Source of the DNA: Halomonas socia
GTDB lineage: Bacteria > Pseudomonadota > Gammaproteobacteria > Pseudomonadales > Halomonadaceae
Direction: 5' to 3'
Assembly (NCBI RefSeq): GCF_010977575.1
Contig: NZ_CP048812.1
Location: 2,170,001-2,234,000, forward strand
Length of the DNA stretch: 64,000 nucleotides
The translations under genes and the position numbers were made by a program. This document shows, in pieces, positions 1-64,000 of the stretch (the first letter of the stretch is position 1; each line of letters starts with the position of its first letter). Below the pieces are notes generated by a model. The model saw only the letters and a program-made list of their open reading frames with translations. It did no database searches and had not been told where the DNA came from.

Positions 1-554
1 AAATCGGTCGCAGTGGGGCCCGGTTCGACCAGGATGAAATCGATCCCGAGCGGCGCCACTTCCTGCGCCGTCGATTCGACGAAACCCTCGATGCCCCACT
101 TGGTAGCGTGGTAGAGCGAGAAGTTGGGATAGGCCTTCTGGCCGCCTTCCGAGGATACCTGCACGATGCGCCCGCCGCCCTGGGCGCGCAGGTGGGGTAG
201 CGTTGCGCGGATCAGCTGGATCGAGCCGGTGAGATTGGTGGCGATCTGGTGGTCTATCTGCTCATCGCTGAGCTCTTCGGCGGCCCCGAAGAGGCCATAG
301 CCGGCGTTGGACACCACCACATCGACCCTGCCCATACGCGCGAAGGCCTGGCGGGTAACCTCGCGGATCCGCGGCACATCGGTAAGATCGAGTTTCAGCA
401 CCAATAGGCGTTCGCCGTGTGCCTGCTGCAACGCGTCGAGCACGTTCTCCCGGCGCAGCGTGGCGACCACGCGATCGCCACGTGCCAGTAGCCGTTCGGT
501 CATCAGTCGGCCGAGGCCTGAGGAGGCTCCGGTAATCAACCATGTCTTGCTCAT
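1..554 (-). CDS. SDR family oxidoreductase, C-terminus cut by window edge
   Basis: A short-chain dehydrogenase/reductase that would carry out NAD(P)-dependent oxidation or reduction of an unknown substrate in the cytoplasm. The frame starts at an ATG at 554 and stays open to base 1. The N-terminus MSKTWLITGASSGLG carries the Rossmann TGxxxGxG motif, followed by the NAG motif (SNAGYG) and the YxxxK catalytic pair (YHATK). About 184 residues are visible, so only the C-terminal substrate-binding part is missing. It is divergent from the LysR gene at 658, about 100 bp away, and is the obvious candidate target of that regulator. The substrate cannot be read from the sequence. Confidence 0.9.
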   Translation of the reverse strand, partial: MSKTWLITGASSGLGRLMTERLLARGDRVVATLRRENVLDALQQAHGERLLVLKLDLTDVPRIREVTRQAFARMGRVDVVVSNAGYGLFGAAEELSDEQIDHQIATNLTGSIQLIRATLPHLRAQGGGRIVQVSSEGGQKAYPNFSLYHATKWGIEGFVESTAQEVAPLGIDFILVEPGPTATD

Positions 555-657
555 CGTTCCGTTCCTTCCTTCGGGTGGGTTGCAGTTCATGGTGGTACTC
601 CCGATTGGAAAGCAGAAGTCGTCTAGTATGGGATGATGTCGTGAGAGGAATTCACCA

Positions 658-1590
658 ATGACCAAGCCGACGCTGGCCGACCTGGACGCCTTTGCGGTGG
701 TAGCCGCCGAGCGGAGCTTTCGCCGCGCGGCCGATCTCATCGGAGTCTCGCGCTCGGCATTGAGCCACCGAATGAGACATCTGGAAGAGCAGCTGGGCGT
801 CAGGTTGTTACACCGCACCACCCGAAGTGTCACACTGACCGATGCCGGCAGTCGGTTCCTGGCGCGCATAACGCCGACCCTGAAGGAGCTGGATGCCACG
901 CTGGATACGCTCGCCGACGACCGCGGCGAACCCAGCGGCCAGCTGCGCATCAATGCCGGCAAGGAGGCGATCCGGCTGCTGCTAGCCCATGTCGTTCCCG
1001 CCTACCTGCGGCAATACCCTGAGGTGGATCTCGACCTCGTCAGCGAAGGGCGGCTCGTCGATATCGTCGAGCAGGGGTTCGATGCCGGGGTCCGGCTGGG
1101 GGAGGCGGTGCCCCAGGACATGATTGCGGTGAAGCTGGGCGATGACTTGCGATTCCTCGCCGTGGCCTCGCCGGACTACTTGCACCGCTTCGGCAGGCCC
1201 AAGGTGCCCGACGATCTACACAAGCATCACTGCATCCGCCAACGGCTGCCCAGCGGCAAGCGATACCGCTGGGAATTCGAACGGCGAGGGCAGGAGATCG
1301 CCGTCGATGTACCCGGCACCCTGACGCTCGACGATATCGGCCTCATGGTCGAAGCGGCGGTCGACGGCCTCGGTATCGCCTTCGTTCCTGAAGTTGCGGC
1401 CCGCGACCGGCTTGCATCGGGCCAGCTCGTTGCGGTGTTGGAAGCATGGAGCCCGCCATACCCCGGCTTGATGCTCTACTATCCCGGGCATCGCCACGTG
1501 CCCGCGGCGCTGCGCGCCTTCATCGACCTGGTGAAGGCGCCGGACACCCAGGCCAGCATGCGTAGGGCTCTGGTTGCCGGTGGCACCTAG
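658..1590 (+). CDS. LysR family transcriptional regulator
   Basis: A 310-residue LysR-type regulator. The N-terminal winged helix-turn-helix (residues about 5-60, FAVVAAERSFRRAADLIGVS) is followed by a LysR substrate-binding domain with a normal C-terminus. It is divergent to the SDR gene, the usual LysR-target arrangement. The stop codon TAG (1588-1590) is made of the TA target duplication of an IS630 element plus the first base of that element. The sequence on the far side of the element (2787-2789) is also TAG, so the original stop was the same and the protein is not shortened. Confidence 0.93.
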   Translation: MTKPTLADLDAFAVVAAERSFRRAADLIGVSRSALSHRMRHLEEQLGVRLLHRTTRSVTLTDAGSRFLARITPTLKELDATLDTLADDRGEPSGQLRINAGKEAIRLLLAHVVPAYLRQYPEVDLDLVSEGRLVDIVEQGFDAGVRLGEAVPQDMIAVKLGDDLRFLAVASPDYLHRFGRPKVPDDLHKHHCIRQRLPSGKRYRWEFERRGQEIAVDVPGTLTLDDIGLMVEAAVDGLGIAFVPEVAARDRLASGQLVAVLEAWSPPYPGLMLYYPGHRHVPAALRAFIDLVKAPDTQASMRRALVAGGT

Positions 1591-2788
1591 TGTGGTGTCT
1601 CACAAGTTAGGGTCATTAATTGCCTCGGCCTTTCTGCCGATTTAGTGATGCAGCGGCTCTGCCAACGGAAGCGATAATGTCATCCGCCGATTTTCGCCAC
1701 TTGAACGGCTTGGGATCCTCGTTGTAAATCGCTAGATAATGCCGGATCGAGTCTTCCAAATCGTTCACGCTGGTGTGCGCTTGCCGCTTGATCCATTTTT
1801 CGCTGATTGTTGAGAAAAAGCGTTCCACCAAATTCAGCCAAGACGCTGAGGTCGGGGTGAAATGGATATGATAGCGTGGCCTCTCTGCCAACCAGGCTTT
1901 CACTTTATCGGTCTTGTGGGTTCCGTAATTATCCATGATGAGGTGAATATCCAGACATGTTGGCACATCCCTGTCGATGGCATTGAGGAACTCCAGAAAC
2001 TCCGCACTGCGATGACGACGCTTGAGTCGCCCAATGACCTTGCCCGTTGCAATGTCCAAGGCAGCGAACAGCGATGTCGTACCATGGCGCTTGTAGTCAT
2101 GGGTGTGTGTTTCAGGCTTTCCGAAGGTCAAGGGCAGTCCCGGTTGGGTCCGGTTTAGCGCTTGAATCTGGCTCTTCTCATCAACCGATAGCACTAATGC
2201 TCGGTCCGGTGGGTTCATATACAGGCCAACGATATCGTGCACTTTATCGACGAAGGCCGGGTCCGTGGAAAGTTTGAAGGTCTTCTCTTTATGTGGCTTG
2301 AGCCCGAAGGCATGCCAGATTCGCTGCACGCTGGCGGGAGAGATGCCAACGGCCTCGCTCATCTGCCGAGTACTCCAGTGGCTGGCATTATCGGGCTGGG
2401 TTTGGGTAGCGCGATCAATGACCTCCTGAACTTGTTCGTCACTGATGCTTCTCGGCCGGCCCGAGCGGGGTTCATCATTCAAACCATCAAGCCGCCACCG
2501 GCCGAAGCGGACTCGCCAGCGAGAGACAGTATGGACGCCGATACCAAGGCGCCGGGCAATGGCTGCCCCTGACTCGCCGTTGGCGCAGCCCAGGATAATC
2601 TTGGCACGAATGCGCCCATCGGAAGGGCCTTTACGTTGCCTGACTCGGCGAGCGAGCTCGGCATGCTCCCATTCGGTCAGAGTAATCGGTGTCGCGGGGC
2701 GGCCTGTCTTCATGTTTGCCTCCCAGAGTGATATGAATCGGCAGTATAGACCAAACATTATGGCTGGTACTTTTGGAACACCACACTA
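1588..2788 (-). mobile_element. IS630 family insertion sequence with TA target duplication
   Basis: The element proper is 1590-2786 (1197 bp), flanked by TA dinucleotides at 1588-1589 and 2787-2788, the IS630/Tc1 target signature. The outer ends match as inverted repeats: GTGTGGTGT on the left and ACACCACAC on the right, with imperfect matching for about 10 more bases. It carries a single intact transposase on the minus strand. Confidence 0.92.
1616..2713 (-). CDS. IS630 family transposase
   Basis: DDE transposase of about 365 residues. The N-terminus has a helix-turn-helix ([18 protein letters not shown]) and an arginine-rich linker. The catalytic D, D, E lie in [16 protein letters not shown] and [11 protein letters not shown] start it at MKTGRPATP (2713) rather than the upstream in-frame ATG at 2758, because family members begin near this point. 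The frame is complete, so the element may still be active. Confidence 0.92.
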
Positions 2789-2829
2789 GACTTTGCCCGA
2801 AAACTGGCTGCGCTCGACCATGCGGCGTT

Positions 2830-2885
2830 AAAAGTCGGCCAAAGTACTCATTTACACTGCGCCTGGCCTTCGCTCGCCGACTTTT
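2830..2885. repeat. stem-loop just upstream of the group II intron
   Basis: A perfect 10-bp inverted repeat, AAAAGTCGGC at 2830-2839 and GCCGACTTTT at 2876-2885, with a 36-bp loop. It lies four bases before the intron 5' end. A stem ending in a T-run next to the insertion point fits the habit of class C group II introns of inserting downstream of terminator-like hairpins. It may have terminated the lysR transcript. Confidence 0.6.
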
Positions 2886-2889
2886 CAGA

Positions 2890-4875
2890 GTGCGCCAGGA
2901 GAAGCCTGGTCGCCTAGGACACCGACCAACGGAGGTGAAAAGGGCATATTGAAACCCAGTGGGTGAAAGTCCCACCCGGCCAAGGTTAGCCACCAGCCGG
3001 TAGCGAGTCTTGCGCAGCATCGAGTAATCGCTGCTGTGAAGCGTAGATAGCGAGTGGATAGGCCGTGTGATTGAGCCCCGAAATAGTCATGGTCGCGATC
3101 GCCGACACTCTTCTGAAAGTGGAAGGCAATACGAACCCGCTGGGTGGCTTGGCGGGGAGGGTCGCCGGGGTCGGAGAGCAGGGCATGTCCACATAGGGGT
3201 TTCCCAGGAACCTGGGAGGCCCGCCTTTCTCCCCTGAAGGGTATGGCACAGGCGAGGGGCTGCCTGCTGCGAAAGCTCCCGGTCCGGTGCTGTCGCGCCT
3301 GACGGTACTGGAAGCGAATCACAGGCGCTCAAGGGGTACGGCCAGGTGAGCACAAGAAGCCGGTCGGACGGAAAGGCGGGAGTCGGAGTCGCTCATAGTA
3401 CCTAAGAAGGCGGGGAACCGGCTCGACGGGACCCGCTGGAGGGAAGGGGCGGCCAATCATCAGAACCGCGAGAGGGAAACATGACAGGTGCACAGGAACC
3501 TGGTGTCATGTACACGAAACAATTGCGGATAGCTGCGCTGGCAGAGCGCTTCCCGCAGCGTGCCTTCACGTCACTGGCGCATAACATCGATGCCCAGTGG
3601 CTGAAGACGGCCTACCTGATGACGCGCTGAGACGGCGCTGTCGGGATCGATGGCCAGACGGCGGACGACTTCGTGCGCGACTTCGAGGCCAATATCCAGC
3701 GGTTGCTGGAGGAGGCCAAGAGCGGTCGCTACCGGGCACCGCCGGTGCGGCGCGTCCATATTCCCAAGGGAGATGGACGCACCACACGGCCGATCGGCAT
3801 CCCCACCTTCGAAGACAAGGTCCTGCAACGCGCCGTGGTGGCCCTGCTGGAACCCCTCTACGAGCATGACTTTCGGGATGGCTCGTATGGATTCCGACCG
3901 GGACGCTCGGCGCACCAGGCGATCAAGACGGTGTGGGACGGGCTGTCGTCGATGGGAGGTGGCTGGGTCATCGACCTGGACATCCAGGCCTTCTTCGACA
4001 CGATTGACCATCAGCACCTGCGTGCGTTTTTGCAGCAACGAGTGAAGGACGGTGTCATCCTGCGCCTGATCGGCAAGTGGCTCAAGGCCGGTGTAATGGA
4101 GGCCGGGCAGTGGCAGAGAGGTAAGGTCGGAAGCCCGCAAGGGGGTGTGATTTCCCCGATGTTGGCGAACGTCTACCTCCACTACGTGCTGGACGAGTGG
4201 TTTGAGAAAGACGTCAAGCCGCGCCTGCGAGGACGGGCATTCTCGGTGAGGTTTGCCGATGACGCCGTGCTTGCCTTCAGCAATGAAGCCGATGCCCGCA
4301 AGGTGTTGGAGGTGCTGCCGAAGCGCTTCGCGCGCTTTGGGCTCACCCTGCACCCAGCCAAGACCCGGCTGGTGCGGTTCCGACCACACCGCGAGCAACG
4401 GGCCGAGACCTTCGACTTTTTGGGCTTTACCCACTACTGGGGAAAATCCCGGCGCGGTCGCTGGATCATCAAGCAGAAAACGGCCAAGGACCGATTCAGA
4501 CGGGCACTGAGGCATATTTCGCTTTGGTGTCGGGCGAACAGGCACCTGCCGCTTCAAGTCCAGCATCGCCATCTATGTCGGAAGGTACAAGGGCACTTTG
4601 CCTATTACGGTATCTGCAACAATGGCAGAGCGCTCCAGGTGTTCCGGTTCCGGGTAATCTGGTACTGGATAAAGTGGTTGAGTCGACGCTCCCAGAAAGG
4701 GTGGATTACGTGGGAGAAGGCAGGTCAACTGCTGGCTCGTCTTCCCTTGCCGCGTGCAAGGGTAGTGCACCGATGGTCCTTTTAGCGAATCTGATGATTG
4801 AGGAGCCGGATGCGTTAATTGCGCACGTCCGGATCTGAGGGGGGCCGGGACGAGTAATCGCCCGGTCTACCCGAC
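2890..4875 (+). mobile_element. group II intron carrying a broken maturase
   Basis: The 5' end GTGCGCC fits the group II consensus GUGYG. About 600 bp of structured untranslated RNA precede the reverse transcriptase. Domain V is recognisable at about 4803-4835 (GAGCCGGATGCG, then GCACGTCCGGATC), followed by a domain VI-like stem. The 3' end is placed at CCCGAC near 4875. The exact 3' boundary is inferred from family pattern and could be off by a few bases. Confidence 0.85.
3481..4785 (+). pseudogene. ltrA: group II intron reverse transcriptase/maturase with in-frame stop
   Basis: Read from ATG 3481, the frame encodes the N-terminus of a group II maturase, then meets TGA at 3628-3630 (codon 50, after AYLMTR), and continues in the same frame to 4785. 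The downstream part holds RT blocks including FRPGRSAHQAI, IDLDIQAFFDTID, SPQGGVISPMLANVYLH and the catalytic FADD. It ends with the thumb/X domain; no endonuclease domain is seen. A single C-to-T change (CGA to TGA) would explain the stop. Restart at 3673 would lack the N-terminal RT region, so the intron is probably not self-mobile now. Confidence 0.85.
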
Positions 4876-4930
4876 CAACCCTTAGTCAGGTTGCCACCCA
4901 CAGTGACGAAAGCTCGTACGCAAGGATGTC

Positions 4931-6742
4931 TTACTGAACTCCACCGGCATTGTCGTTCAATAACGCATTCAGTAGCATGCCATCGAGTGTAGTGGTGTCC
5001 AGGCCCAGCAGGTGCGCGAACGTGGCCCCGGCATTGTCCATTCGCTGGATACCTCGTCGGGTATCGAATGGCAGTCTGGAACCGGGCCGTATTCCCGTTC
5101 CGTGGAGGATTGCCAGTCCATGGTTGGAGGCGAACACGGTACTGGCGGACGGTACCTGGGGGCCATGGTTGGCTCCGGCGCTTTCAACGGCGGCCACGGT
5201 ATCGCCACGCCGGTTGACACCCCACACGAATCCCGAGGCGTAGGCGAACAGCACATCCCCGGCGGCATAGCCCCAATAACCCAGCACGCTGGCATCCTGC
5301 TTCTTGAGAGCGAAAGCGACCACGTTACGTTCGCCTTGCGGCGTATCGATGTACCAGGTGCTCAAGGCCTTGAGTATTCGTGTCTGTACTTCGGCCACAT
5401 CAGCCTCGGAAACGATACCCTCGTCTAGCGTGTCTCGATTGACGAAGACTTCCAGACCGCCGCGCTCATCCTTGAGAAAGGCCTGACTGCGCTGACGTAT
5501 CGGTCGGCCCTGCTCGTCGAGTGCACAGAGACCGAACTCTGCCAACCGTCGATAGATATCGCACAGATAATGGTTCGGCACGTCACCATGATCCGAGGCT
5601 AGCACTATCACGGTGTCATCGCGTCGCCCGGCCAGCAGGCGGCCCACCGCGTCGTCGAGCACTTGATACGCATGGCGAATGGTGCTCAGGTAACGCTCAT
5701 GTCCTTCGGGAGAAAAGAAGGGAGATTCGGGGTCGCAATAGGCCAGGCAGGTGTGATGGGTCTCGTCATTGAGACGGAACACCGTGGCGAACAGGCGGAA
5801 GTCCTCCTCGTTGAGCAAGGTCAGGGCGCTGTCGACCAGCCACTTCAGTTGATAGCGGCCCTCTTCGAAACTGGTCTCGAAATAGCGAGTGTCCGGATCT
5901 GCCGACACGGCCCACTTGGAAATGAACGGCCCGTGACGCCGAGTCAGTCGCTCGGCCAGGGCCGGGTGATTGCTCAGCCGTTCGGGCATGGTGACCTGCG
6001 ATTGCAGCAGATCCACGTGCCTTCGCTCGGCATCGTAGGCCAGCAGCTTGAAGCGCACGTATCCCCGCTCATCGCCCGCCTCGATGGGCAACCAGACGCT
6101 CCATTCGCCCACACCCAGTGTCGCTGAGCTATTCTTGACTGCCAGTTGTAGCCGCGCGTTGGCTGCCGGGCTCAATGTCACTGCCAAGGTATCGCCAGCA
6201 TTGAGCCGGATAACGGCATGATATTGCGTTTCCGAGCGCTCGATTGCGTGGCGGTTGTGCTTCTGGTGATGGGCCAGGCTGCCGCTCGGTGGCCAGCCCA
6301 GCGCCTCGTTCTGAGGGACGTCAGGCCACTGTGAGAGATCGGTGCTGTGCAGGCCTGCGGGGGCCACCTCCATCGGTGCCGGGCCTTTGCCGCTCCAGAA
6401 CGGCGCCAGGCAAAGATCGTTCTTACCGGTGGGCTTGAGGGACTCGGGAAAGTGTACCAACGCACACTTTTGTCCCGCTTCGGCCATCAACTCCAACAAG
6501 TGTCGCGTTCCGCTGGGCGATAGGCGTTGCCCCACCCAACTGTTTCCCGGTGCCTGTCCGGTGAGAAAGTTGACGAAGTTGGTGTCGCCCCAGGTCGAGA
6601 TATAAGGCATCAGCCGCGTCGTGCCGCCCTCGTGACGCAATCGTTCGATATTGGGCAGCACCCCTTCGTGGCAGAAACGTTCGACCAGTTCGGGGATCAG
6701 GCCGTCGACACCCAGCACCAGTACCTTTTTCGCGTTATGCAT
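4931..6742 (-). CDS. alkaline phosphatase superfamily, type I phosphodiesterase/nucleotide pyrophosphatase-like protein
   Basis: A 603-residue enzyme of the metal-dependent alkaline phosphatase superfamily. The N-terminus KVLVLGVDGLIPELV provides the first metal-binding Asp, and TWGDTNFVNFLTG carries the likely nucleophile region. The HTCLAY and ASDHGD motifs supply the remaining metal ligands. No signal peptide is evident, so it should act in the cytoplasm on a phospho- or sulfo-ester. It is the last gene of the tctCBA operon, 31 bp after the enolase-superfamily gene. Substrate unknown; a sugar-acid phosphodiester or nucleotide-like compound is possible but unproven. Confidence 0.78.
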   Translation of the reverse strand: MHNAKKVLVLGVDGLIPELVERFCHEGVLPNIERLRHEGGTTRLMPYISTWGDTNFVNFLTGQAPGNSWVGQRLSPSGTRHLLELMAEAGQKCALVHFPESLKPTGKNDLCLAPFWSGKGPAPMEVAPAGLHSTDLSQWPDVPQNEALGWPPSGSLAHHQKHNRHAIERSETQYHAVIRLNAGDTLAVTLSPAANARLQLAVKNSSATLGVGEWSVWLPIEAGDERGYVRFKLLAYDAERRHVDLLQSQVTMPERLSNHPALAERLTRRHGPFISKWAVSADPDTRYFETSFEEGRYQLKWLVDSALTLLNEEDFRLFATVFRLNDETHHTCLAYCDPESPFFSPEGHERYLSTIRHAYQVLDDAVGRLLAGRRDDTVIVLASDHGDVPNHYLCDIYRRLAEFGLCALDEQGRPIRQRSQAFLKDERGGLEVFVNRDTLDEGIVSEADVAEVQTRILKALSTWYIDTPQGERNVVAFALKKQDASVLGYWGYAAGDVLFAYASGFVWGVNRRGDTVAAVESAGANHGPQVPSASTVFASNHGLAILHGTGIRPGSRLPFDTRRGIQRMDNAGATFAHLLGLDTTTLDGMLLNALLNDNAGGVQ

Positions 6743-6773
6743 AACATGCTCCCTTGCTGAGTACGTGCGCGCT

Positions 6774-7919
6774 TCAGAGTCGATAACGGTCGATGACGTT
6801 GCGGTCGATCTCGATTCCCAGCCCAGGTTTGTCGGGTACCTCCACGCAACCCCGGTCGTTGAGGGAGAACTCCCCGCCGATCAGTTCCTGGCGGAAGGGG
6901 TGGGCCGATTGGTCGTACTCGAGCATCGGCTCGTCCGGGGTCAACGACAGCGGCTGTGGCGGCAGCGTGGCGATGAATTGCACGGCAGCGGCGAGGCCAA
7001 TGCCGGTGCCCCACACATGGGGAATCAATGGCACGTGCCAAGCTTGAGCCATGGCGGCGATCTTCTGGCACTCGGTGAGACCTCCGGCGGCCCCCAGGTC
7101 GGGTTGAATGATATCCAGCGCACCTTGGCTGATCAGGTCGCGATAGCCGAACTTGGAGTATTCGTTCTCGCCCGCGGCGATCCAGGTACGCGAGATGCCT
7201 TTGAGCTCACGGTAGCCATGGCGGTTTTCCGGACTCAACGGTTCCTCGAATAGGTGCACTCGTGTCTCTTCCAGCTCCATCAGAATGCGCCGTGCCGCCG
7301 GCACGCTGTAGGCACAGTTGGCATCCATCATCAGTGCGGCGTCGCTCCCCACCGCTTCGCGTACCGCACGCATGTCACGGATATCGGCTTCGATACCAAA
7401 GCCAGTCTTGAGCTTCATTGCCCGATAGCCGTTGTCCTGGTGGCGCAGTGCCTCCTCGACGACTTCCTCGGGGTACTTACCGCCCTTGCGACGGTAGAAG
7501 CCGGTGGCGTAGGGACGAATCTCGTTGCGAAAAGCCCCGCCCATCAAGCGATGGATCGGCTGTCCCAAGGCTTTGCCGGCGAGATCCCACAGCGCGATAT
7601 CGATCGCGGCAATACCAAACAGTGCCACCCCTTTCTGACCGTAAGGGCGGGTGTGGTTGTACATCTCCTCCCACAACACTTCGTGATCGAACGCTGAGCG
7701 GCCGATGAGCAACGGTTTGAGGGCGTACTCGACGACGGCCTGGGCAACCTGCGGCGGCTGAAGGCCATGATTGATCGACTCCCCCCAGCCGATCAGGCCA
7801 TCCTCTGTGTGGACCTCGATCAGCATGGCGGTGCGCTGATGCACCCACCCTTGGGAGAAGGCGAAGGGCTGCTCGAGCGGAGCGGCCAGCACGTGCGTCT
7901 TGATGTCGGTAATGATCAT
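6774..7919 (-). CDS. mandelate racemase/muconate lactonizing enzyme family protein
   Basis: A 381-residue enolase-superfamily enzyme of the mandelate racemase subgroup. Metal ligands are D199 (MMDANCAYS), E225 (LFEEPL) and E251 (AAGENEY). Acid/base residues are the KxK pair K169/K171 (MKLKTG) and H301 (PHVWGTG). Such enzymes abstract the proton alpha to a carboxylate and most often dehydrate or racemise sugar acids. It is cotranscribed with a TTT carboxylate importer, so the imported ligand is probably its substrate. Annotation as a specific dehydratase is not justified from sequence alone. Confidence 0.88.
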   Translation of the reverse strand: MIITDIKTHVLAAPLEQPFAFSQGWVHQRTAMLIEVHTEDGLIGWGESINHGLQPPQVAQAVVEYALKPLLIGRSAFDHEVLWEEMYNHTRPYGQKGVALFGIAAIDIALWDLAGKALGQPIHRLMGGAFRNEIRPYATGFYRRKGGKYPEEVVEEALRHQDNGYRAMKLKTGFGIEADIRDMRAVREAVGSDAALMMDANCAYSVPAARRILMELEETRVHLFEEPLSPENRHGYRELKGISRTWIAAGENEYSKFGYRDLISQGALDIIQPDLGAAGGLTECQKIAAMAQAWHVPLIPHVWGTGIGLAAAVQFIATLPPQPLSLTPDEPMLEYDQSAHPFRQELIGGEFSLNDRGCVEVPDKPGLGIEIDRNVIDRYRL

Positions 7920-7958
7920 GATGTCGCGTACCCAGTAACGAATTCGGGATAAAGGAAC

Positions 7959-9479
7959 TTACTTGGAGGCGTCGCTCTCGGCGCGCCGTGCGTTGGCCGA
8001 CGACTGGCGCCATTGGGTGAGGCTCGACCACACGGTCCAGACGATGAACAGCGCGAGCAACGAGAACAGCGCCATGGAGATGCCGCTATGGGTGAAAAAT
8101 CCTAAGAAGTCGCCGTTCTTGATCAGCAGGCCACGGCGCAGCGAGCTTTCCAGCTCCGGCCCCAGCACCATGCCGATCACCAGCGGTGCCAGCGGATAGC
8201 CTGCACGGCGCAGGGCGTAGGCCAGGATGCCGGTCACGGCGGCAACCACCAGGTCCAGCGGATTGCCGCGCACCGTCGCGGCACCGATGAAGCTGAACAT
8301 GACGATGGCGGCCATGACGTAGCCCTGATGCAGCCGGAACAGATAGCGGAACAGGCCAATGGAGGGTTTGCTCAGGATCAGCATGGCGACGTTGACGATG
8401 ATCAGCACGACGAACAACGCATAGACCGTCTGCGCTTGATCGACCATCAATCGCACACCCGGCGTGATGCCATGGATCACCATGGCGCCCATCATCATCG
8501 CCGTGACGACGTCGCCCGGAATGCCCAGTGCCAGCGTGGGAATGAACGAACTGCCAGTCACCGCATTGTTGGACGACTCCGACGCGATGATGCCATCCGG
8601 TTCGCCTTGGCCCATGTGCTCGCGGCGCGGCGACAGTTTCTGCGCCGTGGCGTAGCTGATGAATGCTGCAGCGGCTGCACCGGTGCCCGGTAAGGCGCCG
8701 ATGAAGCTGCCGATCAACGAGCCCCGGACGAGCTCGATCACGCGCTTGAACCACTCACCCAGTCTAGGGAAGCGTAACTTGGCCTCGGGAATTTTCGCGC
8801 CAGGGTCGTCCCGCGAGGCAAAGCGCATAAAGATTTCCGAAAGAGCGAAGGCTCCCACCACTACCGGGATCAGTGTCAGCCCCGATGACAGGGCATAACT
8901 GCCGAAGGTGAAACGATTGGCCCCGGTAATGGGATCCGCGCCCACCATGGAGAGGAAGAAGCCGATCATGCCGCAAACCAGCCCCTTCATGATGCTGTCC
9001 TTGGAAACGCCCACGATGCACATCATTGCCAGGCAGATCAGAGCGAAGACTTCGATCGAGCCGAAGTTGACGGCGAATTTGGCGAGCTGCGGCGCGCAGA
9101 AGATCAGTATCACGCAGGAGAGCACGCCGCCGAAGAAGGATGCGAACGTCGCCCAGCCCAGCGCTTCGCCGATACGCCCTTGCTGGGTCATGGGATAGCC
9201 GTCGAAGGTGGTCGCCGCCGACTGGGGCGTGCCGGGCGTATTGATGAGAATGGCGGTGATCGAGCCACCGTAGACCGAACCGCAGTAGACACCGATCAGC
9301 AGCGCCATGCCGGTAATGGTGTCCATCCCGAAGGTGAAGGGAAGAAAGATGGTCAGTCCCACCACCGACCCGAGGCCCGGCAATCCACCGATGATGATCC
9401 CGGCCCAGGTGCCGACGACGATGGCGAGCAACGCCTGCCAGGTGAAGGCATCGCCCACCGCGGCAAGAATGATATCCAT
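7959..9479 (-). CDS. tctA: tripartite tricarboxylate transporter large permease, TctA family
   Basis: A 506-residue integral membrane protein with about 12 hydrophobic segments and the family motif GLPGLGSVVGL near residue 33, with its second-half counterpart GALPGTGAAAAAF. It forms the transport channel of a periplasmic-binding-protein-dependent secondary carrier. It begins one base after the TctB stop codon, showing tight operon coupling, and is followed by the enolase-superfamily gene. Confidence 0.93.
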   Translation of the reverse strand: MDIILAAVGDAFTWQALLAIVVGTWAGIIIGGLPGLGSVVGLTIFLPFTFGMDTITGMALLIGVYCGSVYGGSITAILINTPGTPQSAATTFDGYPMTQQGRIGEALGWATFASFFGGVLSCVILIFCAPQLAKFAVNFGSIEVFALICLAMMCIVGVSKDSIMKGLVCGMIGFFLSMVGADPITGANRFTFGSYALSSGLTLIPVVVGAFALSEIFMRFASRDDPGAKIPEAKLRFPRLGEWFKRVIELVRGSLIGSFIGALPGTGAAAAAFISYATAQKLSPRREHMGQGEPDGIIASESSNNAVTGSSFIPTLALGIPGDVVTAMMMGAMVIHGITPGVRLMVDQAQTVYALFVVLIIVNVAMLILSKPSIGLFRYLFRLHQGYVMAAIVMFSFIGAATVRGNPLDLVVAAVTGILAYALRRAGYPLAPLVIGMVLGPELESSLRRGLLIKNGDFLGFFTHSGISMALFSLLALFIVWTVWSSLTQWRQSSANARRAESDASK

Positions 9480-9480
9480 A

Positions 9481-9918
9481 TCACAGCGCTCCGCTGGTCA
9501 AGAGTGTCGGCAGTCGAATCAGCAGCACGTGGTGAAACAAGAACCACAGGCCACCGGCGATGGCGAGTGTGCCCACCGCCAACGGCAGTGGGCGATGCAG
9601 GCGAAACAACCATAGTGTCAAGGCGACGAGCGGCAGCGCAGGAAGCAGAAATCCCAGGCTCGCCACGGCGATGGCAGCGATGAGCATGGCCGCCATTAGC
9701 ACGAGGAGTGTCGACAGCGACCAGCTTCCCAGCCCGGTGACGCGCGACATCTCGACGAGCGTGATTGCCAAGGCGACCCCGCACCACAAGGTCAGCACGA
9801 AACGTGGTACCAGCATGGCATCGGAGGGACCATTCCAGGCATGGAACGCCAGCACGGCACCGACAAGGAACAGTCCAAGGGCCAACAACACCCTGGGGTG
9901 AGCCAATCTCGCAACCAT
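9481..9918 (-). CDS. tctB: tripartite tricarboxylate transporter small permease, TctB family
   Basis: A 145-residue protein with four hydrophobic segments (for example VLLALGLFLVGAVLAF and LLPALPLVALTLWLF), as in the TctB small membrane subunit. It lies between tctC and tctA on the same strand. Sequence conservation in TctB is weak, so the call rests on length, topology and position. Confidence 0.85.
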   Translation of the reverse strand: MVARLAHPRVLLALGLFLVGAVLAFHAWNGPSDAMLVPRFVLTLWCGVALAITLVEMSRVTGLGSWSLSTLLVLMAAMLIAAIAVASLGFLLPALPLVALTLWLFRLHRPLPLAVGTLAIAGGLWFLFHHVLLIRLPTLLTSGAL

Positions 9919-9955
9919 GACGTTTACCTCACTAGATCGGTGTGGCTTGATTGCT

Positions 9956-10885
9956 TCAATCGAGCAGGCCGGTATCGCGTAGCACCTGCTTGTTGGCCTC
10001 GAAACGTTCCTTCACGAATGACTCGAACTCGTCCGGCCCGAGATAGGCGATGCCGGCCTTGGCGTTCTCGGCGAAAGACTTGAATCGATCAGACTCAAGC
10101 GTGGCCTGGCATGCCTCGGAATACTGGGTCTTCCGTTCGTCTGAAATGCCCTTGGGCGCGACTAATCCCTGCCAGACGGAGAACTCCATCTCCGGCAGGC
10201 CCAGCTCGCTGATCGTCGGCACATCCTCGTAGCCCTCGATGCGGTGGTGGGCAAAGACCGCCAACGGCCGGAGATCATAGTTTTCGAGAATGGTTTCGGT
10301 GTCTGCCATGATCTGGATTTCGTTGCCAGCGAGCGCATTCATGGCTGGCCCGGAACCGCTGTAGGGAATGTGCGAGGCCTCGAGATCGCTTTCGCCCACC
10401 AAGGCGGCGACCGCCAATTGCGGCAGGGTGCCAGGCCCTGAGGAACCATAGAGCAGCGGTTGCTCCTGGGAGGCAGCAATGAGTTGGTCGAAGTCTTCGA
10501 TGTCGGACGACTTCGACACCATCAGGAACATCGGATTGGACGTGGTGCGACAGATATAGGTGAAGCTGTCCGGTCCGTAGGAAAGGTCTTTCAACGAGGG
10601 CTGAATGCTGAGTGCGCCGGCCGGCTCGTAGCCGATGATGTTGGGGTTGCCTTCGCTCTTGGCGACTTCGCTAGTGCCTACCGTGGCGCTGGCACCGGCA
10701 AGGTTGCGTATCACCGAGGTGACGCCGAGCTGCTCGGAGAAAATCGGTTCGAAACTGCGCGCGACAATATCCGTGGCACCGCCCGCCGCGAAGGGAACGA
10801 TGATCTCTAACGTCTCTTGGGCTTGAGCGGTATGTGAGGCCCCGGCGAGAACCATCAGGGCTAAGGAGTGGCGCATGGGTTTCAT
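9956..10885 (-). CDS. tctC: TTT transporter substrate-binding protein, TctC/Bug family
   Basis: A 309-residue periplasmic protein. Signal peptide at residues 1-22 (cleavage after AQA), then the Bug-family start ETLEIIVPFAAGGATD and the binding-loop segment NLAGASATVGTSEVA. It captures an organic acid for TctAB. It is the first gene of the operon, with a good ribosome site (AAGGAG) just before the ATG. The promoter region upstream carries two LacI-type operators. Confidence 0.92.
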   Translation of the reverse strand: MKPMRHSLALMVLAGASHTAQAQETLEIIVPFAAGGATDIVARSFEPIFSEQLGVTSVIRNLAGASATVGTSEVAKSEGNPNIIGYEPAGALSIQPSLKDLSYGPDSFTYICRTTSNPMFLMVSKSSDIEDFDQLIAASQEQPLLYGSSGPGTLPQLAVAALVGESDLEASHIPYSGSGPAMNALAGNEIQIMADTETILENYDLRPLAVFAHHRIEGYEDVPTISELGLPEMEFSVWQGLVAPKGISDERKTQYSEACQATLESDRFKSFAENAKAGIAYLGPDEFESFVKERFEANKQVLRDTGLLD

Positions 10886-10896
10886 TGTTGTCTCCT

Positions 10897-10914
10897 TTTC
10901 GTATCGCTACGAAA
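10897..10914. promoter_or_regulatory. LacI-type operator O1 at the tctC promoter
   Basis: TTTCGTATCGCTACGAAA, a palindrome except for the central four bases. It lies just upstream of the tctC ribosome site and abuts a TATAAT hexamer on the minus strand (10919-10914), so a bound repressor would cover the start of transcription. It shares the CGTA...TACG core with O2. Confidence 0.8.
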
Positions 10915-10919
10915 TTATA
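10914..10919 (-). promoter_or_regulatory. candidate -10 box of the tctC operon
   Basis: An exact TATAAT on the minus strand, 29 bp upstream of the tctC start codon. No good -35 hexamer is visible at 16-18 bp spacing (TTAAAAC region only), so the promoter may be weak or activated. Confidence 0.55.
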
Positions 10920-10984
10920 TCTACCCGATGTGAGAAGTTTTAATTTTGCATCAGGGTAAGGGGTTGTATTCTGCTTTCCACTTT

Positions 10985-11006
10985 CTAATCGTAGCGCTAC
11001 GATTAG
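10985..11006. promoter_or_regulatory. LacI-type operator O2, perfect palindrome
   Basis: A perfect 22-bp palindrome with inner sequence AATCGTAGCGCTACGATT (10987-11004). Its centre lies 90 bp from that of O1. A central CG dyad in a palindrome of this length is typical of LacI-family operators, and the encoded LacI-type regulator lies divergently about 200 bp away. Two operators at this distance would allow repression by looping. Confidence 0.82.
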
Positions 11007-11199
11007 TAGGGTCAATGACACCAGGATCGTCCTTTGGTCGAATGGCTAGCCACTGGGGTATGACTCAAGGTCGGCGCTGATACCGCCATTAATACGTTGC
11101 CTTCGGTGTGGATGATGGCTGCATCCCCAGTGTGAGGTACCGGCCAAAGTCTGGCACGACGAGTCCAAGGAACTGTTTCACAAAGAAAAATGGGTAGAG

Positions 11200-12227
11200 A
11201 TGATAGTGAAAAAACGCAGACGAAGTTCACAACGGGCGACCATGAGTGAGGTCGCCCAGCTTGCGGATGTCTCTCCAAGTACTGTGTCGCTCTACTTGCG
11301 TCGCCCCGACGAGGTCTCTTCTCGCAGGGCCGAACGTATCCAGACGGCGATCGACAGGCTGGGCTATCTACCCAACACGATGGCCGGCGGTCTGGCCTCG
11401 TCGCGTTCCAATATCATCGGCGTGATCGTGCCTACGATCACCTTCTCGTTCTTCTCGGAGACCCTCGAGACGCTGGAAAAGAACCTGCGCACTGCCGGTT
11501 ACCAGTTGTTGATAGGCAACACCGAGTTCGATGCCTCGCGCGAGGAGGAGCTGATTCGCTCGATCCTCAGCTGGAACCCTGCCGGGCTGGTATTGACAGG
11601 GTTCTCGCACAGTCGAAAATCGGTCTCGCTGCTGGCCAAGAGCGATATCCCCATCATCGAAATGTGGGACTACGGCCAGGAAGGGCTGGACATGGTGGTA
11701 GGCTTTTCGCACCATACCTGCGGCCGTCTGGTGGCGGAGCACCTCGTGCGTCACGGCTATCGGCATACGGCCTTCTTGAGCACGAACTTCCAACGCGACA
11801 TCCGCGCTCGCGAGCGTTATCTCGGTTTTCGCGATGCAATCGCCGACGCCGGGGGCTCGGTGGTGCTTCGCGAACTGACAGGGCGAAGCAATACCGCGGA
11901 GGCCGGTGATCTACTGCGCCACATGGTCGACGACCATCCCGAGACCCAAGCAGTGTTCTGCTCCAATGACATGGTCGCTCTCGGTGCAATGTTCGAATGT
12001 CGGCGGCAAGGCTGGTCGATACCCGAGCGCCTGGCGATCGTGGGCTTCGGCAATCAAGACTTCACCGGCAGCACCATTCCGCCAATGACGACGGTAGAGC
12101 CCCCCGGCAAGAGATCGGCGAACATATCGCGCGGCTGTTGCTCGACCGACTCAAGGGAGATGACACGGCAAATACGGCAACGAGGATAGACCTAGGTGTC
12201 AGGCTCATCGTGCGCGAGAGCGCTTGA
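11200..12227 (+). pseudogene. LacI family transcriptional regulator, frameshifted near the C-terminus
   Basis: The N-terminal LacI helix-turn-helix is intact (MSEVAQLADVSPSTVSLYL), followed by the hinge (PNTMAGGLASSRSNIIGVI) and a periplasmic-binding-like effector domain. After TTVEPP (C-run 12100-12105) the frame is lost and the ORF ends early at 12189. Adding one C restores the standard ending RQEIGEHIARLLLDRLKG and a stop at 12225-12227, giving a normal 342 residues. It is divergent to the tctC operon and is the likely repressor acting on the two palindromes. A sequencing error is as likely as a real mutation. Confidence 0.85.
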
Positions 12228-13344
12228 GATGCGGTGAATCGATTCGACGATCAGGCCGATGTGGCATGGAGCTATGAGCAGCCGTTGGCGAGTCATTTCG
12301 ATATATGAGCGTGCAGTCTGATACCTGTTGGGCATTACATTAGGGGGGGGATGTTGGAGTCGGTGATTGAGCATGCGGCAGAAGGGAGCGCCGTAACGCT
12401 GCGCATGTGGTTTCAGATATAGGTGGCCTGGTCGGCGCAGGCGTTGCTCGTCGAGGGCGACGCCCAGGCCCGGCGCCTCGGAGAGGGTCAGCCAGCCGGC
12501 GTCGTCGGTGGTCAGCGGAGCGAGGAGCGGATAGTCGCGGGCCTCGGGGGCCACTCCGGCGGGTCGAAGGGAAATTCCAGGTAGGGGCAGCCCTCCGGGC
12601 CTACGCTGCCGGCGGTCAGGTGAAGGTTGGCGATCAGGCCGATGCCGTTGCCCCAGGTATGCGGCGTGAACCACTTGCCGTGCGTGGTCACCTCCCGCGC
12701 CAGTCGGGACAGCCCCAGCATGCCGATCGAGCAGACCGCGTCGGGCTGGTAGACGTCCAGGCAGTCGCGCCGCAGCATCTCGTGGAATTCGTAGGGCTCG
12801 CGGGTCATCTCGCCGCCGGCGATCTTCAGTCGGTCGCCGGTATGCGCGTTGAGCGCCGCCATGCCGGGATAGTCGCCCCGGTAGAGCGGTTCCTCCATCC
12901 ACAGCACGTCGTGGCGGATCAATTCCTCGGCCACCTCGCTGGCCTTGGCCAGGTCCCAGGGGGCCTGTACGTCCCACGGCATGCGCCAGCCCTGGTTGCA
13001 GTCCACCATCAGGGTGTATTCACCGCCGAGCGTCCGGCGCACCGCCGCCAGGGCCGCCAGGTAGTCATCGAGCCGGGGCCGGCCGAAGCGCAGCTTCATG
13101 GCTGGGAAACCGGCGTCTCGCACTTGCTCGGCCAGGGCTGCCAGTTGCTCGAGCGGGCGGTGGGTGCCGCAACAGCGAGCGGAAGTCCTCGAAGCCGTAC
13201 ATCGCGCCTTCGCGCCCTTCGCTGTCGATCACGCGGACCAGGGTCGCTGGAAATAGTCGGTGCGGCTGGCTGTCCTAGGTCGCCGGAAAGGGGCTCGAGC
13301 GGTTGCTGGTGGTGGCTGATCTCGATGCGTTCGATAACGCTCAT
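12192..13344 (-). pseudogene. mandelate racemase/muconate lactonizing enzyme remnant
   Basis: The middle part (about 12550-13123) is clearly an enolase-superfamily enzyme: AMKLRFGRP, MVDCNQGW, MEEPLYRGDY, IAGGEMT and PHTWGNGIG. The start MSVIERIEISHH (13344) is followed by frame changes and a TAG in place of Trp. A further frameshift near 12548 leads into the C-terminal EARDYPLLAPLTTDD segment. After the ALDEQRLRR ending the sequence runs on without family resemblance. Its ATG overlaps the stop of the upstream Fe-ADH remnant by 4 bp, the trace of an operon. Confidence 0.82.
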
Positions 13345-13839
13345 GCGGACTGCTCCTGGGCGGTGTCTAGGGTGGCCAGGCAGTACTCGAACAGCGACAC
13401 CGTGGTTTTGGCAAGCGCGCGCCAGTCGTCGATTTCTGGCCGTCGCGCGGCGTTGTCGGCCATGGGGGCGTTCTCCTCGGCCTGCATGGTTGCGGCGAGC
13501 GCCTCGGCATCCATCTCGAGACTGGCGCAAGGCGCCAGCGCCTCATCGAAGCGGGCGGCATCGACCGGAGCGCTGAAGCACGCGGGCAGATCGCTGGCGT
13601 TGTCGCCACTCGACAGGGCCTCGGCCGCCTGGGAGAAGACGGCCTCGCGCCCTGCGATCGTCCAGGCCAGGGTGGCCTCTACGCCGAGCGTCACGGCGAC
13701 GCCATGCGGTAGGTGATAGAGCGAGCCGAGGGCATGGCCGATGTTGTGCCCCAGGCCTGTGCCGCCGTTGTCGATCGCCTGCCCGGTGAGGCAGGACCAC
13801 CAGTGGCACCTGCCGGCCGGTGGTGAAGTTCATCGGCAT
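13341..13839 (-). pseudogene. iron-containing alcohol dehydrogenase remnant, internally deleted
   Basis: The C-terminal part shows the Fe-ADH metal region GLGHNIGHALGSLYHLPHGVAV and downstream helices. It is preceded, in another frame, only by a short N-terminus-like piece MPMNFTTGRQVP, so most of the gene (the nucleotide-binding half) is missing. It sits between the ALDH remnant and the enolase-superfamily remnant with operon-like spacing. Confidence 0.75.
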
Positions 13840-13840
13840 G

Positions 13841-14275
13841 TCAGGCATCCAGCTCGATCCAAGTGGTCTTGAGTTCGGTGTACTTGTCGAAGGCGTGCAG
13901 CGACTTGTCGCAGCCTTGGCCGGACTGCTTGAAGCCGCTGAAGGGCGCGTTGATGGAGGTGTGGTCGTAGCAGTTTATCTAGACGGTGCCGGCGCGGTGG
14001 CCGTCGCTAAGGTGGTTGGTCCAGATCGCTGCGCCGAGTCCATAGTTGGTATCGTTGGCGACTGCCAGGGCCTCGTCGAGACCATCGACGCCGATCGATC
14101 ACTACCAGCTTCGGGTCCGAAGATCTCCTCACGGGCGATGCACATGTCGTTGGTGACTTCGTAGAAGATCGCCGGCGTGCTATCGCCACCGCCTTGTCGA
14201 CATCAACGGTGCCGCAGGCGGTCACCTCGGTCAGGGGCTCGCCGGTGACCGGGTTGCGGGCGGTGGAAGCTGAGG
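13841..14275 (-). pseudogene. aldehyde dehydrogenase remnant, internally deleted
   Basis: The C-terminal end of an NAD-dependent aldehyde dehydrogenase is readable with an internal stop: NDTNYGLGAAIWTN, then NCYDHTSINAPFSGFKQSG, ending in TELKTTWIELDA. Upstream, IFYEVTNDMCIAREEIFGPE is joined directly to an N-terminal piece RNPVTGEPLTEVTACG. The catalytic Cys/Glu region is absent. This was the first gene of a lost ALDH-ADH-racemase operon. Confidence 0.75.
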
Positions 14276-14333
14276 CGCTTTAGTTGAGACGCACAACTGC
14301 TATGGTGGGAATCTCGAGACCCCTGCGGCCCGT

Positions 14334-15308
14334 TCATTGTTGCGAGGCTTCTTCCAGGGGCTGACTGAGCGGGGAATCGGCTGATTCCCCATCGGCCTTG
14401 GCGAGAATCCGCTGCGGATCCGGGGCGCCGTCGGCCACCTTGCGGCGTTGACGTAGCAGATCCAGCAGGCCACTGCCGAGCAGGGCGACGAGGATCAGTC
14501 CGCCGCCGACGAAGGCCAGCGGCGGCGGTACCTCGCTAACCCACCACCACACCAGCAGGGTCCCCACCAGGGTCTCCAGCAGCATCACCAGGCTGACCTC
14601 GGCACCGGTCAGGTAGCGTGGCCCAGTCTGGATCAGGTAGTAGGCCGCCGGCAGGAACACCAGCCCCATCAGCAACAGGCGCAGCAGGTCCGCCAGAGAC
14701 GGCAGCTGCATGCCGCCCAGGGCCAGGGCCGGCAGCAGCATCACCAGGCAGCCCAAGGGCAGGATCACGGTGGTATCCACGCCGCGCTGGGCGCTGGCCA
14801 CGGTCATGTTGACGGCAATCGACAGCGGGATTGCCAGTGCCACCACCAGCCCCAGCGGCGAGCCCTTGCCCATCTCACCGGCGGCCATCAGTCCCGCCCC
14901 CAGCACGCAGAGCAGGATCACCACCCAGGTTTGGGCCCTCAGGCGCTGACCAAACAGCAACAGCCCCAGCAGCCCCGCCACCAGGGGCGCCAGGTTCTGG
15001 ATCACCAGCACGTTGCCGGCGGCGGTCAGGCGTACCGCCGCCACGAAGCCCCAGGCACTGCCGGCGAAGGCCAGCGGGCACCACAGGGCCGCCGGGCCAC
15101 AGGCGCGCACTGCTCCGGGCAGCCCGCGGCCATAGCGGGCCAGGGCTACCATGCCCAGCACCAGTCCCAATAACAGCGCCCGCCAGAACATGAAGACCTC
15201 CACCTGGACCTGAGTGTCCTTGACGAAGAGGGCGTCCGGGGAAAGCAACAGCACCCCGGCGCCGGTGATCAGGTAGCCACGGGTGCGCCTGGGGAGTCCT
15301 TGCCGCAT
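14334..15308 (-). CDS. DMT superfamily transporter, EamA family
   Basis: A 324-residue membrane protein with about ten hydrophobic segments arranged as two EamA repeats (for example GYLITGAGVLLLSPDALFV, then WVVILLCVLGAGLMAAG). An AGGAG ribosome site precedes the ATG. EamA proteins move metabolites such as amino acids or nucleotide derivatives, usually outward; the substrate here is unknown. It is divergent from the LysR gene at 15534. Confidence 0.85.
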   Translation of the reverse strand: MRQGLPRRTRGYLITGAGVLLLSPDALFVKDTQVQVEVFMFWRALLLGLVLGMVALARYGRGLPGAVRACGPAALWCPLAFAGSAWGFVAAVRLTAAGNVLVIQNLAPLVAGLLGLLLFGQRLRAQTWVVILLCVLGAGLMAAGEMGKGSPLGLVVALAIPLSIAVNMTVASAQRGVDTTVILPLGCLVMLLPALALGGMQLPSLADLLRLLLMGLVFLPAAYYLIQTGPRYLTGAEVSLVMLLETLVGTLLVWWWVSEVPPPLAFVGGGLILVALLGSGLLDLLRQRRKVADGAPDPQRILAKADGESADSPLSQPLEEASQQ

Positions 15309-15533
15309 GGGGTATCTCCTTGAGCAGCGGTCTCGCTAGTCTCGGCGCTGGCCAGAAAAGCGCAGGTCGGAAAACGCCCCCGGCCTGCGTGGTCACGACA
15401 CGCCCAGATGTGGCCCGATGGAATGGCTGCCCTGGCGATGATCCCCCACAGAGCGAGGATCTTGGGATAGGGTAAGCGGCAGTCGAGCGCCACAGCGCGC
15501 TCAACCCCACACCGTTGCCAGGAAGCTCCTTGT

Positions 15534-16484
15534 ATGCTGAACCCCCGTGCGCTTGCCTATCTTAACGAAGTGATTCGGCGCGGTTCGTTGCGACGTGCTG
15601 CTGCTCACCTGAACATCGATCCCTCGGCCATCAGTCGCCAGCTCAAGCAGCTCGAGGAAGACCTGGGCGTGCGGGTATGCGAGCGCTATGGCGGCGGCAT
15701 GCGTACCACGGAAGCCGGCAAGCTGCTGGTGCAGCATTTTCATGCACAGCGCTCCGCGGAGGAGGCGGTGTTATCGCAGTTGGTCGCCTTGCAGGGCGTG
15801 GCGCGTGGCGAGGTGCGGATTGCCGTTGGCGAAGGCTTTATTGCCGACCTCATCGACGCTCCGATGAATGCCTTCATGAACGCCTTTCCCGGCATCGAAG
15901 TGGAAATCCGCATGGCCGGTGTGAATGAGGCCATGTCGCTGCTCAAGGACAGCGAGGTGGACCTTGCCTTGCTTTATGCCCCGCCCGTCGATCCATCGCT
16001 TCACTGTCACGTCGAGACACGCCAGCCGCTGGATCTGATCGTTCCCCCTGACCACCCACTCCTGGAACTGATGCGCCCTCTAACGTTACGGGATTTGGCT
16101 AACTGGCCACTGGCCCTGATGGACAATCCCTTTGGGATGCGTCAGATGGTCAACATGGTGGCCCATCAGGAGCGTGTGCACCTCAAGGCCAGGCTGCATA
16201 CCAATTCGGTGGCGGTGCTGAAGAACTTCGTTCGCTCCGGCATCGGCGTGACCTTCATGCCGGAACTGACGGTGGTGGATGAAATCCAGCGCGATGAGAT
16301 TCATCACCTGCCCTTGTCGTATCCCATCATGAGTGAGGCGCGCGCCCAGATCGTGAGCCTGGACGGACGCGAGCTGAGCGTGGCCGCTCGAACATGTCTG
16401 ACCCATCTTAGCCAGGGAATGCGGTTCTTCCGTGGCGATGCGCCACGGCTGTTGGCCGAGCAGGCCCGATCGTTGCATTTTTAA
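15534..16484 (+). CDS. LysR family transcriptional regulator next to a TRAP operon
   Basis: A 316-residue LysR regulator. Helix-turn-helix at residues about 5-60 (VIRRGSLRRAAAHLNIDPSAISRQLKQLEEDLG), then a complete effector domain. It lies about 80 bp upstream of dctP on the same strand and faces the DMT transporter gene, so it could control either or both. It is intact, with no sign of decay. Confidence 0.9.
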   Translation: MLNPRALAYLNEVIRRGSLRRAAAHLNIDPSAISRQLKQLEEDLGVRVCERYGGGMRTTEAGKLLVQHFHAQRSAEEAVLSQLVALQGVARGEVRIAVGEGFIADLIDAPMNAFMNAFPGIEVEIRMAGVNEAMSLLKDSEVDLALLYAPPVDPSLHCHVETRQPLDLIVPPDHPLLELMRPLTLRDLANWPLALMDNPFGMRQMVNMVAHQERVHLKARLHTNSVAVLKNFVRSGIGVTFMPELTVVDEIQRDEIHHLPLSYPIMSEARAQIVSLDGRELSVAARTCLTHLSQGMRFFRGDAPRLLAEQARSLHF

Positions 16485-16562
16485 CAACGCTTTGGGTATT
16501 GCATAGTCAACGGATCAATCCATACCCTGCTAATGTCTTTACCAATAACAAGGAGCTTGTCG

Positions 16563-17597
16563 ATGACTGTCTCGAAGCCTTTTCCGCTTACCTTGATGTC
16601 TGCCTGCCTGCTGGGGAGCGCGCTGCTCAGCGGCCAGGCCATGGCCGCGACCACCATCAACCTGAGCTACAACGGCGCACCCGATCCCGATAAGAACGCG
16701 GTGCATGTCTTCGCCACCAACCTCAAGGCGCTGGTGGAAGACAAGACCGATGGCGAAATCCAACTGGAACTCTATCCCAACAGCATGCTGGGGGAAGAAG
16801 AGGACCGCATGGAGCAGACCATGAATACGCCCAAGCTGAACGTGGCATCGTTCGCAGGCGTCTCTCCACTGGTTGATGAAATCTTCGTCAGTGCGATTCC
16901 GTTCCTGTTCGACGACTTCGACGACGCTCGCGACTTCTTCGACGAGGGCGACTACTGGCGTGAGATCGAGTCGACGCTTCGAGAGCGTGCCGGTGTCGAT
17001 ATGCTGGCGGTTGTCGAGGAGGGTGGCTTCCTGGCCTTTACCAACGATGAGAGGCCGATTACCCATCCCGATGATTTCGAGGGGCTGCGCTTTCGCGCCA
17101 TGGATCCCAGCCAGGTTGCCTTGTACGAATCCTTCGGCGCATCTGGCACCCCGATTCCCTGGACCGAAGTGTACATGTCACTGCGCACTGGCGTTGCCGA
17201 CGGTCAGATGAACCCGCCGATGTACATCATCCTGGGTAGCCTCTACGAAGTGCAGGACTACCTGACGCTGGCCAACATCCAGTACTCCAACCAGTTCCTG
17301 GTCGGCAATAGCCAGATGATCGACGCCTGGGACGACGACGTGCGCGATGCCTTCATGGAAGCCGTTGCCGAGGCTAACCATAACGCCCGCGTTCACAACG
17401 AATCGCAGGTGGAGGAGCGTATCGCCTTCCTCGAAGAGCAGGGCATGGAGGTGATTCGCCCCTCCGAGGGCGATCTGGCAGCCTTTCGTGACATTGGCCA
17501 GCCGGCCTACCTGGAGTGGCTGTCCGATCGTGGCATCGAACAACGCTGGATCGATATGGCGCTCGAGGACGTCGGCATGAGCGACCTGGTCGACTGA
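16563..17597 (+). CDS. dctP: TRAP transporter substrate-binding protein, DctP family
   Basis: A 344-residue periplasmic solute-binding protein. I chose ATG 16563 because AGGAG lies 7 bases upstream; the ATG at 16533 has no such site. Signal peptide MTVSKPFPLTLMSACLLG through GQAMA (about 28 residues). The DctP signature region FEGLRFRAMDPS contains the conserved arginine that binds the ligand carboxylate. It delivers substrate to the DctQM permease encoded next. The adjacent VanX-type peptidase suggests a dipeptide or amino-acid-like ligand, which is inference. Confidence 0.92.
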   Translation: MTVSKPFPLTLMSACLLGSALLSGQAMAATTINLSYNGAPDPDKNAVHVFATNLKALVEDKTDGEIQLELYPNSMLGEEEDRMEQTMNTPKLNVASFAGVSPLVDEIFVSAIPFLFDDFDDARDFFDEGDYWREIESTLRERAGVDMLAVVEEGGFLAFTNDERPITHPDDFEGLRFRAMDPSQVALYESFGASGTPIPWTEVYMSLRTGVADGQMNPPMYIILGSLYEVQDYLTLANIQYSNQFLVGNSQMIDAWDDDVRDAFMEAVAEANHNARVHNESQVEERIAFLEEQGMEVIRPSEGDLAAFRDIGQPAYLEWLSDRGIEQRWIDMALEDVGMSDLVD

Positions 17598-17615
17598 TTC
17601 CAGCGGATTTCCTTC

Positions 17616-17639
17616 GGGGCCGGGACGCTCGGCCCCTTT
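17616..17639 (+). terminator. intergenic hairpin between dctP and dctQ
   Basis: A perfect 7-bp stem, GGGGCCG (17616-17622) and CGGCCCC (17630-17636), with a 7-base loop, followed by TTT. It is 19 bp after the dctP stop and before dctQ. It probably stabilises the dctP transcript or partly terminates it, giving more binding protein than permease. Confidence 0.65.
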
Positions 17640-17657
17640 CCTTCACAGGACCTTTAT

Positions 17658-18152
17658 ATGTCGTCACTGCGCCATCGCGTGCTGGCGATCAGCCGCCCCG
17701 TGTCGCTGACAATCGCCGCCAGCCTGCTGCTGATCAACCTGAGCGCCATTCTCTATGGCGTCTTCATGCGCTACTTCGCCGGTGGCGCTCCGATCTGGAC
17801 CGATGAGCTCGCCCGCTTTCTCATCATCGGCACCGTCATGCTCGCCGCAGGTGCTGTCTGGGTAGAGGGCGGTCATATGCGTGTTGCGCTGATCGAGCGA
17901 CTGCTGCCGCCCGCGCTGACCCGCCTGCTGAATATCTACCAGTGGCTGCTGACGCTTGGCATTGCGCTGGGGGGTGCCTGGGTCAGCTACCGCTACGCCC
18001 TCTCGGTCAGCATGTTCACCACCTCGGGGCTGGGCGTCAGCCGTACGCTACCGCTGTTGTCGCTGCCTATCGGTTTTGCCCTGCTGGCCTGGCATGTGCT
18101 CTGGTACGGCCCCGCGCCTCTGCGTGTCGCGACGGAGGACGCCGTATCATGA
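17658..18152 (+). CDS. dctQ: TRAP transporter small permease, DctQ family
   Basis: A 164-residue protein with four membrane segments and the DctQ pattern WTDELARFLIIGTVMLAAG followed by GGHMRV. It forms the permease with DctM. Its stop overlaps the dctM start (ATG at 18149), so the two are translationally coupled. Confidence 0.9.
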   Translation: MSSLRHRVLAISRPVSLTIAASLLLINLSAILYGVFMRYFAGGAPIWTDELARFLIIGTVMLAAGAVWVEGGHMRVALIERLLPPALTRLLNIYQWLLTLGIALGGAWVSYRYALSVSMFTTSGLGVSRTLPLLSLPIGFALLAWHVLWYGPAPLRVATEDAVS

Positions 18153-19425
18153 TCCTGACCATGCTGGCAGTATTTCTGGGCCATGTATTGCTGGGGCTCC
18201 CCTTGTTCATCGCACTGCTGACGACGGCGCTGGTCGGCTTTCTCTTTGTCGACCCCAGCATGATTCCGCGCATGATGCCTCAGCAGTACTTTGGGGGTAT
18301 CAATGTCTTCTCGCTGATGGCGATTCCACTGTTCATCCTGGCGGGTAACCTGATGAACGTCAGCGGGCTGACCGAGCGCCTGATGGGGTTGGCCCGCCTG
18401 CTGGTGGGGCACTTCCGCGGGGGCATGGGCCACGTCAACGTCGTCTCCAGCGTGTTTTTTGCCGGCGTCAATGGCTCCGCGGTGGCCGATACCTCGGCGC
18501 TGGGCTCGCTGCTGGTGCCGGCCATGGAGCGGGAAGGCTATTCGCGCGCCTTCGCGGCCGGCCTCACGGCAGGCAGCTCGCTGATCGGGCCCATCATCCC
18601 TCCCAGTATCTTCATGATTCTCTACGCATCGCTGACCAACACCTCGGTGGGGGACCTGTTCCTGGCCGGGATAATCCCGGGCCTGCTGCTGGGGGTGGCG
18701 TTCCTGGCAATGAACGCCTGGTATGCGTGGCGTAACGGCCTGCCGAAGCGTGGCCAGTTGCCAAAGGCCAAGGAACTGGGACTGGCAGCGGTCGCCGCCC
18801 TGCCGGCGCTAGTGGCGCCATTCATCATCGTCGCGGGCATCGTCATGGGCTTTGTCACACCGACCGAATCGGGGGCCTTGACCGCCCTGTATGTCGCGCT
18901 GTGTGGCATCGTGCTGGGAGGGCTCAGGGTATCCCAGTTCTGGCAGGCGATTGTCGATACCTCGCGTCTCACCTCGGCCATCTTCCTGATCATGGCGGCA
19001 TCGGCCACCATCAGCTGGCTGCTCTCCTACGCCCAGGTGCCGGCGCAGTTCGTCTCGCTGCTCTCGCCCTATATCGATAACGCTATCTTGATCCTGCTGA
19101 TGCTCAGCGGCATCACCTTCATCACCGGGATGTTCATGGAAGAGGTCTCGGCGCTGATGCTGCTCACGCCGATCTTTGCGCCGGTCGCCATGATGGCCGG
19201 GATCGACCCCGTGCATCTGGGCATCGTCATCACGCTCAACATTACCATCGCCCTGATCACGCCACCCATGGGGCCTGCGTGTTCGTGGCAGCGGCAGTCA
19301 GCCGACTGGAGATCGTCTCGCTGTTCCGGACCATCTGGCCATTCGTGCTGATGGCCATCGCGGTTCAACTGCTGCTGATCCTGTTCCCGCCGCTCACCTT
19401 GTGGCTGCCCCGTGTCCTTGGATAA
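18149..19425 (+). pseudogene. dctM: TRAP transporter large permease DctM, frameshifted near the end
   Basis: The DctM family sequence runs from MILTMLAVFLGHVLLGLPLF through the signature GGINVFSLMAIPLFILAGNLMN and IIPPSIFMILYA to ITPPMG. There the frame is lost at a G-run (19270-19273). Adding one G restores ACVFVAAAVSRLEIVSLF and the last membrane helix, ending at TAA 19423-19425, with a normal length of 425 residues. The loss affects only the last two membrane segments. It may be a sequence error, since the rest of the operon is intact. Confidence 0.86.
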
Positions 19426-19429
19426 GACT

Positions 19430-20209
19430 ATGCCGACTTCCGACTCCTCAAGCATCGATACGATCCCACTTGCGAATGTGCCTAGCGCTGATGCGCCGGA
19501 GTGGGAGCGTGTGTCGGCGCTCCCGATCACCGAATGCGGTGAACGCCTCGTTCCGATGAGCCTCGCGCCCGAGCCCGTCAAGGTGTTCCCCGCCTATGCG
19601 CGGTTGGGCATCCCCGGTGCCGTACCCGAGTGCTTCGTGCGCGAAGGGGTCTATCGGGCGCTGCTTCAGGCCGCTCGGCAGTTACCCGAGGGAATCGGCA
19701 TGGTGGTCCTGGACGGCTGGAGGCCGTGGCGCGTGCAGCAGTATCTGTTCGATACGCTGCATGAAACGATCCACCACCATCATCCGTCTCTCGACGAGGG
19801 CGAGCTCATGGTACGCACACGCGAGTTCGTGTCGCTGCCGAGTCGCGATCCGCTGGCACCGAGCCCGCATCTAACCGGGGGCGCTGTGGATGTCACCCTC
19901 TGTGACGCCGACGGCATGCCCCTCGACATGGGCACGCACTTCGACGAAGCCATTCCGGCTTCGCATAGCGATCACTTCGAGACGCTGACGGCGCTGAGCG
20001 CGGCGCAGCACCGGGCCCGGAACAACCGCCGCCTGCTCTACCACGTGATGCAGGAAGCGGGGTTTACCAACCTGCCCAGTGAGTGGTGGCACTACGATTA
20101 CGGCGATCAGCTCTGGGCACATTACAGCGGTGGCGGTGTCGCCCGTTACGGCCCGGCCGAACTCGACACCATCGAAAACCGCTGGCGCCGGCAGTTTGCA
20201 GATGGGTAG
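19430..20209 (+). CDS. VanX-type D-alanyl-D-alanine dipeptidase (M15D)
   Basis: A zinc dipeptidase of about 259 residues. The zinc and catalytic motifs are SPHLTGGAVDVTL (SxHxxGxAxD) and EWWHYDYG (ExWHY), with the Arg motif GWRPWRVQ. No signal peptide, so it should cleave D,D-dipeptides in the cytoplasm. GTG 19412 overlaps dctM and is an alternative start; I prefer ATG 19430. It lies directly behind a TRAP operon, in place of the ABC dipeptide importer that accompanies ddpX in E. coli, which suggests scavenging of peptidoglycan-derived dipeptides. Confidence 0.88.
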   Translation: MPTSDSSSIDTIPLANVPSADAPEWERVSALPITECGERLVPMSLAPEPVKVFPAYARLGIPGAVPECFVREGVYRALLQAARQLPEGIGMVVLDGWRPWRVQQYLFDTLHETIHHHHPSLDEGELMVRTREFVSLPSRDPLAPSPHLTGGAVDVTLCDADGMPLDMGTHFDEAIPASHSDHFETLTALSAAQHRARNNRRLLYHVMQEAGFTNLPSEWWHYDYGDQLWAHYSGGGVARYGPAELDTIENRWRRQFADG

Positions 20210-20318
20210 CGCTTACCGTCAGTGACGGGCACCCGTGGCACCGTGCGTGTACAGGTGAGACTTGACCGCGGCAAGGCGAGCGACGAGGCTTTGCCCATCG
20301 CACTCTGAGGTGAACGCC

Positions 20319-20921
20319 ATGTCCCGACGCTCTTTCACTCTGTTGCCCGCGCTGCTGCTTGCTGGTTCCGCGCTGGCGTCTGAGCAGCACCAACATCAGC
20401 ATCACTCATCCTACGCTGGCCTCGAGGATCGTGAGATAAAGACCCTATCGCAGGACGATATCGAAGAGCTGCGCCGCGGCGGTGGCTGGGGCCTGGCGCT
20501 GCCGGCCGAGTTGAATGGCGTGCCGGGGCCGGCGCATCTGCTCGAACTACGCGACGAGATTCCCCTTGAGGAGCAGCAGGTGGCGGAAGTCGAAGCGCTA
20601 TTCGAGCGCATGCGCGAGGCCGCGATTCCCGCCGGTGAGCGGCTGATAGAGGCCGAACGCGCCATCGAGGTGGGCTTCGCCGAACGCAGCCTGGACGAGG
20701 AAGGACTAAGCCAGCGGCTCGCCGACGCTGAGGCAGCACGGGCCGAGCTACGCTTCGTGCACCTGGCTACCCACCTCGACACGCTGCCGATTCTCGATGA
20801 CGACCAGGTAGCGCGATATAACCAACTGCGCGGCTATACCAACCAGCAGGGCGACCCCTGCGACAGCGTGCCCGAGGGCCACGATCCCGAGCGCTACCGG
20901 CAGCACATGGGCTGCGATTGA
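20319..20921 (+). CDS. periplasmic Spy/CpxP-like heavy-metal-sensor-type protein
   Basis: A 200-residue secreted protein. Signal peptide MSRRSFTLLPALLLAGSALA, then a histidine-rich stretch (EQHQHQHHSS) and long amphipathic helices with many Glu/Arg (QQVAEVEALFERMREAAIPAGERLIEAERAI), typical of the Spy/CpxP/ZraP fold. The His cluster could bind Zn or Cu. The start is set at ATG 20319, preceded by TGAGGTGA, not the upstream ATG at 20262. No two-component genes are adjacent. The family is inferred from helix pattern rather than a diagnostic motif. Confidence 0.62.
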   Translation: MSRRSFTLLPALLLAGSALASEQHQHQHHSSYAGLEDREIKTLSQDDIEELRRGGGWGLALPAELNGVPGPAHLLELRDEIPLEEQQVAEVEALFERMREAAIPAGERLIEAERAIEVGFAERSLDEEGLSQRLADAEAARAELRFVHLATHLDTLPILDDDQVARYNQLRGYTNQQGDPCDSVPEGHDPERYRQHMGCD

Positions 20922-20940
20922 CGCTGGTCTCGCTTCAGCG

Positions 20941-21840
20941 TTAGCGGGAATTGTCGCTCTTGCTTGACGCGCCTTTCAGCATTCCGGTGCCAACGACTAC
21001 CGCTTTTCCAGCAATCCGAATCACCCAGTCACTCCCATCGAAGTCGGCGCTGGCGAAGATCTGGCTAGGCCGCCCGATCTCGACGCCCTGTTTAATGTCC
21101 CAGCGGAACGAGCCGGTTGTTCCGCTGCTGACGGCCAGATGGCCAGCTAGGGCTGAGGCGGCACTGCCGGTGGCGGGGTCTTCACGCCCGCCGCCCTGGC
21201 CCGAGAACATCCGGGTCCGGATGGAACCCTCATCACTGCTGGTACTTTCCGTCACGTACAGGTAGATCTGAGCGAAGCCGCTAGGTGTTATCCACTCTGA
21301 CCAGACATGGGCCGAGGGCTGCGCCCGCCTCAGCGCTTCGAGCGAATCGAGTTCGATCAGATGGTAAGGCAGCCCGCAGGAAGCAAGCACCGGCTCGCCA
21401 ACAACCTCAGACGCATCCAGGCCGAGCAACTGTGCAGCGACGGGCGGGTCAAGCGTGCTGGCTTGAATCTCGATCGGCGCCGCGGTGGTAAATCCGGCGA
21501 GATCATCTTCATAACGGACCACCAAGGGGCCGACGCGAGCCTCCAGGGTAAGGGGGCTATCACGCTTAACCATGCCCAGCTCTGCCAGAAGGTGGGCAGT
21601 ACCTACCGTCGGGTGGCCCGCGAAGGGCAACTCCCTGGCGGGCGTAAATATGCGGATGGGGTAGCGCCCGGGAGCGATAGGCTCACCGACGAAGACGGTT
21701 TCGGAGAGATTCAGTTCGTTGGCGATTGCCTGCATCGTATCGCTATCCATGCCCTCTGCTCGAGGGAACACCGCGAGCGGATTGCCGGTGAAGGCACGAT
21801 CAGTGAAGACATCGAGCAGGTGATACGGATGGTCTCTCAT
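20941..21840 (-). CDS. PhzF family isomerase-like protein
   Basis: A 299-residue member of the PhzF/diaminopimelate epimerase-like fold. The N-terminus HLLDVFTDRAFTGNPLAVF, the catalytic region NELNLSETVFV (Glu), FTPARELPFAGHPTVGTA and the C-terminal GREDPATGSAASALAGHLA are all diagnostic. I start at MRDHPYHLLDVF (21840). Most PhzF homologues outside phenazine loci have unknown substrates, and no phenazine genes occur here. Confidence 0.9.
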   Translation of the reverse strand: MRDHPYHLLDVFTDRAFTGNPLAVFPRAEGMDSDTMQAIANELNLSETVFVGEPIAPGRYPIRIFTPARELPFAGHPTVGTAHLLAELGMVKRDSPLTLEARVGPLVVRYEDDLAGFTTAAPIEIQASTLDPPVAAQLLGLDASEVVGEPVLASCGLPYHLIELDSLEALRRAQPSAHVWSEWITPSGFAQIYLYVTESTSSDEGSIRTRMFSGQGGGREDPATGSAASALAGHLAVSSGTTGSFRWDIKQGVEIGRPSQIFASADFDGSDWVIRIAGKAVVVGTGMLKGASSKSDNSR

Positions 21841-22001
21841 CGTTCCCCCTCGGGCTGCTGCCCCATCAGCCCAATGATGGCCGTAAAGCCGATCATACAC
21901 TAAGACTATAACGAGCCATCTTCATCGGGCGGGCCACGTAGGCACGAGGGCCTAGCTTGCTTGCCAGGCGCATGTAGCAGAGGTTCCACTCGGGAGGCGT
22001 C

Positions 22002-22547
22002 ATGACCCCACATAGCGGTTATCGCTGGATCGCGTGCGGAAGCTCTCTCCTGCTTCTGGCCAGCACGATGGTAATGGCATCGATGGTTTTTGCTGATACC
22101 GGCAAACCGGCTCTGGCTTTGGCGCACTTCGATTTCCGTGACACGTCTGGCGAAGTCCACGATCAAAGTGCCGAGCACGAAGCGCGACTGACGTCGCTCA
22201 ATGAGACGTTGCACGCTGGTCTTGCCGGGAACCCAGAGGTCGCGCTAGTAGACCTTACCTGCGAGATGGAGCGCTGTACGCACCGCAGCCCAGGCCTGGC
22301 CGCTCTTGCAGGGCAGGCCAAGGCCGCTGGCGCGCAATATCTCCTTATCGGCGAGATTCACAAGGTGAGCACGCTGATTGGGAGGGGAGATCTGGCGGTG
22401 CTGGATCTGAACGACAACAACACGTTTGCCTGTGAACAGCGCTTGTCTTATCGAGGTGATAGCGATGAGGCATGGCAACGCATGGCGCAGTACACCTTGC
22501 GTCATATTGAGGAGAGTTGCCTTCCCCTGCTTGGTGCGCCGCGCTGA
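22002..22547 (+). CDS. secreted DUF2380/DUF3280-like protein
   Basis: A 181-residue protein with an N-terminal hydrophobic signal segment (WIACGSSLLLLASTMVMAS) and a GGGAGGC-like ribosome site just upstream. The mature part begins ALALAHFDFRDTSGE and contains AAGAQYLLIGEIHKVSTLIG, the pattern of DUF2380-type proteins, which resemble curli-assembly or TolB-N-like periplasmic domains. Two cysteine pairs may form disulfides. Function unknown; it stands alone between PhzF and a monooxygenase-like gene. Confidence 0.6.
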   Translation: MTPHSGYRWIACGSSLLLLASTMVMASMVFADTGKPALALAHFDFRDTSGEVHDQSAEHEARLTSLNETLHAGLAGNPEVALVDLTCEMERCTHRSPGLAALAGQAKAAGAQYLLIGEIHKVSTLIGRGDLAVLDLNDNNTFACEQRLSYRGDSDEAWQRMAQYTLRHIEESCLPLLGAPR

Positions 22548-22568
22548 TTGTCTAAATGACCTCGCAAC

Positions 22569-22928
22569 TCAAGCCTCGCCCGCTTCGCCGATCGTCTGAA
22601 TGACCTCGAAACCCTCGAACTTCGGCGGGCCGAGGTAGAGGCCCTCGCGGCGGCTCTGGCCGGCGTTGGCGTGGGCGGCGCGGAACGCCTCGGAGTGCGT
22701 CCAGGCCTCGAAATCCTCGCGTGATTTCCAGATGGTGTGGGAGGCGTAGAGGACGTGATCCTCCTCCTCGGGGCCGCGCAGCATATGGAACTCGACGAAA
22801 CCGGGCAGGCCCTGCAGATGGGTTTCCCGCTCCAGCCAGATCTGCTCGAACTCCTTCACTCTCTCGGGGTTGACCCGAAAACGGTTCATGGCGATAAACA
22901 CGGTGCGGCTCCTCGTGGTGTGGTTCAC
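22569..22928 (-). CDS. antibiotic biosynthesis monooxygenase-domain protein
   Basis: A 119-residue single-domain ABM/dimeric alpha-beta barrel protein. The core reads IAMNRFRVNPERVKEFEQIWLERETHL, then GFVEFHMLRG and YASHTIWKSREDFEAWTHSEAFRAAH, close to HmoB/IsdG-like heme-degrading monooxygenases. The conserved Asn of that family lies in MNRF. An internal start just before this segment is possible. It may act on heme or on quinone-like compounds; nothing nearby decides between them. Confidence 0.8.
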   Translation of the reverse strand: MNHTTRSRTVFIAMNRFRVNPERVKEFEQIWLERETHLQGLPGFVEFHMLRGPEEEDHVLYASHTIWKSREDFEAWTHSEAFRAAHANAGQSRREGLYLGPPKFEGFEVIQTIGEAGEA

Positions 22929-23036
22929 ATAATCGTTGAGTGACGATGCCAGCTTACCCTATGGGGGACAAGGTGGTGGGTTGTGCGTGGTGGTCAGCTA
23001 TTACAGGAATTCTCGCTATCAAGTGCACACACAAAC

Positions 23037-23426
23037 CTACTCCTCATAGCGTGCCGTGTCGTCACGGTCGCGCTCGTATCTCTTGAGCGGGAACGGCGGC
23101 AACCAGGGCTCACGACGGATAACCCAGCTTTCGTAGGTGGGTATCAGTTGGTCAGGGGCATCCAGTGCTCCCAGGTGCACTTCGACTTCGTTGGCGGTGC
23201 GCGCGAAAACAGACGAGCCGCAGCGCGGGCAGAAATGCCGCCCCGCGTAGTCGTGTGTCTTTCCTTTGATCGTCACCGACACCTGGGGGAACACGGCGGA
23301 GGCATAAAACAGGGCTCCATGATGCTTGCGGCAGTCGAGGCAGTGACAAAGGCCGACCCGGTATGGGCGTCCGGATGCCACGATGCGAACGTCGCCGCAA
23401 AGGCAGCCGCCGGTGAATTGATCCAT
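23037..23426 (-). CDS. GFA family (glutathione-dependent formaldehyde-activating) zinc protein
   Basis: A 129-residue GFA/Mss4-like protein. All zinc cysteines are present: GGCLCGDVR (CxC), CHCLDCRK (CxCxxC) and FCPRCGS (CxxC). True glutathione-formaldehyde activity is known only for a few members, so the substrate is open. It is divergent from a second, degraded GFA gene at 23549. Confidence 0.9.
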   Translation of the reverse strand: MDQFTGGCLCGDVRIVASGRPYRVGLCHCLDCRKHHGALFYASAVFPQVSVTIKGKTHDYAGRHFCPRCGSSVFARTANEVEVHLGALDAPDQLIPTYESWVIRREPWLPPFPLKRYERDRDDTARYEE

Positions 23427-23548
23427 GCTGTGTCTCCTCTCTAGCCAAGCCGCCGGAATGCTTACAACAATTCCCCTTGGGCTTCCAGCGTGTTCTTTGG
23501 TGACGATAAAGCTACGGTAGCGGTAAACCGTTGGAAAGACTCACCGCC

Positions 23549-23878
23549 ATGCACAAGGGGAGTTGTCTTTGCCGCAAAATCCGCTACGCAGTCACCGACG
23601 ACATTGACGAAGTATCGATGTGTCACTGCAAGCAGCGCCAGAAAGCGCAGGGCAGTGCCTTCGCTGCCGTGGCGCCCATACGCTCGGCCGCCTTCCGCAT
23701 TACTCAAGGTACGGAGTACCTGAAGGAGTATCGCGCCACGCCCAACAGGGCGCGTGTCTTCTGCTCGGAGTGCGGCAGCCCACTCTACAGCGCTCGCGAT
23801 GACCTGCCCGAGATGAAGCGGCTGCGGCTGGGCACCCTGGATACCCCCATTTTGGTCAACAAGCGTTATCACGCCTGA
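23549..23878 (+). pseudogene. GFA family protein, degraded
   Basis: 109 residues starting MHKGSCLCRKIRYAV. The CxC and the CSECGS pairs are kept, but the catalytic zinc motif CHCxxC reads CHCKQRQK: the third cysteine is replaced by Arg. The protein also stops at NKRYHA, about 20 residues short of the usual C-terminus. Loss of a metal ligand together with truncation suggests it is no longer active. It resembles the N-terminal GFA fragment at 44210. Confidence 0.7.
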
Positions 23879-24294
23879 GTGACCGCCAAGGCGGAAAGGG
23901 GGCGGCAATCGTCGCTACGGGCCAGCGCCTGGACCATATCCTCGCCCAACGGCAGGTCCATGGAGGGCCGCCCCGCCAAGTTTCCTTTCAGGCGGCGCCA
24001 GGCATCGCTATCCGGATCGAGCTGCACCACCAGCATGGTGGTCTGTCTCGGATCCAGAGCCTGCGCCACGTCCGGCGCCACCACCGCGGCTCGGGTTTGC
24101 CGGCACTCGCCTTCTACTTCCAGCTCGAACGCACCATCCAGCCCCAGCCAGCGGCCGATCGGCACCAGCCACAGCAGGCCCAGGGTGGAGAAAAAAATGG
24201 CCGGCACACAGACGATGTGCACCCACTGGTTCACCGGATGGCGATGGCTGTCGCCGTAGTCGTCGAGAAATTGCTGCAGGCTACGCATGGTCAT
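23879..24294 (-). pseudogene. chimeric ORF: Mpo1-like (DUF962) N-terminus fused to an AraC-type cupin piece
   Basis: An open frame of 138 residues in which the first 50 or so (LQQFLDDYGDSHRHPVNQW onward, then VPAIFFSTLGLLWLVPIG) match the start of Mpo1/YGL010w-type membrane proteins. From about residue 53 it changes to a soluble cupin-like sequence (ELEVEGECRQTRAAVVAPDV, then VVQLDPDSDAW) like the effector domain of AraC-family regulators. Neither domain is complete. It looks like an accidental in-frame deletion fusion. Confidence 0.6.
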
Positions 24295-24393
24295 GCCCTC
24301 GTTGTTCTTGGAGGCTCAGGGTCATATCCATGCTAGGTGCGCCAGTGGGTGCTGGCTTGTATGTAACTGCTACCGGGCGGACGCAACGATCAC

Positions 24394-24627
24394 TCAATCC
24401 AGCGGTGGGGTGGTGCCCTCAGTCAACATCAGGCGCAAGCGCGCGCGTCTGCGTTCAAGATCAGCGATCAGGCGCTGGATCTGTTTGACCTGCTCGATCG
24501 CCGTGGCTGGGAAAACCCGATAACCATTACTGGCGCGAGAAGAAGCGAGCAGACCGTGCTCGTCGTAATAGCGGATCGAGCGTACGCCCGCCCCCGTTTC
24601 TCGAGCGAGCGCGCCGATCGACAACAT
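24394..24627 (-). pseudogene. MerR family regulator, internally deleted
   Basis: The DNA-binding winged helix is intact (MLSIGALARETGAGVRSIRYYDEHGLL, NGYR). After QVKQIQRLI the usual hinge and dimerisation helix are missing and the sequence jumps to the C-terminal coiled coil ADLERRRARLRLML. The product would be 77 residues instead of about 125. Its 5' end abuts the truncated hydrolase on the other strand. Confidence 0.7.
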
Positions 24628-24631
24628 CTTC

Positions 24632-25297
24632 GGTGGAGGGGGCCTGTCCAGCAAGCCCTCCAGTGCCGAGGCCTACAGTGACGGACGCCGCTGGGCGGAC
24701 GACTTGGCAGCCGTGATCGAGGCCTTGGAAGTTCATGACCCGGTACTTGTCGGATGGTCGCTGAGGGCAGCAGTGATCACGAACTACCTGGCCGCATATG
24801 GAGACGACAATATCGCAGGCGCACTATACGTTGGTGGTGTGATAGAGCTGCATCCGGACCAGATAGCGTCGCATCCGGACCAGATAGCGTCGCATCCGGA
24901 GGTATATCGTGTCCTCAGCTCACCGGACCTGAGAACACGCCTGGATGCCGAGCGATCATTCCTGTCGCTGTGCTTCGAGATGCAGCCCGACATCGTCACC
25001 TTCCAGCGTCTGCTCGCCAACGCAGCCCTAGCCTCGCCCGAGATGCAAGCTGCCGTGCCATCGATGACTATCTCCGCTGCTGAAGGCTTGGGCGCGGCGC
25101 ATAAGCCGATTTTGCTTCTCTACGGTGCGCGTGATGCACTGGTACGGCCCGAACCATCCATTGCGCGAGCGATGGCTCTGAATTCACGCATTCGCAGCAC
25201 ACTGTACGCTGAATCCGGCCACGCGCCTTTCCTTGAGGAAGCCGAGCGCTTCAACCTTGATCTAGCCGCTTTTGTTGACGAAGTGACACAGCACTGA
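24632..25297 (+). pseudogene. alpha/beta hydrolase, N-terminally truncated
   Basis: The readable frame starts abruptly at GLSSKPSSAEAYSDGRRWADDLAAV, the post-oxyanion-hole region of an alpha/beta hydrolase, with no start codon upstream; the first 60 or so residues are gone. The nucleophile elbow reads GWSLR instead of GxSxG. Asp (LYGARDALV) and His (ESGHAPF) of the triad are present. A 21-bp unit occurs twice in tandem at 24851-24892 (HPDQIAS repeated). The MerR remnant lies directly at the broken 5' end. Confidence 0.72.
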
Positions 25298-25375
25298 ACC
25301 ACACTATGGGCAACCGGCGGCCACCTGGCCGTTGGTTGCGCGAGTTTTTCACCAACACGCATTCGAGGCGAAGTG

Positions 25376-25717
25376 ATGACTTCCACCGAACCCCGTATCA
25401 CCCTTCAACCTCATGATCGCCGGGTGCAGGCAATGATCGGCGACACCCTGCTCGCCGACACCACCCGTGCCCTCGAGCTGCGCGAGCGTGGCTACCCGCC
25501 ACGGCTTTATCTTCCCCGCGAAGACGTGCGGATGGATCTGCTGACCCGCTCCGACACCGTGACTCACTGCCCGTTCAAGGGTGACGCCGCTTACTTCTCG
25601 TTCGGTGACCAAGCCGATATTGCGTGGAGTTATGAGCGGCCGCTGGAAGGCATGGAGACGATTGCGGAATACCTGGCGTTCGATGACGACAAGGCGCTCG
25701 TGACAGAAGGCCGCTAG
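25376..25717 (+). CDS. DUF427 domain-containing protein
   Basis: A 113-residue protein matching the DUF427 fold: VQAMIGDTLLADTTRALELRE, YPPRLYLPREDVRMDLL, HCPFKGDAAYFSF and a Trp-rich end (DIAWSYERPLEGM). The His-Cys-Pro-Phe-Lys-Gly motif is the family hallmark. Function is unknown. Start ATG 25376 is preferred over the adjacent GTG 25373. It appears intact. Confidence 0.85.
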   Translation: MTSTEPRITLQPHDRRVQAMIGDTLLADTTRALELRERGYPPRLYLPREDVRMDLLTRSDTVTHCPFKGDAAYFSFGDQADIAWSYERPLEGMETIAEYLAFDDDKALVTEGR

Positions 25718-25817
25718 ACGGAAGGCTACGAGGGCCTGGGCTATGCTTCAGCTCGTTGAACATTTCCCAGGTAGAACTGCACCCCAAAATAGCGAGCGGA
25801 AGTCGCCGGGCCATCCG

Positions 25818-25892
25818 GTGGACTTGCTGACCGACAAGGCTCTACGCCCCGAGCTCAGGCCCCATGTCGAACGTGAGGCTCTGCGTGTCTGA
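25818..25892 (+). pseudogene. MntA-like nucleotidyltransferase antitoxin, C-terminal remnant
   Basis: A 24-residue segment ending in a stop, VDLLTDKALRPELRPHVERE, which resembles the C-terminus of MNT-domain nucleotidyltransferases paired with HepT toxins. The catalytic GSxxxG region is gone. It lies immediately before a HepT-like remnant, in the order and spacing of the original pair. The assignment rests on a short match plus context. Confidence 0.5.
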
Positions 25893-25905
25893 ATCCCGTT
25901 CGGTG

Positions 25906-26040
25906 CACGGATGGCGCTTCTATATCGATGGCATGATCGGCTTCGCCGAGAAGGCCTTGTCCCGCCTTAAACGCTTCCACCACGACGCCAACCTGGATCT
26001 CGGCAACTGGCTGGACTGGTTTCTCGGTATCCTTGCATGA
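25906..26040 (+). pseudogene. HepT-like (DUF86) N-terminal remnant joined to a collapsed Fic gene
   Basis: The frame begins WRFYIDGMIGFAEKALS, like the first helix of HepT/DUF86 toxins, and has no start codon. From about 25978 the DNA matches the Fic gene at 56.1 kb: GACGCCAACCTGGATCT equals the Fic 5' end (56141-56157), and from GGATCT on the sequence matches a point 772 bp further into Fic (56924 onward, ACTGGCTGG, TGGTTTCTCG). A deletion between two GGATCT copies explains this exactly. Confidence 0.65.
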
Positions 26041-26059
26041 GCCGCGTTACGCCTTGTAA

Positions 26060-26078
26060 GATAGAAATGATTATCATT
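26060..26078. promoter_or_regulatory. Fur box upstream of the first ECF sigma gene
   Basis: A 19-bp sequence at 26060-26078 with core ATGATTATCATT matches the Fur consensus well. It is 20 bp upstream of the ECF sigma start, so the cassette should be derepressed when iron is low. Confidence 0.8.
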
Positions 26079-26098
26079 GGTCTTTTCTCGGGCGACGC

Positions 26099-26617
26099 AT
26101 GAAGAACGCCGTGTTGACAGATACTCCTGCGCAGCAGGTTCATTCACTGTATGCCGACCACCATGGTTGGCTGTGCGGCTGGTTGCATCGCAAGCTCGGT
26201 AACACCTGCGACGCGGCAGATATCGCACAGGATACCTTCATGCGCGTGCTCACCCGCCGGCAACCGCTGCACCTGAACGAGCCGCGTGCCTATCTCTCCA
26301 CCATTGCCAACGGCCTGGTCGTGGACTTCTGGCGCCGGCGTGCGCTGGAGCGCGCCTGGCTCGAAACGCTCGAGATCCTGCCCGAGCTGGAGGCGCCCGC
26401 CCCCGAAACACGGATGATCTTCCTGGAAACGCTGATCGAGATCGACCGGCTGCTCGATTCGCTCAAGCCCAAGGTCCGCACCGCCTTCCTGCTGGCTCAA
26501 TTGGAAGGGCTGACCTGCCCGCAGATCGCCGAGCACATGGGGGTATCGCTGTCCAGCGTGGAGCGCTACATCGCCAAGGCCCTGCGCCGTTGCTATACGC
26601 TGCGTTTCGAATCATGA
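26099..26617 (+). CDS. ECF RNA polymerase sigma factor, FecI-like
   Basis: A 172-residue extracytoplasmic-function sigma factor. Sigma-70 region 2 (VHSLYADHHGWLCGWLHRKLG, DIAQDTFMRVL) is followed by region 4 with LTCPQIAEHMGVSLSSVERYIAKALR. A Fur box lies directly upstream. It overlaps the downstream FecR gene by ATGA and is followed by a TonB receptor with an N-terminal signalling domain, so it should drive that receptor when its siderophore is sensed. Confidence 0.93.
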   Translation: MKNAVLTDTPAQQVHSLYADHHGWLCGWLHRKLGNTCDAADIAQDTFMRVLTRRQPLHLNEPRAYLSTIANGLVVDFWRRRALERAWLETLEILPELEAPAPETRMIFLETLIEIDRLLDSLKPKVRTAFLLAQLEGLTCPQIAEHMGVSLSSVERYIAKALRRCYTLRFES

Positions 26618-27621
26618 ACGAGGGTGCCCCACCGCCGACCGAGCGGCTTGCGCAGGCCATCATCGATGCTGCCATCACCTGGTCGATCCGGCTCGACTAC
26701 AACACTCCCTCCGTCGAGGAGCAGCAAGCGTTCGAGCGCTGGCTGAATGCCGATCCGCTGCACCTTCTCGCCTGGCAGCGGGTGCACTCCCTGAGAGGCT
26801 TCCAGGGCGACCTGGGGGAACTTTCCCCCAAGCTGGCGCTGGATACGCTGCGGAAGGCTCAGCACCATCGTGAACGCCACCTGCTGAGCCGCCGTACCGC
26901 CATGAAGCTGCTTTCGCTGGCCGGTGTCGCCGTGGCAGCCGGCTGGATCGCCCACGACAACACGCCCTGGCAGCGCCTGCTGGCCGATGCCAGTACCGCC
27001 GTCGGAGAGCAGAAGACGCTACATCTGGATGATGGCAGCGTCGTCGTGCTCAATACCGACAGCGCGGTCAGCATCGACCTGGATGGCCCGCGCCGGTTCA
27101 TCATCCTGCGGCGGGGCGAGATCCTCGTGACTACCGGGAAGGATGCCGGCCAGTCCGCCAGGCGCCCCTTCTGGGTCTACACCCCCTTCGGCAGGATGCA
27201 GGCGCTGGGCACACGCTTCGTGGTGCGGCTGGGCGGGCAGCGTACTCGCGTCAGCGTGCAGGAGGGCGCGGTGGAGCTACACCCGGCGGAGGGTGGCGAG
27301 TCCGCCGTCGTGTACAACGGAGAGAGTCGCTGGCTAACGAAGGAGAACAGCGTACCTGCCGAAGCGCAGGGCTTCGACGTCGACGGCTGGTCCGAAGGCG
27401 TCATTACCGGGCAGAACATTCGCCTGCAGGATCTTCTGGCTGAACTGGCGCGCTATCGACCGGGGCGTATCGCCTGCGACCCGAGCGTGGCCGAGCTGCG
27501 CGTGTCCGGCCACTTCCTGGTGAGGGATACCGACCGCACGCTGCAATTCCTTGCCCAGACCCAGCCGATCAGCGTCACCTACCGCACGCGATATTGGGTC
27601 ATGGTGGGAGCGTCGGATTGA
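26614..27621 (+). CDS. FecR family anti-sigma/signal-transducing protein
   Basis: A 335-residue inner-membrane regulator. The N-terminal cytoplasmic anti-sigma domain (DUF4880-like, WSIRLDYNTPSVEEQQAFERWL) is followed by one membrane segment (AMKLLSLAGVAVAAGWIA). The periplasmic FecR domain (EQKTLHLDDGSVVVLNTDSAV, TPFGRMQALGTRFVV) ends with an STN-interacting C-terminus. Start ATG 26614 overlaps the sigma stop. It passes the signal from the receptor to the sigma factor. Confidence 0.92.
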   Translation: MNEGAPPPTERLAQAIIDAAITWSIRLDYNTPSVEEQQAFERWLNADPLHLLAWQRVHSLRGFQGDLGELSPKLALDTLRKAQHHRERHLLSRRTAMKLLSLAGVAVAAGWIAHDNTPWQRLLADASTAVGEQKTLHLDDGSVVVLNTDSAVSIDLDGPRRFIILRRGEILVTTGKDAGQSARRPFWVYTPFGRMQALGTRFVVRLGGQRTRVSVQEGAVELHPAEGGESAVVYNGESRWLTKENSVPAEAQGFDVDGWSEGVITGQNIRLQDLLAELARYRPGRIACDPSVAELRVSGHFLVRDTDRTLQFLAQTQPISVTYRTRYWVMVGASD

Positions 27622-27636
27622 TTCGCTCATTTTTCC

Positions 27637-27888
27637 TCAAGACAGGTCGCGCAGCGCTTCGGGATGCTGTGTGGCGACGCGCAGCAGAGTGCGGGCCGTG
27701 CTAGTGGGCATTCGGCGGCCCTGCTCCCATTCCTGGAACGTGCGCACACTGACGCCGATCAGCTTGGCGAACTCGGACTGCGAGACGCCGACACGGTGGC
27801 GGGCCTGCTCGGCACGTACACGGTTCGCAAAGAGGGCCTTGCCTTCCAACAGGTAGATCAGCGCGCTGGCATCGAAAAAAGCGAACAC
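27637..27888 (-). pseudogene. chimeric ORF: PIN-toxin N-terminus fused to an XRE/NadS-type antitoxin
   Basis: The first 17 residues (MFAFFDASALIYLLEGK) are the start of a PIN-domain VapC-like toxin with its first catalytic Asp. After ALFANRVRAEQ the sequence becomes a Cro/C1 helix-turn-helix antitoxin (VSQSEFAKLIGVSVRTFQEWEQGRRMPT) complete to its usual end. Just upstream (27878-27999) a short ORF, MTALQWLLTQPAAGTRDKVD, may be the matching VapB-like antitoxin. The HTH half could still be made as a protein, but the PIN half is a fragment. Confidence 0.6.
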
Positions 27889-28147
27889 CAGGCGCGCTCT
27901 TCAGCCAGGGAGGCATCGATATCCACCTTGTCACGCGTGCCGGCGGCGGGCTGCGTCAGCAGCCACTGCAAGGCCGTCATCCCTGGGCACATGTGTGCTC
28001 TGGATCACGGTGGGGGAAAGCATCTCCGACGGATAGGCTAAAAGCACGGGCATCGAACGTTTTTCAAAAAAACTGAGGGGATTTTCATTCTCGGCCGGCC
28101 TCCCTGATAGGAAAGCCATCAACCACCCGTCTTGTCGAGAGTGAAAC

Positions 28148-30724
28148 ATGATCCTTAGCCGTTCGCATGCCATGGCGCTTGAACGCCAATTCTCCTTTAT
28201 CCGGCCTCACGCACCCATGCCACGCAAGCGGCTGGTCATCGCCCTGCAACTTGTGCTGCTCGGCGTGGCCGTTGCCACCATGGCGCTGCCGCACGGCGCA
28301 TACGCACAGACCGCCAGCGAACCTCCCTCGCATGCCGACACCCGCTATTTCGACGTGCCCGCCGGTCCGCTGGATGAGGCGCTGAACCGCTTCGCCGGTA
28401 TCGCCGGGATCAATCTCTCCTACGATGCCGCTCTGCTCGGCGAGCGACAGACCCAGGGGCTTTCCGGGCAGTACGCTATCGAGACGGCGCTGGATATCTT
28501 GCTGATTGGCACCGGCTTGCGGGCGGTACCTCTGGGAGATGGCGGCTATGTGCTCAGGCAGGCGCCCACACCTGCCTCTGCCGAGCAGGATATGGAATTG
28601 CCGATGTTGATGGTCGAGGCCACGGCAATGGCCAGCGGCATCACCGAGGGGACCGGCTCCTACTCGGCGACCGGCCCGAGTGCCACGGCCACGCGCCTGA
28701 CCATGTCGACCCAGGAAACGCCCCAGTCCATCAGCGTGGTCACGCGGCAGCAGATGGACGATCTCGGCTTGCGCGACATCAGTGACGTCATGTTCTTCAC
28801 TGCGGGGGCCACCTCGACCGGCCAGGACCCCGATGGTGGATATGCCTTCAACATCCGCGGCTTCGACGTGGCCAATTACCAGGTGGATGGCCTGCAGGGC
28901 AGCTACATGCCCCCTCAGCGCGGCTCCTTCCATAGCGTGGCGTTCGACACCATCCTCTATGACCGGATCGAAATATTGCGTGGCGCCACTGGCCTGCTTT
29001 CCGGCAGCGGTGACCCCTCCGCCACGGTGAACATGATTCGCAAGCGCCCCGGCCGGGAGTTCGGTGGGGAAGCCTCGGTGGCGGCCGGTTCGTGGGGCCA
29101 GCGTCAGCTCGTGGGAGACGTGTCCATTCCCATCACCCGGGATGGGGGCGTGCGTGCCCGCCTGATCGGCGGGCATCGCGAGGGCGACTCGTTCAGCGAC
29201 CGACGCTCCCACGATGAACTGACCCTGTCCGGCGTACTGGAAGCTGATATCGGCCCCTCGACCCTGCTGACCCTTGGCCACGATTTCCAGCGCTCCGATC
29301 GCAAAGGCGATGCCAACGTCGGGCTGCCCGCCTTCGACTCGGCGGGCAACCTCACCCGCCTGCCCCGTTCCACGTGGATCGCTCCGTCCTGGACGTACTG
29401 GAACAAGGAGTACCAGCACTCCTTCATCTACCTCGATCACGCGTTCCAGAATGGCTGGACGGCCAAGGCGGCATACAGCCGCCACGAAAATACCGGCGAT
29501 GCGCTGGTCGTCGGTCGCGGGGACGGGCGATTCTTGCAGCCCGATGGGTCGGGCCTGTCGATCAATACCAGCCTCGTCAGCCAGTCGGAACGCGAGCAGG
29601 ACAGTTATGAAATCAATACCAGCGGCCCCATCGATGTCCTGGGGAGAACGCATGAGCTGAGCTTCGGCTTCAACGGGTCCAAGGCCACGAACACCGCCTA
29701 TACCATGGACCACGATTCGGCCGGCTATGAATACCACATTCCGGACTTTCCGAACTGGGATGGCAGCGGTTTCGACAAACCGAACGTCTTCCGCACCGGC
29801 GCTTTCAGCGAGACGACGATCGAGGAGTCCGGCTGGTTCGGCGCGGCGCGGCTTCACCTGGCCGACCCGCTGCATCTGATCGTGGGCGCACGACTCTCCA
29901 GCTACGAGACCTATCGCGACGACTACGATACCGAGGGTACCTACACCGCCACCAATGCGCGGCTGCGCAACAGCAACGAGTTCACCCCTTACGCTGGCAT
30001 CACCTATGCCTTCACACCGGAGGTGATGGCCTATGCCAGCTACACGGAAATCTTCAGGCCGCAGTCCTATCGCGACAAGGATGACAACTTCCTTGACCCC
30101 ATCGTCGGCAACAATACCGAGCTGGGTGTGAAGACCACACTGCTGGATGAGCGACTGAACCTGAATCTCGCGGTCTTCGAGGCTCGGCAGGACAACCTGG
30201 CGGAGATCGACCCCAGCGTGCCGGAAAATTCCCTGCCGGACGGCAGCCAGGCCTATCGTTCGACGGGGGAGGGCAACACCTCCCGTGGTTTCGAGATCGA
30301 GGCCAGCGGCGAAATCACTCCCGGATGGAATATCTATGCGGCCTACACCCATACCAACACCAAGGATGGCGAGGGCGAAAGGGTCAACCGCACGATTCCA
30401 CGCGATCTCTTCAAGTTCGGCACCCACTACCGACTGCCGGGAGAGTGGTCCAACCTCGGCGTGGGCGGCATGCTGCAATGGCAGGGCAGGAGGGAGATGA
30501 GCGGCGAGGGGGATACCATCCCGGGCGTCGGTTACGTCAGCCCCACCCAGTCCGGCTATACGGTTGTGAACCTGCATGCCAACTACCAATTCAATGACCA
30601 CTGGCAGGCGAACCTGAGCGTCAACAACGCCTTCGACGAGACGTACTACGACACCTTCTCCGTGTGGGGCGTGCGCTATGGCGCGCCGCGAAGCGCACTG
30701 ATGACGCTGCGTTACCGATTCTGA
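28148..30724 (+). CDS. TonB-dependent siderophore receptor with STN signalling domain (first copy)
   Basis: An 858-residue outer-membrane receptor. A long leader (hydrophobic VIALQLVLLGVAVATMALP) precedes an STN domain at about residues 60-115 (YFDVPAGPLDEALNRFAGIAG, YAIETALDILLIGTGL). Then come the plug (ETPQSISVVTRQQMDDLGLRD, IRGFDVANYQVDGL, IEILRGATGLLSGSGDPSATVNM) and a 22-strand barrel ending in the C-terminal Phe (TLRYRF). The plug resembles FpvA/FhuE-type ferric-siderophore receptors. The STN domain pairs with the FecR just upstream. Confidence 0.93.
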   Translation: MILSRSHAMALERQFSFIRPHAPMPRKRLVIALQLVLLGVAVATMALPHGAYAQTASEPPSHADTRYFDVPAGPLDEALNRFAGIAGINLSYDAALLGERQTQGLSGQYAIETALDILLIGTGLRAVPLGDGGYVLRQAPTPASAEQDMELPMLMVEATAMASGITEGTGSYSATGPSATATRLTMSTQETPQSISVVTRQQMDDLGLRDISDVMFFTAGATSTGQDPDGGYAFNIRGFDVANYQVDGLQGSYMPPQRGSFHSVAFDTILYDRIEILRGATGLLSGSGDPSATVNMIRKRPGREFGGEASVAAGSWGQRQLVGDVSIPITRDGGVRARLIGGHREGDSFSDRRSHDELTLSGVLEADIGPSTLLTLGHDFQRSDRKGDANVGLPAFDSAGNLTRLPRSTWIAPSWTYWNKEYQHSFIYLDHAFQNGWTAKAAYSRHENTGDALVVGRGDGRFLQPDGSGLSINTSLVSQSEREQDSYEINTSGPIDVLGRTHELSFGFNGSKATNTAYTMDHDSAGYEYHIPDFPNWDGSGFDKPNVFRTGAFSETTIEESGWFGAARLHLADPLHLIVGARLSSYETYRDDYDTEGTYTATNARLRNSNEFTPYAGITYAFTPEVMAYASYTEIFRPQSYRDKDDNFLDPIVGNNTELGVKTTLLDERLNLNLAVFEARQDNLAEIDPSVPENSLPDGSQAYRSTGEGNTSRGFEIEASGEITPGWNIYAAYTHTNTKDGEGERVNRTIPRDLFKFGTHYRLPGEWSNLGVGGMLQWQGRREMSGEGDTIPGVGYVSPTQSGYTVVNLHANYQFNDHWQANLSVNNAFDETYYDTFSVWGVRYGAPRSALMTLRYRF

Positions 30725-30779
30725 TCGCGTCCGGAAGATATTTTCAACCGACTCCTTATCTCCTGTCAGGTGGTGGTTC

Positions 30780-32489
30780 ATGATATCGACGTCACGTTTT
30801 TTACTCGCCATGGGCCTGGGCGCATGGCTGTCGCTCGTCGTGGCCGTGCCTGCCGTTGCCAACGATGACGCGGCGCATATCGATGCGCTGTTCGCCGAAT
30901 TCGACCGGGATGACAGCCCCGGCGCGGCCGTTGCCGTGTATCGGGAGGGAGAACTTGCCTTCTCGGCCGGTTACGGCCTGGCGGACCTGGAAGCCGGTAC
31001 CCCGCTCACTCCCCGCACACCCACCCATGTCGCCAGCGTTTCCAAGCAGTTCACGGCATTTGCCATTGCCCTGCTCGCGCGCGAGGGCAAGCTGGATCTG
31101 GACGCGGACATTCGCGACTACCTGCCCTGGGTGCCCGATTTCGGCACGCCGATCCGCGTGCGCCACCTGATCCATCACACCAGCGGGCTGCGCGACCAGT
31201 GGATCCTGTTCCAGTTGAGCGGGCAGGAGATGGGCAACCGCCTGCGCCAGCAGCACATCGTCAACATGGTCTCGCGCCAGCGGTCGCTGAACTTTCCCCC
31301 CGGCAGTGAGCATGCCTACTCCAATACCGGCTATACGCTGCTGGCCGAGATCGTGCGTGCCGCCAGCGGCCAGAGCCTGCGCGAATTCACCACGCAGCGC
31401 ATCTTCGAGCCGCTGGGCATGGAGCGGACCTTCTTCTTCGACGACGTGACCGAGGTGGTACCGGGGCGTGCCAACTCCTATTCGCGGCGAGAGGATGGCG
31501 ATGCCTGGCGGCGCGAGCTGCTGAACTTCGACAACGTCGGCACCACCAGCCTGTTCACCACGGTGGAGGACCTCGCGGCATGGGCCGGCAACTTCTCCCG
31601 GCCGGTGGTGAGCGACCGTGAGCTGATCGAGCAGGTAACCATGCCGGGGACGCTGGATGACGGTTCGCCGCTGGTCTACGCCTTCGGTTTGCAGACGGGT
31701 GCCATGGCCGGGCACCGCACCATCCAGCACAGCGGCCGGGACGCCGGGTTTCGCTCCCTGTTCGTCTACTTTCCGGAGCATGACATCGCGGTTGCCGCCG
31801 CCGCCAACACGCCCATATCGCTCAACGAGAAGGTGGAAGCCATTGCCGAGATATACCTGCCCGAGGCGGAATCGGACGATATCGTGGAGGCATCGCTGGC
31901 GGCAGAGGTCGAGAGCGGGGAGCGACTGGCGGAACTGGAAGGGGTCTATCTGTCACGCCATGCCACCCTGCGCCTGGAGGTCGAAGATGGCGAACTGGGT
32001 TATACGAGCCGCAGGGGCGACATGGAGTGGCGCGTCGAACTGGTGCTGCGCGAAGACGACAGCCTGGATGACGGCGGCCGCGAGTCGCGCTACTTCGAGG
32101 TCCTGCGCGATGCCCACGGCACTGTGACGGCGTTGGCGCAGTACGACAATCGTGGTGAACGCCAGGCGAGTTTCGAGCGTCAGGCGGCACTGCCGGAGCC
32201 GTCGCCCAAAACGCTGCAGGCGTATGCGGGCGACTATCGTAGCCCGGAGCTGGATATCACCTACCGCGTGCGCTTGGAAGGCGACGGCCTGGTGATCGAC
32301 TCGATATGGAGCCTCGCGCCCGCCGAGTTGCGCCCCGTCGCCGAGGACCGCTTCGAGACGGATCATCGGGGACTCGGCACCCTCGTCTTCCAGCGCAACG
32401 GCGATGGCGAACCGCTCGGCTATCGGGTGCACACCGAACGGGTGCGTGACGTCTGGTTCGAGCGGCTCGTGCCTGGGGCCGATGGATAA
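30780..32489 (+). CDS. periplasmic serine hydrolase, beta-lactamase (class C-like) family
   Basis: A 569-residue secreted hydrolase. Signal peptide (FLLAMGLGAWLSLVVAVPAVA), then the penicillin-binding-protein-like SxxK motif in ASVSKQF, YSNTG (YxN), and an HSGRD segment in place of KTG. About 200 C-terminal residues form an extra beta-rich domain common in such serine hydrolases. It starts 55 bp after the receptor stop on the same strand, so it is probably part of the iron-regulated cassette. It may process a siderophore or peptide in the periplasm; this is inference. Confidence 0.85.
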   Translation: MISTSRFLLAMGLGAWLSLVVAVPAVANDDAAHIDALFAEFDRDDSPGAAVAVYREGELAFSAGYGLADLEAGTPLTPRTPTHVASVSKQFTAFAIALLAREGKLDLDADIRDYLPWVPDFGTPIRVRHLIHHTSGLRDQWILFQLSGQEMGNRLRQQHIVNMVSRQRSLNFPPGSEHAYSNTGYTLLAEIVRAASGQSLREFTTQRIFEPLGMERTFFFDDVTEVVPGRANSYSRREDGDAWRRELLNFDNVGTTSLFTTVEDLAAWAGNFSRPVVSDRELIEQVTMPGTLDDGSPLVYAFGLQTGAMAGHRTIQHSGRDAGFRSLFVYFPEHDIAVAAAANTPISLNEKVEAIAEIYLPEAESDDIVEASLAAEVESGERLAELEGVYLSRHATLRLEVEDGELGYTSRRGDMEWRVELVLREDDSLDDGGRESRYFEVLRDAHGTVTALAQYDNRGERQASFERQAALPEPSPKTLQAYAGDYRSPELDITYRVRLEGDGLVIDSIWSLAPAELRPVAEDRFETDHRGLGTLVFQRNGDGEPLGYRVHTERVRDVWFERLVPGADG

Positions 32490-32575
32490 ACGGTTAGCGG
32501 TACCCTCGTGCCGCCACCCGCGTTGAATGAAATCACATCGAATAGCATCTTGCAGGGTTAGCATTTCACTCTGTA

Positions 32576-32595
32576 GAATAATAAAAATTCTCATT
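32576..32595. promoter_or_regulatory. candidate Fur box upstream of the second ECF sigma gene
   Basis: GAATAATAAAAATTCTCATT has the A/T-rich repeated NAT(A/T)AT character of Fur sites in front of FecI-type genes and lies about 75 bp upstream of the sigma start. The match is weaker than at 26060. Confidence 0.5.
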
Positions 32596-32669
32596 TGCGC
32601 CTGATTCTTTTTCGTCCTCGACTGATGATCAGGACCGACAATCGGGATCGGGGCAATCAGGAGAGTGCT

Positions 32670-33173
32670 GTGCCATCCACCGAACACGCAGCGAAGCAGC
32701 TTCATTCCCTCTACAGCGATCACCATGGCTGGCTTTACGGCTGGCTGCGCCGCAAGCTGGGCAATGCCTGCGACGCCGCCGACCTGGCCCACGATACCTT
32801 TCTTCGCCTTTTCGTACGCCGCCTGCCAGGTGACCTGGGCGATGAGCCACGCGCCTTGTTGACGCACATCGCCAAGGGGCTGGTGATCGACCACTGGCGC
32901 CGCCAGGACGTGGAACGCGCCTGGCTGGATACCCTCGCCAGCGTGGCACCGTCCGAGGTTCCCTCGGCTGAAGCACAGGTATTGATACTGGATGTCCTCT
33001 ACCGCATAGAGGCCGTGCTGCGTGACCTGCCGCCCCGCACCTGCGAGATTTTCCTGCTGTCGCAACTGGAGGGCTTGACCTATCAGCGCATCGCCGAGCG
33101 GATGGACGTTTCCCTGATCACCGTCAAGCGCCACATGCGCACCGCCTTCGCCGCCTGCCTGGCGCTGCGCTGA
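32670..33173 (+). CDS. ECF RNA polymerase sigma factor, FecI-like (second copy)
   Basis: 167 residues, clearly paralogous to the sigma factor at 26099: both share QxHSLYxDHHGWLxGWLxRKLGN near the start. Region 4 reads LTYQRIAERMDVSLITVKRHM. I place the start at GTG 32670, preceded by CAGGAG, which aligns with the first copy. The upstream ATG at 32595 would add a tail with no family match. It heads the second sigma/FecR/receptor cassette. Confidence 0.9.
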   Translation: MPSTEHAAKQLHSLYSDHHGWLYGWLRRKLGNACDAADLAHDTFLRLFVRRLPGDLGDEPRALLTHIAKGLVIDHWRRQDVERAWLDTLASVAPSEVPSAEAQVLILDVLYRIEAVLRDLPPRTCEIFLLSQLEGLTYQRIAERMDVSLITVKRHMRTAFAACLALR

Positions 33174-33204
33174 CGCGCTTCCACCGGATGAACGAGTCGC
33201 AGCC

Positions 33205-34175
33205 ATGAAGACGAGCCACGCCCCCGGCGCCGACCTCGATCAGGCCATTCTTCTGGAAGCGGCAGACTGGATGGTGCTCATGCAGTCCGGCGAGGCCTCC
33301 GACAGTGACCATGCCCAACTGGAACGCTGGCAGGCCATCAGCCCCGACCACGAGGAGGCCTGGCGCCGCGCCGAGGAACTGCTCGGCGCCCTGGACCGCG
33401 TGCCGGGCAAGCTCGCCCGCGGCGCCTTGTCACGCCTGCCCAGTCCGGAGCGGCGGCAGATATTGCGCCTTGGTCTGCTGCTGTTGGCCGCACCCACAGC
33501 GAGCTGGCTGGCCTTGCGTCACACCCCCTGGCGGGAGTGGTCGGCGGATCTGCGCACCGCCACCGGCGAACAGCGCACCCTCGATCTTGCCGATGGCACC
33601 CGGCTGGTGCTCAATACAGCCAGCGCCGTCAACGTCTCCCTCACCGCCAGCGAGCGGCGCCTCACGCTGCTGACGGGAGAAATCCTCATCACCACCGGCA
33701 GCGACCCGTCGCCCATGTCACGCCCCTTCATCGTGCAGACCAGCCATGGCACATTGCGCGCCCTGGGCACTCGTTTCAGCGCACGCCGTCTCGAAAATGC
33801 CACTCGGGCCGCCGTGTTCGAGGGGCGGTGGAGGTGCGCCCGGCCCACTCGGGGCAAGTCGCCATACTCAATGCCGGCGAACAACTCACCTTTTCGGCGC
33901 AGACCCTCGCGTCAGTGCGGCCCGTGGATGCCAGCGCCGCCCTGTGGGAGGGCGGCATGCTGTTGGTCCGCGACATGCCGCTGGGCGAACTGCTGGCCGA
34001 ACTGGGGCGCTACCATCGTGGTGTTCTGCGCTGCGACCCGGCGGTTGCCGGACTCACTATCTCCGGCTCCTTCCCGGTGATGGATCTCCACGCCAGCCTG
34101 GACATGGTGGCATCCACGCTACCGGTGCGTATTGGCAGCGCCACCCCCTGGTGGATCACTGTGCAGGCGCATTGA
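33205..34175 (+). pseudogene. FecR family protein (second copy), frameshifted
   Basis: The N-terminal anti-sigma region, a membrane segment (ILRLGLLLLAAPTASWLALR) and the FecR domain (GEQRTLDLADGTRLVLNTASAV, HGTLRALGTRFSA) run in frame to AAVFEG. At the G-run 33822-33825 one G is missing. Restoring it gives AVEVRPAHSGQVAILNAGEQ and the normal C-terminus ending at 34175, total 323 residues. If the shift is real, receptor-to-sigma signalling of this cassette would be broken; a sequence error is plausible. Confidence 0.85.
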
Positions 34176-34303
34176 GAGGGTGTTCACCAAAAAAATATTA
34201 ATGTTGAGTGATACCTTTTTCGTGCTCGTCCGGTTAACGGGGTGAAAGCGCAGAAAGATGCGTCGACACCAACAGAAAAACACCGGCGAAAGGCACCCCG
34301 CAC

Positions 34304-36832
34304 ATGGTACGCAACCATTCCCGTCACCACCCGCAGGCCCATGCACAGGGCCCGACCCGTAACGCTTCCCTTCCAGGCACCGCGCCGGTTCTCAAGGCCA
34401 GGGCATTGACACTTGCCATTGGCTGCGCGCTCGCAGGCCTGGGAAGCGTGGCCATGCTGATACCTGATCTGGCCCTGGCCGCCGACACCCAGGTCAATGC
34501 GGGGGTGCAGGAATACCATATTGCCGCCGGCCGGCTCGGCGACGTGCTGGCGGAATTCGCCGCCACTGCCGGTGTGCCCCTCTCCTTCGATCCGCAGACC
34601 CTGGCGGGACACGACAGCGACGGCTTGCAAGGTCGTTATACCGTCAACGAAGGCTTCTCGCACCTGCTCGCCGGCAGCGGCTATGCGGCGGTGGACACCG
34701 GCACCGGCCGCTACGTGCTGCGCCAGAGCATTGCAGCGGACGGCACGCGGATGCTCGAAACCATCACCGTGCAGGGTGAAAGCGCCTGGGGACCTGTGAA
34801 CGGGATCGTTGCGACACGAAGCGCTACCGGCACCAAAACCGACACGCCGCTCTTGGAAACGCCGGCCTCGATCTCGGTCATTTCCCGAAAACAGTTCGAG
34901 GAGCAAGGGGCGCGGACCGTCTCTGACGCTGTGCGAACGACGCCTGGCATCGTTACGCACTTGTACGGTGACGAGAACAGATATGATTTCGTGTACTCAC
35001 GAGGGTTTGCGCCAACAACCTTTCTCAACGGCCTGGCCCTACCGGCGGGGCATACGACTGCGACACACGGCGTTCCGCAGATCGAACCCTACGGCCTGGA
35101 ACGGATCGAGGTGCTTCGAGGGTCGGCGTCCGCCCTTTACGGGCAGTCTCCGGCCGGGGGCATTCTCAGTTTGGTGAGCAAGCGCCCGACCGAAACCCCT
35201 TTTGGCGAAGTTCAACTGCAGACGGGAAGCCATAATCGCAAAGAGGTTGCATTCGATACTGGCGGGCCGCTTACTCAGGACGGCACCTTGCTCTACCGGC
35301 TGACAGGTCTTGGTCGGATGGCCGATATGCAGATCGATTTCGCGGAGGAGAAGCGAGTATTCATTGCGCCTAGCTTTACATGGCACCCGACGGAAGACAC
35401 CTTATTTACGTTCCTGTCGTCCTACAAAAAAGTCGATTCGAATTACGCTGGCTTCTATCCTGAAGCTGGTACTCTATTTTCCCATCCCAACGGCCAAATT
35501 CCCAGGAATAGGTATCTCGGAGAGCCGGGTTTCGGCGGATTTGACAGCGAGGCAGCTACGGTCGGCTATCTATTCGAGCACTGGTTCGATGACACAGTCA
35601 GCTTCAAGCAGAACCTTCAGTATGCATTCACGGATACATTGACCCAGGGGTTGGCAGCCCGCGGATGGGAGGATGATTCTCAGCAACGACTTGTAAGAAA
35701 CGCCAACAGTTTCATGAATAATGGAAGAACGTTTTCTGTAGACAATCAACTTACTTTTAATCTTGATGGCGACGTGCTTAACCATACGATTCTTACGGGA
35801 ATAGACTATCAGAATTTCAGCAATGAATTCTGGTACCGTGTAGGTACGAACAACCCGGCTCCTCTAGATCCGTATAACCCGACCTACACCGGTTACACGC
35901 CCGTTGAATGGGCAGATCGCAGTCATACCGATCAGACCCTCAAGCAGCTTGGAGTCTATGTTCAGGACCAGGTTCGATATGAACAATGGCTGCTTACGCT
36001 CTCCGGTCGCTATGATTCAGCGACCATCGATACATTCAATTATGTCAACGGCGCTACAACGGACCGCCGCGACAATGCCTTTTCCGGCCGCATTGGGCTG
36101 AACTATCTGTTTGACAACGGATGGTCGCCTTATGTGAGCTACTCCACCAGCTTCCAGCCCGTTGCGGGCACCGACTTTTCCGGCAACACGTTCGAGCCGA
36201 GCCAAGCAAGGCAGCTCGAGACGGGGATCAAGTATCAACCCGAGAGAGCGCCGATCTTCGCCGCGCTGTCCGTATTCGATATCACGCGCAGTGACATCGC
36301 CACTCGCGACCCGGACAACATCGGATTTCAGGTGCAGACCGGCGAGGCCAACATCAGGGGCATCGAGTTCGAGGCAAAGGCAACGCTCTTCAATAACCTC
36401 GATTTGACTGCCGCTTATGCCTACAGCGATTCCGAGGTTACGGAGAGCAACGACGTAACAACATACCAGGGCGTCGATTATCCTTGGCTAGGAAACCGAC
36501 TGCCGTTCGTCCCGAGGCATCAAGCTTCGCTCTGGGCCAACTATACGTTCGACCACGGCATCCTCGACGGCTTTTCGCTGGGGACGGGGGCGCGATACGT
36601 GGATTCTCTCTATGGAGACAGCGCGAATGTCTTCAAGTCGCCGGCGACGACATTTGTCGATCTCGCTGCATCTTATGACTTCGGAAAACGCAACCCCGAG
36701 CTTGATGGTCTCGCCCTACGCGTGAACGTCAAGAACCTTTTCGATGAGCATTACGTCACCTGTACCGGTATTAATGCTTGCTACATCGGGGAAGGGAGTT
36801 CGGCTTTGGCGACACTGACCTACAGATGGTAA
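34304..36832 (+). CDS. TonB-dependent siderophore receptor with STN signalling domain (second copy)
   Basis: An 842-residue receptor. Leader and hydrophobic signal (ALTLAIGCALAGLGSVAMLI), STN domain at about 65-120 (EYHIAAGRLGDVLAEFAATAG), plug (LLETPASISVISRKQFEEQGARTVSDAVRTTPG, GLERIEVLRGSASALYGQSPAGGILSLVSKRP) and barrel ending LATLTYRW. This plug type is common in hydroxamate-siderophore receptors. After about 34800 the base composition falls and stays lower to the end, unlike the leader/STN part. It overlaps or abuts the binding-protein gene that follows. Confidence 0.92.
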   Translation: MVRNHSRHHPQAHAQGPTRNASLPGTAPVLKARALTLAIGCALAGLGSVAMLIPDLALAADTQVNAGVQEYHIAAGRLGDVLAEFAATAGVPLSFDPQTLAGHDSDGLQGRYTVNEGFSHLLAGSGYAAVDTGTGRYVLRQSIAADGTRMLETITVQGESAWGPVNGIVATRSATGTKTDTPLLETPASISVISRKQFEEQGARTVSDAVRTTPGIVTHLYGDENRYDFVYSRGFAPTTFLNGLALPAGHTTATHGVPQIEPYGLERIEVLRGSASALYGQSPAGGILSLVSKRPTETPFGEVQLQTGSHNRKEVAFDTGGPLTQDGTLLYRLTGLGRMADMQIDFAEEKRVFIAPSFTWHPTEDTLFTFLSSYKKVDSNYAGFYPEAGTLFSHPNGQIPRNRYLGEPGFGGFDSEAATVGYLFEHWFDDTVSFKQNLQYAFTDTLTQGLAARGWEDDSQQRLVRNANSFMNNGRTFSVDNQLTFNLDGDVLNHTILTGIDYQNFSNEFWYRVGTNNPAPLDPYNPTYTGYTPVEWADRSHTDQTLKQLGVYVQDQVRYEQWLLTLSGRYDSATIDTFNYVNGATTDRRDNAFSGRIGLNYLFDNGWSPYVSYSTSFQPVAGTDFSGNTFEPSQARQLETGIKYQPERAPIFAALSVFDITRSDIATRDPDNIGFQVQTGEANIRGIEFEAKATLFNNLDLTAAYAYSDSEVTESNDVTTYQGVDYPWLGNRLPFVPRHQASLWANYTFDHGILDGFSLGTGARYVDSLYGDSANVFKSPATTFVDLAASYDFGKRNPELDGLALRVNVKNLFDEHYVTCTGINACYIGEGSSALATLTYRW

Positions 36833-36837
36833 GCGAC

Positions 36838-37977
36838 ATGTGGCAAAAGCTGTGGCAAGCCAGCCGTGTCGTATGGCGTACCCCGATGATCGTTATCATC
36901 GGGGCGGCTTTCATCTCTCTCAACTGGGCTTCAGCCGCTCATGCCGAGATAACGCTTACCGATATCACAGGCCGCAACGTCGTACTCCCGGCACCGGCGA
37001 CGCGTATCCTGCTGGCATCATCAGCCTACTATCCAGCGCTGTCGCTCCTCAGCCACAATGCCGCGGATCTGGTCGTCGGCGTGGGGGGGCTGCAAAGCGG
37101 AGGCGAGTTCGAGGGGGAGCGGGACCTGGCCGGCAAGCCTCACCTCGGCAGCATTTGGGCCCAGACCTTCTCCATCGAGAAGGCCCTGGAACTAGAGCCC
37201 GATCTGCTGATCGCCGCCATTCCGGAACGCGGGCGGCCGGCGGCTATCGAGCAGGCATTCGCGAAGACGGGCGTGCCAATTGTCTATATCGACTTCGTGG
37301 AGGACCCTGCCAGGAACACTGCCCCCAGTATCGAGATCATCGGCCGCGCTATCGGCGAAGAGGAGAAGGCTGCCGAATTCATCGATTTCCAAGCCCGGCG
37401 GATCGAACGGATAATCGACTGGCTCGAAGCGGCTAGGCCCACCCGCCCGAAACTCGCGATTATTTCACGCAGGTCGGGCCTGCCTTGCTGTTGGACGTCG
37501 GCGCAAGGCAGCGTGACAACGTATTTTGGCGATCTCAACGTGATCAACATCGCCGACGGGGCACTGCCGGGCCGGCTTGTCCAGCTCAGTCTCGAATATC
37601 TTGTCGAGCGCGACCCCGACATTTTCGTTGCGAACGATCTGTCATCAGGCCCCGACTCCCTATTCGGCGAGCCTCGGAATATAGCGCACGCCATGGCATC
37701 ACTCGAAGAGCTTGCCACTGAGCCGGGCTTTCGCGACCTTGCCGCCATGCGTAGTCGCCGCGTACACGCCATTGACGTTTCCCTTATGCGCTCGCCGCTG
37801 AGCATCCTCGCGGTCGAGGTTTTTGCGAAATGGATCCACCCCGAACTGTTCGCCGATATCGACCCTCAGGCGACGCTTGACGAAATCAATCGGCGGTTCC
37901 TCGCAACGCCCCTGAAGGGGCCGTTCTGGGCAAGCCTCGATCCAGCCAGCAATCAGCCCTCTGAGAAGCGTCGATGA
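36838..37977 (+). CDS. iron-siderophore ABC transporter substrate-binding protein
   Basis: A 379-residue FepB/FecB-like periplasmic protein. A long N-terminal signal (TPMIVIIGAAFISLNWASAAHA) is followed by the family start ITLTDITGRNVVLPAPATRILLAS and the helical-backbone fold with SIEKALELEPDLLIAA and LEYLVERDPDIFV. ATG 36826 inside the receptor gene is an alternative start. The stop overlaps the permease start (ATGA), showing a coupled operon. It binds the ferric siderophore delivered by the receptor. Confidence 0.9.
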   Translation: MWQKLWQASRVVWRTPMIVIIGAAFISLNWASAAHAEITLTDITGRNVVLPAPATRILLASSAYYPALSLLSHNAADLVVGVGGLQSGGEFEGERDLAGKPHLGSIWAQTFSIEKALELEPDLLIAAIPERGRPAAIEQAFAKTGVPIVYIDFVEDPARNTAPSIEIIGRAIGEEEKAAEFIDFQARRIERIIDWLEAARPTRPKLAIISRRSGLPCCWTSAQGSVTTYFGDLNVINIADGALPGRLVQLSLEYLVERDPDIFVANDLSSGPDSLFGEPRNIAHAMASLEELATEPGFRDLAAMRSRRVHAIDVSLMRSPLSILAVEVFAKWIHPELFADIDPQATLDEINRRFLATPLKGPFWASLDPASNQPSEKRR

Positions 37978-39059
37978 CGGAGGAGATGCTGATGATGGAG
38001 AGAGCTCCAGCGCACAGCCGGCGGGAAGCCGTCCTGGCTGCCTATCAGCGACATACCTGGCGGCGAGTCATGATCGTGCTCGGGCTCGTTGCTGTCCTCG
38101 TTGCCTCTTTCGTCATCGACCTCGCCACAGGTCCATCGAGCCTCAGCATCGACGATACGCTGCGCGCGATACTGTGGCCGGACACGGCCGATCGCAGCAC
38201 GCTGGTGATCGTCTGGGATGTCCGCATGCCGGCGGCGGTCATGGCGGTGCTGGTCGGCGTGGCGCTGTCGCTCGCGGGCGCGGAGATGCAGACCATCCTC
38301 GACAATCCGCTGGCGAGCCCCTTTACGCTGGGAGTGTCATCCGCCGCGTCGTTTGGGGCGGCGCTCGCCATCGTCCTCGGCCTTGGTCTTCCCGGCGTGC
38401 CGGCAAGCTGGCTCGTTACCGGCAACGCTTTCGTCTTCGCCTTCGGCTCCGTACTGCTGCTGCAAAGCCTGACGCGGCTGCGCGGCGCGGGGGCCGACAG
38501 CCTCGTCCTGTTCGGCATCGCACTGGGCTTCACCTTCAGCGCGCTCATCGGTCTGCTCCAGTTCGTCGCCTCGCCCGACGCGCTGCAACAGCTCGTGTTC
38601 TGGGGCATGGGCAGCATGGGTCGCGCGAGCTGGGAGTCGATCGCGATCCTTGGCCTGGTCATCCTGCTGATGCTGCCGTTCTCCATCGGCGCATCCTGGA
38701 AGCTGACGGCACTGCGTCTCGGCGAGGATCGCGCCCGAAGCTTCGGCGTCGACGTGACCCGGTTGCGCTTCTTCTCGCTGCTGCGCATCAGCCTGCTCGC
38801 CGCTACATCCGTCGCCTTCGTCGGCACGATCGGCTTCATCGGCCTGGTCGGTCCGCATATCGCGCGGCTGCTGATCGGCGAGGATCACCGCTTCTTCCTG
38901 CCGGCCAGCGCGCTGACCGGTGCGGTGGTGATGTCGCTGGCCAACCTTGCCAGCAAGAGCCTCGTCCCGGGCGTCATCATCCCGATCGGCATCGTCACCT
39001 CGCTGGTCGGCCTGCCGGTGTTCTTTGCCCTGATTTTCCGCCGCCGGGAGAGAGTGTGA
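37974..39059 (+). CDS. FecCD family iron-siderophore ABC transporter permease
   Basis: A 361-residue permease with about ten membrane segments and the FecCD landmarks: VRMPAAVMAVLVGVALSLAG (R-P-R/M-like start), NPLASPFTLGVSSAASFGA and FVGTIGFIGLVGPHIARLL, which contacts the ATPase. It overlaps the genes on both sides by 4 bp and 1 bp. A single permease gene suggests a homodimer, as in BtuC-type importers. Confidence 0.93.
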   Translation: MTEEMLMMERAPAHSRREAVLAAYQRHTWRRVMIVLGLVAVLVASFVIDLATGPSSLSIDDTLRAILWPDTADRSTLVIVWDVRMPAAVMAVLVGVALSLAGAEMQTILDNPLASPFTLGVSSAASFGAALAIVLGLGLPGVPASWLVTGNAFVFAFGSVLLLQSLTRLRGAGADSLVLFGIALGFTFSALIGLLQFVASPDALQQLVFWGMGSMGRASWESIAILGLVILLMLPFSIGASWKLTALRLGEDRARSFGVDVTRLRFFSLLRISLLAATSVAFVGTIGFIGLVGPHIARLLIGEDHRFFLPASALTGAVVMSLANLASKSLVPGVIIPIGIVTSLVGLPVFFALIFRRRERV

Positions 39060-39874
39060 TGGGTGCCGTGGGTAATCTTGTCATCTCCCATCTTGCGGCC
39101 GGTTACCGCAACAAGCCGGTGCTGCGGGATCTGAGTCTCGCGCCGATCGAACCCGGCAAGGTAACGGCACTGGTCGGCCCAAACGCGGCGGGAAAATCGA
39201 CCCTGCTGCGAAGTCTCGCAGGTCTCGTCGTGGCCAAGGGAGCGGTGCGTCTCGGTGGGCTCGATCTCAACACATTGACCCTTGCCGAGCGGGCACGGCA
39301 TGTCGCCTACATGCCCCAGAGCCTGCCCCAGAACGCCGAGCTGACGGTGTTGGAGGGCGTGATCGGCGCGCTGAAGGCGTCGCCGCTGGCAGACTTCGAT
39401 GGCAGCGGTCCGGCGGCACGCCGCCGCGCTGTAGGCGTGCTCGACAGGCTCGGCGTTCTCGATCTGGCCATGGAGGATATCGGCCGCCTGTCCGGCGGAC
39501 AGCGCCAGCTCGCCAGTCTCGCCCAGGCGATGGTGCGCGCCCCCAACCTGTTGCTGCTCGACGAGCCGACCAGCGCGCTGGACCTGCGCCACCAGCTCGA
39601 CGTGATGACGGTCGTACGTGCACTCGCCCGCGAAGGCCGGATCGTGGTCGTCGTGCTGCACGATCTGACGCTGGCGGCGAGCTGGGCCGACCGTCTCGTG
39701 GTGCTCGACCATGGAACGGTCGCGGCAGAAGGAACACCCGACCAAGCCCTTTCCCCATCCATATTGAACGCCGTCTACGGCGTGGAGGCCCGCGTCGAGC
39801 GTTGCTCACGCGGCCGCCTGCACGTCATGGTCGATGGCCCCGCAAACCCTTCGGAGATACGTCATGCAAGCTGA
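39059..39874 (+). CDS. iron-siderophore ABC transporter ATP-binding protein
   Basis: A 271-residue FepC-like ATPase. Walker A GPNAAGKSTLLRSLAG, Q-loop MPQSLPQ, signature LSGGQRQLAS, Walker B LLLLDEPTSALD and switch His (VVLHDLTLA). ATG 39059 shares its A with the permease stop codon. It powers the importer formed with the preceding permease and binding protein. Confidence 0.94.
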   Translation: MGAVGNLVISHLAAGYRNKPVLRDLSLAPIEPGKVTALVGPNAAGKSTLLRSLAGLVVAKGAVRLGGLDLNTLTLAERARHVAYMPQSLPQNAELTVLEGVIGALKASPLADFDGSGPAARRRAVGVLDRLGVLDLAMEDIGRLSGGQRQLASLAQAMVRAPNLLLLDEPTSALDLRHQLDVMTVVRALAREGRIVVVVLHDLTLAASWADRLVVLDHGTVAAEGTPDQALSPSILNAVYGVEARVERCSRGRLHVMVDGPANPSEIRHAS

Positions 39875-40982
39875 ACTTTCCCGGCCGACACCGCCGTTAC
39901 AGGCCCAGGCCGATGTCGCAATCGCGGACCCGCAGCGCCTCATCGAACGGGTTTTCGCTCATTTCGCCGGGCACGACGCAGAGGTCGTGCTTACCGAACA
40001 CGGGGCGGTGGCAACGTTTACCCGCGGCGAAGCATTCATGCAGGCGCGTGAGAACGGTCTCGTCATGCGTGCCACGGCCGATGACGAGGGTGCGTTGGCT
40101 TACATGAAGGGGATCATGGCGAGCCATCTGATCGAGTTCGCGCAAGGGGAGCGGCCGCGATTCGTGTGGACCGGCGACGGAGCCGGTGCCCGGAAATTCC
40201 CGAACCTGCATGAGATGACGGTCAGACGGATCGTCGATGTCACGCCGAACATGCGGCGCATCACGTTGTCGGGGCCGGGGCTGGATCGCTACGTCGATGG
40301 CGGCCAGCACCTAAAGCTGTTCGTGCCGCCAGAAGGCGTCACCAAGCCCGAATGGCCTGTTCCCGGCGAAGATGGGACAACGATTTGGCCGTCTGACGAG
40401 AAGCGGCCAAAGGCGCGCACCTATACGGTCCGGAGCGTCGATCTCGATGCTGGCACTTTCGACGTGGATTTCGTGCTGCACGGCGACCACAGCGTCGGTT
40501 CGCGCTGGGCGCTGAACGCGCAGCCGGGTGATATCGTCGGTGTACGAGGGCCGGTCGGCCGAGCCGTGCCGCAAGCGGATTGGTATCTGTTGGTTGGCGA
40601 TGAGACGGCGCTGCCTGTCATCGCGCGCACGCTCGAATCCCTTCCGAAGAGCGCGAAAGGCATGGCTTTTATAGAGGTTGCAGACGAAAGCGAGCAGCAG
40701 CCCATCGAGCTCGAAGCAGATATCGAGCTTCGCTGGCTTCTTCGAAACGATGCCGAGCCTGGCACGACATCGATGCTTGTCGACGCCGTGCGAGCGGTAG
40801 AGATGCCGCCGGCCGGTACCCGCATCCATGCTATGGCCGGCGTGGAATACGCCGCGTTCAAGGCGATCCGCCGCTACTGGCGCGAAGAGCTGAAGCTTGA
40901 CAAGAAAGATGTGCTGCCCGTCGCTTACTGGCGCAGGGGACGCGCAGAAGGTGAGGCCGCCCTTCAAGACGAGGACGATTGA
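39864..40982 (+). CDS. siderophore-interacting protein with N-terminal DUF2218 domain
   Basis: A 372-residue two-domain protein. Residues about 20-100 form a DUF2218 domain (RLIERVFAHFAGHDAEVVLTE). Residues about 110-370 form an FAD-binding siderophore-interacting reductase: MRRITLSGPGLDRY, KARTYTVRSVD (FAD site RxYTxR) and DFVLHGDHSVGSRWA. It should reduce Fe(III)-siderophore in the cytoplasm with NAD(P)H. Start ATG 39864 is preceded by GGAG and overlaps the ATPase gene by 11 bp. Confidence 0.92.
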   Translation: MQAELSRPTPPLQAQADVAIADPQRLIERVFAHFAGHDAEVVLTEHGAVATFTRGEAFMQARENGLVMRATADDEGALAYMKGIMASHLIEFAQGERPRFVWTGDGAGARKFPNLHEMTVRRIVDVTPNMRRITLSGPGLDRYVDGGQHLKLFVPPEGVTKPEWPVPGEDGTTIWPSDEKRPKARTYTVRSVDLDAGTFDVDFVLHGDHSVGSRWALNAQPGDIVGVRGPVGRAVPQADWYLLVGDETALPVIARTLESLPKSAKGMAFIEVADESEQQPIELEADIELRWLLRNDAEPGTTSMLVDAVRAVEMPPAGTRIHAMAGVEYAAFKAIRRYWREELKLDKKDVLPVAYWRRGRAEGEAALQDEDD

Positions 40983-40987
40983 CGTCC

Positions 40988-42739
40988 ATGGCCGAACTCC
41001 TGAAGCGTTTCGCCGGATACTATCGCCCGCATCGCGGCCTTTTCGCGCTCGACTTCGGCAGTGCCGTGGCAGCAGGCTTGCTGGAACTGGCCTTTCCGGT
41101 GGCGGTGACGTTGTTCATCGACCGTCTGCTGCCCACGGGAGGATTCGGCCTGATCGCGCTCGCTGCAACCGGATTGTTGGTGATCTATCTTCTGAGCGCA
41201 GGTTTGCGCGCGATCGTCACCTATTGGGGCCATATGCTCGGCGTGTGTATCGAGGCCGAGATGCGCAGGAAAGCGTTCGACCATCTGCAAACGCTCTCCT
41301 TCGGCTGGTTCGACAACCAGAAGACCGGACATCTCATCGCGCGATTGACCAAGGATCTCGACGAGATCGGCGAGGTCGCCCATCATGGCCCCGAAGATAT
41401 GTTCCTCGCGGTGATGACGCTGATCGGCGCGTTCGTGCTCATGTTCTGGGTTCATGGGCCGCTGGCGCTGATAACCGCCGCCGTCTTTCCGATCGCCGGC
41501 CTGATCACATTGTACTATGGCCGCCGGATGATCCGGACGTTTCGGGCGATCTACAGCCGCGTCGGCGAATTCAACGCCCGCATCGAGGAGAATGTCGGCG
41601 GTATTCGCGTGGTACAGGCGTTCACCAACGAGGAACACGAGCGGAAGCTCTTCGCGAAGAACAACGACGGCTATGTCAGGACCAAGCTGCAGGCTTACAA
41701 GCTGATGGCCGCCTCGTTCTCTCTGTCGTACCTGTCGATGCGCTTCGTGCAGGTGGTGGTCATGCTCGCCGGCGCCTGGTTCGTCGTCAGGGGCGAGCTG
41801 ACCGCAGGCGGCTTCGTCGGTTTCCTGCTGCTGGTGAACGTGTTCTTCCGGCCGCTCGACATGATCAACGCGGCCATCGAACTCTACCCGAAGGGGATTG
41901 CGGGGTTCCAGCGATACACGGCCTTCCTCGACACAAAGCCGGACATTGCTGACAGACCGGACGCGAAAGAGGTCGGTCATCTGCATGGCCAGATCGAATA
42001 CCGCAAGGTCCGCTTCGCCTATCGCGATGGCCGGACGGTCCTCTTCGATGTCGGCTTGCGGATCGGCGCCGGCGAGACCGTGGCCTTCGTCGGTCCCTCC
42101 GGCGCGGGCAAGACGACGATCTGCTCGCTGCTGCCGCGCTTCTACGACGCGGATGACGGCGCGATCACCATCGACGGCGTCGACATCCGCGACATAACGC
42201 TGAAGTCGCTGCGCTCCAACATCGGCATCGTGCAGCAGGACGTGTTCCTGTTCGCCGGCACGATCCGCGAGAACATCGCCTATGGACGGCTCGACGCCAG
42301 CGAAGCGGAGATTGTCGACGCCGCGCGTCGCGCACGGCTTGACAGCGTCATCGCCAACCTTCCCGAAGGCCTGGACACGATCATCGGCGAGCGCGGCGTC
42401 AAGCTTTCGGGTGGGCAGAAGCAGCGCCTGGCGATTGCACGCATCTTCCTGAAGAATCCACCGATCCTGATTCTCGATGAGGCGACCTCGGCGCTCGACA
42501 CCGAGACCGAGCGCGCCATCCAGCAGTCGCTCGCCGAGCTTGCGGAGGGTCGCACCACGCTGGTCATCGCTCACCGTCTCGCGACCATCGCCAATGCCGA
42601 CCGCATCCTCGTGGTCGAGAACGGACGCATCGCCGAACAGGGCAGCCATGCGCAGCTGCTCGCCCGCCAGGATGGCCGCTACCGCGAGCTCCATGCCGCT
42701 CAGGCGGACACCCGGACCGACCGGCTCAGCATGCAATAG
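40988..42739 (+). CDS. ABC transporter, fused permease/ATP-binding (exporter fold)
   Basis: A 583-residue half-transporter. Six membrane helices (residues 1-310) precede an ATPase domain with Walker A GPSGAGKTT, signature LSGGQKQR, Walker B PILILDEATSALD and AHRL. It starts five bases after the reductase stop, so it belongs to the siderophore operon. Exporter-fold ABC proteins next to siderophore reductases include mycobacterial IrtAB, which import siderophores; siderophore recycling or export is the alternative. It would act as a homodimer because only one gene is present. Confidence 0.9.
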   Translation: MAELLKRFAGYYRPHRGLFALDFGSAVAAGLLELAFPVAVTLFIDRLLPTGGFGLIALAATGLLVIYLLSAGLRAIVTYWGHMLGVCIEAEMRRKAFDHLQTLSFGWFDNQKTGHLIARLTKDLDEIGEVAHHGPEDMFLAVMTLIGAFVLMFWVHGPLALITAAVFPIAGLITLYYGRRMIRTFRAIYSRVGEFNARIEENVGGIRVVQAFTNEEHERKLFAKNNDGYVRTKLQAYKLMAASFSLSYLSMRFVQVVVMLAGAWFVVRGELTAGGFVGFLLLVNVFFRPLDMINAAIELYPKGIAGFQRYTAFLDTKPDIADRPDAKEVGHLHGQIEYRKVRFAYRDGRTVLFDVGLRIGAGETVAFVGPSGAGKTTICSLLPRFYDADDGAITIDGVDIRDITLKSLRSNIGIVQQDVFLFAGTIRENIAYGRLDASEAEIVDAARRARLDSVIANLPEGLDTIIGERGVKLSGGQKQRLAIARIFLKNPPILILDEATSALDTETERAIQQSLAELAEGRTTLVIAHRLATIANADRILVVENGRIAEQGSHAQLLARQDGRYRELHAAQADTRTDRLSMQ

Positions 42740-42915
42740 GCGATCATGACGAAGAGGACTGCAAGACCAATCCCCGCTTCAAGGCCCGGCAGGGCGACAA
42801 GCGGTGCAAGCGCGCGTCACCCGCGTGCATCCACAGCCTTTCCTTAATCCTGCCTTACTCTCTACTACGACAAATGACGATGTGATGTACGGCATCGACG
42901 CGACGGGCGCGATCG
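42740..42915. other. non-coding spacer
   Basis: No gene, promoter or hairpin that I can support. It lies between the siderophore operon and the outer-membrane-factor remnant. Confidence 0.5.
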
Positions 42916-43260
42916 ATGCAGGAGGGTTGGGGGGATGTCCTGCATGGAGTCGAGAAGAGGGCGGCACGGCTGGCTCGCCCGGTATTCGACGGCGGCCGCC
43001 TGCGCGCCCAGGGCGAGCTGAGCGAGGCGCGCTTCGATGAGCTGCTGGCCCATTATCGTGCCACCACCCTGCAGGCCTTCTCCGAGGTGGATCTGGCGCT
43101 CGGCGAGATCGAGAGCCTGGCCCGCCAGGACGAGCAGCAGGCACTGGTTGGCCTCTATCGGTCTCTGGGGGGGCTGGAGCGAGACGGCCTGACGCTCGAT
43201 CCGGCCGTGCCGCCATGGGCAGCGGCCGCCTCGTTCATGGCGTCGACCGCCGTGCGCTCT
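42916..43260 (+). pseudogene. NodT-like outer membrane efflux factor, C-terminal remnant
   Basis: The frame contains ARPVFDGGRLRAQGELSEARFDELLAHYRATTLQAFSEVDLALGE, the conserved end of TolC/OprM/NodT outer-membrane factors. A short QALVGLYRSLGG tail follows with the segment between them missing. The N-terminal lipoprotein signal and first repeat are absent. No RND pump genes are nearby, so this is an isolated remnant. Confidence 0.7.
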
Positions 43261-43394
43261 TCGCATGACAGGGCTTGCCAGCCGCCAAGCGGCAATAGGA
43301 GGGAACCTATCAGCTACCATCGGTACTGTGGGAGAAGGTCATGATGCAGTATACCCTTCAAGATACCCCTCAAGTGCAAATCCAGACCCAGCGG

Positions 43395-44075
43395 TCAGCG
43401 CTCCAACAGCCCCTCGGCGAGCGCCTCGCCGAGGCGGTCGACGGCGGCGGCCAGCTTCTCGTCGATGACGTGGAGGTACTCCGTCCAGTCATCCACGTGG
43501 TGCAGTTCCGCCTTGCCGTCCGAAATGCCGCGCAGCACGATCAGCGGCACCTCGTAGCGCATGCAGGCGCGCAGGCAGGCGTAGCTCTCCATGTCCACCA
43601 TCTCGGCGGCGATAGCGGCATAGGCCTCGCCCGAGACGATATTGGCCCCGGTGGAGAGCCTCGCTTCATGAATGCCGGGTATGCGCAACGGCAGCGGGAG
43701 GATTGCCGGCAGATCCAGGAAGGGCGTGGTGCCCTTCTCGAAGCCCAGCGGCGAGGCGTCCATGTCGCGGTAGGCGATGGAGCTCGCCTGATAGATCTCG
43801 GCCTGCTTGAGCGCCCTGCTGCCCGCCGAGCCCAGCGACACCACCAGATCCGGCAGGCGCCCCTGCTGGGCGAGGGTAGCAAGGGCCGCGGTGAGTTCCA
43901 CCGCCGCCTCCACCGGGCCGACGCCGGTCATGAGCGAGGTAAAACGCTGCCTAAGATGCGGGCCGTACTCGGCCTCGGCGGCCATCGCGAAGAGCACCTG
44001 GCGGCCGCCTAGGGCTGCCAGCTTGGGTGCGCCGAGGTGATCGGCTAGGGAGTCAGAAGGTGAGGAATCGTTCAT
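43395..44075 (-). CDS. mtnN: 5'-methylthioadenosine/S-adenosylhomocysteine nucleosidase family protein (copy A)
   Basis: A 226-residue nucleoside phosphorylase-like enzyme that would split MTA or SAH to adenine and the thioribose product. Family features: ALFAMAAEAEYGPHL-like N-terminal Glu, VVSLGSAGSRAL, the VDMESYA region with the catalytic/ribose Glu, and RGISDGKAEL with the purine-binding Asp. I start at MNDSSPSD (44075). A related intact copy lies at 52477 and two broken copies at 48899 and 49683. The 3' end holds a perfect hairpin (stem CCTCGGCGAG, 43412-43434). Confidence 0.87.
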   Translation of the reverse strand: MNDSSPSDSLADHLGAPKLAALGGRQVLFAMAAEAEYGPHLRQRFTSLMTGVGPVEAAVELTAALATLAQQGRLPDLVVSLGSAGSRALKQAEIYQASSIAYRDMDASPLGFEKGTTPFLDLPAILPLPLRIPGIHEARLSTGANIVSGEAYAAIAAEMVDMESYACLRACMRYEVPLIVLRGISDGKAELHHVDDWTEYLHVIDEKLAAAVDRLGEALAEGLLER

Positions 44076-44209
44076 CGACGCGGTTTGCCTTGCCATGGAT
44101 AGGGGAGAGAGATAGGGAGCTTCGCCCCAGTGTACCGGCTTGGCATGCCCGTGTGCTTCGATCGTAAACAGGCCAAGATAGCGAAAACGCCACCCGGGAG
44201 AAGACGCCG

Positions 44210-44305
44210 ATGCACAAGGGAAGCTGCCTATGCGGAAAAGTGAAATACGAGTACCGCGGCGAGATCGGTGAAGTCTCCATGTGCCACTGCAAGCCGTGCC
44301 GAAGT
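44210..44305 (+). pseudogene. GFA family N-terminal fragment
   Basis: Starts MHKGSCLCGKVKYEY and runs through MCHCKPCRS, the first third of a GFA zinc protein with its CxC and CxCxxC motifs intact. It then loses similarity and reads without stop into the cytochrome/Vgb-like gene, whose own ATG is at 44399. It closely resembles the degraded GFA at 23549. Confidence 0.72.
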
Positions 44306-44398
44306 CCTGATCCCTGCCGTTGGCTTCGCTTCGGCTGTTGGGCTGCCCGGGGTTATTGGCTACGCTCAGAGGACCCCACCACAATCGAGAACAACGAC

Positions 44399-45649
44399 AT
44401 GGCTCGCAAAACGCTTGGTTCCGTTTTCCTTGCCGCGGCGCTTTGCCACGCCTCCGCGGCCCTCGCGCTGCCGGACGGCGAGGGCCGTGAGACGGTCGAA
44501 GCCGTCTGCGCTGCCTGCCACGGCGTCAACCTGATCGAGCGCAGCTCGGGGTACTCCCGCGACGACTGGGAATATCTCACCTCGACCATGATCGACCTGT
44601 CGGGCGATGCCGCGCGTCAGGATGAGATCCTCGACTACCTGGCCGAGCACTTCCCGCCCAGCGATAACCGGGCAGCCACGCCGGCGGATGGCCCGCTGAG
44701 ACTCCAGATCGAAGAATGGAAGGTGCCCACGCTGGGCCAACGCTCCCGCGATCCGGTCGAGGCACCGGATGGCAGCATCTGGTGGGTGGGGCAGTGGCTG
44801 GACATCCTCGGCCGGCTCGATCCCGAGACGAGCGAGATGCAGGAGTTCGACCTGCCCTCGGGCGCACGGCCCCATTCGGTCAACATCGGCCCCGATGGTG
44901 CGGCCTGGTACACCGGCAACCGCAACGCCACTATGGGCCGGTTCGATCCCGACAGCGGCGAGATCAGCGAGTACCCGATGCCCGAGGAGGCGGCGCGGGA
45001 CCCGCACACCGCCGAGTTTGCCGCGGACGGTACCCTCTGGTTCAGCCTGCAGCAAAGCAACATGATCGGCCGGCTGGACCCGCAAACCGGCGAGGTGCAG
45101 GTGGTGCCGAGTCCGCGCGAGCGCTCGCGCCCCTATGGGCTGAAAGTCGCCGAGGATGGCACCGTCTGGGTCTCCTGCAACGGGGCCAACTGCTTGCTGC
45201 GCGTTGATCCCGAGACGATGGAGGTGAGCGAGATCCCCCTACCTGAGGCCGGCACCACCGTGCGCCGGCTCGATATCGACGCAGACGGTATCATTTGGTG
45301 GGTCAACTCCGGGCTGGGGCGGCTGGGGCGCTACGATCCCGACACCGGCGATATCCAGGAGTGGGACTCGCCCAGCGGCCCCGACTCCCACCCCTATGCG
45401 ATAGCAGTGTTCGACGGAGCGGTCTGGTATAACGAAAGCGGCGTGCGGCCGGACATGCTGGTGCGCTTCGATCCTCAAACGGAGGACTTCCAGAGCTGGC
45501 CGATCCCCTCGGGCCCGGTGTATGCCGGCATCCTGCGCCATATGCGCACCACCCTGGATGGTGAAGCGCTGTTGATTCATCAGAGCGGCACCAACCATAT
45601 CGCCCGGGTGTCCGTGGAGGACAATGGCGCAGCGGAAGCGGCCGAGTAG
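44399..45649 (+). CDS. secreted cytochrome c-Vgb-like (virginiamycin B lyase type) beta-propeller protein
   Basis: A 416-residue exported protein. Signal peptide MARKTLGSVFLAAALCHASAALA, a short cytochrome c domain with the heme motif CAACH (VEAVCAACHGVNLIE), then about seven blades of a Vgb-type propeller with repeated WWVG/WYTG and GRFDPDSGEI-like motifs. The Vgb family includes streptogramin lyases, but heme-bearing versions probably act in periplasmic oxidation. An in-frame GFA fragment upstream is not part of it. Confidence 0.85.
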   Translation: MARKTLGSVFLAAALCHASAALALPDGEGRETVEAVCAACHGVNLIERSSGYSRDDWEYLTSTMIDLSGDAARQDEILDYLAEHFPPSDNRAATPADGPLRLQIEEWKVPTLGQRSRDPVEAPDGSIWWVGQWLDILGRLDPETSEMQEFDLPSGARPHSVNIGPDGAAWYTGNRNATMGRFDPDSGEISEYPMPEEAARDPHTAEFAADGTLWFSLQQSNMIGRLDPQTGEVQVVPSPRERSRPYGLKVAEDGTVWVSCNGANCLLRVDPETMEVSEIPLPEAGTTVRRLDIDADGIIWWVNSGLGRLGRYDPDTGDIQEWDSPSGPDSHPYAIAVFDGAVWYNESGVRPDMLVRFDPQTEDFQSWPIPSGPVYAGILRHMRTTLDGEALLIHQSGTNHIARVSVEDNGAAEAAE

Positions 45650-45659
45650 CACCAGCCAA

Positions 45660-46255
45660 ACTCAGCGCAGCAACCGTTCCGCCATCTGCCGAATGGCGGA
45701 CGCAGCAGCGTCGCGACGTTCCAGCGGCCCTGCGCGTAGATCCCCTTGGCATGGCTCAGCCGGTGGAAGCCCTCGATGCCGTGATAGGCGCCGATACCAC
45801 TCGCACCGATGCCGCCAAACGGCAGGTCGTCCTGGGCGGTGTGCATGAGCGTGCCGTTGATGGTCACGTTGCCCGAGGTCGTGCCGGTCGTTGATCACCA
45901 AGGGGTAATTCCACGGCGCCATGACCCCGACGACACCCAGCGGCTGGTACTCCACGCGTGCCGAGCCGAACTGCATATGAACGGCCACATGGCGCTTCTC
46001 CGGGCGCATCATGCGGCGCAGGTGCAGTCGATCCCGCTGATGGTGCTGCCGAGCTCCATGATGCTGGTCTCGTGACGTGAGCGATGACCGAAATCGGCGC
46101 TGATGGCCTCTTCGAGCCGGGTTCGGTTTTCGATTAACGCGGCGCGCCGTTCGGCAAGCGAAGGCGCACCGTCGCGGCGCTAGGCCGCGCGCTGGGCGGC
46201 GAGCAACGCAGCCAGGTCGACGGCAGGCGAGGCGGTTGACTCAGTGGTCACGGGG
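45660..46255 (-). pseudogene. coniferyl-aldehyde-dehydrogenase-like remnant, internally deleted
   Basis: The N-terminal part (LIENRTRLEEAISADFGHRS, then VEYQPLGVVGVMAPWNYPL) is followed directly by the C-terminal part (GNVTINGTLMHTAQDDLPFGGIGASGIGAYHGIEGFHRLSHAKG). The catalytic middle is missing, the two halves are in different frames, and a TAG interrupts the first half. Original length would have been about 480 residues. It is another gene with both ends kept and the centre lost. Confidence 0.75.
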
Positions 46256-46364
46256 TGGCTCCTGGGTTCTGGTGACGAATGGTCAAGACTACCTCCGTGT
46301 CGTCGTCGAGTTTGATGAAGGTTGGTCTGGCCATGTCGACCTCCTTAGTCAAAGGGAAGATTTG

Positions 46365-47105
46365 TTACAGCGTCTCCTCCAGAAGCGTAGCGAGCCGCTT
46401 GTGATGCAGGTCGTTGGCGGCGGCGTCAAAGGAGGGGGCGTCCTTGGCCGTGAAGCCGTGGGCGGCGCCTTTGTAGAGCTCGGTGGTGAAGTGCACACCG
46501 GCTGCGGCCAGCGCCTCGTTCATGCGGGCAATCTGCTCGGGTGGCAGCAGCTCATCCTTGTCGGCGTGGCCGAGATAGACGCGACCCTCGATGGTGCCAA
46601 CCACGTGGATTGGGCTGTTGGGATCGTCGGCCTCCGCCAGCCGCGCCGAGTGAAAGCCCGCCGCAGCGGCAACGCGCTCGGGGTGCTCGGCCGCCATGCG
46701 CAGCGCGAAGGCCCCGGTCATGCAATAGCCGACCACGCCCAGCTTGCCGCCGGCGAACTCGGCCTGGGCATCGATGCACGCCAGCAGGGCGACGAAGTCA
46801 CGGGATTGCGCCTCCGGCGTCAGATGGCCGGCATACTCGAGCAGCGTCGGCCGCACGTCCGGGTCGCGGAACGACTTGCCCTCCGGCACGACGGGGCCGC
46901 TCGCATCGCGGTAGTAGACGTTGGGCATCAGCACGGCGTAGCCGTTGTCCGCGATGCGCTGGGCCTTCTCGTGGTAGCAGGGGCGCAGGCCGCCGATATC
47001 GGTGAACAGCACCACCGCCGGAAGGGGGCCGTCGGCGTTGACGGGAGTGACGATATAAGCATCGATGGTGCCGTCGGCAGCGGGGATTTCGAGAGCGCGA
47101 GACAT
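46365..47105 (-). CDS. dienelactone hydrolase family protein
   Basis: A 246-residue alpha/beta hydrolase with the dienelactone-hydrolase triad: Cys in VGYCMTG, Asp in LGHADKDELL and His in GAAHGFT. The N-terminus IDAYIVTPVNADGPLPAVVLFTDIGG is typical. It would hydrolyse a lactone or ester in the cytoplasm. No ring-cleavage pathway genes are nearby, so the substrate is open. Confidence 0.9.
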   Translation of the reverse strand: MSRALEIPAADGTIDAYIVTPVNADGPLPAVVLFTDIGGLRPCYHEKAQRIADNGYAVLMPNVYYRDASGPVVPEGKSFRDPDVRPTLLEYAGHLTPEAQSRDFVALLACIDAQAEFAGGKLGVVGYCMTGAFALRMAAEHPERVAAAAGFHSARLAEADDPNSPIHVVGTIEGRVYLGHADKDELLPPEQIARMNEALAAAGVHFTTELYKGAAHGFTAKDAPSFDAAANDLHHKRLATLLEETL

Positions 47106-47256
47106 GAAGGGGCTCCGGGGTGTCGATGGTGAATGGATCAGAGACGAATCTAACCGGATACAGGCCAGTTGACGAGGTCGTGACTATCCCGCTATGCATG
47201 AGGATAGATACCGGTCACGAGCAACGACGCAATCTTTAGCGCTCGAGGAGGCCACT

Positions 47257-48030
47257 ATGCTCGGCGCCATCGCCGGCGATGTCATCGGCTCGGTGCACGA
47301 AGGGCGTGGCACCAAGCACCGCGACTTTCCGCTGTTCACGCCGCACAGCACCTTCACCGACGACAGCGTGCTCTGCATAGCGGTCGCCGAGGTGCTGCTG
47401 CACGGCGGCGACTTCGTCGACGCCTTCCATGACTACTTTCATCGCTATCCGCATGCCGGTTTCGGCGGCGGCTTCATGCGCTGGGCGGGCAATCGGGACA
47501 GGCAACCCTACTACAGCTGGGGTAACGGCTCGGCCATGCGGGTGCCGCCGGTGGGCTTCGCCGCCACGTCGCTGGAGGAGGCGCTAAGCCTGGCCAAGCG
47601 CAGCGCTGCGGTTACCCACGACCACCCCGAGGGCATCCGCGGCGCCCAGGCGGTGGCGGCGGTGATCTTCCTGGCGCGCCAGGGGGCCGACAAGGCGAGC
47701 CTGCGTGTCGAGGTGGAGGGGCGCTTCGGCTACGACCTCTCCCAATCCCTGGACGAGATCCGGCCGGACTATCGCTTCGACGTCTCCTGCCAGGGCTCGG
47801 TGCCGCCGGCGATCCTCGCCTTCCTGGAGGCCGATGGCGTCGAGGCTGCCATCCGCAATGCGGTCTCGCTTGGCGGCGATGCCGATACCCAGGCGTGCAT
47901 GGCGGGCGCCATGGCCGAAGCCTGCCAGGGCGGCCTGCCCGAGTCGCTGCGCAGCGAGACATTGGCACGGCTGACGCCGGAACTGCGCGAGGTGGTGGAA
48001 GCCTTCGAGGCCAAATTCCCGGCATCCTGA
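47257..48030 (+). CDS. ADP-ribosylglycohydrolase family protein
   Basis: A 257-residue (ADP-ribosyl)hydrolase of the DraG/ARH fold. Metal motifs: GAIAGDVIGS at the start, FTDDSVL, and SLGGDADTQA near the C-terminus. It removes ADP-ribose from proteins or cleaves related esters. Start ATG 47257 is set by GAGGAG just upstream, not ATG 47194. A Fic gene lies 9 kb away but there is no clear link. Confidence 0.9.
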   Translation: MLGAIAGDVIGSVHEGRGTKHRDFPLFTPHSTFTDDSVLCIAVAEVLLHGGDFVDAFHDYFHRYPHAGFGGGFMRWAGNRDRQPYYSWGNGSAMRVPPVGFAATSLEEALSLAKRSAAVTHDHPEGIRGAQAVAAVIFLARQGADKASLRVEVEGRFGYDLSQSLDEIRPDYRFDVSCQGSVPPAILAFLEADGVEAAIRNAVSLGGDADTQACMAGAMAEACQGGLPESLRSETLARLTPELREVVEAFEAKFPAS

Positions 48031-48036
48031 TGCCCT

Positions 48037-48238
48037 GGCGCCAGTTCACGTCGCCGGGTGGTGTGGGCCATCGGGACGCTGGCGTTGGCCATCAACTCTT
48101 GTCGGTCGCCTCGAGAATCGCCTGGCGCAGTGCCTCGGGCGGTTGGGCCAAGGCCAGATCGAGGTGGCGTTTGCCGATGAAGCACCATGGGCAGATGGCG
48201 TCGAGATCACGGTGATGTCGACCTGGGGCATGGCAGTT
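48037..48238 (-). pseudogene. chimeric remnant: DsbA-type thioredoxin N-terminus plus tautomerase-like piece
   Basis: From ATG near 48230 the reading is MPQVDITVIS, then after a frameshift DAICPWCFIGKRHLDLAL, the CPWC start of a DsbA/FrnE-type oxidoreductase. It continues as PPEALRQAILEATDKS and then, in another frame, MANASVPMAHTTRRRE, which looks like a tautomerase or isomerase fragment. Neither gene is complete. Confidence 0.5.
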
Positions 48239-48349
48239 GGTCCCTCGGCTAGGGTTCCCTCGCAGCATACCATCCCCGGATGTGATTCACGCCCCCAGCG
48301 ACTATGCTGGGGGTGGCCAACAAAGGTCGTTCAGCCATATGGAGGAGTT

Positions 48350-48889
48350 ATGAAAAAGGGACATGCAGTACTGATCGGTTTGGCACTTGGGGCCTTCTCC
48401 CTGACGAGCATGGCCGAGGAGGGCAACGGCCCAATGGCCAGCGTCGAGTTCGTCGATAACCACGGTGAGGTGGTGGGGCAGGGCACGATCGATCAGGGCC
48501 CGGCCGGGGTAGTGCTCAACTTCAGCATCGATGGCCTGGATGAGGGCTGGAAGGCCATCCACATCCATGGCGTCGGCACCTGCGACGATCACGAGGAAGG
48601 CTTTCAGGCCTCTGGTGGCCACCTGAACCCCGATGACTCAGAGCACGGCTTCCTCAATCCAGACGGCCCGGATGCCGGCGACCTGCCCAACTTCTACGTC
48701 CACAGCGACGGCAGCGCGATGGTGGAGATGTTCAATGAACGGGCAAGCCTCGACGGTAGCGTCGGTGGCAACATGCTCAACGATGACGGCAGCGCGCTGG
48801 TCATCCACGAAAACCCCGATGACCACATGAGCCAGCCCATCGGCGGTGCCGGCGACCGGGTCGCCTGCGGCGTCGTGCAGAGCGACTGA
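48350..48889 (+). CDS. Cu/Zn superoxide dismutase family protein, secreted
   Basis: A 179-residue protein with a signal peptide (MKKGHAVLIGLALGAFSLTSMA) and a GGAGGAG ribosome site. Copper/zinc ligands are visible in IHIHGVGTC, ASGGHLNP and VIHENPDDH. The disulfide cysteines are at GTCDD and VACGVV. It detoxifies superoxide in the periplasm. Intact. Confidence 0.9.
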   Translation: MKKGHAVLIGLALGAFSLTSMAEEGNGPMASVEFVDNHGEVVGQGTIDQGPAGVVLNFSIDGLDEGWKAIHIHGVGTCDDHEEGFQASGGHLNPDDSEHGFLNPDGPDAGDLPNFYVHSDGSAMVEMFNERASLDGSVGGNMLNDDGSALVIHENPDDHMSQPIGGAGDRVACGVVQSD

Positions 48890-48898
48890 TTCCAGCGC

Positions 48899-48976
48899 TC
48901 AGCGTGCCAACGCCCCCTCGGCGAGCGCCTCACCGAGGGGGCCAGCTTCTCATCGATGGCTTGGAGGCACTCCGTC
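48899..48976 (-). pseudogene. mtnN 3'-end remnant (copy D)
   Basis: About 78 bp that align with the last 90 or so bases of the two intact nucleosidase genes: TCAGCG start, CCCCTCGGCGAGCGCCTC hairpin region with one mismatch, then CAGCTTCTC and TGGAGG.ACTCCGTC, with a short deletion in between. It lies 9 bp after the SOD stop codon. Confidence 0.7.
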
Positions 48977-49034
48977 GATTCTATTGGCGTTGCCTGCCTT
49001 TAGTGTCAATACCTTGCCGACAGGATGTGCAGTC

Positions 49035-49595
49035 ATGAGCGAACACGTCGATAAAGCTTCCATGCCGCTAGAGAGGGTGCGCCGCTACCTGGAGCCGGGG
49101 CCCATCGTGCTTGTCTCGTCGGCATGGGAGGAACAACGCAATATCATGACCATGGGCTGGCACACGGTGATGGCGTTTGCGCCTTCGCTGGTGGGCTGCA
49201 TTATCTCGTCCAGCAATCATAGCTACGAGATGATTCGCCGCAGCGGCGAGTGTGTCATCAACCTGCCGACGACGGCGCTGACCGACCAGGTGGTGGACGT
49301 CGGCAACAGCAGTGGCGCCGAGGTCGACAAGTTCGAGCGCTTCGGGCTTACCGCACAGCCGGCGGAGAGGGTGCGCGCACCGCTGATCGGCGAGTGCCAT
49401 GCACACTTCGAATGCCGGTTGTTCGACGACAGCTTGGTGGAGCGCTACAACTTCTTCATCTGGGAGGTAGTGTCAGCCCGTGCGGCAGTGTTGCCCGAGT
49501 ACCCGGAGACCCTTCACTACACCGGCGACGGCATCTTCATAGTGGCCGGCAAGGTCATCGACCGGCGCGACCGGTTCCTTCCCCAGATGCTGTAG
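49035..49595 (+). CDS. flavin reductase family protein
   Basis: A 186-residue FMN-binding split-barrel protein: PIVLVSSAWEEQRNIMTMGWHTVMAFAPSLVGCIIS is the flavin-site strand pattern, followed by SGECVINLPT and ECHAHFECRLF. It would bind FMN and transfer electrons from NAD(P)H, or act as a flavoredoxin. No partner monooxygenase is adjacent. Intact. Confidence 0.87.
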   Translation: MSEHVDKASMPLERVRRYLEPGPIVLVSSAWEEQRNIMTMGWHTVMAFAPSLVGCIISSSNHSYEMIRRSGECVINLPTTALTDQVVDVGNSSGAEVDKFERFGLTAQPAERVRAPLIGECHAHFECRLFDDSLVERYNFFIWEVVSARAAVLPEYPETLHYTGDGIFIVAGKVIDRRDRFLPQML

Positions 49596-49682
49596 ATTCC
49601 CCAGTATCTCGCCCTGAAGCCATGCAGCCACCTGTATAAGTAAGATATCTGAGCTGCTGGGCCACCTCTGATCGGAGTGTGG

Positions 49683-50024
49683 TCAGCGCGTCAACAACCC
49701 CTCGGCGAGCGCCTCGCCGAGGCGGTCAACGGCCAAGGCAAGCTTCTCGTCGATGACGTGGAGGTACTCCGTCCAGTCATCGACGTGGTGCAGCTCGGCC
49801 TTGCCGTCCGAAATGCCGCGCAGCACCACCAGCGGCACCTCGAAGCACATGCAGGCGCGGTAGCTCTCCATATCCACCATCTCGGCGGCGATGGCGTCAT
49901 AGGCCGCGCCCGAGACGATATTGGCCCCGGTGGAGAGCGTGGCCTCATGAATGCCGGGAATGCGCAGCGGCAGTGGGAGCGTCGCCGGCAGCTCGAGAAA
50001 GGGCGTGACGCCCTTGGAGAAGCC
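49683..50024 (-). pseudogene. mtnN 3' half (copy C), left arm of a 342-bp direct repeat
   Basis: 342 bp matching 52477-52818 with only two mismatches that I can find (50009 and 50018). It encodes the C-terminal half of the nucleosidase (from LELPATLPLPLRIPGIHEATL to the stop), without the N-terminal part. To the right the match ends abruptly at GAAGCC and unrelated sequence begins. Confidence 0.88.
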
Positions 50025-50365
50025 TTGTTGAAGTTCGCGACGGAACCAGCGCGGCTCCCTTCACAGCGCCTAAAAGTTTGCATGAATAAGCTGTAGGGTC
50101 ACTGATGATCAGATGAGCTATCAGCTCTTATTGGCTTAAAGTAGTTAATATAGTGGTTATCTTTTGCTCTTGTTGGTCGGCGACACGAGGTATTGTAGAC
50201 TAGAACATCATCCTCTTTAGTATCGTTAAATAAGAGGGCGCATACGAATTGATGCCAGTTGTCATGTCCATGCTAACTCCGCAATGTGCTGGCTTAATTT
50301 AGCGATATGCTATATATTTAAACTCAGTAGGTGTCTGAAGGAACAAATGCAATTGGAGACAAAAA
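50025..50365. other. low-GC intergenic region upstream of the AraC gene
   Basis: No coding sequence. Base composition falls sharply after about 50090 compared with the left flank. It must hold the araC-type promoter, but no confident -35/-10 pair stands out. Confidence 0.5.
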
Positions 50366-51208
50366 ATGTCGATTTTCAGACAGTCAATACTTGCGGAGGT
50401 CGGTATCATAAAAGACGACTCTCATATAACAGATGGTTATATAGAGGGGTTTTCTTTACCTGTCTCTACGTTCAATATCTTATATGAGAAAGGAGCTATC
50501 GTTCCTACTCACTATCATGATAAAGCACAGCTCATTCGCTTTTTAGATGGCAATGCTATAATTGAAACAGATGAAAGGGTCTGGACTCTTTCCTCAAATA
50601 GCATATTTTGGCTTCCTCCATATGTTAAGCATAAGATGACGTTGCAAAAATCCAGCCTTGTTCAGGCTATCTATATTGATACTTTTTGCCCATCTGACTA
50701 TTGCAGTTCAGAGGGCTTGACGGCACGAATTGTTATATCTCAGCTCGTTGAAAGTTCATTGGATGTTATTAGGTGTGCGGGAAATAATTATAAAAATATA
50801 GATTCTTTTCAAAGGTTATCGCATGTTGTGATTGATGAAATACTCGGAGAATTTTCACATTTCAATAGTTTAGAAAATATCAGGAGCAAAATGCTCACTT
50901 ATGCCTATGATATAGTGGTGGAGGATTTAGAGAAGCGGCAAACATTAGATAGCATATCGTCTCGGTTAAATGTTAGCGCCAAGACTCTTTCAAGAGCGAT
51001 AAAAAAAGAAACTGGGTTTACCTTTAAAGATTGGCACAGGAATATACTGATGGAATTCGGAAAAATAAAGCTAAAGAATGGTGCTCAAGTCACACTAACG
51101 GCGAGTCAACTGGGGTATAAGAATACAAGCCAATTTATTTCTGCCTTTAAAGAAGTGGTAGGTATGACTCCCAAGAAGTATCAACAGCGCTTCCTTTTTT
51201 CAGAGTAA
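50366..51208 (+). CDS. AraC family transcriptional regulator (low-GC island)
   Basis: A 280-residue regulator: an N-terminal cupin (GAIVPTHYHDKAQLIRFLDGNAIIET, WLPPYVKHKM) and a C-terminal pair of AraC helix-turn-helices (LDSISSRLNVSAKTLSRAIKKETG, ASQLGYKNTSQFISAFKEVVGMTPKKY). AT-rich codon use is quite unlike the flanking genes. Its 3' end overlaps that of the convergent EamA transporter by 28 bp, which it may regulate. Confidence 0.9.
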   Translation: MSIFRQSILAEVGIIKDDSHITDGYIEGFSLPVSTFNILYEKGAIVPTHYHDKAQLIRFLDGNAIIETDERVWTLSSNSIFWLPPYVKHKMTLQKSSLVQAIYIDTFCPSDYCSSEGLTARIVISQLVESSLDVIRCAGNNYKNIDSFQRLSHVVIDEILGEFSHFNSLENIRSKMLTYAYDIVVEDLEKRQTLDSISSRLNVSAKTLSRAIKKETGFTFKDWHRNILMEFGKIKLKNGAQVTLTASQLGYKNTSQFISAFKEVVGMTPKKYQQRFLFSE

Positions 51209-52029
51209 AGGCTCTCTAGCGTTACGGCTAACATGACTCCAACTGCTCCGATCACTGTAGCAATGCCTATCGGCTCGGGGAAAAAAATGGCCACCAGAAG
51301 CGGCGCCATAGGTACATCTGCAATACTAACAAGACAAGCTGTTGAAGATTTTATATAACGGGCTCCTTCGATAAAAAAAATCAGTGCCAGTGCTTGAGTC
51401 AATCCAAAAAACACTATAGTGCTTAAATCTTGTGTTTCGACATTGAAAAGTGCCCCGCTCAAAACTCCAATGACTAATAGCTGGACACCGGATATTCCGG
51501 TGGAAAATACTAGTGAAGCATGGTGATTATAGCGACAAAAGACAGCTATTGATGCCATTAGCAATGTCATGGATAAAGCGAGAATGATACCGTAGTGAGA
51601 GCTTCCGCCAGCTCCCCAGCCAACAGAAATGATAATGGATAATAGTGCCAAAAATAGATTTGGCCATGTGGATTTGTTTACACGCTCCTTCACTAGGATA
51701 AATGCGATTACGGCCGCTAGCAATGGTGAGAAAGCGTGGATTATTGACACCACTGCCACTGTAGCGTTGTTCAGGGCACCAATGTATGTCAGTGTGGCTA
51801 AAGTTAACATCACAGATAAGATAAAGTTGCCAGGGCGCTTTGTCAGTGTTTGAATTTCTCTTGAGCTTCTAAAGATAATCAATATTACTAAAATGCTCAC
51901 CATGCCGCGCCAGCTGACTAATGTTAATGTGTCAAGTTGTAATAACCTTGTGAACAGCCCTGCGGAACTCCACAGTAATGTCGCTAGGAAAACCAGCGTA
52001 ACCCCTTTTCCTTGGCTGCTTTCAATCAT
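51181..52029 (-). CDS. EamA family (DMT) transporter (low-GC island)
   Basis: A 282-residue membrane protein with about ten hydrophobic segments and two EamA repeats (LVFLATLLWSSAGLFTRLLQL; ALALIFFIEGARYIKSSTA; PMAPLLVAIFFPEPIGIATVIGAVGV). Codon use matches the neighbouring AraC gene, so the two probably arrived together. Likely exports a metabolite or toxic compound sensed by the AraC protein (inference). Confidence 0.87.
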   Translation of the reverse strand: MIESSQGKGVTLVFLATLLWSSAGLFTRLLQLDTLTLVSWRGMVSILVILIIFRSSREIQTLTKRPGNFILSVMLTLATLTYIGALNNATVAVVSIIHAFSPLLAAVIAFILVKERVNKSTWPNLFLALLSIIISVGWGAGGSSHYGIILALSMTLLMASIAVFCRYNHHASLVFSTGISGVQLLVIGVLSGALFNVETQDLSTIVFFGLTQALALIFFIEGARYIKSSTACLVSIADVPMAPLLVAIFFPEPIGIATVIGAVGVMLAVTLESLYSEKRKRC

Positions 52030-52476
52030 TTAATCGGCCTTGATGAACATTTAGAATATGTTACATTTTTGTACTGCATGATAAATGCCATTTTTCAGAC
52101 ATTAAATGTCGTTAAATGGACCCTGGGTCGAAATTTAATGGCCTGGAACTCCTTCCAGGCGCCTCAAGAGTCGCATGGCGCCGTTCCTAGAGGGGCTAAA
52201 GGTGGGTATGCCGATATCTGCTAGCCTGCTGTCTCGGGCAGCGTCGTGCCACGCCAATCTGGCTTCAGCCCTGAGACAATCAAAGAAGCCTTAACAGGCT
52301 GCGTTATCCGGAGTGCAGTCTTTGCGAGACATCGACTGAATCAATCCCGCATCCTTGATGCGCGATAGTCATTGTGGCCGACGATAGTGGGCCGCTCACA
52401 GAGTGGGCAATGGGGCTCTTGTCATCGAGTAACGCATCAGTGGCCACGTCGCCCACTCGGTGCCCGATGACGGCTT
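52030..52476. other. non-coding right part of the island
   Basis: 447 bp without a supportable gene. It contains an odd palindrome GACATTAAATGTC (52098-52110), probably in the promoter area of the EamA gene. From about 52140 the composition returns to high GC. No integrase, IS end or tRNA is seen. Confidence 0.5.
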
Positions 52477-53148
52477 TCAGCGCGTCAACAACCCCTCGGC
52501 GAGCGCCTCGCCGAGGCGGTCAACGGCCAAGGCAAGCTTCTCGTCGATGACGTGGAGGTACTCCGTCCAGTCATCGACGTGGTGCAGCTCGGCCTTGCCG
52601 TCCGAAATGCCGCGCAGCACCACCAGCGGCACCTCGAAGCACATGCAGGCGCGGTAGCTCTCCATATCCACCATCTCGGCGGCGATGGCGTCATAGGCCG
52701 CGCCCGAGACGATATTGGCCCCGGTGGAGAGCGTGGCCTCATGAATGCCGGGAATGCGCAGCGGCAGTGGGAGCGTCGCCGGCAGCTCGAGAAAGGGCGT
52801 GATGCCCTTGGCGAAGCCCAGCGGGGTGGCGTCCATGTCGCGGTAGGCAACGGAAGTCGCCTGATAGACCTCGGTCTGTTCCAGCACCCGGCTGCCCGCC
52901 GAGCCCAGTGACACCACCAGATCCGGGAGGTGCTCACGCTGGGCCAGGGCAGCCAGCGCAGCGATAAGCTCCACTGCCGCCTCCACCGGGCCAACGCCGG
53001 TTATCAGCGGCGTTATACGCTGCTTGAGGTGCGGGCCGTACTCGGCCTCGGCTGCCATTACGAAGAGCACGCTGCGGCCGCCCAGTTGCGTCAGCTTGGG
53101 CGCGCCGGGCTCATCGGCTCGGGAGTCGGAGGGTGAGTCATGGTTCAT
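52477..53148 (-). CDS. mtnN: 5'-methylthioadenosine/S-adenosylhomocysteine nucleosidase family protein (copy B)
   Basis: A 223-residue paralogue of copy A with the same key regions: FVMAAEAEYGPHL, VVSLGSAGSRVL, VDMESYRACMCFEV and RGISDGKAELHH. I start at MNHDSPSDSRAD (53148). Its last 342 bp are repeated almost exactly at 49683-50024. Near the 3' end sits a perfect hairpin (stem CCTCGGCGAG, loop CGC, 52494-52516) also present in the other copies. Apparently intact. Confidence 0.87.
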   Translation of the reverse strand: MNHDSPSDSRADEPGAPKLTQLGGRSVLFVMAAEAEYGPHLKQRITPLITGVGPVEAAVELIAALAALAQREHLPDLVVSLGSAGSRVLEQTEVYQATSVAYRDMDATPLGFAKGITPFLELPATLPLPLRIPGIHEATLSTGANIVSGAAYDAIAAEMVDMESYRACMCFEVPLVVLRGISDGKAELHHVDDWTEYLHVIDEKLALAVDRLGEALAEGLLTR

Positions 53149-53419
53149 CGTTGTTGCCTTCCTAGCCGTGAGAGTTAATCGGATGACGGGCGCTCTGTCT
53201 TTCGTGTGCCTTGGTCGCGGCATAGAATGAGTAGTTGCCCCCGAGAGCATGGCGCCAATCAGGGAAACCCGCATCGCCTCACCGCCACTAAGAACACCTG
53301 CGGGCGTATCGGCTTCAAGGTGGCTCAGGCCATTGCGCTCCAGGCGCAGGCGCGAGTGGATGTCTCAGTCATCGCCTACGGCATCAAAATCCTCCGCTGC
53401 CGTACTGCCTGACTCGATG

Positions 53420-53612
53420 CGCGCTGTCGGAGCGCTGACAGTGCCCAGCGGTGGGCGACAAATGCCCGGCAAGGATGCGTGCCAGCAGCGCCTTGCCCAC
53501 ACCATTGCATCCCACCAGCCCTGTCGCACTGTTCTTGAAGGCTGGAGAAAAGCACTCTGCCGTCTGGCAGAACGAGGAACACGTCTTGAAGTGCGAGATG
53601 GGTATTCGTCAT
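53420..53612 (-). pseudogene. ABC-F type ATPase, N-terminal remnant
   Basis: From ATG 53612 the frame reads MTNTHLALQDVFLVLPDGRVLFSSL, the start of an ABC-F (Uup/EttA-like) ATPase. After a frameshift it continues TGLVGCNGVGKALLARILAGHLSPTAG, a Walker A in which the normal Ser/Thr after GK is Ala. The rest of the about 520-residue protein is missing. Confidence 0.75.
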
Positions 53613-53862
53613 GCGCTATTCCTGCGATACCAAGCACTCCCCCTGCGATAGGGGCTGGTAGAGACTTGCCGTCATAACAACGGCGGGATCAATGGCGCAT
53701 TGGACGAACACCGCATGATAAAGGGCTAATGCAAGAGCATAGTGCCCCCGCCAGCTGTCAGAAAACCCGGCACTCGATCACAAGGCCCGCGATATCCTGC
53801 CCAGCCTCCCGGAAGCCGCGCAGCGCTGAACGCCCTGAGTGGGCAGCGTTGAAACGGTGGCG
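53613..53862. other. non-coding region upstream of the Cache gene
   Basis: About 250 bp with no gene I can support. It separates the ABC-F remnant from the sigma-28 promoter at 53864. Confidence 0.45.
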
Positions 53863-53863
53863 C

Positions 53864-53890
53864 TCAAGTTGTAGCACCCTCAGCCGATAA
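53864..53890 (+). promoter_or_regulatory. sigma-28 (FliA) promoter
   Basis: TCAAGTTG, 11 bp, GCCGATAA. The -10 element is an exact match to the sigma-28 consensus GCCGATAA, the spacing is the standard 11, and the -35 element matches TAAAGTTT at 6 of 8 positions. It lies 72 bp upstream of the Cache protein start codon. Confidence 0.8.
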
Positions 53891-53962
53891 ATAAATGATT
53901 GACAAGTAGCGATAGCTTGAGGCGTTACCCCCTCTTCTCCCTACCTGACAGGACACGTCATC

Positions 53963-55966
53963 ATGTTGCTTTCCTCTTTTGGAACGTCTCGCTCAACCGA
54001 TGATGTGCCGCCTCAGGTGAAAGCCTGCGGCGAGCAACTGCAACATCTCGATGGCTGGCTGGCCACGGTTACTCTGATCGGCAAGGTCTCCAGTCCCGAT
54101 AGAGCCAGCTCCCTGTTCGATAGCGTCAACACCACGCGTGACCGCTTTCGCTCGCTGCGCGAGAAACTCGTGTCCGCGCTGGTGGAAGCCCACGCCGGAG
54201 AACTCGAGATGACGCTCGGTTCACTGGCACAGGTGGCGGTGGATATCCTGATTCGCAACCTCTTCGAACGCACCGCTGACGTCGGCTTTCTCGCCACCGA
54301 CCCCACGTTGAGAGCCTTCCTCGCCGGCGGCGAGTCGACACCGAGCGACATGGCCCTGGCCGAACGCCTTGAAGAGTACGTTGCCAAGTATTCGGTCTAC
54401 GACAATATCCTGCTGCTCTCGCCCGAGGGGGACCCGCGTTGGGCGCTGCATGCCTGCCCGGGAGCGCAGAAAGACGCCGCGCTGATGGCAGATATCTCTC
54501 GCAGCAGGGCCGAGTATCTGGAGGTCTGTCGTCCCTCGCCGCTGTTGCCGACCCGGCCTGAGTCACACCTGTTCCTGGCACCGCTACTGGCCGATGACCA
54601 GCCCGGCAGCCTCCTCCTTGGCCTGCTGTGCCTGAGCTTCGACCTGCAGGATGAAATGGCACGTTTGTTCGCCCAGCTGTGCGATGCCCGGCATCATCTT
54701 GCGCTGCTGTCGCCGGATGGCCATGTCGTGGCCTCCAGTCTGGCAGCCCTGCCGGCTGGGATGGCACTGGGCAACCAGGGACATGAGCGAGTCGAGGCCC
54801 TCACCCTTCAGGGGCGGCGCTACCTTTGTCGTGCGGTGGGGGGCCACCCATATCAGGGCTATGCCGGGCTGGGGTGGCGCTGCATGGCGTTGCTAGAACA
54901 GAAGGAGGCCTTTGCCCGGGGCGATGCCGGAGTGACGACGCTCATGGCCATCGGGGGCGAGGTGCCAGCACGCCATCGTCAGGGCATACTGGCGGAGATC
55001 TGCGATGAGGCGGCGGACGTGGCGCAACGGCTCAGCCTAACTGTGCTCAATGGGCGAATCACCTCCGCGCAATGCCGGCTGGCCGAATTGACTCCGGTGC
55101 TGCAACAGGTCCGCGAGATCGGCTACCAGACGCGCCAGGTATTCGACGAGTCCATCGCCTCGCTGCAGAACGCCATGACCCAGGTCACTCTGGCGGACGC
55201 CGCGATGCGCTCGATCAGCATGATCGACATCATGGATCGCAACCTCTACGAGCGGGCCAATGACGTACGCTGGTGGGCGCTGGATCACCGCATCCAGCAC
55301 TGGTTGGAAGTGGGCGGTGCGCAAGCCAACCGGCACATCACCCCGGTGCTGCAGTACATCAACCGGCTCTACACCGTGTATACCAACCTGCTGGTGTTCG
55401 ATACGGAGGGCGTGATTCAGGCGGTGTCCTCGCCCGAATCGAGCGCACTGGTGGGGACCCGCCTGCCTGACGAACTGCCGCTGCAGGCCTGCCTGGCCCT
55501 CGGCTCGAGCCAGGCCTATGCGGTATCGGCCTTCGCGGCCACGCCGCTCTACGATGGCCAGGCCACCTACATCTACATGGCCAATATCACCTCCGCCGAC
55601 GATGGTCGGGTACTGGGTGGCATGGCAACGGTGTTCGACGCTGAGCCGGAGCTGCGCAAGATCGTTACCGATAACCTGCCCACGACGGCCGAGGGCGTCG
55701 CGAGCGCATTCGGCCTGCTGGTGCAGTCGGACTCGACCATCATCGCTTCAAGCGAGGCGTACTGGACGGCAGGGGAGCGGCTGGATGCCTACCTCCCGGT
55801 GTCATTGGCGGGCCTGGCGCCGGGGCTGCGCCGCATCCAATGGCTCGAGCATGGCGGCCGGACCTACCTGGTTGGCCTGGCCGCCTCCGCCGGCTATCGG
55901 GAGTACAAGGTCTCCGATGGCTATCGCAACGACGTCATAGCGCTTGCCTGCCTGCCCGTGGCGTGA
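53963..55966 (+). CDS. soluble tandem Cache-domain sensor protein without output domain
   Basis: A 667-residue protein with no signal peptide or membrane segment. Two related modules are visible: around residues 90-170 (NLFERTADVGFLATDPTLRAFL, YVAKYSVYDNILLLSPEG) and around 415-500 (MDRNLYERANDVRWWALD, YINRLYTVYTNLLVFDTEG), each followed by a Cache-like ligand domain. There is no MCP hairpin, kinase, GGDEF or CheW domain. It ends at SDGYRNDVIALACLPVA, where I would expect a CheW domain in longer relatives (recollection, unchecked). The sigma-28 promoter ties it to motility and chemotaxis. Confidence 0.75.
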   Translation: MLLSSFGTSRSTDDVPPQVKACGEQLQHLDGWLATVTLIGKVSSPDRASSLFDSVNTTRDRFRSLREKLVSALVEAHAGELEMTLGSLAQVAVDILIRNLFERTADVGFLATDPTLRAFLAGGESTPSDMALAERLEEYVAKYSVYDNILLLSPEGDPRWALHACPGAQKDAALMADISRSRAEYLEVCRPSPLLPTRPESHLFLAPLLADDQPGSLLLGLLCLSFDLQDEMARLFAQLCDARHHLALLSPDGHVVASSLAALPAGMALGNQGHERVEALTLQGRRYLCRAVGGHPYQGYAGLGWRCMALLEQKEAFARGDAGVTTLMAIGGEVPARHRQGILAEICDEAADVAQRLSLTVLNGRITSAQCRLAELTPVLQQVREIGYQTRQVFDESIASLQNAMTQVTLADAAMRSISMIDIMDRNLYERANDVRWWALDHRIQHWLEVGGAQANRHITPVLQYINRLYTVYTNLLVFDTEGVIQAVSSPESSALVGTRLPDELPLQACLALGSSQAYAVSAFAATPLYDGQATYIYMANITSADDGRVLGGMATVFDAEPELRKIVTDNLPTTAEGVASAFGLLVQSDSTIIASSEAYWTAGERLDAYLPVSLAGLAPGLRRIQWLEHGGRTYLVGLAASAGYREYKVSDGYRNDVIALACLPVA

Positions 55967-56038
55967 AGGCGCTACTCAGCGCCTCGGTGTGAAGCGCTCC
56001 TTGTCCCACAGCCCAGCAAGTGAGCCCTGCTTGACCCA

Positions 56039-56101
56039 TGAGCCGAATCGGACGACAATTCGGCTCATTTAGTGAGCCGAATAATGCGGTCATTCGGCTC
56101 A
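56039..56101. promoter_or_regulatory. double inverted-repeat operator upstream of fic
   Basis: Two identical dyads, each TGAGCCGAAT, 9 bp, ATTCGGCTCA: 56039-56067 and 56073-56101, with centres 34 bp apart. They end 22 bp before the Fic start codon. The Fic protein itself carries a C-terminal winged helix, so autoregulation is likely. Confidence 0.82.
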
Positions 56102-56123
56102 TCCCGTCATTCAGGGTACCGCC

Positions 56124-57317
56124 ATGCATGCTTCAATGAAGACGCCAACCTGGATCTGGCAGCAGCCCGACTGGCCCACCTTCCACTGGCGTGCCGCTGT
56201 GATTCAGCCTCGCCTTCAGGCAGTCTGGCGGTCTCTCGGTATGCTGTTGGGAAGGGTAGGTTCACTCCCCGGCGACGATGATCCGGCAGTAATGCTGGAT
56301 ACGCTGTTGCAGAACATCATCACCTCCTCGGCCATCGAGGGAGAGCGCCTGAATGCTGCCTCGGTACGCTCCTCCCTTGCACGACGCCTGGGTGTGGATG
56401 GTGTGGCGACGGCTGTTTCATCGCGTTCGGAAGGCTTGGCCGACATGATGATGGATGCCATTGGCTCGCCGGATACGGCGCTGACCCGCGAGCGGCTCTT
56501 CCAGTGGCATCGCTGGCTGTTCCCCGATGGCGAGGCATCGCTGGTCAGGCTGCGGGTAGGAGAGTGGCGGGGCGAGGAACCGATGCAGGTCGTCTCCGGC
56601 CGTCTCGACAAGCCCAAGGTGCATTTCGAAGCCCCGCCTCGCGCAGTGCTGGATGATGAAATGGCTGCCTTCCTGGCGTGGTTCGACGCGAGCCGCCACG
56701 ATCCGACCCTGGACCCTCTGCTGCGTGCCGGTATCGCCCACTTCTGGTTCGTCACTCTGCACCCCTTCGAGGATGGTAACGGCCGCCTGGCCCGCGCCAT
56801 TGCCGACCGAGCGTTGGCCCAGGCCGACCGGCAGAGCATTCGCCTCTATACCATGTCCGCCGCGATCCTGGCTGAGCGCCAGGACTACTACCAAGTGCTC
56901 GAAAACAGCCAGCGTGGCACGACGGATCTCAGCGACTGGCTGGCCTGGTTTCTCGATATCCTGCTGCAAACCTTGGAAGACGCTCTCGCCAGCATCGAGC
57001 GCACTCTGGCCAAGACCCGCTTCTGGCAGCGATTCGCCGAAGCCGGCTTGTTGCCGGAGCAGATCAAAGTGCTCAAGCGGTTGCTGGAGGGGGGAGAGCG
57101 CGGCTTCGAGGGCGGCATCAGCGCTGCTCAGTATCAGAAGGTCGCCAAGGTCAGCAAGGCCACCGCGACCCGCCATCTTTCCGATCTACTGGCCAAGGGC
57201 TGCCTGGAGAAACTGCCGGGGGGAGGGCGAAGCACGCGCTACCAAGTGGTGGGTTCCGGCCCGCCCCTGCCCCGTGAACGGACAAGGACCTTTAAACCTA
57301 CAGGGGAGAGACCATGA
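56124..57317 (+). CDS. Fic family AMPylase with N-terminal DUF4172 and C-terminal winged helix
   Basis: A 397-residue Fic protein that should transfer AMP from ATP to target hydroxyls. The N-terminal DUF4172 starts TPTWIWQQPDWPTFHW. The inhibitory helix motif SSAIEG (E72) precedes the core, and the catalytic HPFEDGNGR is at 213-221. The C-terminal wHTH (AAQYQKVAKVSKATATRHLSDLLAKGCLEKL) could bind the twin operator upstream. Motif and inhibitory Glu are complete, so it is a regulated, intact enzyme. It overlaps the following cupin gene. Confidence 0.92.
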   Translation: MHASMKTPTWIWQQPDWPTFHWRAAVIQPRLQAVWRSLGMLLGRVGSLPGDDDPAVMLDTLLQNIITSSAIEGERLNAASVRSSLARRLGVDGVATAVSSRSEGLADMMMDAIGSPDTALTRERLFQWHRWLFPDGEASLVRLRVGEWRGEEPMQVVSGRLDKPKVHFEAPPRAVLDDEMAAFLAWFDASRHDPTLDPLLRAGIAHFWFVTLHPFEDGNGRLARAIADRALAQADRQSIRLYTMSAAILAERQDYYQVLENSQRGTTDLSDWLAWFLDILLQTLEDALASIERTLAKTRFWQRFAEAGLLPEQIKVLKRLLEGGERGFEGGISAAQYQKVAKVSKATATRHLSDLLAKGCLEKLPGGGRSTRYQVVGSGPPLPRERTRTFKPTGERP

Positions 57318-57655
57318 TGGAGCGCTTGATTCCATCAGCTGCATTGAAGACGCTGCAGGAAAATAACGGGGTGCCCTTTGCCGAGGTATTCCGACACGGC
57401 TCGCTGCAGGTCGAGGTCTACAAGCCAGAAGGCGTTGATCGTCAATTGCCGCATACCCGAGACGAGGTGTACGTCGTCATCTCCGGCTCGGGCCATTTCG
57501 TGAACGGCGACACCCGACGGCCCTTCGAGGCCGGAGAGGTGCTGTTCGTGCCGGCGGGTGTCGATCACCGCTTCGAAGACTTCACCGATGACTTCGCCAC
57601 CTGGGTGTTCTTCTACGGCCCGGAAGGTGGCGAAGCCGCGTCGGATACTCCCTGA
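57314..57655 (+). CDS. cupin domain-containing protein
   Basis: A 113-residue single cupin: LPHTRDEVYVVISGSGHFVNGD gives the first metal motif and PAGVDHRFEDF the second. Its ATG overlaps the Fic stop codon, so the two are translated together. Function unknown; a link to Fic is suggested only by the coupling. Confidence 0.87.
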   Translation: MMERLIPSAALKTLQENNGVPFAEVFRHGSLQVEVYKPEGVDRQLPHTRDEVYVVISGSGHFVNGDTRRPFEAGEVLFVPAGVDHRFEDFTDDFATWVFFYGPEGGEAASDTP

Positions 57656-57663
57656 CTCAATCC

Positions 57664-58344
57664 TCACTCCACCAATCGCAGCTCGAGGACATGTCGAATT
57701 CGCTCGCCGTCCCACTCATAGCCAAGGTGCCTGCCCTGCCATGTTGCCGACAAGACTGGCGGACGAAGAACTGCGGCACACTCACCATCCGGATCACGTA
57801 CGCTTGGGTAGACAATCCCATCGGCATGGGCCTCCCAGGCCTTGCGGCCAAAGGCTTGGCCAGCGTTCCAGTCATCTGGGGCCAGCAGAGGGGCGGCCCC
57901 AGGAGGATTACCGCGCAAGTCGAAGAGTTCGGCCTCAAGGTCCGCCAGGTAGACCCGCTGCTGGAGCTGCATGGGAGGCTCATTGGATTCCTGCATGAAG
58001 CGCTCGGCACGATAGCGGGTTTCTGCGATGGCCGTGGCCTCGGTCAAGGCACAGTAGTAGGCACCAAAGGTGCCATCGGTGAAACGGGAGCCGTGCTCGC
58101 TGAGGTGACAGAACGCCGCCATTACTGGCGTCCACTCGGGGCCGTATCGTCGGTCCTCATCGCGTACCAAGTGAATCGCCCCGGCCTGCTCGCGCAGACG
58201 CGCCGAAGTCTCTCCCTCGAGTTCCTGAAGCAGGTCCCAGTCGTCAGGCGCCGCAACACGCTCGAACACGTCAATAGGCGGGAAACGCGAAGGAATGATC
58301 CGGTAGCAGGGGCGCCAGCAGACAGGGGAGAGCGGAAACGTCAT
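57664..58344 (-). CDS. RES domain NAD+-degrading toxin
   Basis: A 226-residue RES-family toxin. The Arg-Glu-Ser region is represented by CYRIIPSRFPP near the N-terminus, GTFGAYYCALTEATAIAETRYR in the middle and GIVYPSVRDPDGECAAVL toward the C-terminus. Family members degrade NAD+ and arrest growth. It overlaps the antitoxin gene by 4 bp and lies downstream of it, the standard order for this system. Confidence 0.9.
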   Translation of the reverse strand: MTFPLSPVCWRPCYRIIPSRFPPIDVFERVAAPDDWDLLQELEGETSARLREQAGAIHLVRDEDRRYGPEWTPVMAAFCHLSEHGSRFTDGTFGAYYCALTEATAIAETRYRAERFMQESNEPPMQLQQRVYLADLEAELFDLRGNPPGAAPLLAPDDWNAGQAFGRKAWEAHADGIVYPSVRDPDGECAAVLRPPVLSATWQGRHLGYEWDGERIRHVLELRLVE

Positions 58345-58742
58345 GCATGGCCCCCTCCTCGGGCGGCATCGAGGTGCTGGCGGACCACATAGAGGTCTTG
58401 CACCAGGCCGCTGCGCAGCCGGTCAAGGGGTGACTGGCCGGCGAACAGGGGGTTGCGATTGGGCCGGCGCAACCAGGAATCCGCGGCGTCGGCCCGCGGC
58501 AGCAGGATCTGGAGGGCCTTGTAGATCCCCAAGATCAGCGACATGCGCTCAAGCTGATTGACGTCGAGCCGCGCCGCCGTGGGCTGCTTGCGCCAGCGTC
58601 GATAGGTCGATTCAGGCACGCCAAGCAGCAAGGCGGCTTCCTGCTCTTTCAACCCCCAGTCGTTGGCGATGTTGGGGTACGTACGCATCGCCGCCGCGCT
58701 CATGTGCTGGCGCTTTTCGGTGGGTAGCTGGGGGAGGGCCAT
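58341..58742 (-). CDS. Xre/MbcA/ParS-type antitoxin of the RES toxin
   Basis: A 133-residue antitoxin: an Xre helix-turn-helix (KEQEAALLLGVPESTYRRWRKQPTAARL) and the C-terminal MbcA/ParS toxin-binding domain (WLRRPNRNPLFAGQSPLDRLRSGLVQDLYVVRQHLDA). It neutralises RES and represses the operon. The upstream region carries a likely operator at 58791-58811. Confidence 0.92.
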   Translation of the reverse strand: MALPQLPTEKRQHMSAAAMRTYPNIANDWGLKEQEAALLLGVPESTYRRWRKQPTAARLDVNQLERMSLILGIYKALQILLPRADAADSWLRRPNRNPLFAGQSPLDRLRSGLVQDLYVVRQHLDAARGGGHA

Positions 58743-58790
58743 GATAAGCTCCTTCGCTAAATGGCGGTTTTAAGTCATTATCGCTCAACT

Positions 58791-58811
58791 GGCAATAACC
58801 CGCCAATAACC
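58791..58811. promoter_or_regulatory. direct repeat upstream of the RES-Xre operon
   Basis: GGCAATAACC (58791-58800) and GCCAATAACC (58802-58811), two near-identical 10-mers spaced by one helical turn, 49 bp upstream of the antitoxin start. A plausible Xre antitoxin binding site. Confidence 0.5.
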
Positions 58812-58815
58812 TTCG

Positions 58816-60261
58816 TTACTCCGCCCACGTCGGCGGCCCGACATCAATAATCTCATCGGCAAGCGCCAGCAAGCGCCAGCACCTGCTCACGGTGGCTAAC
58901 GACCACAAGGGTCGCGACGCGTGCTCTTAGCGCCTGCATGAGCTGCATTTCGCGTGAACTATCCAGTGCCGCCGTGGGCTCATCGAGGATCATGGTGGGG
59001 GTGCCGCGCAGTAGCGCTCTACCAATGGCGATGCGCTGCTGCTCCCCGCCAGAGAGGTTCCTTCCCTGTACGCCCCCTGTACGCCGACATCCCGATCCAG
59101 CACGCCTGCGTTAGAGTGCCACCACCGATCCGCGCGAGATCCAGGAGCTCGACGAGTGCCAGTAGCGTCTGATCAGACACGGGGTGGGGATGTGCGTACA
59201 CCAGGTTCTCCCTGAGGCTCCCGCTAAAGATCAGTGGTGCCTGGGGGACGAGGCTCACTTCGCCAAGGATCTCCTCCGGGGCAAGGCGGCTAACGCTGAC
59301 ACCGTGGAAGAGGATCTCGCCGGCCAACTGGGTCTCGAGCCCCAGAAGGGTTCTCAACAGCGTGGACTTCCCGCTTCCGGATGGGCCGCGCACCCCGTAC
59401 ATCTTGCCGGCTTGAATCTCCGCACTGAGCGGCTTCGCGGACGTGGCGTCATCGGCGCGCAGGCTGACGTCGCGTAGCGTGAACACAGGCTGCTGATGAT
59501 CCAGGGTGATATCGGCTGCGCCCTGGGACTCGGTCGGCAGATCAAGGTATTTGAGACCGTCACCCAGGGCGACGTAGTTCTTCTTGAGGTCGATCAACGC
59601 CGCCGCAATCATGACGAACGGGGAGGTGAGCTGAACCACATAGGTCGTGATCATGATGAAATCCCCGACCTGGTAGCGCTGGCGTAGCGTCTCGCTGACG
59701 GTATAGAGCGTGAATCCACCCAGCACCAGGCCCACCGCGAGTACTTGCCCGCCCATCAAGCCGCTGAGCTTGGCATGGGTCCCGTATACGGTGTGGACAT
59801 AGCCGCTCAGATGGCGGTCGAGAGTGCGCTCCTCATGCCTTACCGCAAGGTTGATCTTGATGTCGTACAGCGCGCGCAGGCGCTCGGCGAGGAATTCACT
59901 CAGTTGGGTATGCGTCTGGTAAAAGGTCTTGTGGATGCGGGTGTTGGCATAGGCAATTTGCTCAACGTCCAGCCGATCGCATAGGCCGTGGCAAAGACGT
60001 AGATCATGCCCACCACCGCCTCACCCGACTCCTCCACCAAGAGGTTGGTGGTCTGCCGCAGCAAACTGCGCCCACCGCGGCTATGCCGATCATAAGCATC
60101 AGCACCAGTACGAGGTGGACAATGAATCGCGGATAGCGTGAGCGGACCAGCTCGAGCCCGCGCCGGTAGGTCGTCACGTAGGATGAAGGAGGGGCATCTT
60201 TCAATAGCGTTGCGCTTGGAACTTGAGACCGCCCTGGTTTAAGCCAGGCAGTGTAACGCAT
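58816..60261 (-). pseudogene. ABC exporter (permease-ATPase), inactivated by tandem duplications
   Basis: The N-terminus starts at 60261, and further frames cover a membrane domain (QVLAVGLVLGGFTLYTVSET) and the ATPase with Walker A GPSGSGKSTLL. After GGTLTQA the frame breaks. An 11-bp unit CCCTGTACGCC is duplicated at 59064-59085, next to the point where GRNLSGGEQQRIAIGRALLR resumes in another frame. A second 10-bp duplication (AAGCGCCAGC, 58861-58880) breaks the C-terminus; removing it restores LALADEIIDVG and a stop at 58816. The original was a DUF-like bacterial ABC exporter of about 540 residues. Confidence 0.8.
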
Positions 60262-60416
60262 TCGCGTATGCGTTTATCGTATATGCCCCTGGTGAGGGGC
60301 ATTCAGCATCATAAAAGCAACTGATTTGGTAGATGGCGTGAATTCGGCTTTTATAATGTTATGCTGTGCCGACCGGTTGCCACTGAATTACCAATTAATT
60401 TTATGAAGAATAAATA

Positions 60417-61135
60417 TTAAGATACTAAGCTTTCCATGACGTCTCGCTGTAAATTACGTAGGTGATTAACGATTGATTCTTTGGTCAATTTTACATCACC
60501 AGAAATAGCAGCTTCTATAATTTCCATATGTTCGGCGCAATCTTCTTTGCTACGTCCGAATGGGTTGCTGGACTCAAAAGTCGTGTAGTGACACGCAGTT
60601 TTCTCACAATATTTGATAAAACAACGTTTCCAGAGTGGGTGCAAAAAATTTCATGGACACTATTGTCAGCGTCCCAGAAATCTTCGACTACTCCCCCTGT
60701 AGAAATTAATTTATCAATTGTTTCTTTAATATCAAGCAAGCTCTGCTTCGGAATATTTTTTAATGACAGCGATATTGCCTCTTGCTCTACTATCTCACGA
60801 ACTCTCATGCTTTGGAAAAACTCACTAGGAGAAACTTTTCTAACTGTATATGACCTACCAGTTTGTTTTACCAACAGGCCTTCTCCCTCCAGACGAAGAA
60901 GTGCCTCTCGCATAGGTGTACGAGAAACAGTAAGCTCTTCTGCTAGCCGTCCCTCTACAACTGACTCGCCTCCAGCTAATTGACGGCGTAAAATCATATC
61001 AGCTATTTTCTTTTGGGCCCAATCCGATAGACTAGATGACCCCGAGCCTGCTGCTAAGCGTGGGCGTACAGTTTTTGGGCAATCATCCGATCTTTCTAAA
61101 TGCTCCCTATTGCCCGGCTTTTCAGTAAAAGACAT
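60417..61135 (-). pseudogene. GntR family regulator (FadR/FCD type), frameshifted
   Basis: The N-terminal GntR winged helix (LAGGESVVEGRLAEELTVSRTPMREALLRLEGEGLL) and most of the FCD effector domain read in frame to KLRVTTRL. At the A-run 60576-60579 one base is missing. Restoring it continues FESSNPFGRSKEDCAEHMEIIEAA to the stop at 60417, a normal 239 residues. It lies upstream of the dihydropyrimidinase/TTT genes on the same strand side and probably controls them. The shift may be a sequence error. Confidence 0.85.
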
Positions 61136-61187
61136 GATTTGTTTCTCTCTCTATAGCTTAATTATAAAATCTCCATTGGACCATTGA

Positions 61188-62600
61188 TCACCGATCAGGT
61201 ACAAGGCTGGAGCGCCCTCGAGACACAAACTCTCCATATCCAGGCTCTCCAGCGGGCTTTCCATCTTTTGCAACAACCCGGCCTCGTACCATGACAACAA
61301 CAGGATAGCCTGTTAGTGTCATCCCTTCATAGGGAGTATAGTCGCAGTTATGATTTAAAATATCCTGCGTGAGGGTCACGCGCTTTTTTGGATCCCATAT
61401 TGCAATATCGGCATCTGAGCCAATTGCTATCGACCCTTTTTGAGGGTACATACCATAGATTTTAGCATGATTTGTTGCTGTTAATGCAACAAAATCATTC
61501 AGCGTAATCCTTCCTTCTGATACCCCTTTGCTAAAGAGAATTGGGAGGCGTGTTTCAACTCCTGGTATACCATTAGGTACGTATTTGAAACTTTCCTGAG
61601 CCCCTTTTATTTGTTTACCAGTATCGCTAGCATAAACAAATGGGCAGTGGTCTGAAGTGAACGTAGAAAAAACACCTCTTGCTAGCGCATCCCAGCACGC
61701 CTCTTGATTAGCAACATCGCGAGGGGGAGGGCTGCAAACATATTTAGCACCTTCCGTCGGCATCGAATCTAGATCATCCGCGGTTAGCGTAAGATATTGC
61801 GGACAAGTTTCAGCATAGATGGGCAATCCGCGACGCTTAGCCCATTCGATTTGCTCAATGACATCACCACCAGAGACATGGACAACAAATAGAGGGACAT
61901 CGACAAGCTCTGCAAAACTAATCGCCCGATGCGTGGCCTCCCGCTCTACTACGATGGGGCGAGAGTCAGCATGCCCTCTGGGACCTGTATGGCCAGCACG
62001 CTCAAGGCGTTCTGTCATTTGGCGGATCGCATCAAAATTCTCAGCATGTACCATGGTTAATGCGCCTACATGGCGCGTTGCTTCCATTACTCTGAAAATC
62101 TCAGCATCATTCAATGCCATATTTTCATATGTCATGAATATTTTTACTGAGGTAATGCCACCTTTAACAATTTCAGGAAGATCTTTAACTAATGCTTGCT
62201 CAGATGGATCAGTAATAATTGCATGGAGTGCATAGTCAATGTGACACTTACCACTAGCCCGATCATGGTGTTCCTGTACAGAATTGAGCAAGGATTCGCC
62301 ACGCTCCTGCAGCGAAAATGGAATCACCATAGTGTTACCACCACAGGCAGCTGACCGTGTTCCAGATTCAAAATCATCTGCCATAACAGAGCCATCACTA
62401 GTAGGCTGCTCTAAGTGAACATGGCTATCAATACCACCTGGCAACACTAATAGATCAGTAGCATCTATTTCTGTACTGCCTTCCTCAATATGCTCGCCCA
62501 GCGCAACGATACGTCCATTTTTAATGCCAACATCACATACCATTGTATCGCTGGCGGTTACTACTGTACCATTCCTGATCACCGTATCAAAAAAAGCCAT
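61188..62600 (-). CDS. hydA: dihydropyrimidinase (D-hydantoinase)
   Basis: A 470-residue cyclic amidohydrolase. The binuclear metal centre is complete: H60-x-H62 (DSHVHL), carbamylated K153 (SVKIFMTYE), H185 (VHAEN), H241 (VVHVSGG) and D317 (TSDHCPF). It opens dihydropyrimidine or 5-substituted hydantoin rings. It stands between a GntR gene and a TTT transporter on the same strand, suggesting uptake and hydrolysis of such a ring compound. Low GC compared with most of the window. Confidence 0.92.
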   Translation of the reverse strand: MAFFDTVIRNGTVVTASDTMVCDVGIKNGRIVALGEHIEEGSTEIDATDLLVLPGGIDSHVHLEQPTSDGSVMADDFESGTRSAACGGNTMVIPFSLQERGESLLNSVQEHHDRASGKCHIDYALHAIITDPSEQALVKDLPEIVKGGITSVKIFMTYENMALNDAEIFRVMEATRHVGALTMVHAENFDAIRQMTERLERAGHTGPRGHADSRPIVVEREATHRAISFAELVDVPLFVVHVSGGDVIEQIEWAKRRGLPIYAETCPQYLTLTADDLDSMPTEGAKYVCSPPPRDVANQEACWDALARGVFSTFTSDHCPFVYASDTGKQIKGAQESFKYVPNGIPGVETRLPILFSKGVSEGRITLNDFVALTATNHAKIYGMYPQKGSIAIGSDADIAIWDPKKRVTLTQDILNHNCDYTPYEGMTLTGYPVVVMVRGRVVAKDGKPAGEPGYGEFVSRGRSSLVPDR

Positions 62601-62636
62601 ATTTTCACTCCGATTTTCTAAAAATACTTCGGTTTA

Positions 62637-63074
62637 CTAGAATATAATGGAAGGCCTAATAACTATTGGTGCGACATATGTAAATAACCCCCATAAGCAC
62701 AATCCAGATGCAAGCGCTAGAATTAATATAGGAAACCCTCTATGCAAACGCCAATCGCTAATCATTGCTGATACAGCTGCTATAAATATAGCCGAAGAAG
62801 TAGCAATGCCTATGTACCTAACACCATAAAAATAAATCGCGGCACCTGCCAAGGTTAATATCATTGGCCATAATGGACGCTCCTCTCTTTTTAGCAAAGG
62901 GCCTGGCCAAACAGTAATAGGAATAGAGGCAATCATCATTGCCCAGTAAGCTATACGAGGCATCAAGTCGTTTCCCCCACCGGGAGCGGGCCGCCAATCA
63001 CTGATCTCTAAGTGTATCAGTCCGGAAATTGCTAATGCAATAAGTGCAAGCCCAACAAATCTATCGGAGCGCAA
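62637..63074 (-). CDS. tctB: tripartite tricarboxylate transporter small permease, TctB family (second system)
   Basis: A 145-residue protein with four membrane segments (VGLALIALAISGLIHL; PMILTLAGAAIYFYGVRYIG; ILILALASGLCLWGLF). It lies between the TctA-like gene and the dihydropyrimidinase. In this operon the order is tctA-tctB-hydA, different from the first TTT system. Confidence 0.82.
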   Translation of the reverse strand: MRSDRFVGLALIALAISGLIHLEISDWRPAPGGGNDLMPRIAYWAMMIASIPITVWPGPLLKREERPLWPMILTLAGAAIYFYGVRYIGIATSSAIFIAAVSAMISDWRLHRGFPILILALASGLCLWGLFTYVAPIVIRPSIIF

Positions 63075-63119
63075 AAAATAATTATAAAATTGGTTCTCAA
63101 AGTCATTACCCCCCGTTTA

Positions 63120-64000
63120 TTAAGTCATTCGTTTTCTTTTCTTAAGAGCGAAAGCTGCAAAAGTGAAAGCAGTTAGTGATGCTGTAGCATAAAACCCGAG
63201 TGCAATGGGGCTATCCAATAGTCGAGTCCAGTCTTCACCGTTGAGAAGCAGCGCTTGGCGCAAAGATCTTTCCATACCTGGACCAATGATAAACCCAAGG
63301 ACTAGAGGTCCAAGTGGCATTGCCCAAAGGCGAAGGAAAAGACCGAAGAAACCTGCCATAAATAATAGCCAAACATCATTTATTGAATTTCCAGACGCGT
63401 AAGTACCAAGTATAGTAAGGCACAGAACAACAGGTATCACGAAACGTGGCTGAATCATTGAAATTCGAGAATATACTGGCAAAAGAAACTTGCATACCCC
63501 CAGATTCATAAAGTTTGCATAAATCAGTATTATAAATATGGCATACAAGATATTAATGTTTTGTTCAACCATCGTTGGTCCTGGGTTAACGCCTAACATT
63601 ATAAGCGCAGCACCAATAAGCGCAGCTGTAGCACTACCAGGTATACCAAAAGCAAACAATGGAATAAGCGTGGAGCCTGAAGTTGCACTATTACCTGATT
63701 CAGCTGCGGCCACCCCCTCCAATGATCCCTTACCATATTTATCTGGCTGACGCGAAAAGCGTTGTGATAAACTGTAGCTCATGAAGGCAGCAAGTGAAGA
63801 ACCTGCGCCAGGAAGAGCACCTATAAATGTTCCTACTCCTGTTCCTATCCATGTCGCTTTCAGCGTGCTTTTGAAATCTTTCCATGTCAGCTTATCCTTT
63901 TTAGGATCATAGCCGGAAGCATGTATATCAGACTTTGTATCATAGCTTTTGGCTATCTTTTTATTGGCCCAAGAGCTGGAAATTTGATGCAATATTTCAG
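63120..64000 (-). CDS. tctA: tripartite tricarboxylate transporter large permease, TctA family (second system), partial
   Basis: The C-terminal 290 or so residues of a TctA permease; the frame is open to base 64000 and continues beyond the window. Family motif TFIGALPGAGSSLAAFMSY and the following FGIPGSATAALIGAAL are clear. It is the large permease of a second TTT system, distinct in sequence and GC from the one at 7959. Confidence 0.9.
   Translation of the reverse strand, partial: EILHQISSSWANKKIAKSYDTKSDIHASGYDPKKDKLTWKDFKSTLKATWIGTGVGTFIGALPGAGSSLAAFMSYSLSQRFSRQPDKYGKGSLEGVAAAESGNSATSGSTLIPLFAFGIPGSATAALIGAALIMLGVNPGPTMVEQNINILYAIFIILIYANFMNLGVCKFLLPVYSRISMIQPRFVIPVVLCLTILGTYASGNSINDVWLLFMAGFFGLFLRLWAMPLGPLVLGFIIGPGMERSLRQALLLNGEDWTRLLDSPIALGFYATASLTAFTFAAFALKKRKRMT

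Follow-up and report, generated by a model that had tools for sequence, protein, structure and literature searches.

The 64,000-nt stretch of the Halomonas socia genome analysed here (the window) carries a gene for a soluble 667-residue protein that is preceded by a sigma-28 (FliA) promoter-like box and has no recognised output domain, which raises the question of whether, and by what contact, such a protein could serve chemotaxis. The reading favoured here, to which we give about an even chance, is that of a cytoplasmic, FliA-controlled sensor that would touch and thereby feed the one chemotaxis array of the cell, without a CheW domain of its own.

Anatomy and Predicted Fold of the Protein

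The open reading frame (53963..55966, + strand) encodes 667 amino acids, for which no match was returned by Pfam, NCBIfam or the PDB sequences. dCache domains are usually extracytoplasmic and lie between membrane helices, and Cache domains in general are known mainly as the outside sensors of membrane receptors; this usual setting is thus absent here, as the 19-residue hydropathy windows of the protein reach a mean of 1.26 at most, and therefore include no obvious membrane span. The AlphaFold2 model, calculated from a 40-row alignment (mean pLDDT 84.6), runs in the order hairpin, dCache, hairpin, dCache. In this model, the first helical hairpin covers residues 17-110 (helices 17-43 and 49-110; 54011..54292, +) and is followed by dCache module 1 at residues 111-320 (54293..54922, +), a region also assigned by Foldseek and matched by PF02743 in several relatives; the second hairpin covers residues 342-438 (helices 342-371 and 376-438; 54986..55276, +) and is followed by dCache module 2 at residues 439-667 (55277..55963, +), which was placed from the alignment and the tail lengths. 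PF02743 was matched by 36 of the 40 aligned rows, the window protein itself not being among them. Foldseek with the model retrieved 121 PDB chains at E <= 0.001; kinases and chemoreceptors, with their extracellular Cache domains, make up most of the best 50, which also include some calcium-channel alpha-2/delta chains, and a dCache fold is accordingly predicted for both modules, which moreover repeat each other (hhalign E 2.6e-22). No ligand motif was identified in the 667 residues.

An earlier note on this DNA had described a soluble 667-residue protein with neither output nor membrane domain, and the reading frame, the hydropathy profile and the empty Pfam search bear this out. The Cache folds that it had suggested were likewise recovered by AlphaFold2 and Foldseek, and the duplication stands; its term "double-Cache", however, has to be widened, since each repeated module comprises a long helical hairpin followed by a complete dCache, and the protein therefore contains two dCaches.

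Sigma-28 Box Upstream of the Gene

The promoter-like box occupies 53864..53890 (+), with a -35 element TCAAGTTG (53864-53871), an 11-bp spacer and a -10 element GCCGATAA (53883-53890), and it matches TCAAGTTG-N11-GCCGATAA with 0 mismatches; 72 nt separate its end from the ATG at 53963, so that both the exact spacing and the distance given in the earlier note were reproduced. Across the window, three matches to the box were found at <=3 mismatches against 0.30 expected, a number reached in 2 of 100 shuffles, and the box at 53864-53890 is the only exact one. When the upstream region of 53963 was scored at 14 positions with 11-bp spacing, against a sigma-28 consensus, none of 5000 mononucleotide shuffles of the 350-bp region reached the observed score of 14, the top score being 12, obtained once.

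The box is identical at 16/16 positions in Halomonas salipaludis (locus L024), which is weak evidence because overall identity across the aligned upstream stretch is 92%. The full box was not found upstream of the other full-length relatives that were scanned, where the best scores were 8-11 of 14, including those of four other Halomonadaceae; five loci with <100 bp of upstream sequence each (L028, L030, L060, L065 and L107) are outside this count. Among the scanned full-length relatives, the full sigma-28 box is therefore confined to H. socia and H. salipaludis, so that flagellar control is indicated for these two species and not for the family as a whole.

The H. socia genome, a single 4.75-Mb contig, contains nine exact matches to the pattern TNAAG-N14-GCCGATAA, against a rough 0.6 expected by hand arithmetic (12 fixed bases, equal base use), and 62 matches at <=1 mismatch, where the reversed pattern has 15. 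Five of the eight other exact sites lie upstream of flagellar or chemotaxis genes (two of them MCP genes, the others fliD, motA and flagellin), while the remaining three are placed upstream of a GAF-domain gene, upstream of an ABC-transporter gene within the 3' end of the preceding ORF, and antisense at a motA-like start. Five of the 11 MCP genes have a site (<=1 mismatch) 1.1-1.5 kb upstream of the signalling domain when all 62 sites are considered, and a subset of 23 of the 62 gave the same outcome. Since the sites precede fliD, motA, flagellin and MCP genes, the motif is a marker of genes for flagella and chemotaxis in H. socia, and the 667-residue gene likely belongs to the FliA regulon of this organism, through which it would be transcribed in the cell. 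The placement in the flagellar and chemotaxis regulon proposed earlier thus gains from a box shared with these genes, but its reach is limited to the two species that have the full box. As a separate observation, two adjoining fliD-like genes are present in the H. socia genome (L078:64-2947), of 464 aa (Pfam FliD) and 461 aa (similar by eye), and the FliA box lies between them, upstream of the 464-aa one.

Full-Length Relatives and the CheW Domain

Matches to the protein were found in 23 of 250 family genomes, comprising six full-length proteins without CheW, one first half, 13 short proteins (346-456 aa) and three fragments. The search of the contig collection returned 52 loci, which are H. 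salipaludis, three short loci, five truncated or broken ones, and 43 whose ORFs span 848-930 aa. The C-terminus of all 33 scanned long relatives bears PF01584 CheW, as against none of the seven Halomonadaceae rows, and CheW is also present in L106; these 33 were aligned from 48 long non-Halomonas loci, and most of the remaining 15 were additional copies of the Methylobacter type, or were cut or broken. The window protein stops after dCache module 2, where the relatives run on into a linker and CheW.

These dCache-dCache-CheW proteins, present in Chromatiaceae, Methylococcaceae, Oxalobacteraceae, Campylobacterota, Geobacter and others, share both hairpin-dCache modules with the window protein over its whole length at about 30-39% identity, and they are likewise soluble by hydropathy (highest 19-residue mean <=1.96 in the 33 aligned). 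They differ in an extra stretch of about 165-215 residues that holds PF01584 CheW, which the window protein is without, and in the upstream region, where their best sigma-28 score is 11 of 14 (four of the loci have <100 bp upstream), whereas the window gene has the full box. These relatives resemble CheW proteins equipped with cytoplasmic sensors of their own. CheV is a CheW fused to a receiver; like the CheW-bearing relatives, it is soluble and links a further input to the array, but its input is a phosphorylated receiver and not a Cache domain, and the window protein differs again in having no CheW.

Wider sampling added three CheW-less proteins and one with CheW at class level (369 genomes), three CheW-less proteins and one split pair at order level (390 genomes), and five long proteins at phylum level (398 genomes). 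The C-terminal ends of the 12 CheW-less proteins in the tree fall within four residues of a common point. In a 50-row tree, drawn without L007, which is a half gene, and L153, in which the motif was not found, one branch separates these 12 from the 38 CheW-bearing proteins, with support of 100/99 and in 100% of 200 bootstrap trees; both large trees were flagged for long branches that meet and for uneven composition. As judged from these sequences, the CheW-less proteins make up a coherent subfamily across several gammaproteobacterial families. Rooting of the CheW split with short MCP-dCache proteins, in a tree of 27 family rows and 8 of the 16 short rows, gave a polytomy, and CheW may have been gained in one branch or lost in the other, as the unrooted tree fits both. 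No CheW remnant was detected in the searched flanks of five loci (the window, L024, L139, L141 and L144), where the positive control was found. The earlier suggestion that relatives carry a C-terminal CheW domain which has been lost here therefore holds for its first part in 33 of 33 long relatives, while for the loss itself the tree is unrooted and the searched flanks hold no remnant.

Two further loci were noted during this comparison. The apparent new fusion in G974, a 1336-codon open frame, was rejected, as the gene itself has an ORF of only 862 codons. At L171:1501-3514 (G1105), the modules occur as separate ORFs of 355 and 327 aa with a 32-bp overlap, reflecting either a frameshift or a true split.

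Short MCP-dCache Receptors and the Origin of the Hairpins

The short relatives (346-456 codons) have a PF00015 MCP tip in 16 of 16 cases and a C-terminal dCache in 15 of 16, so that they combine one module with an MCP tip, whereas the window protein has two modules and no MCP tip. They align with module 2 and its preceding helix (hhalign E 7.9e-33), mainly via the Cache part, and were found at loci L008-L020 and L073-L075 in Halomonadaceae, Azospirillum and Verrucomicrobia; by tblastn, short receptors also occur on plasmids of Methylobacterium, Burkholderia and others, some of them annotated as methyl-accepting chemotaxis protein. Fifteen of the 16 have no obvious hydrophobic span (19-residue mean <2.0), and the one in L011 lies in a probable over-long start. 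Sigma-28-like sites at 12 of 14 positions precede the short relatives L010 and L012. In the AlphaFold2 model of a short relative, the MCP segment is one straight helix (pLDDT about 70).

No Pfam match to the PF00015 signalling hairpin was obtained in the window protein. The idea that its hairpins are degenerate MCP tips, to which visual inspection and the register of the predicted turn lend some appeal, was set aside, as the family-wide profiles performed no better than controls and the MCP segment of the short relative was modelled as a single straight helix. Family-wide helix-only hairpin profiles gave P values of 0.059 and 0.28 against MCP tips, with 0.08 and 0.32 for the reversed controls. 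With the CheW-less rows, hairpin 1 gave P 0.35 and hairpin 2 gave P 0.0093 (score 18.3; reversed control P 0.027), and column shuffles of the latter had a mean of 10.7, sd 2.1 and a maximum of 18.7 (n = 40), at least 1 of the 40 being above the observed score. Descent of the hairpins from MCP tips is retained as no more than a possibility.

The hairpins also bear on a different role, in which the protein would be a signal-blocking decoy that damps the kinase, either by binding components of the array or by dimerising with soluble receptors. A protein whose modules bear hairpins and which has no output domain would suit this role, but it is without a recognisable MCP tip and the binding is purely inferred, and we consider such a decoy very unlikely.

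Surroundings of the Gene

Upstream of the box, a fragment of an ABC-type ATPase gene lies at 53194-53612 (-), as broken frames matching parts of residues 1-175 of a 541-aa ORF of H. salipaludis L024. Farther upstream, an exact 300-nt direct repeat (49683-49982 and 52477-52776, 2794 bp apart) covers the end of a nucleosidase-like ORF and is, as far as its sequence tells, a sign of recent rearrangement upstream of the 667-residue gene. The next gene downstream (56124-57317, +) encodes a Fic-family protein with DUF4172; it does not appear among the ORFs listed for L024 immediately 3' of the homologue, the next L024 ORF resembling, by eye, one opposite the cupin-like gene of the window at 57314-57655.

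Selection between the Two Halomonas Species

H. salipaludis is the nearest named relative, with 97% identity across the whole protein, and the comparison gave an overall dN/dS of 0.163 from 37 silent and 18 replacement changes; the gene is under purifying selection. Hairpins 1 and 2 show 0 amino-acid changes each, with four and six silent changes, respectively, and dCache module 2 has a dN/dS of 0.43 from nine silent and 11 replacement changes, these regional counts being small. This pattern is to be weighed against the view that the gene is a decaying accessory on its way to loss and the sigma-28 box a leftover or an accident. Such decay would agree with the patchy distribution (the full-length gene in 6 of 250 family genomes), with the upstream ABC-type gene that is already a fragment, and with the weaker constraint in dCache module 2; it is opposed by the low overall dN/dS, by a gene that is intact in two species with hairpins free of amino-acid change, and by an exact box that both species have and that no shuffle produced, and it appears quite improbable to us.

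Chemotaxis Context of the Carrier Genomes

CheW was found in 20 of 20 carrier genomes (which include one with a half gene and one with a split gene) and flagellin in 19 of 20, the flagellin miss being an 81%-complete genome; as background, a CheW-containing profile matches 227 of 369 class genomes, a rough figure that ignores kinship. Neighbouring che or motility genes are rare, being observed at 6 of 58 loci (seven query proteins), with an MCP in L037, L056 and L057 and only CheB-like matches in L035, L045 and L059. At one of these loci (L037:8631-10274, Methylococcaceae), the MCP gene lies directly 3' of the dCache-dCache-CheW gene on the same strand. The H. socia genome has two CheW-domain genes, by eye a CheW and one CheA, and 11 MCPs. 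The chemotaxis role put forward in the earlier note thus receives indirect support, from the CheW fusions in relatives and from the CheW and flagellin counts of the carriers.

Several observations count against an array reading: the full box is missing upstream of the other full-length relatives scanned, che-type neighbours are few, the full-length gene occurs in few family genomes, constraint in dCache module 2 is weaker, no ligand motif was identified, the hairpins match MCP tips no better than controls across the family, and CheW, the sole recognisable link to the array, is absent from the window protein. The absence of CheW might instead mark a cytoplasmic ligand-binding regulator within the flagellar regulon that works off the array, for example on c-di-GMP enzymes, the motor or metabolism. 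Such a regulator would be in line with a CheW-less subfamily kept intact in several gammaproteobacterial families, with the few che neighbours and with the other FliA-type site upstream of a GAF-domain gene; a domain layout close to that of the CheW fusions and of the MCP-tipped short receptors, together with CheW genes in all 20 carriers tested, speaks against it, and we regard it as somewhat unlikely.

Proposed Function and Comparison with Known Systems

In the favoured array-feeding reading, the gene product would be a cytoplasmic, FliA-controlled chemosensory protein built of two [helical hairpin + dCache] repeats, in which a cytoplasmic small molecule would bind one or both dCache domains, and binding would shift the attached helices and thereby bias the only CheA-CheW-receptor array of the cell, with a consequent effect on motility. 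In the long relatives, the fused CheW would take its place in the array and deliver the signal, while in the CheW-less gammaproteobacterial branch, the hairpins or the Cache surface would contact array proteins directly.

Parts of this arrangement have counterparts in published systems. In one study, RO22_23185 of Halomonas titanicae is described as a receptor whose Cache domain follows the signalling hairpin, and putative sigma-28 sites are reported upstream of genes in a Halomonas che cluster (PMC5907407). RO22_23185 resembles the window protein in its Halomonas origin, its C-terminal Cache and its lack of a periplasmic domain, and differs in having a signalling domain and, by a general statement of the paper, at least one transmembrane segment (PMC5907407). 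MtpA of Methylobacterium aquaticum, reported as a cytosolic receptor for formaldehyde taxis, is alike in its cytosolic, metabolism-linked sensing that feeds chemotaxis, whereas the only domain reported there is an MCP signalling domain (PMC10613068). Within a literature search of partial coverage, which took in few subscription papers, no account of a soluble dCache-CheW protein or of a CheW-less tandem dCache protein was recognised.

A broader proposal would be that an entire family of receptor-free cytoplasmic inputs to chemotaxis exists, in which tandem dCache domains act via a fused CheW or, in the gammaproteobacterial branch, via hairpins descended from a soluble MCP, so that the window protein, produced along with the flagella, would enter the array without a membrane anchor, a recognisable MCP tip or CheW; we hold this broader proposal to be rather unlikely. 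If the array-feeding reading is true, such a soluble protein, with its tandem dCache domains and flagellar promoter, would be a route from the inner chemical state of the cell to the chemotaxis kinase. Together with its CheW-fused relatives, which occur in several phyla, it would represent an internal input to chemotaxis that has been little described. The CheW and CheW-less subfamilies would then represent the same sensor with and without its plug, which would make this route testable.
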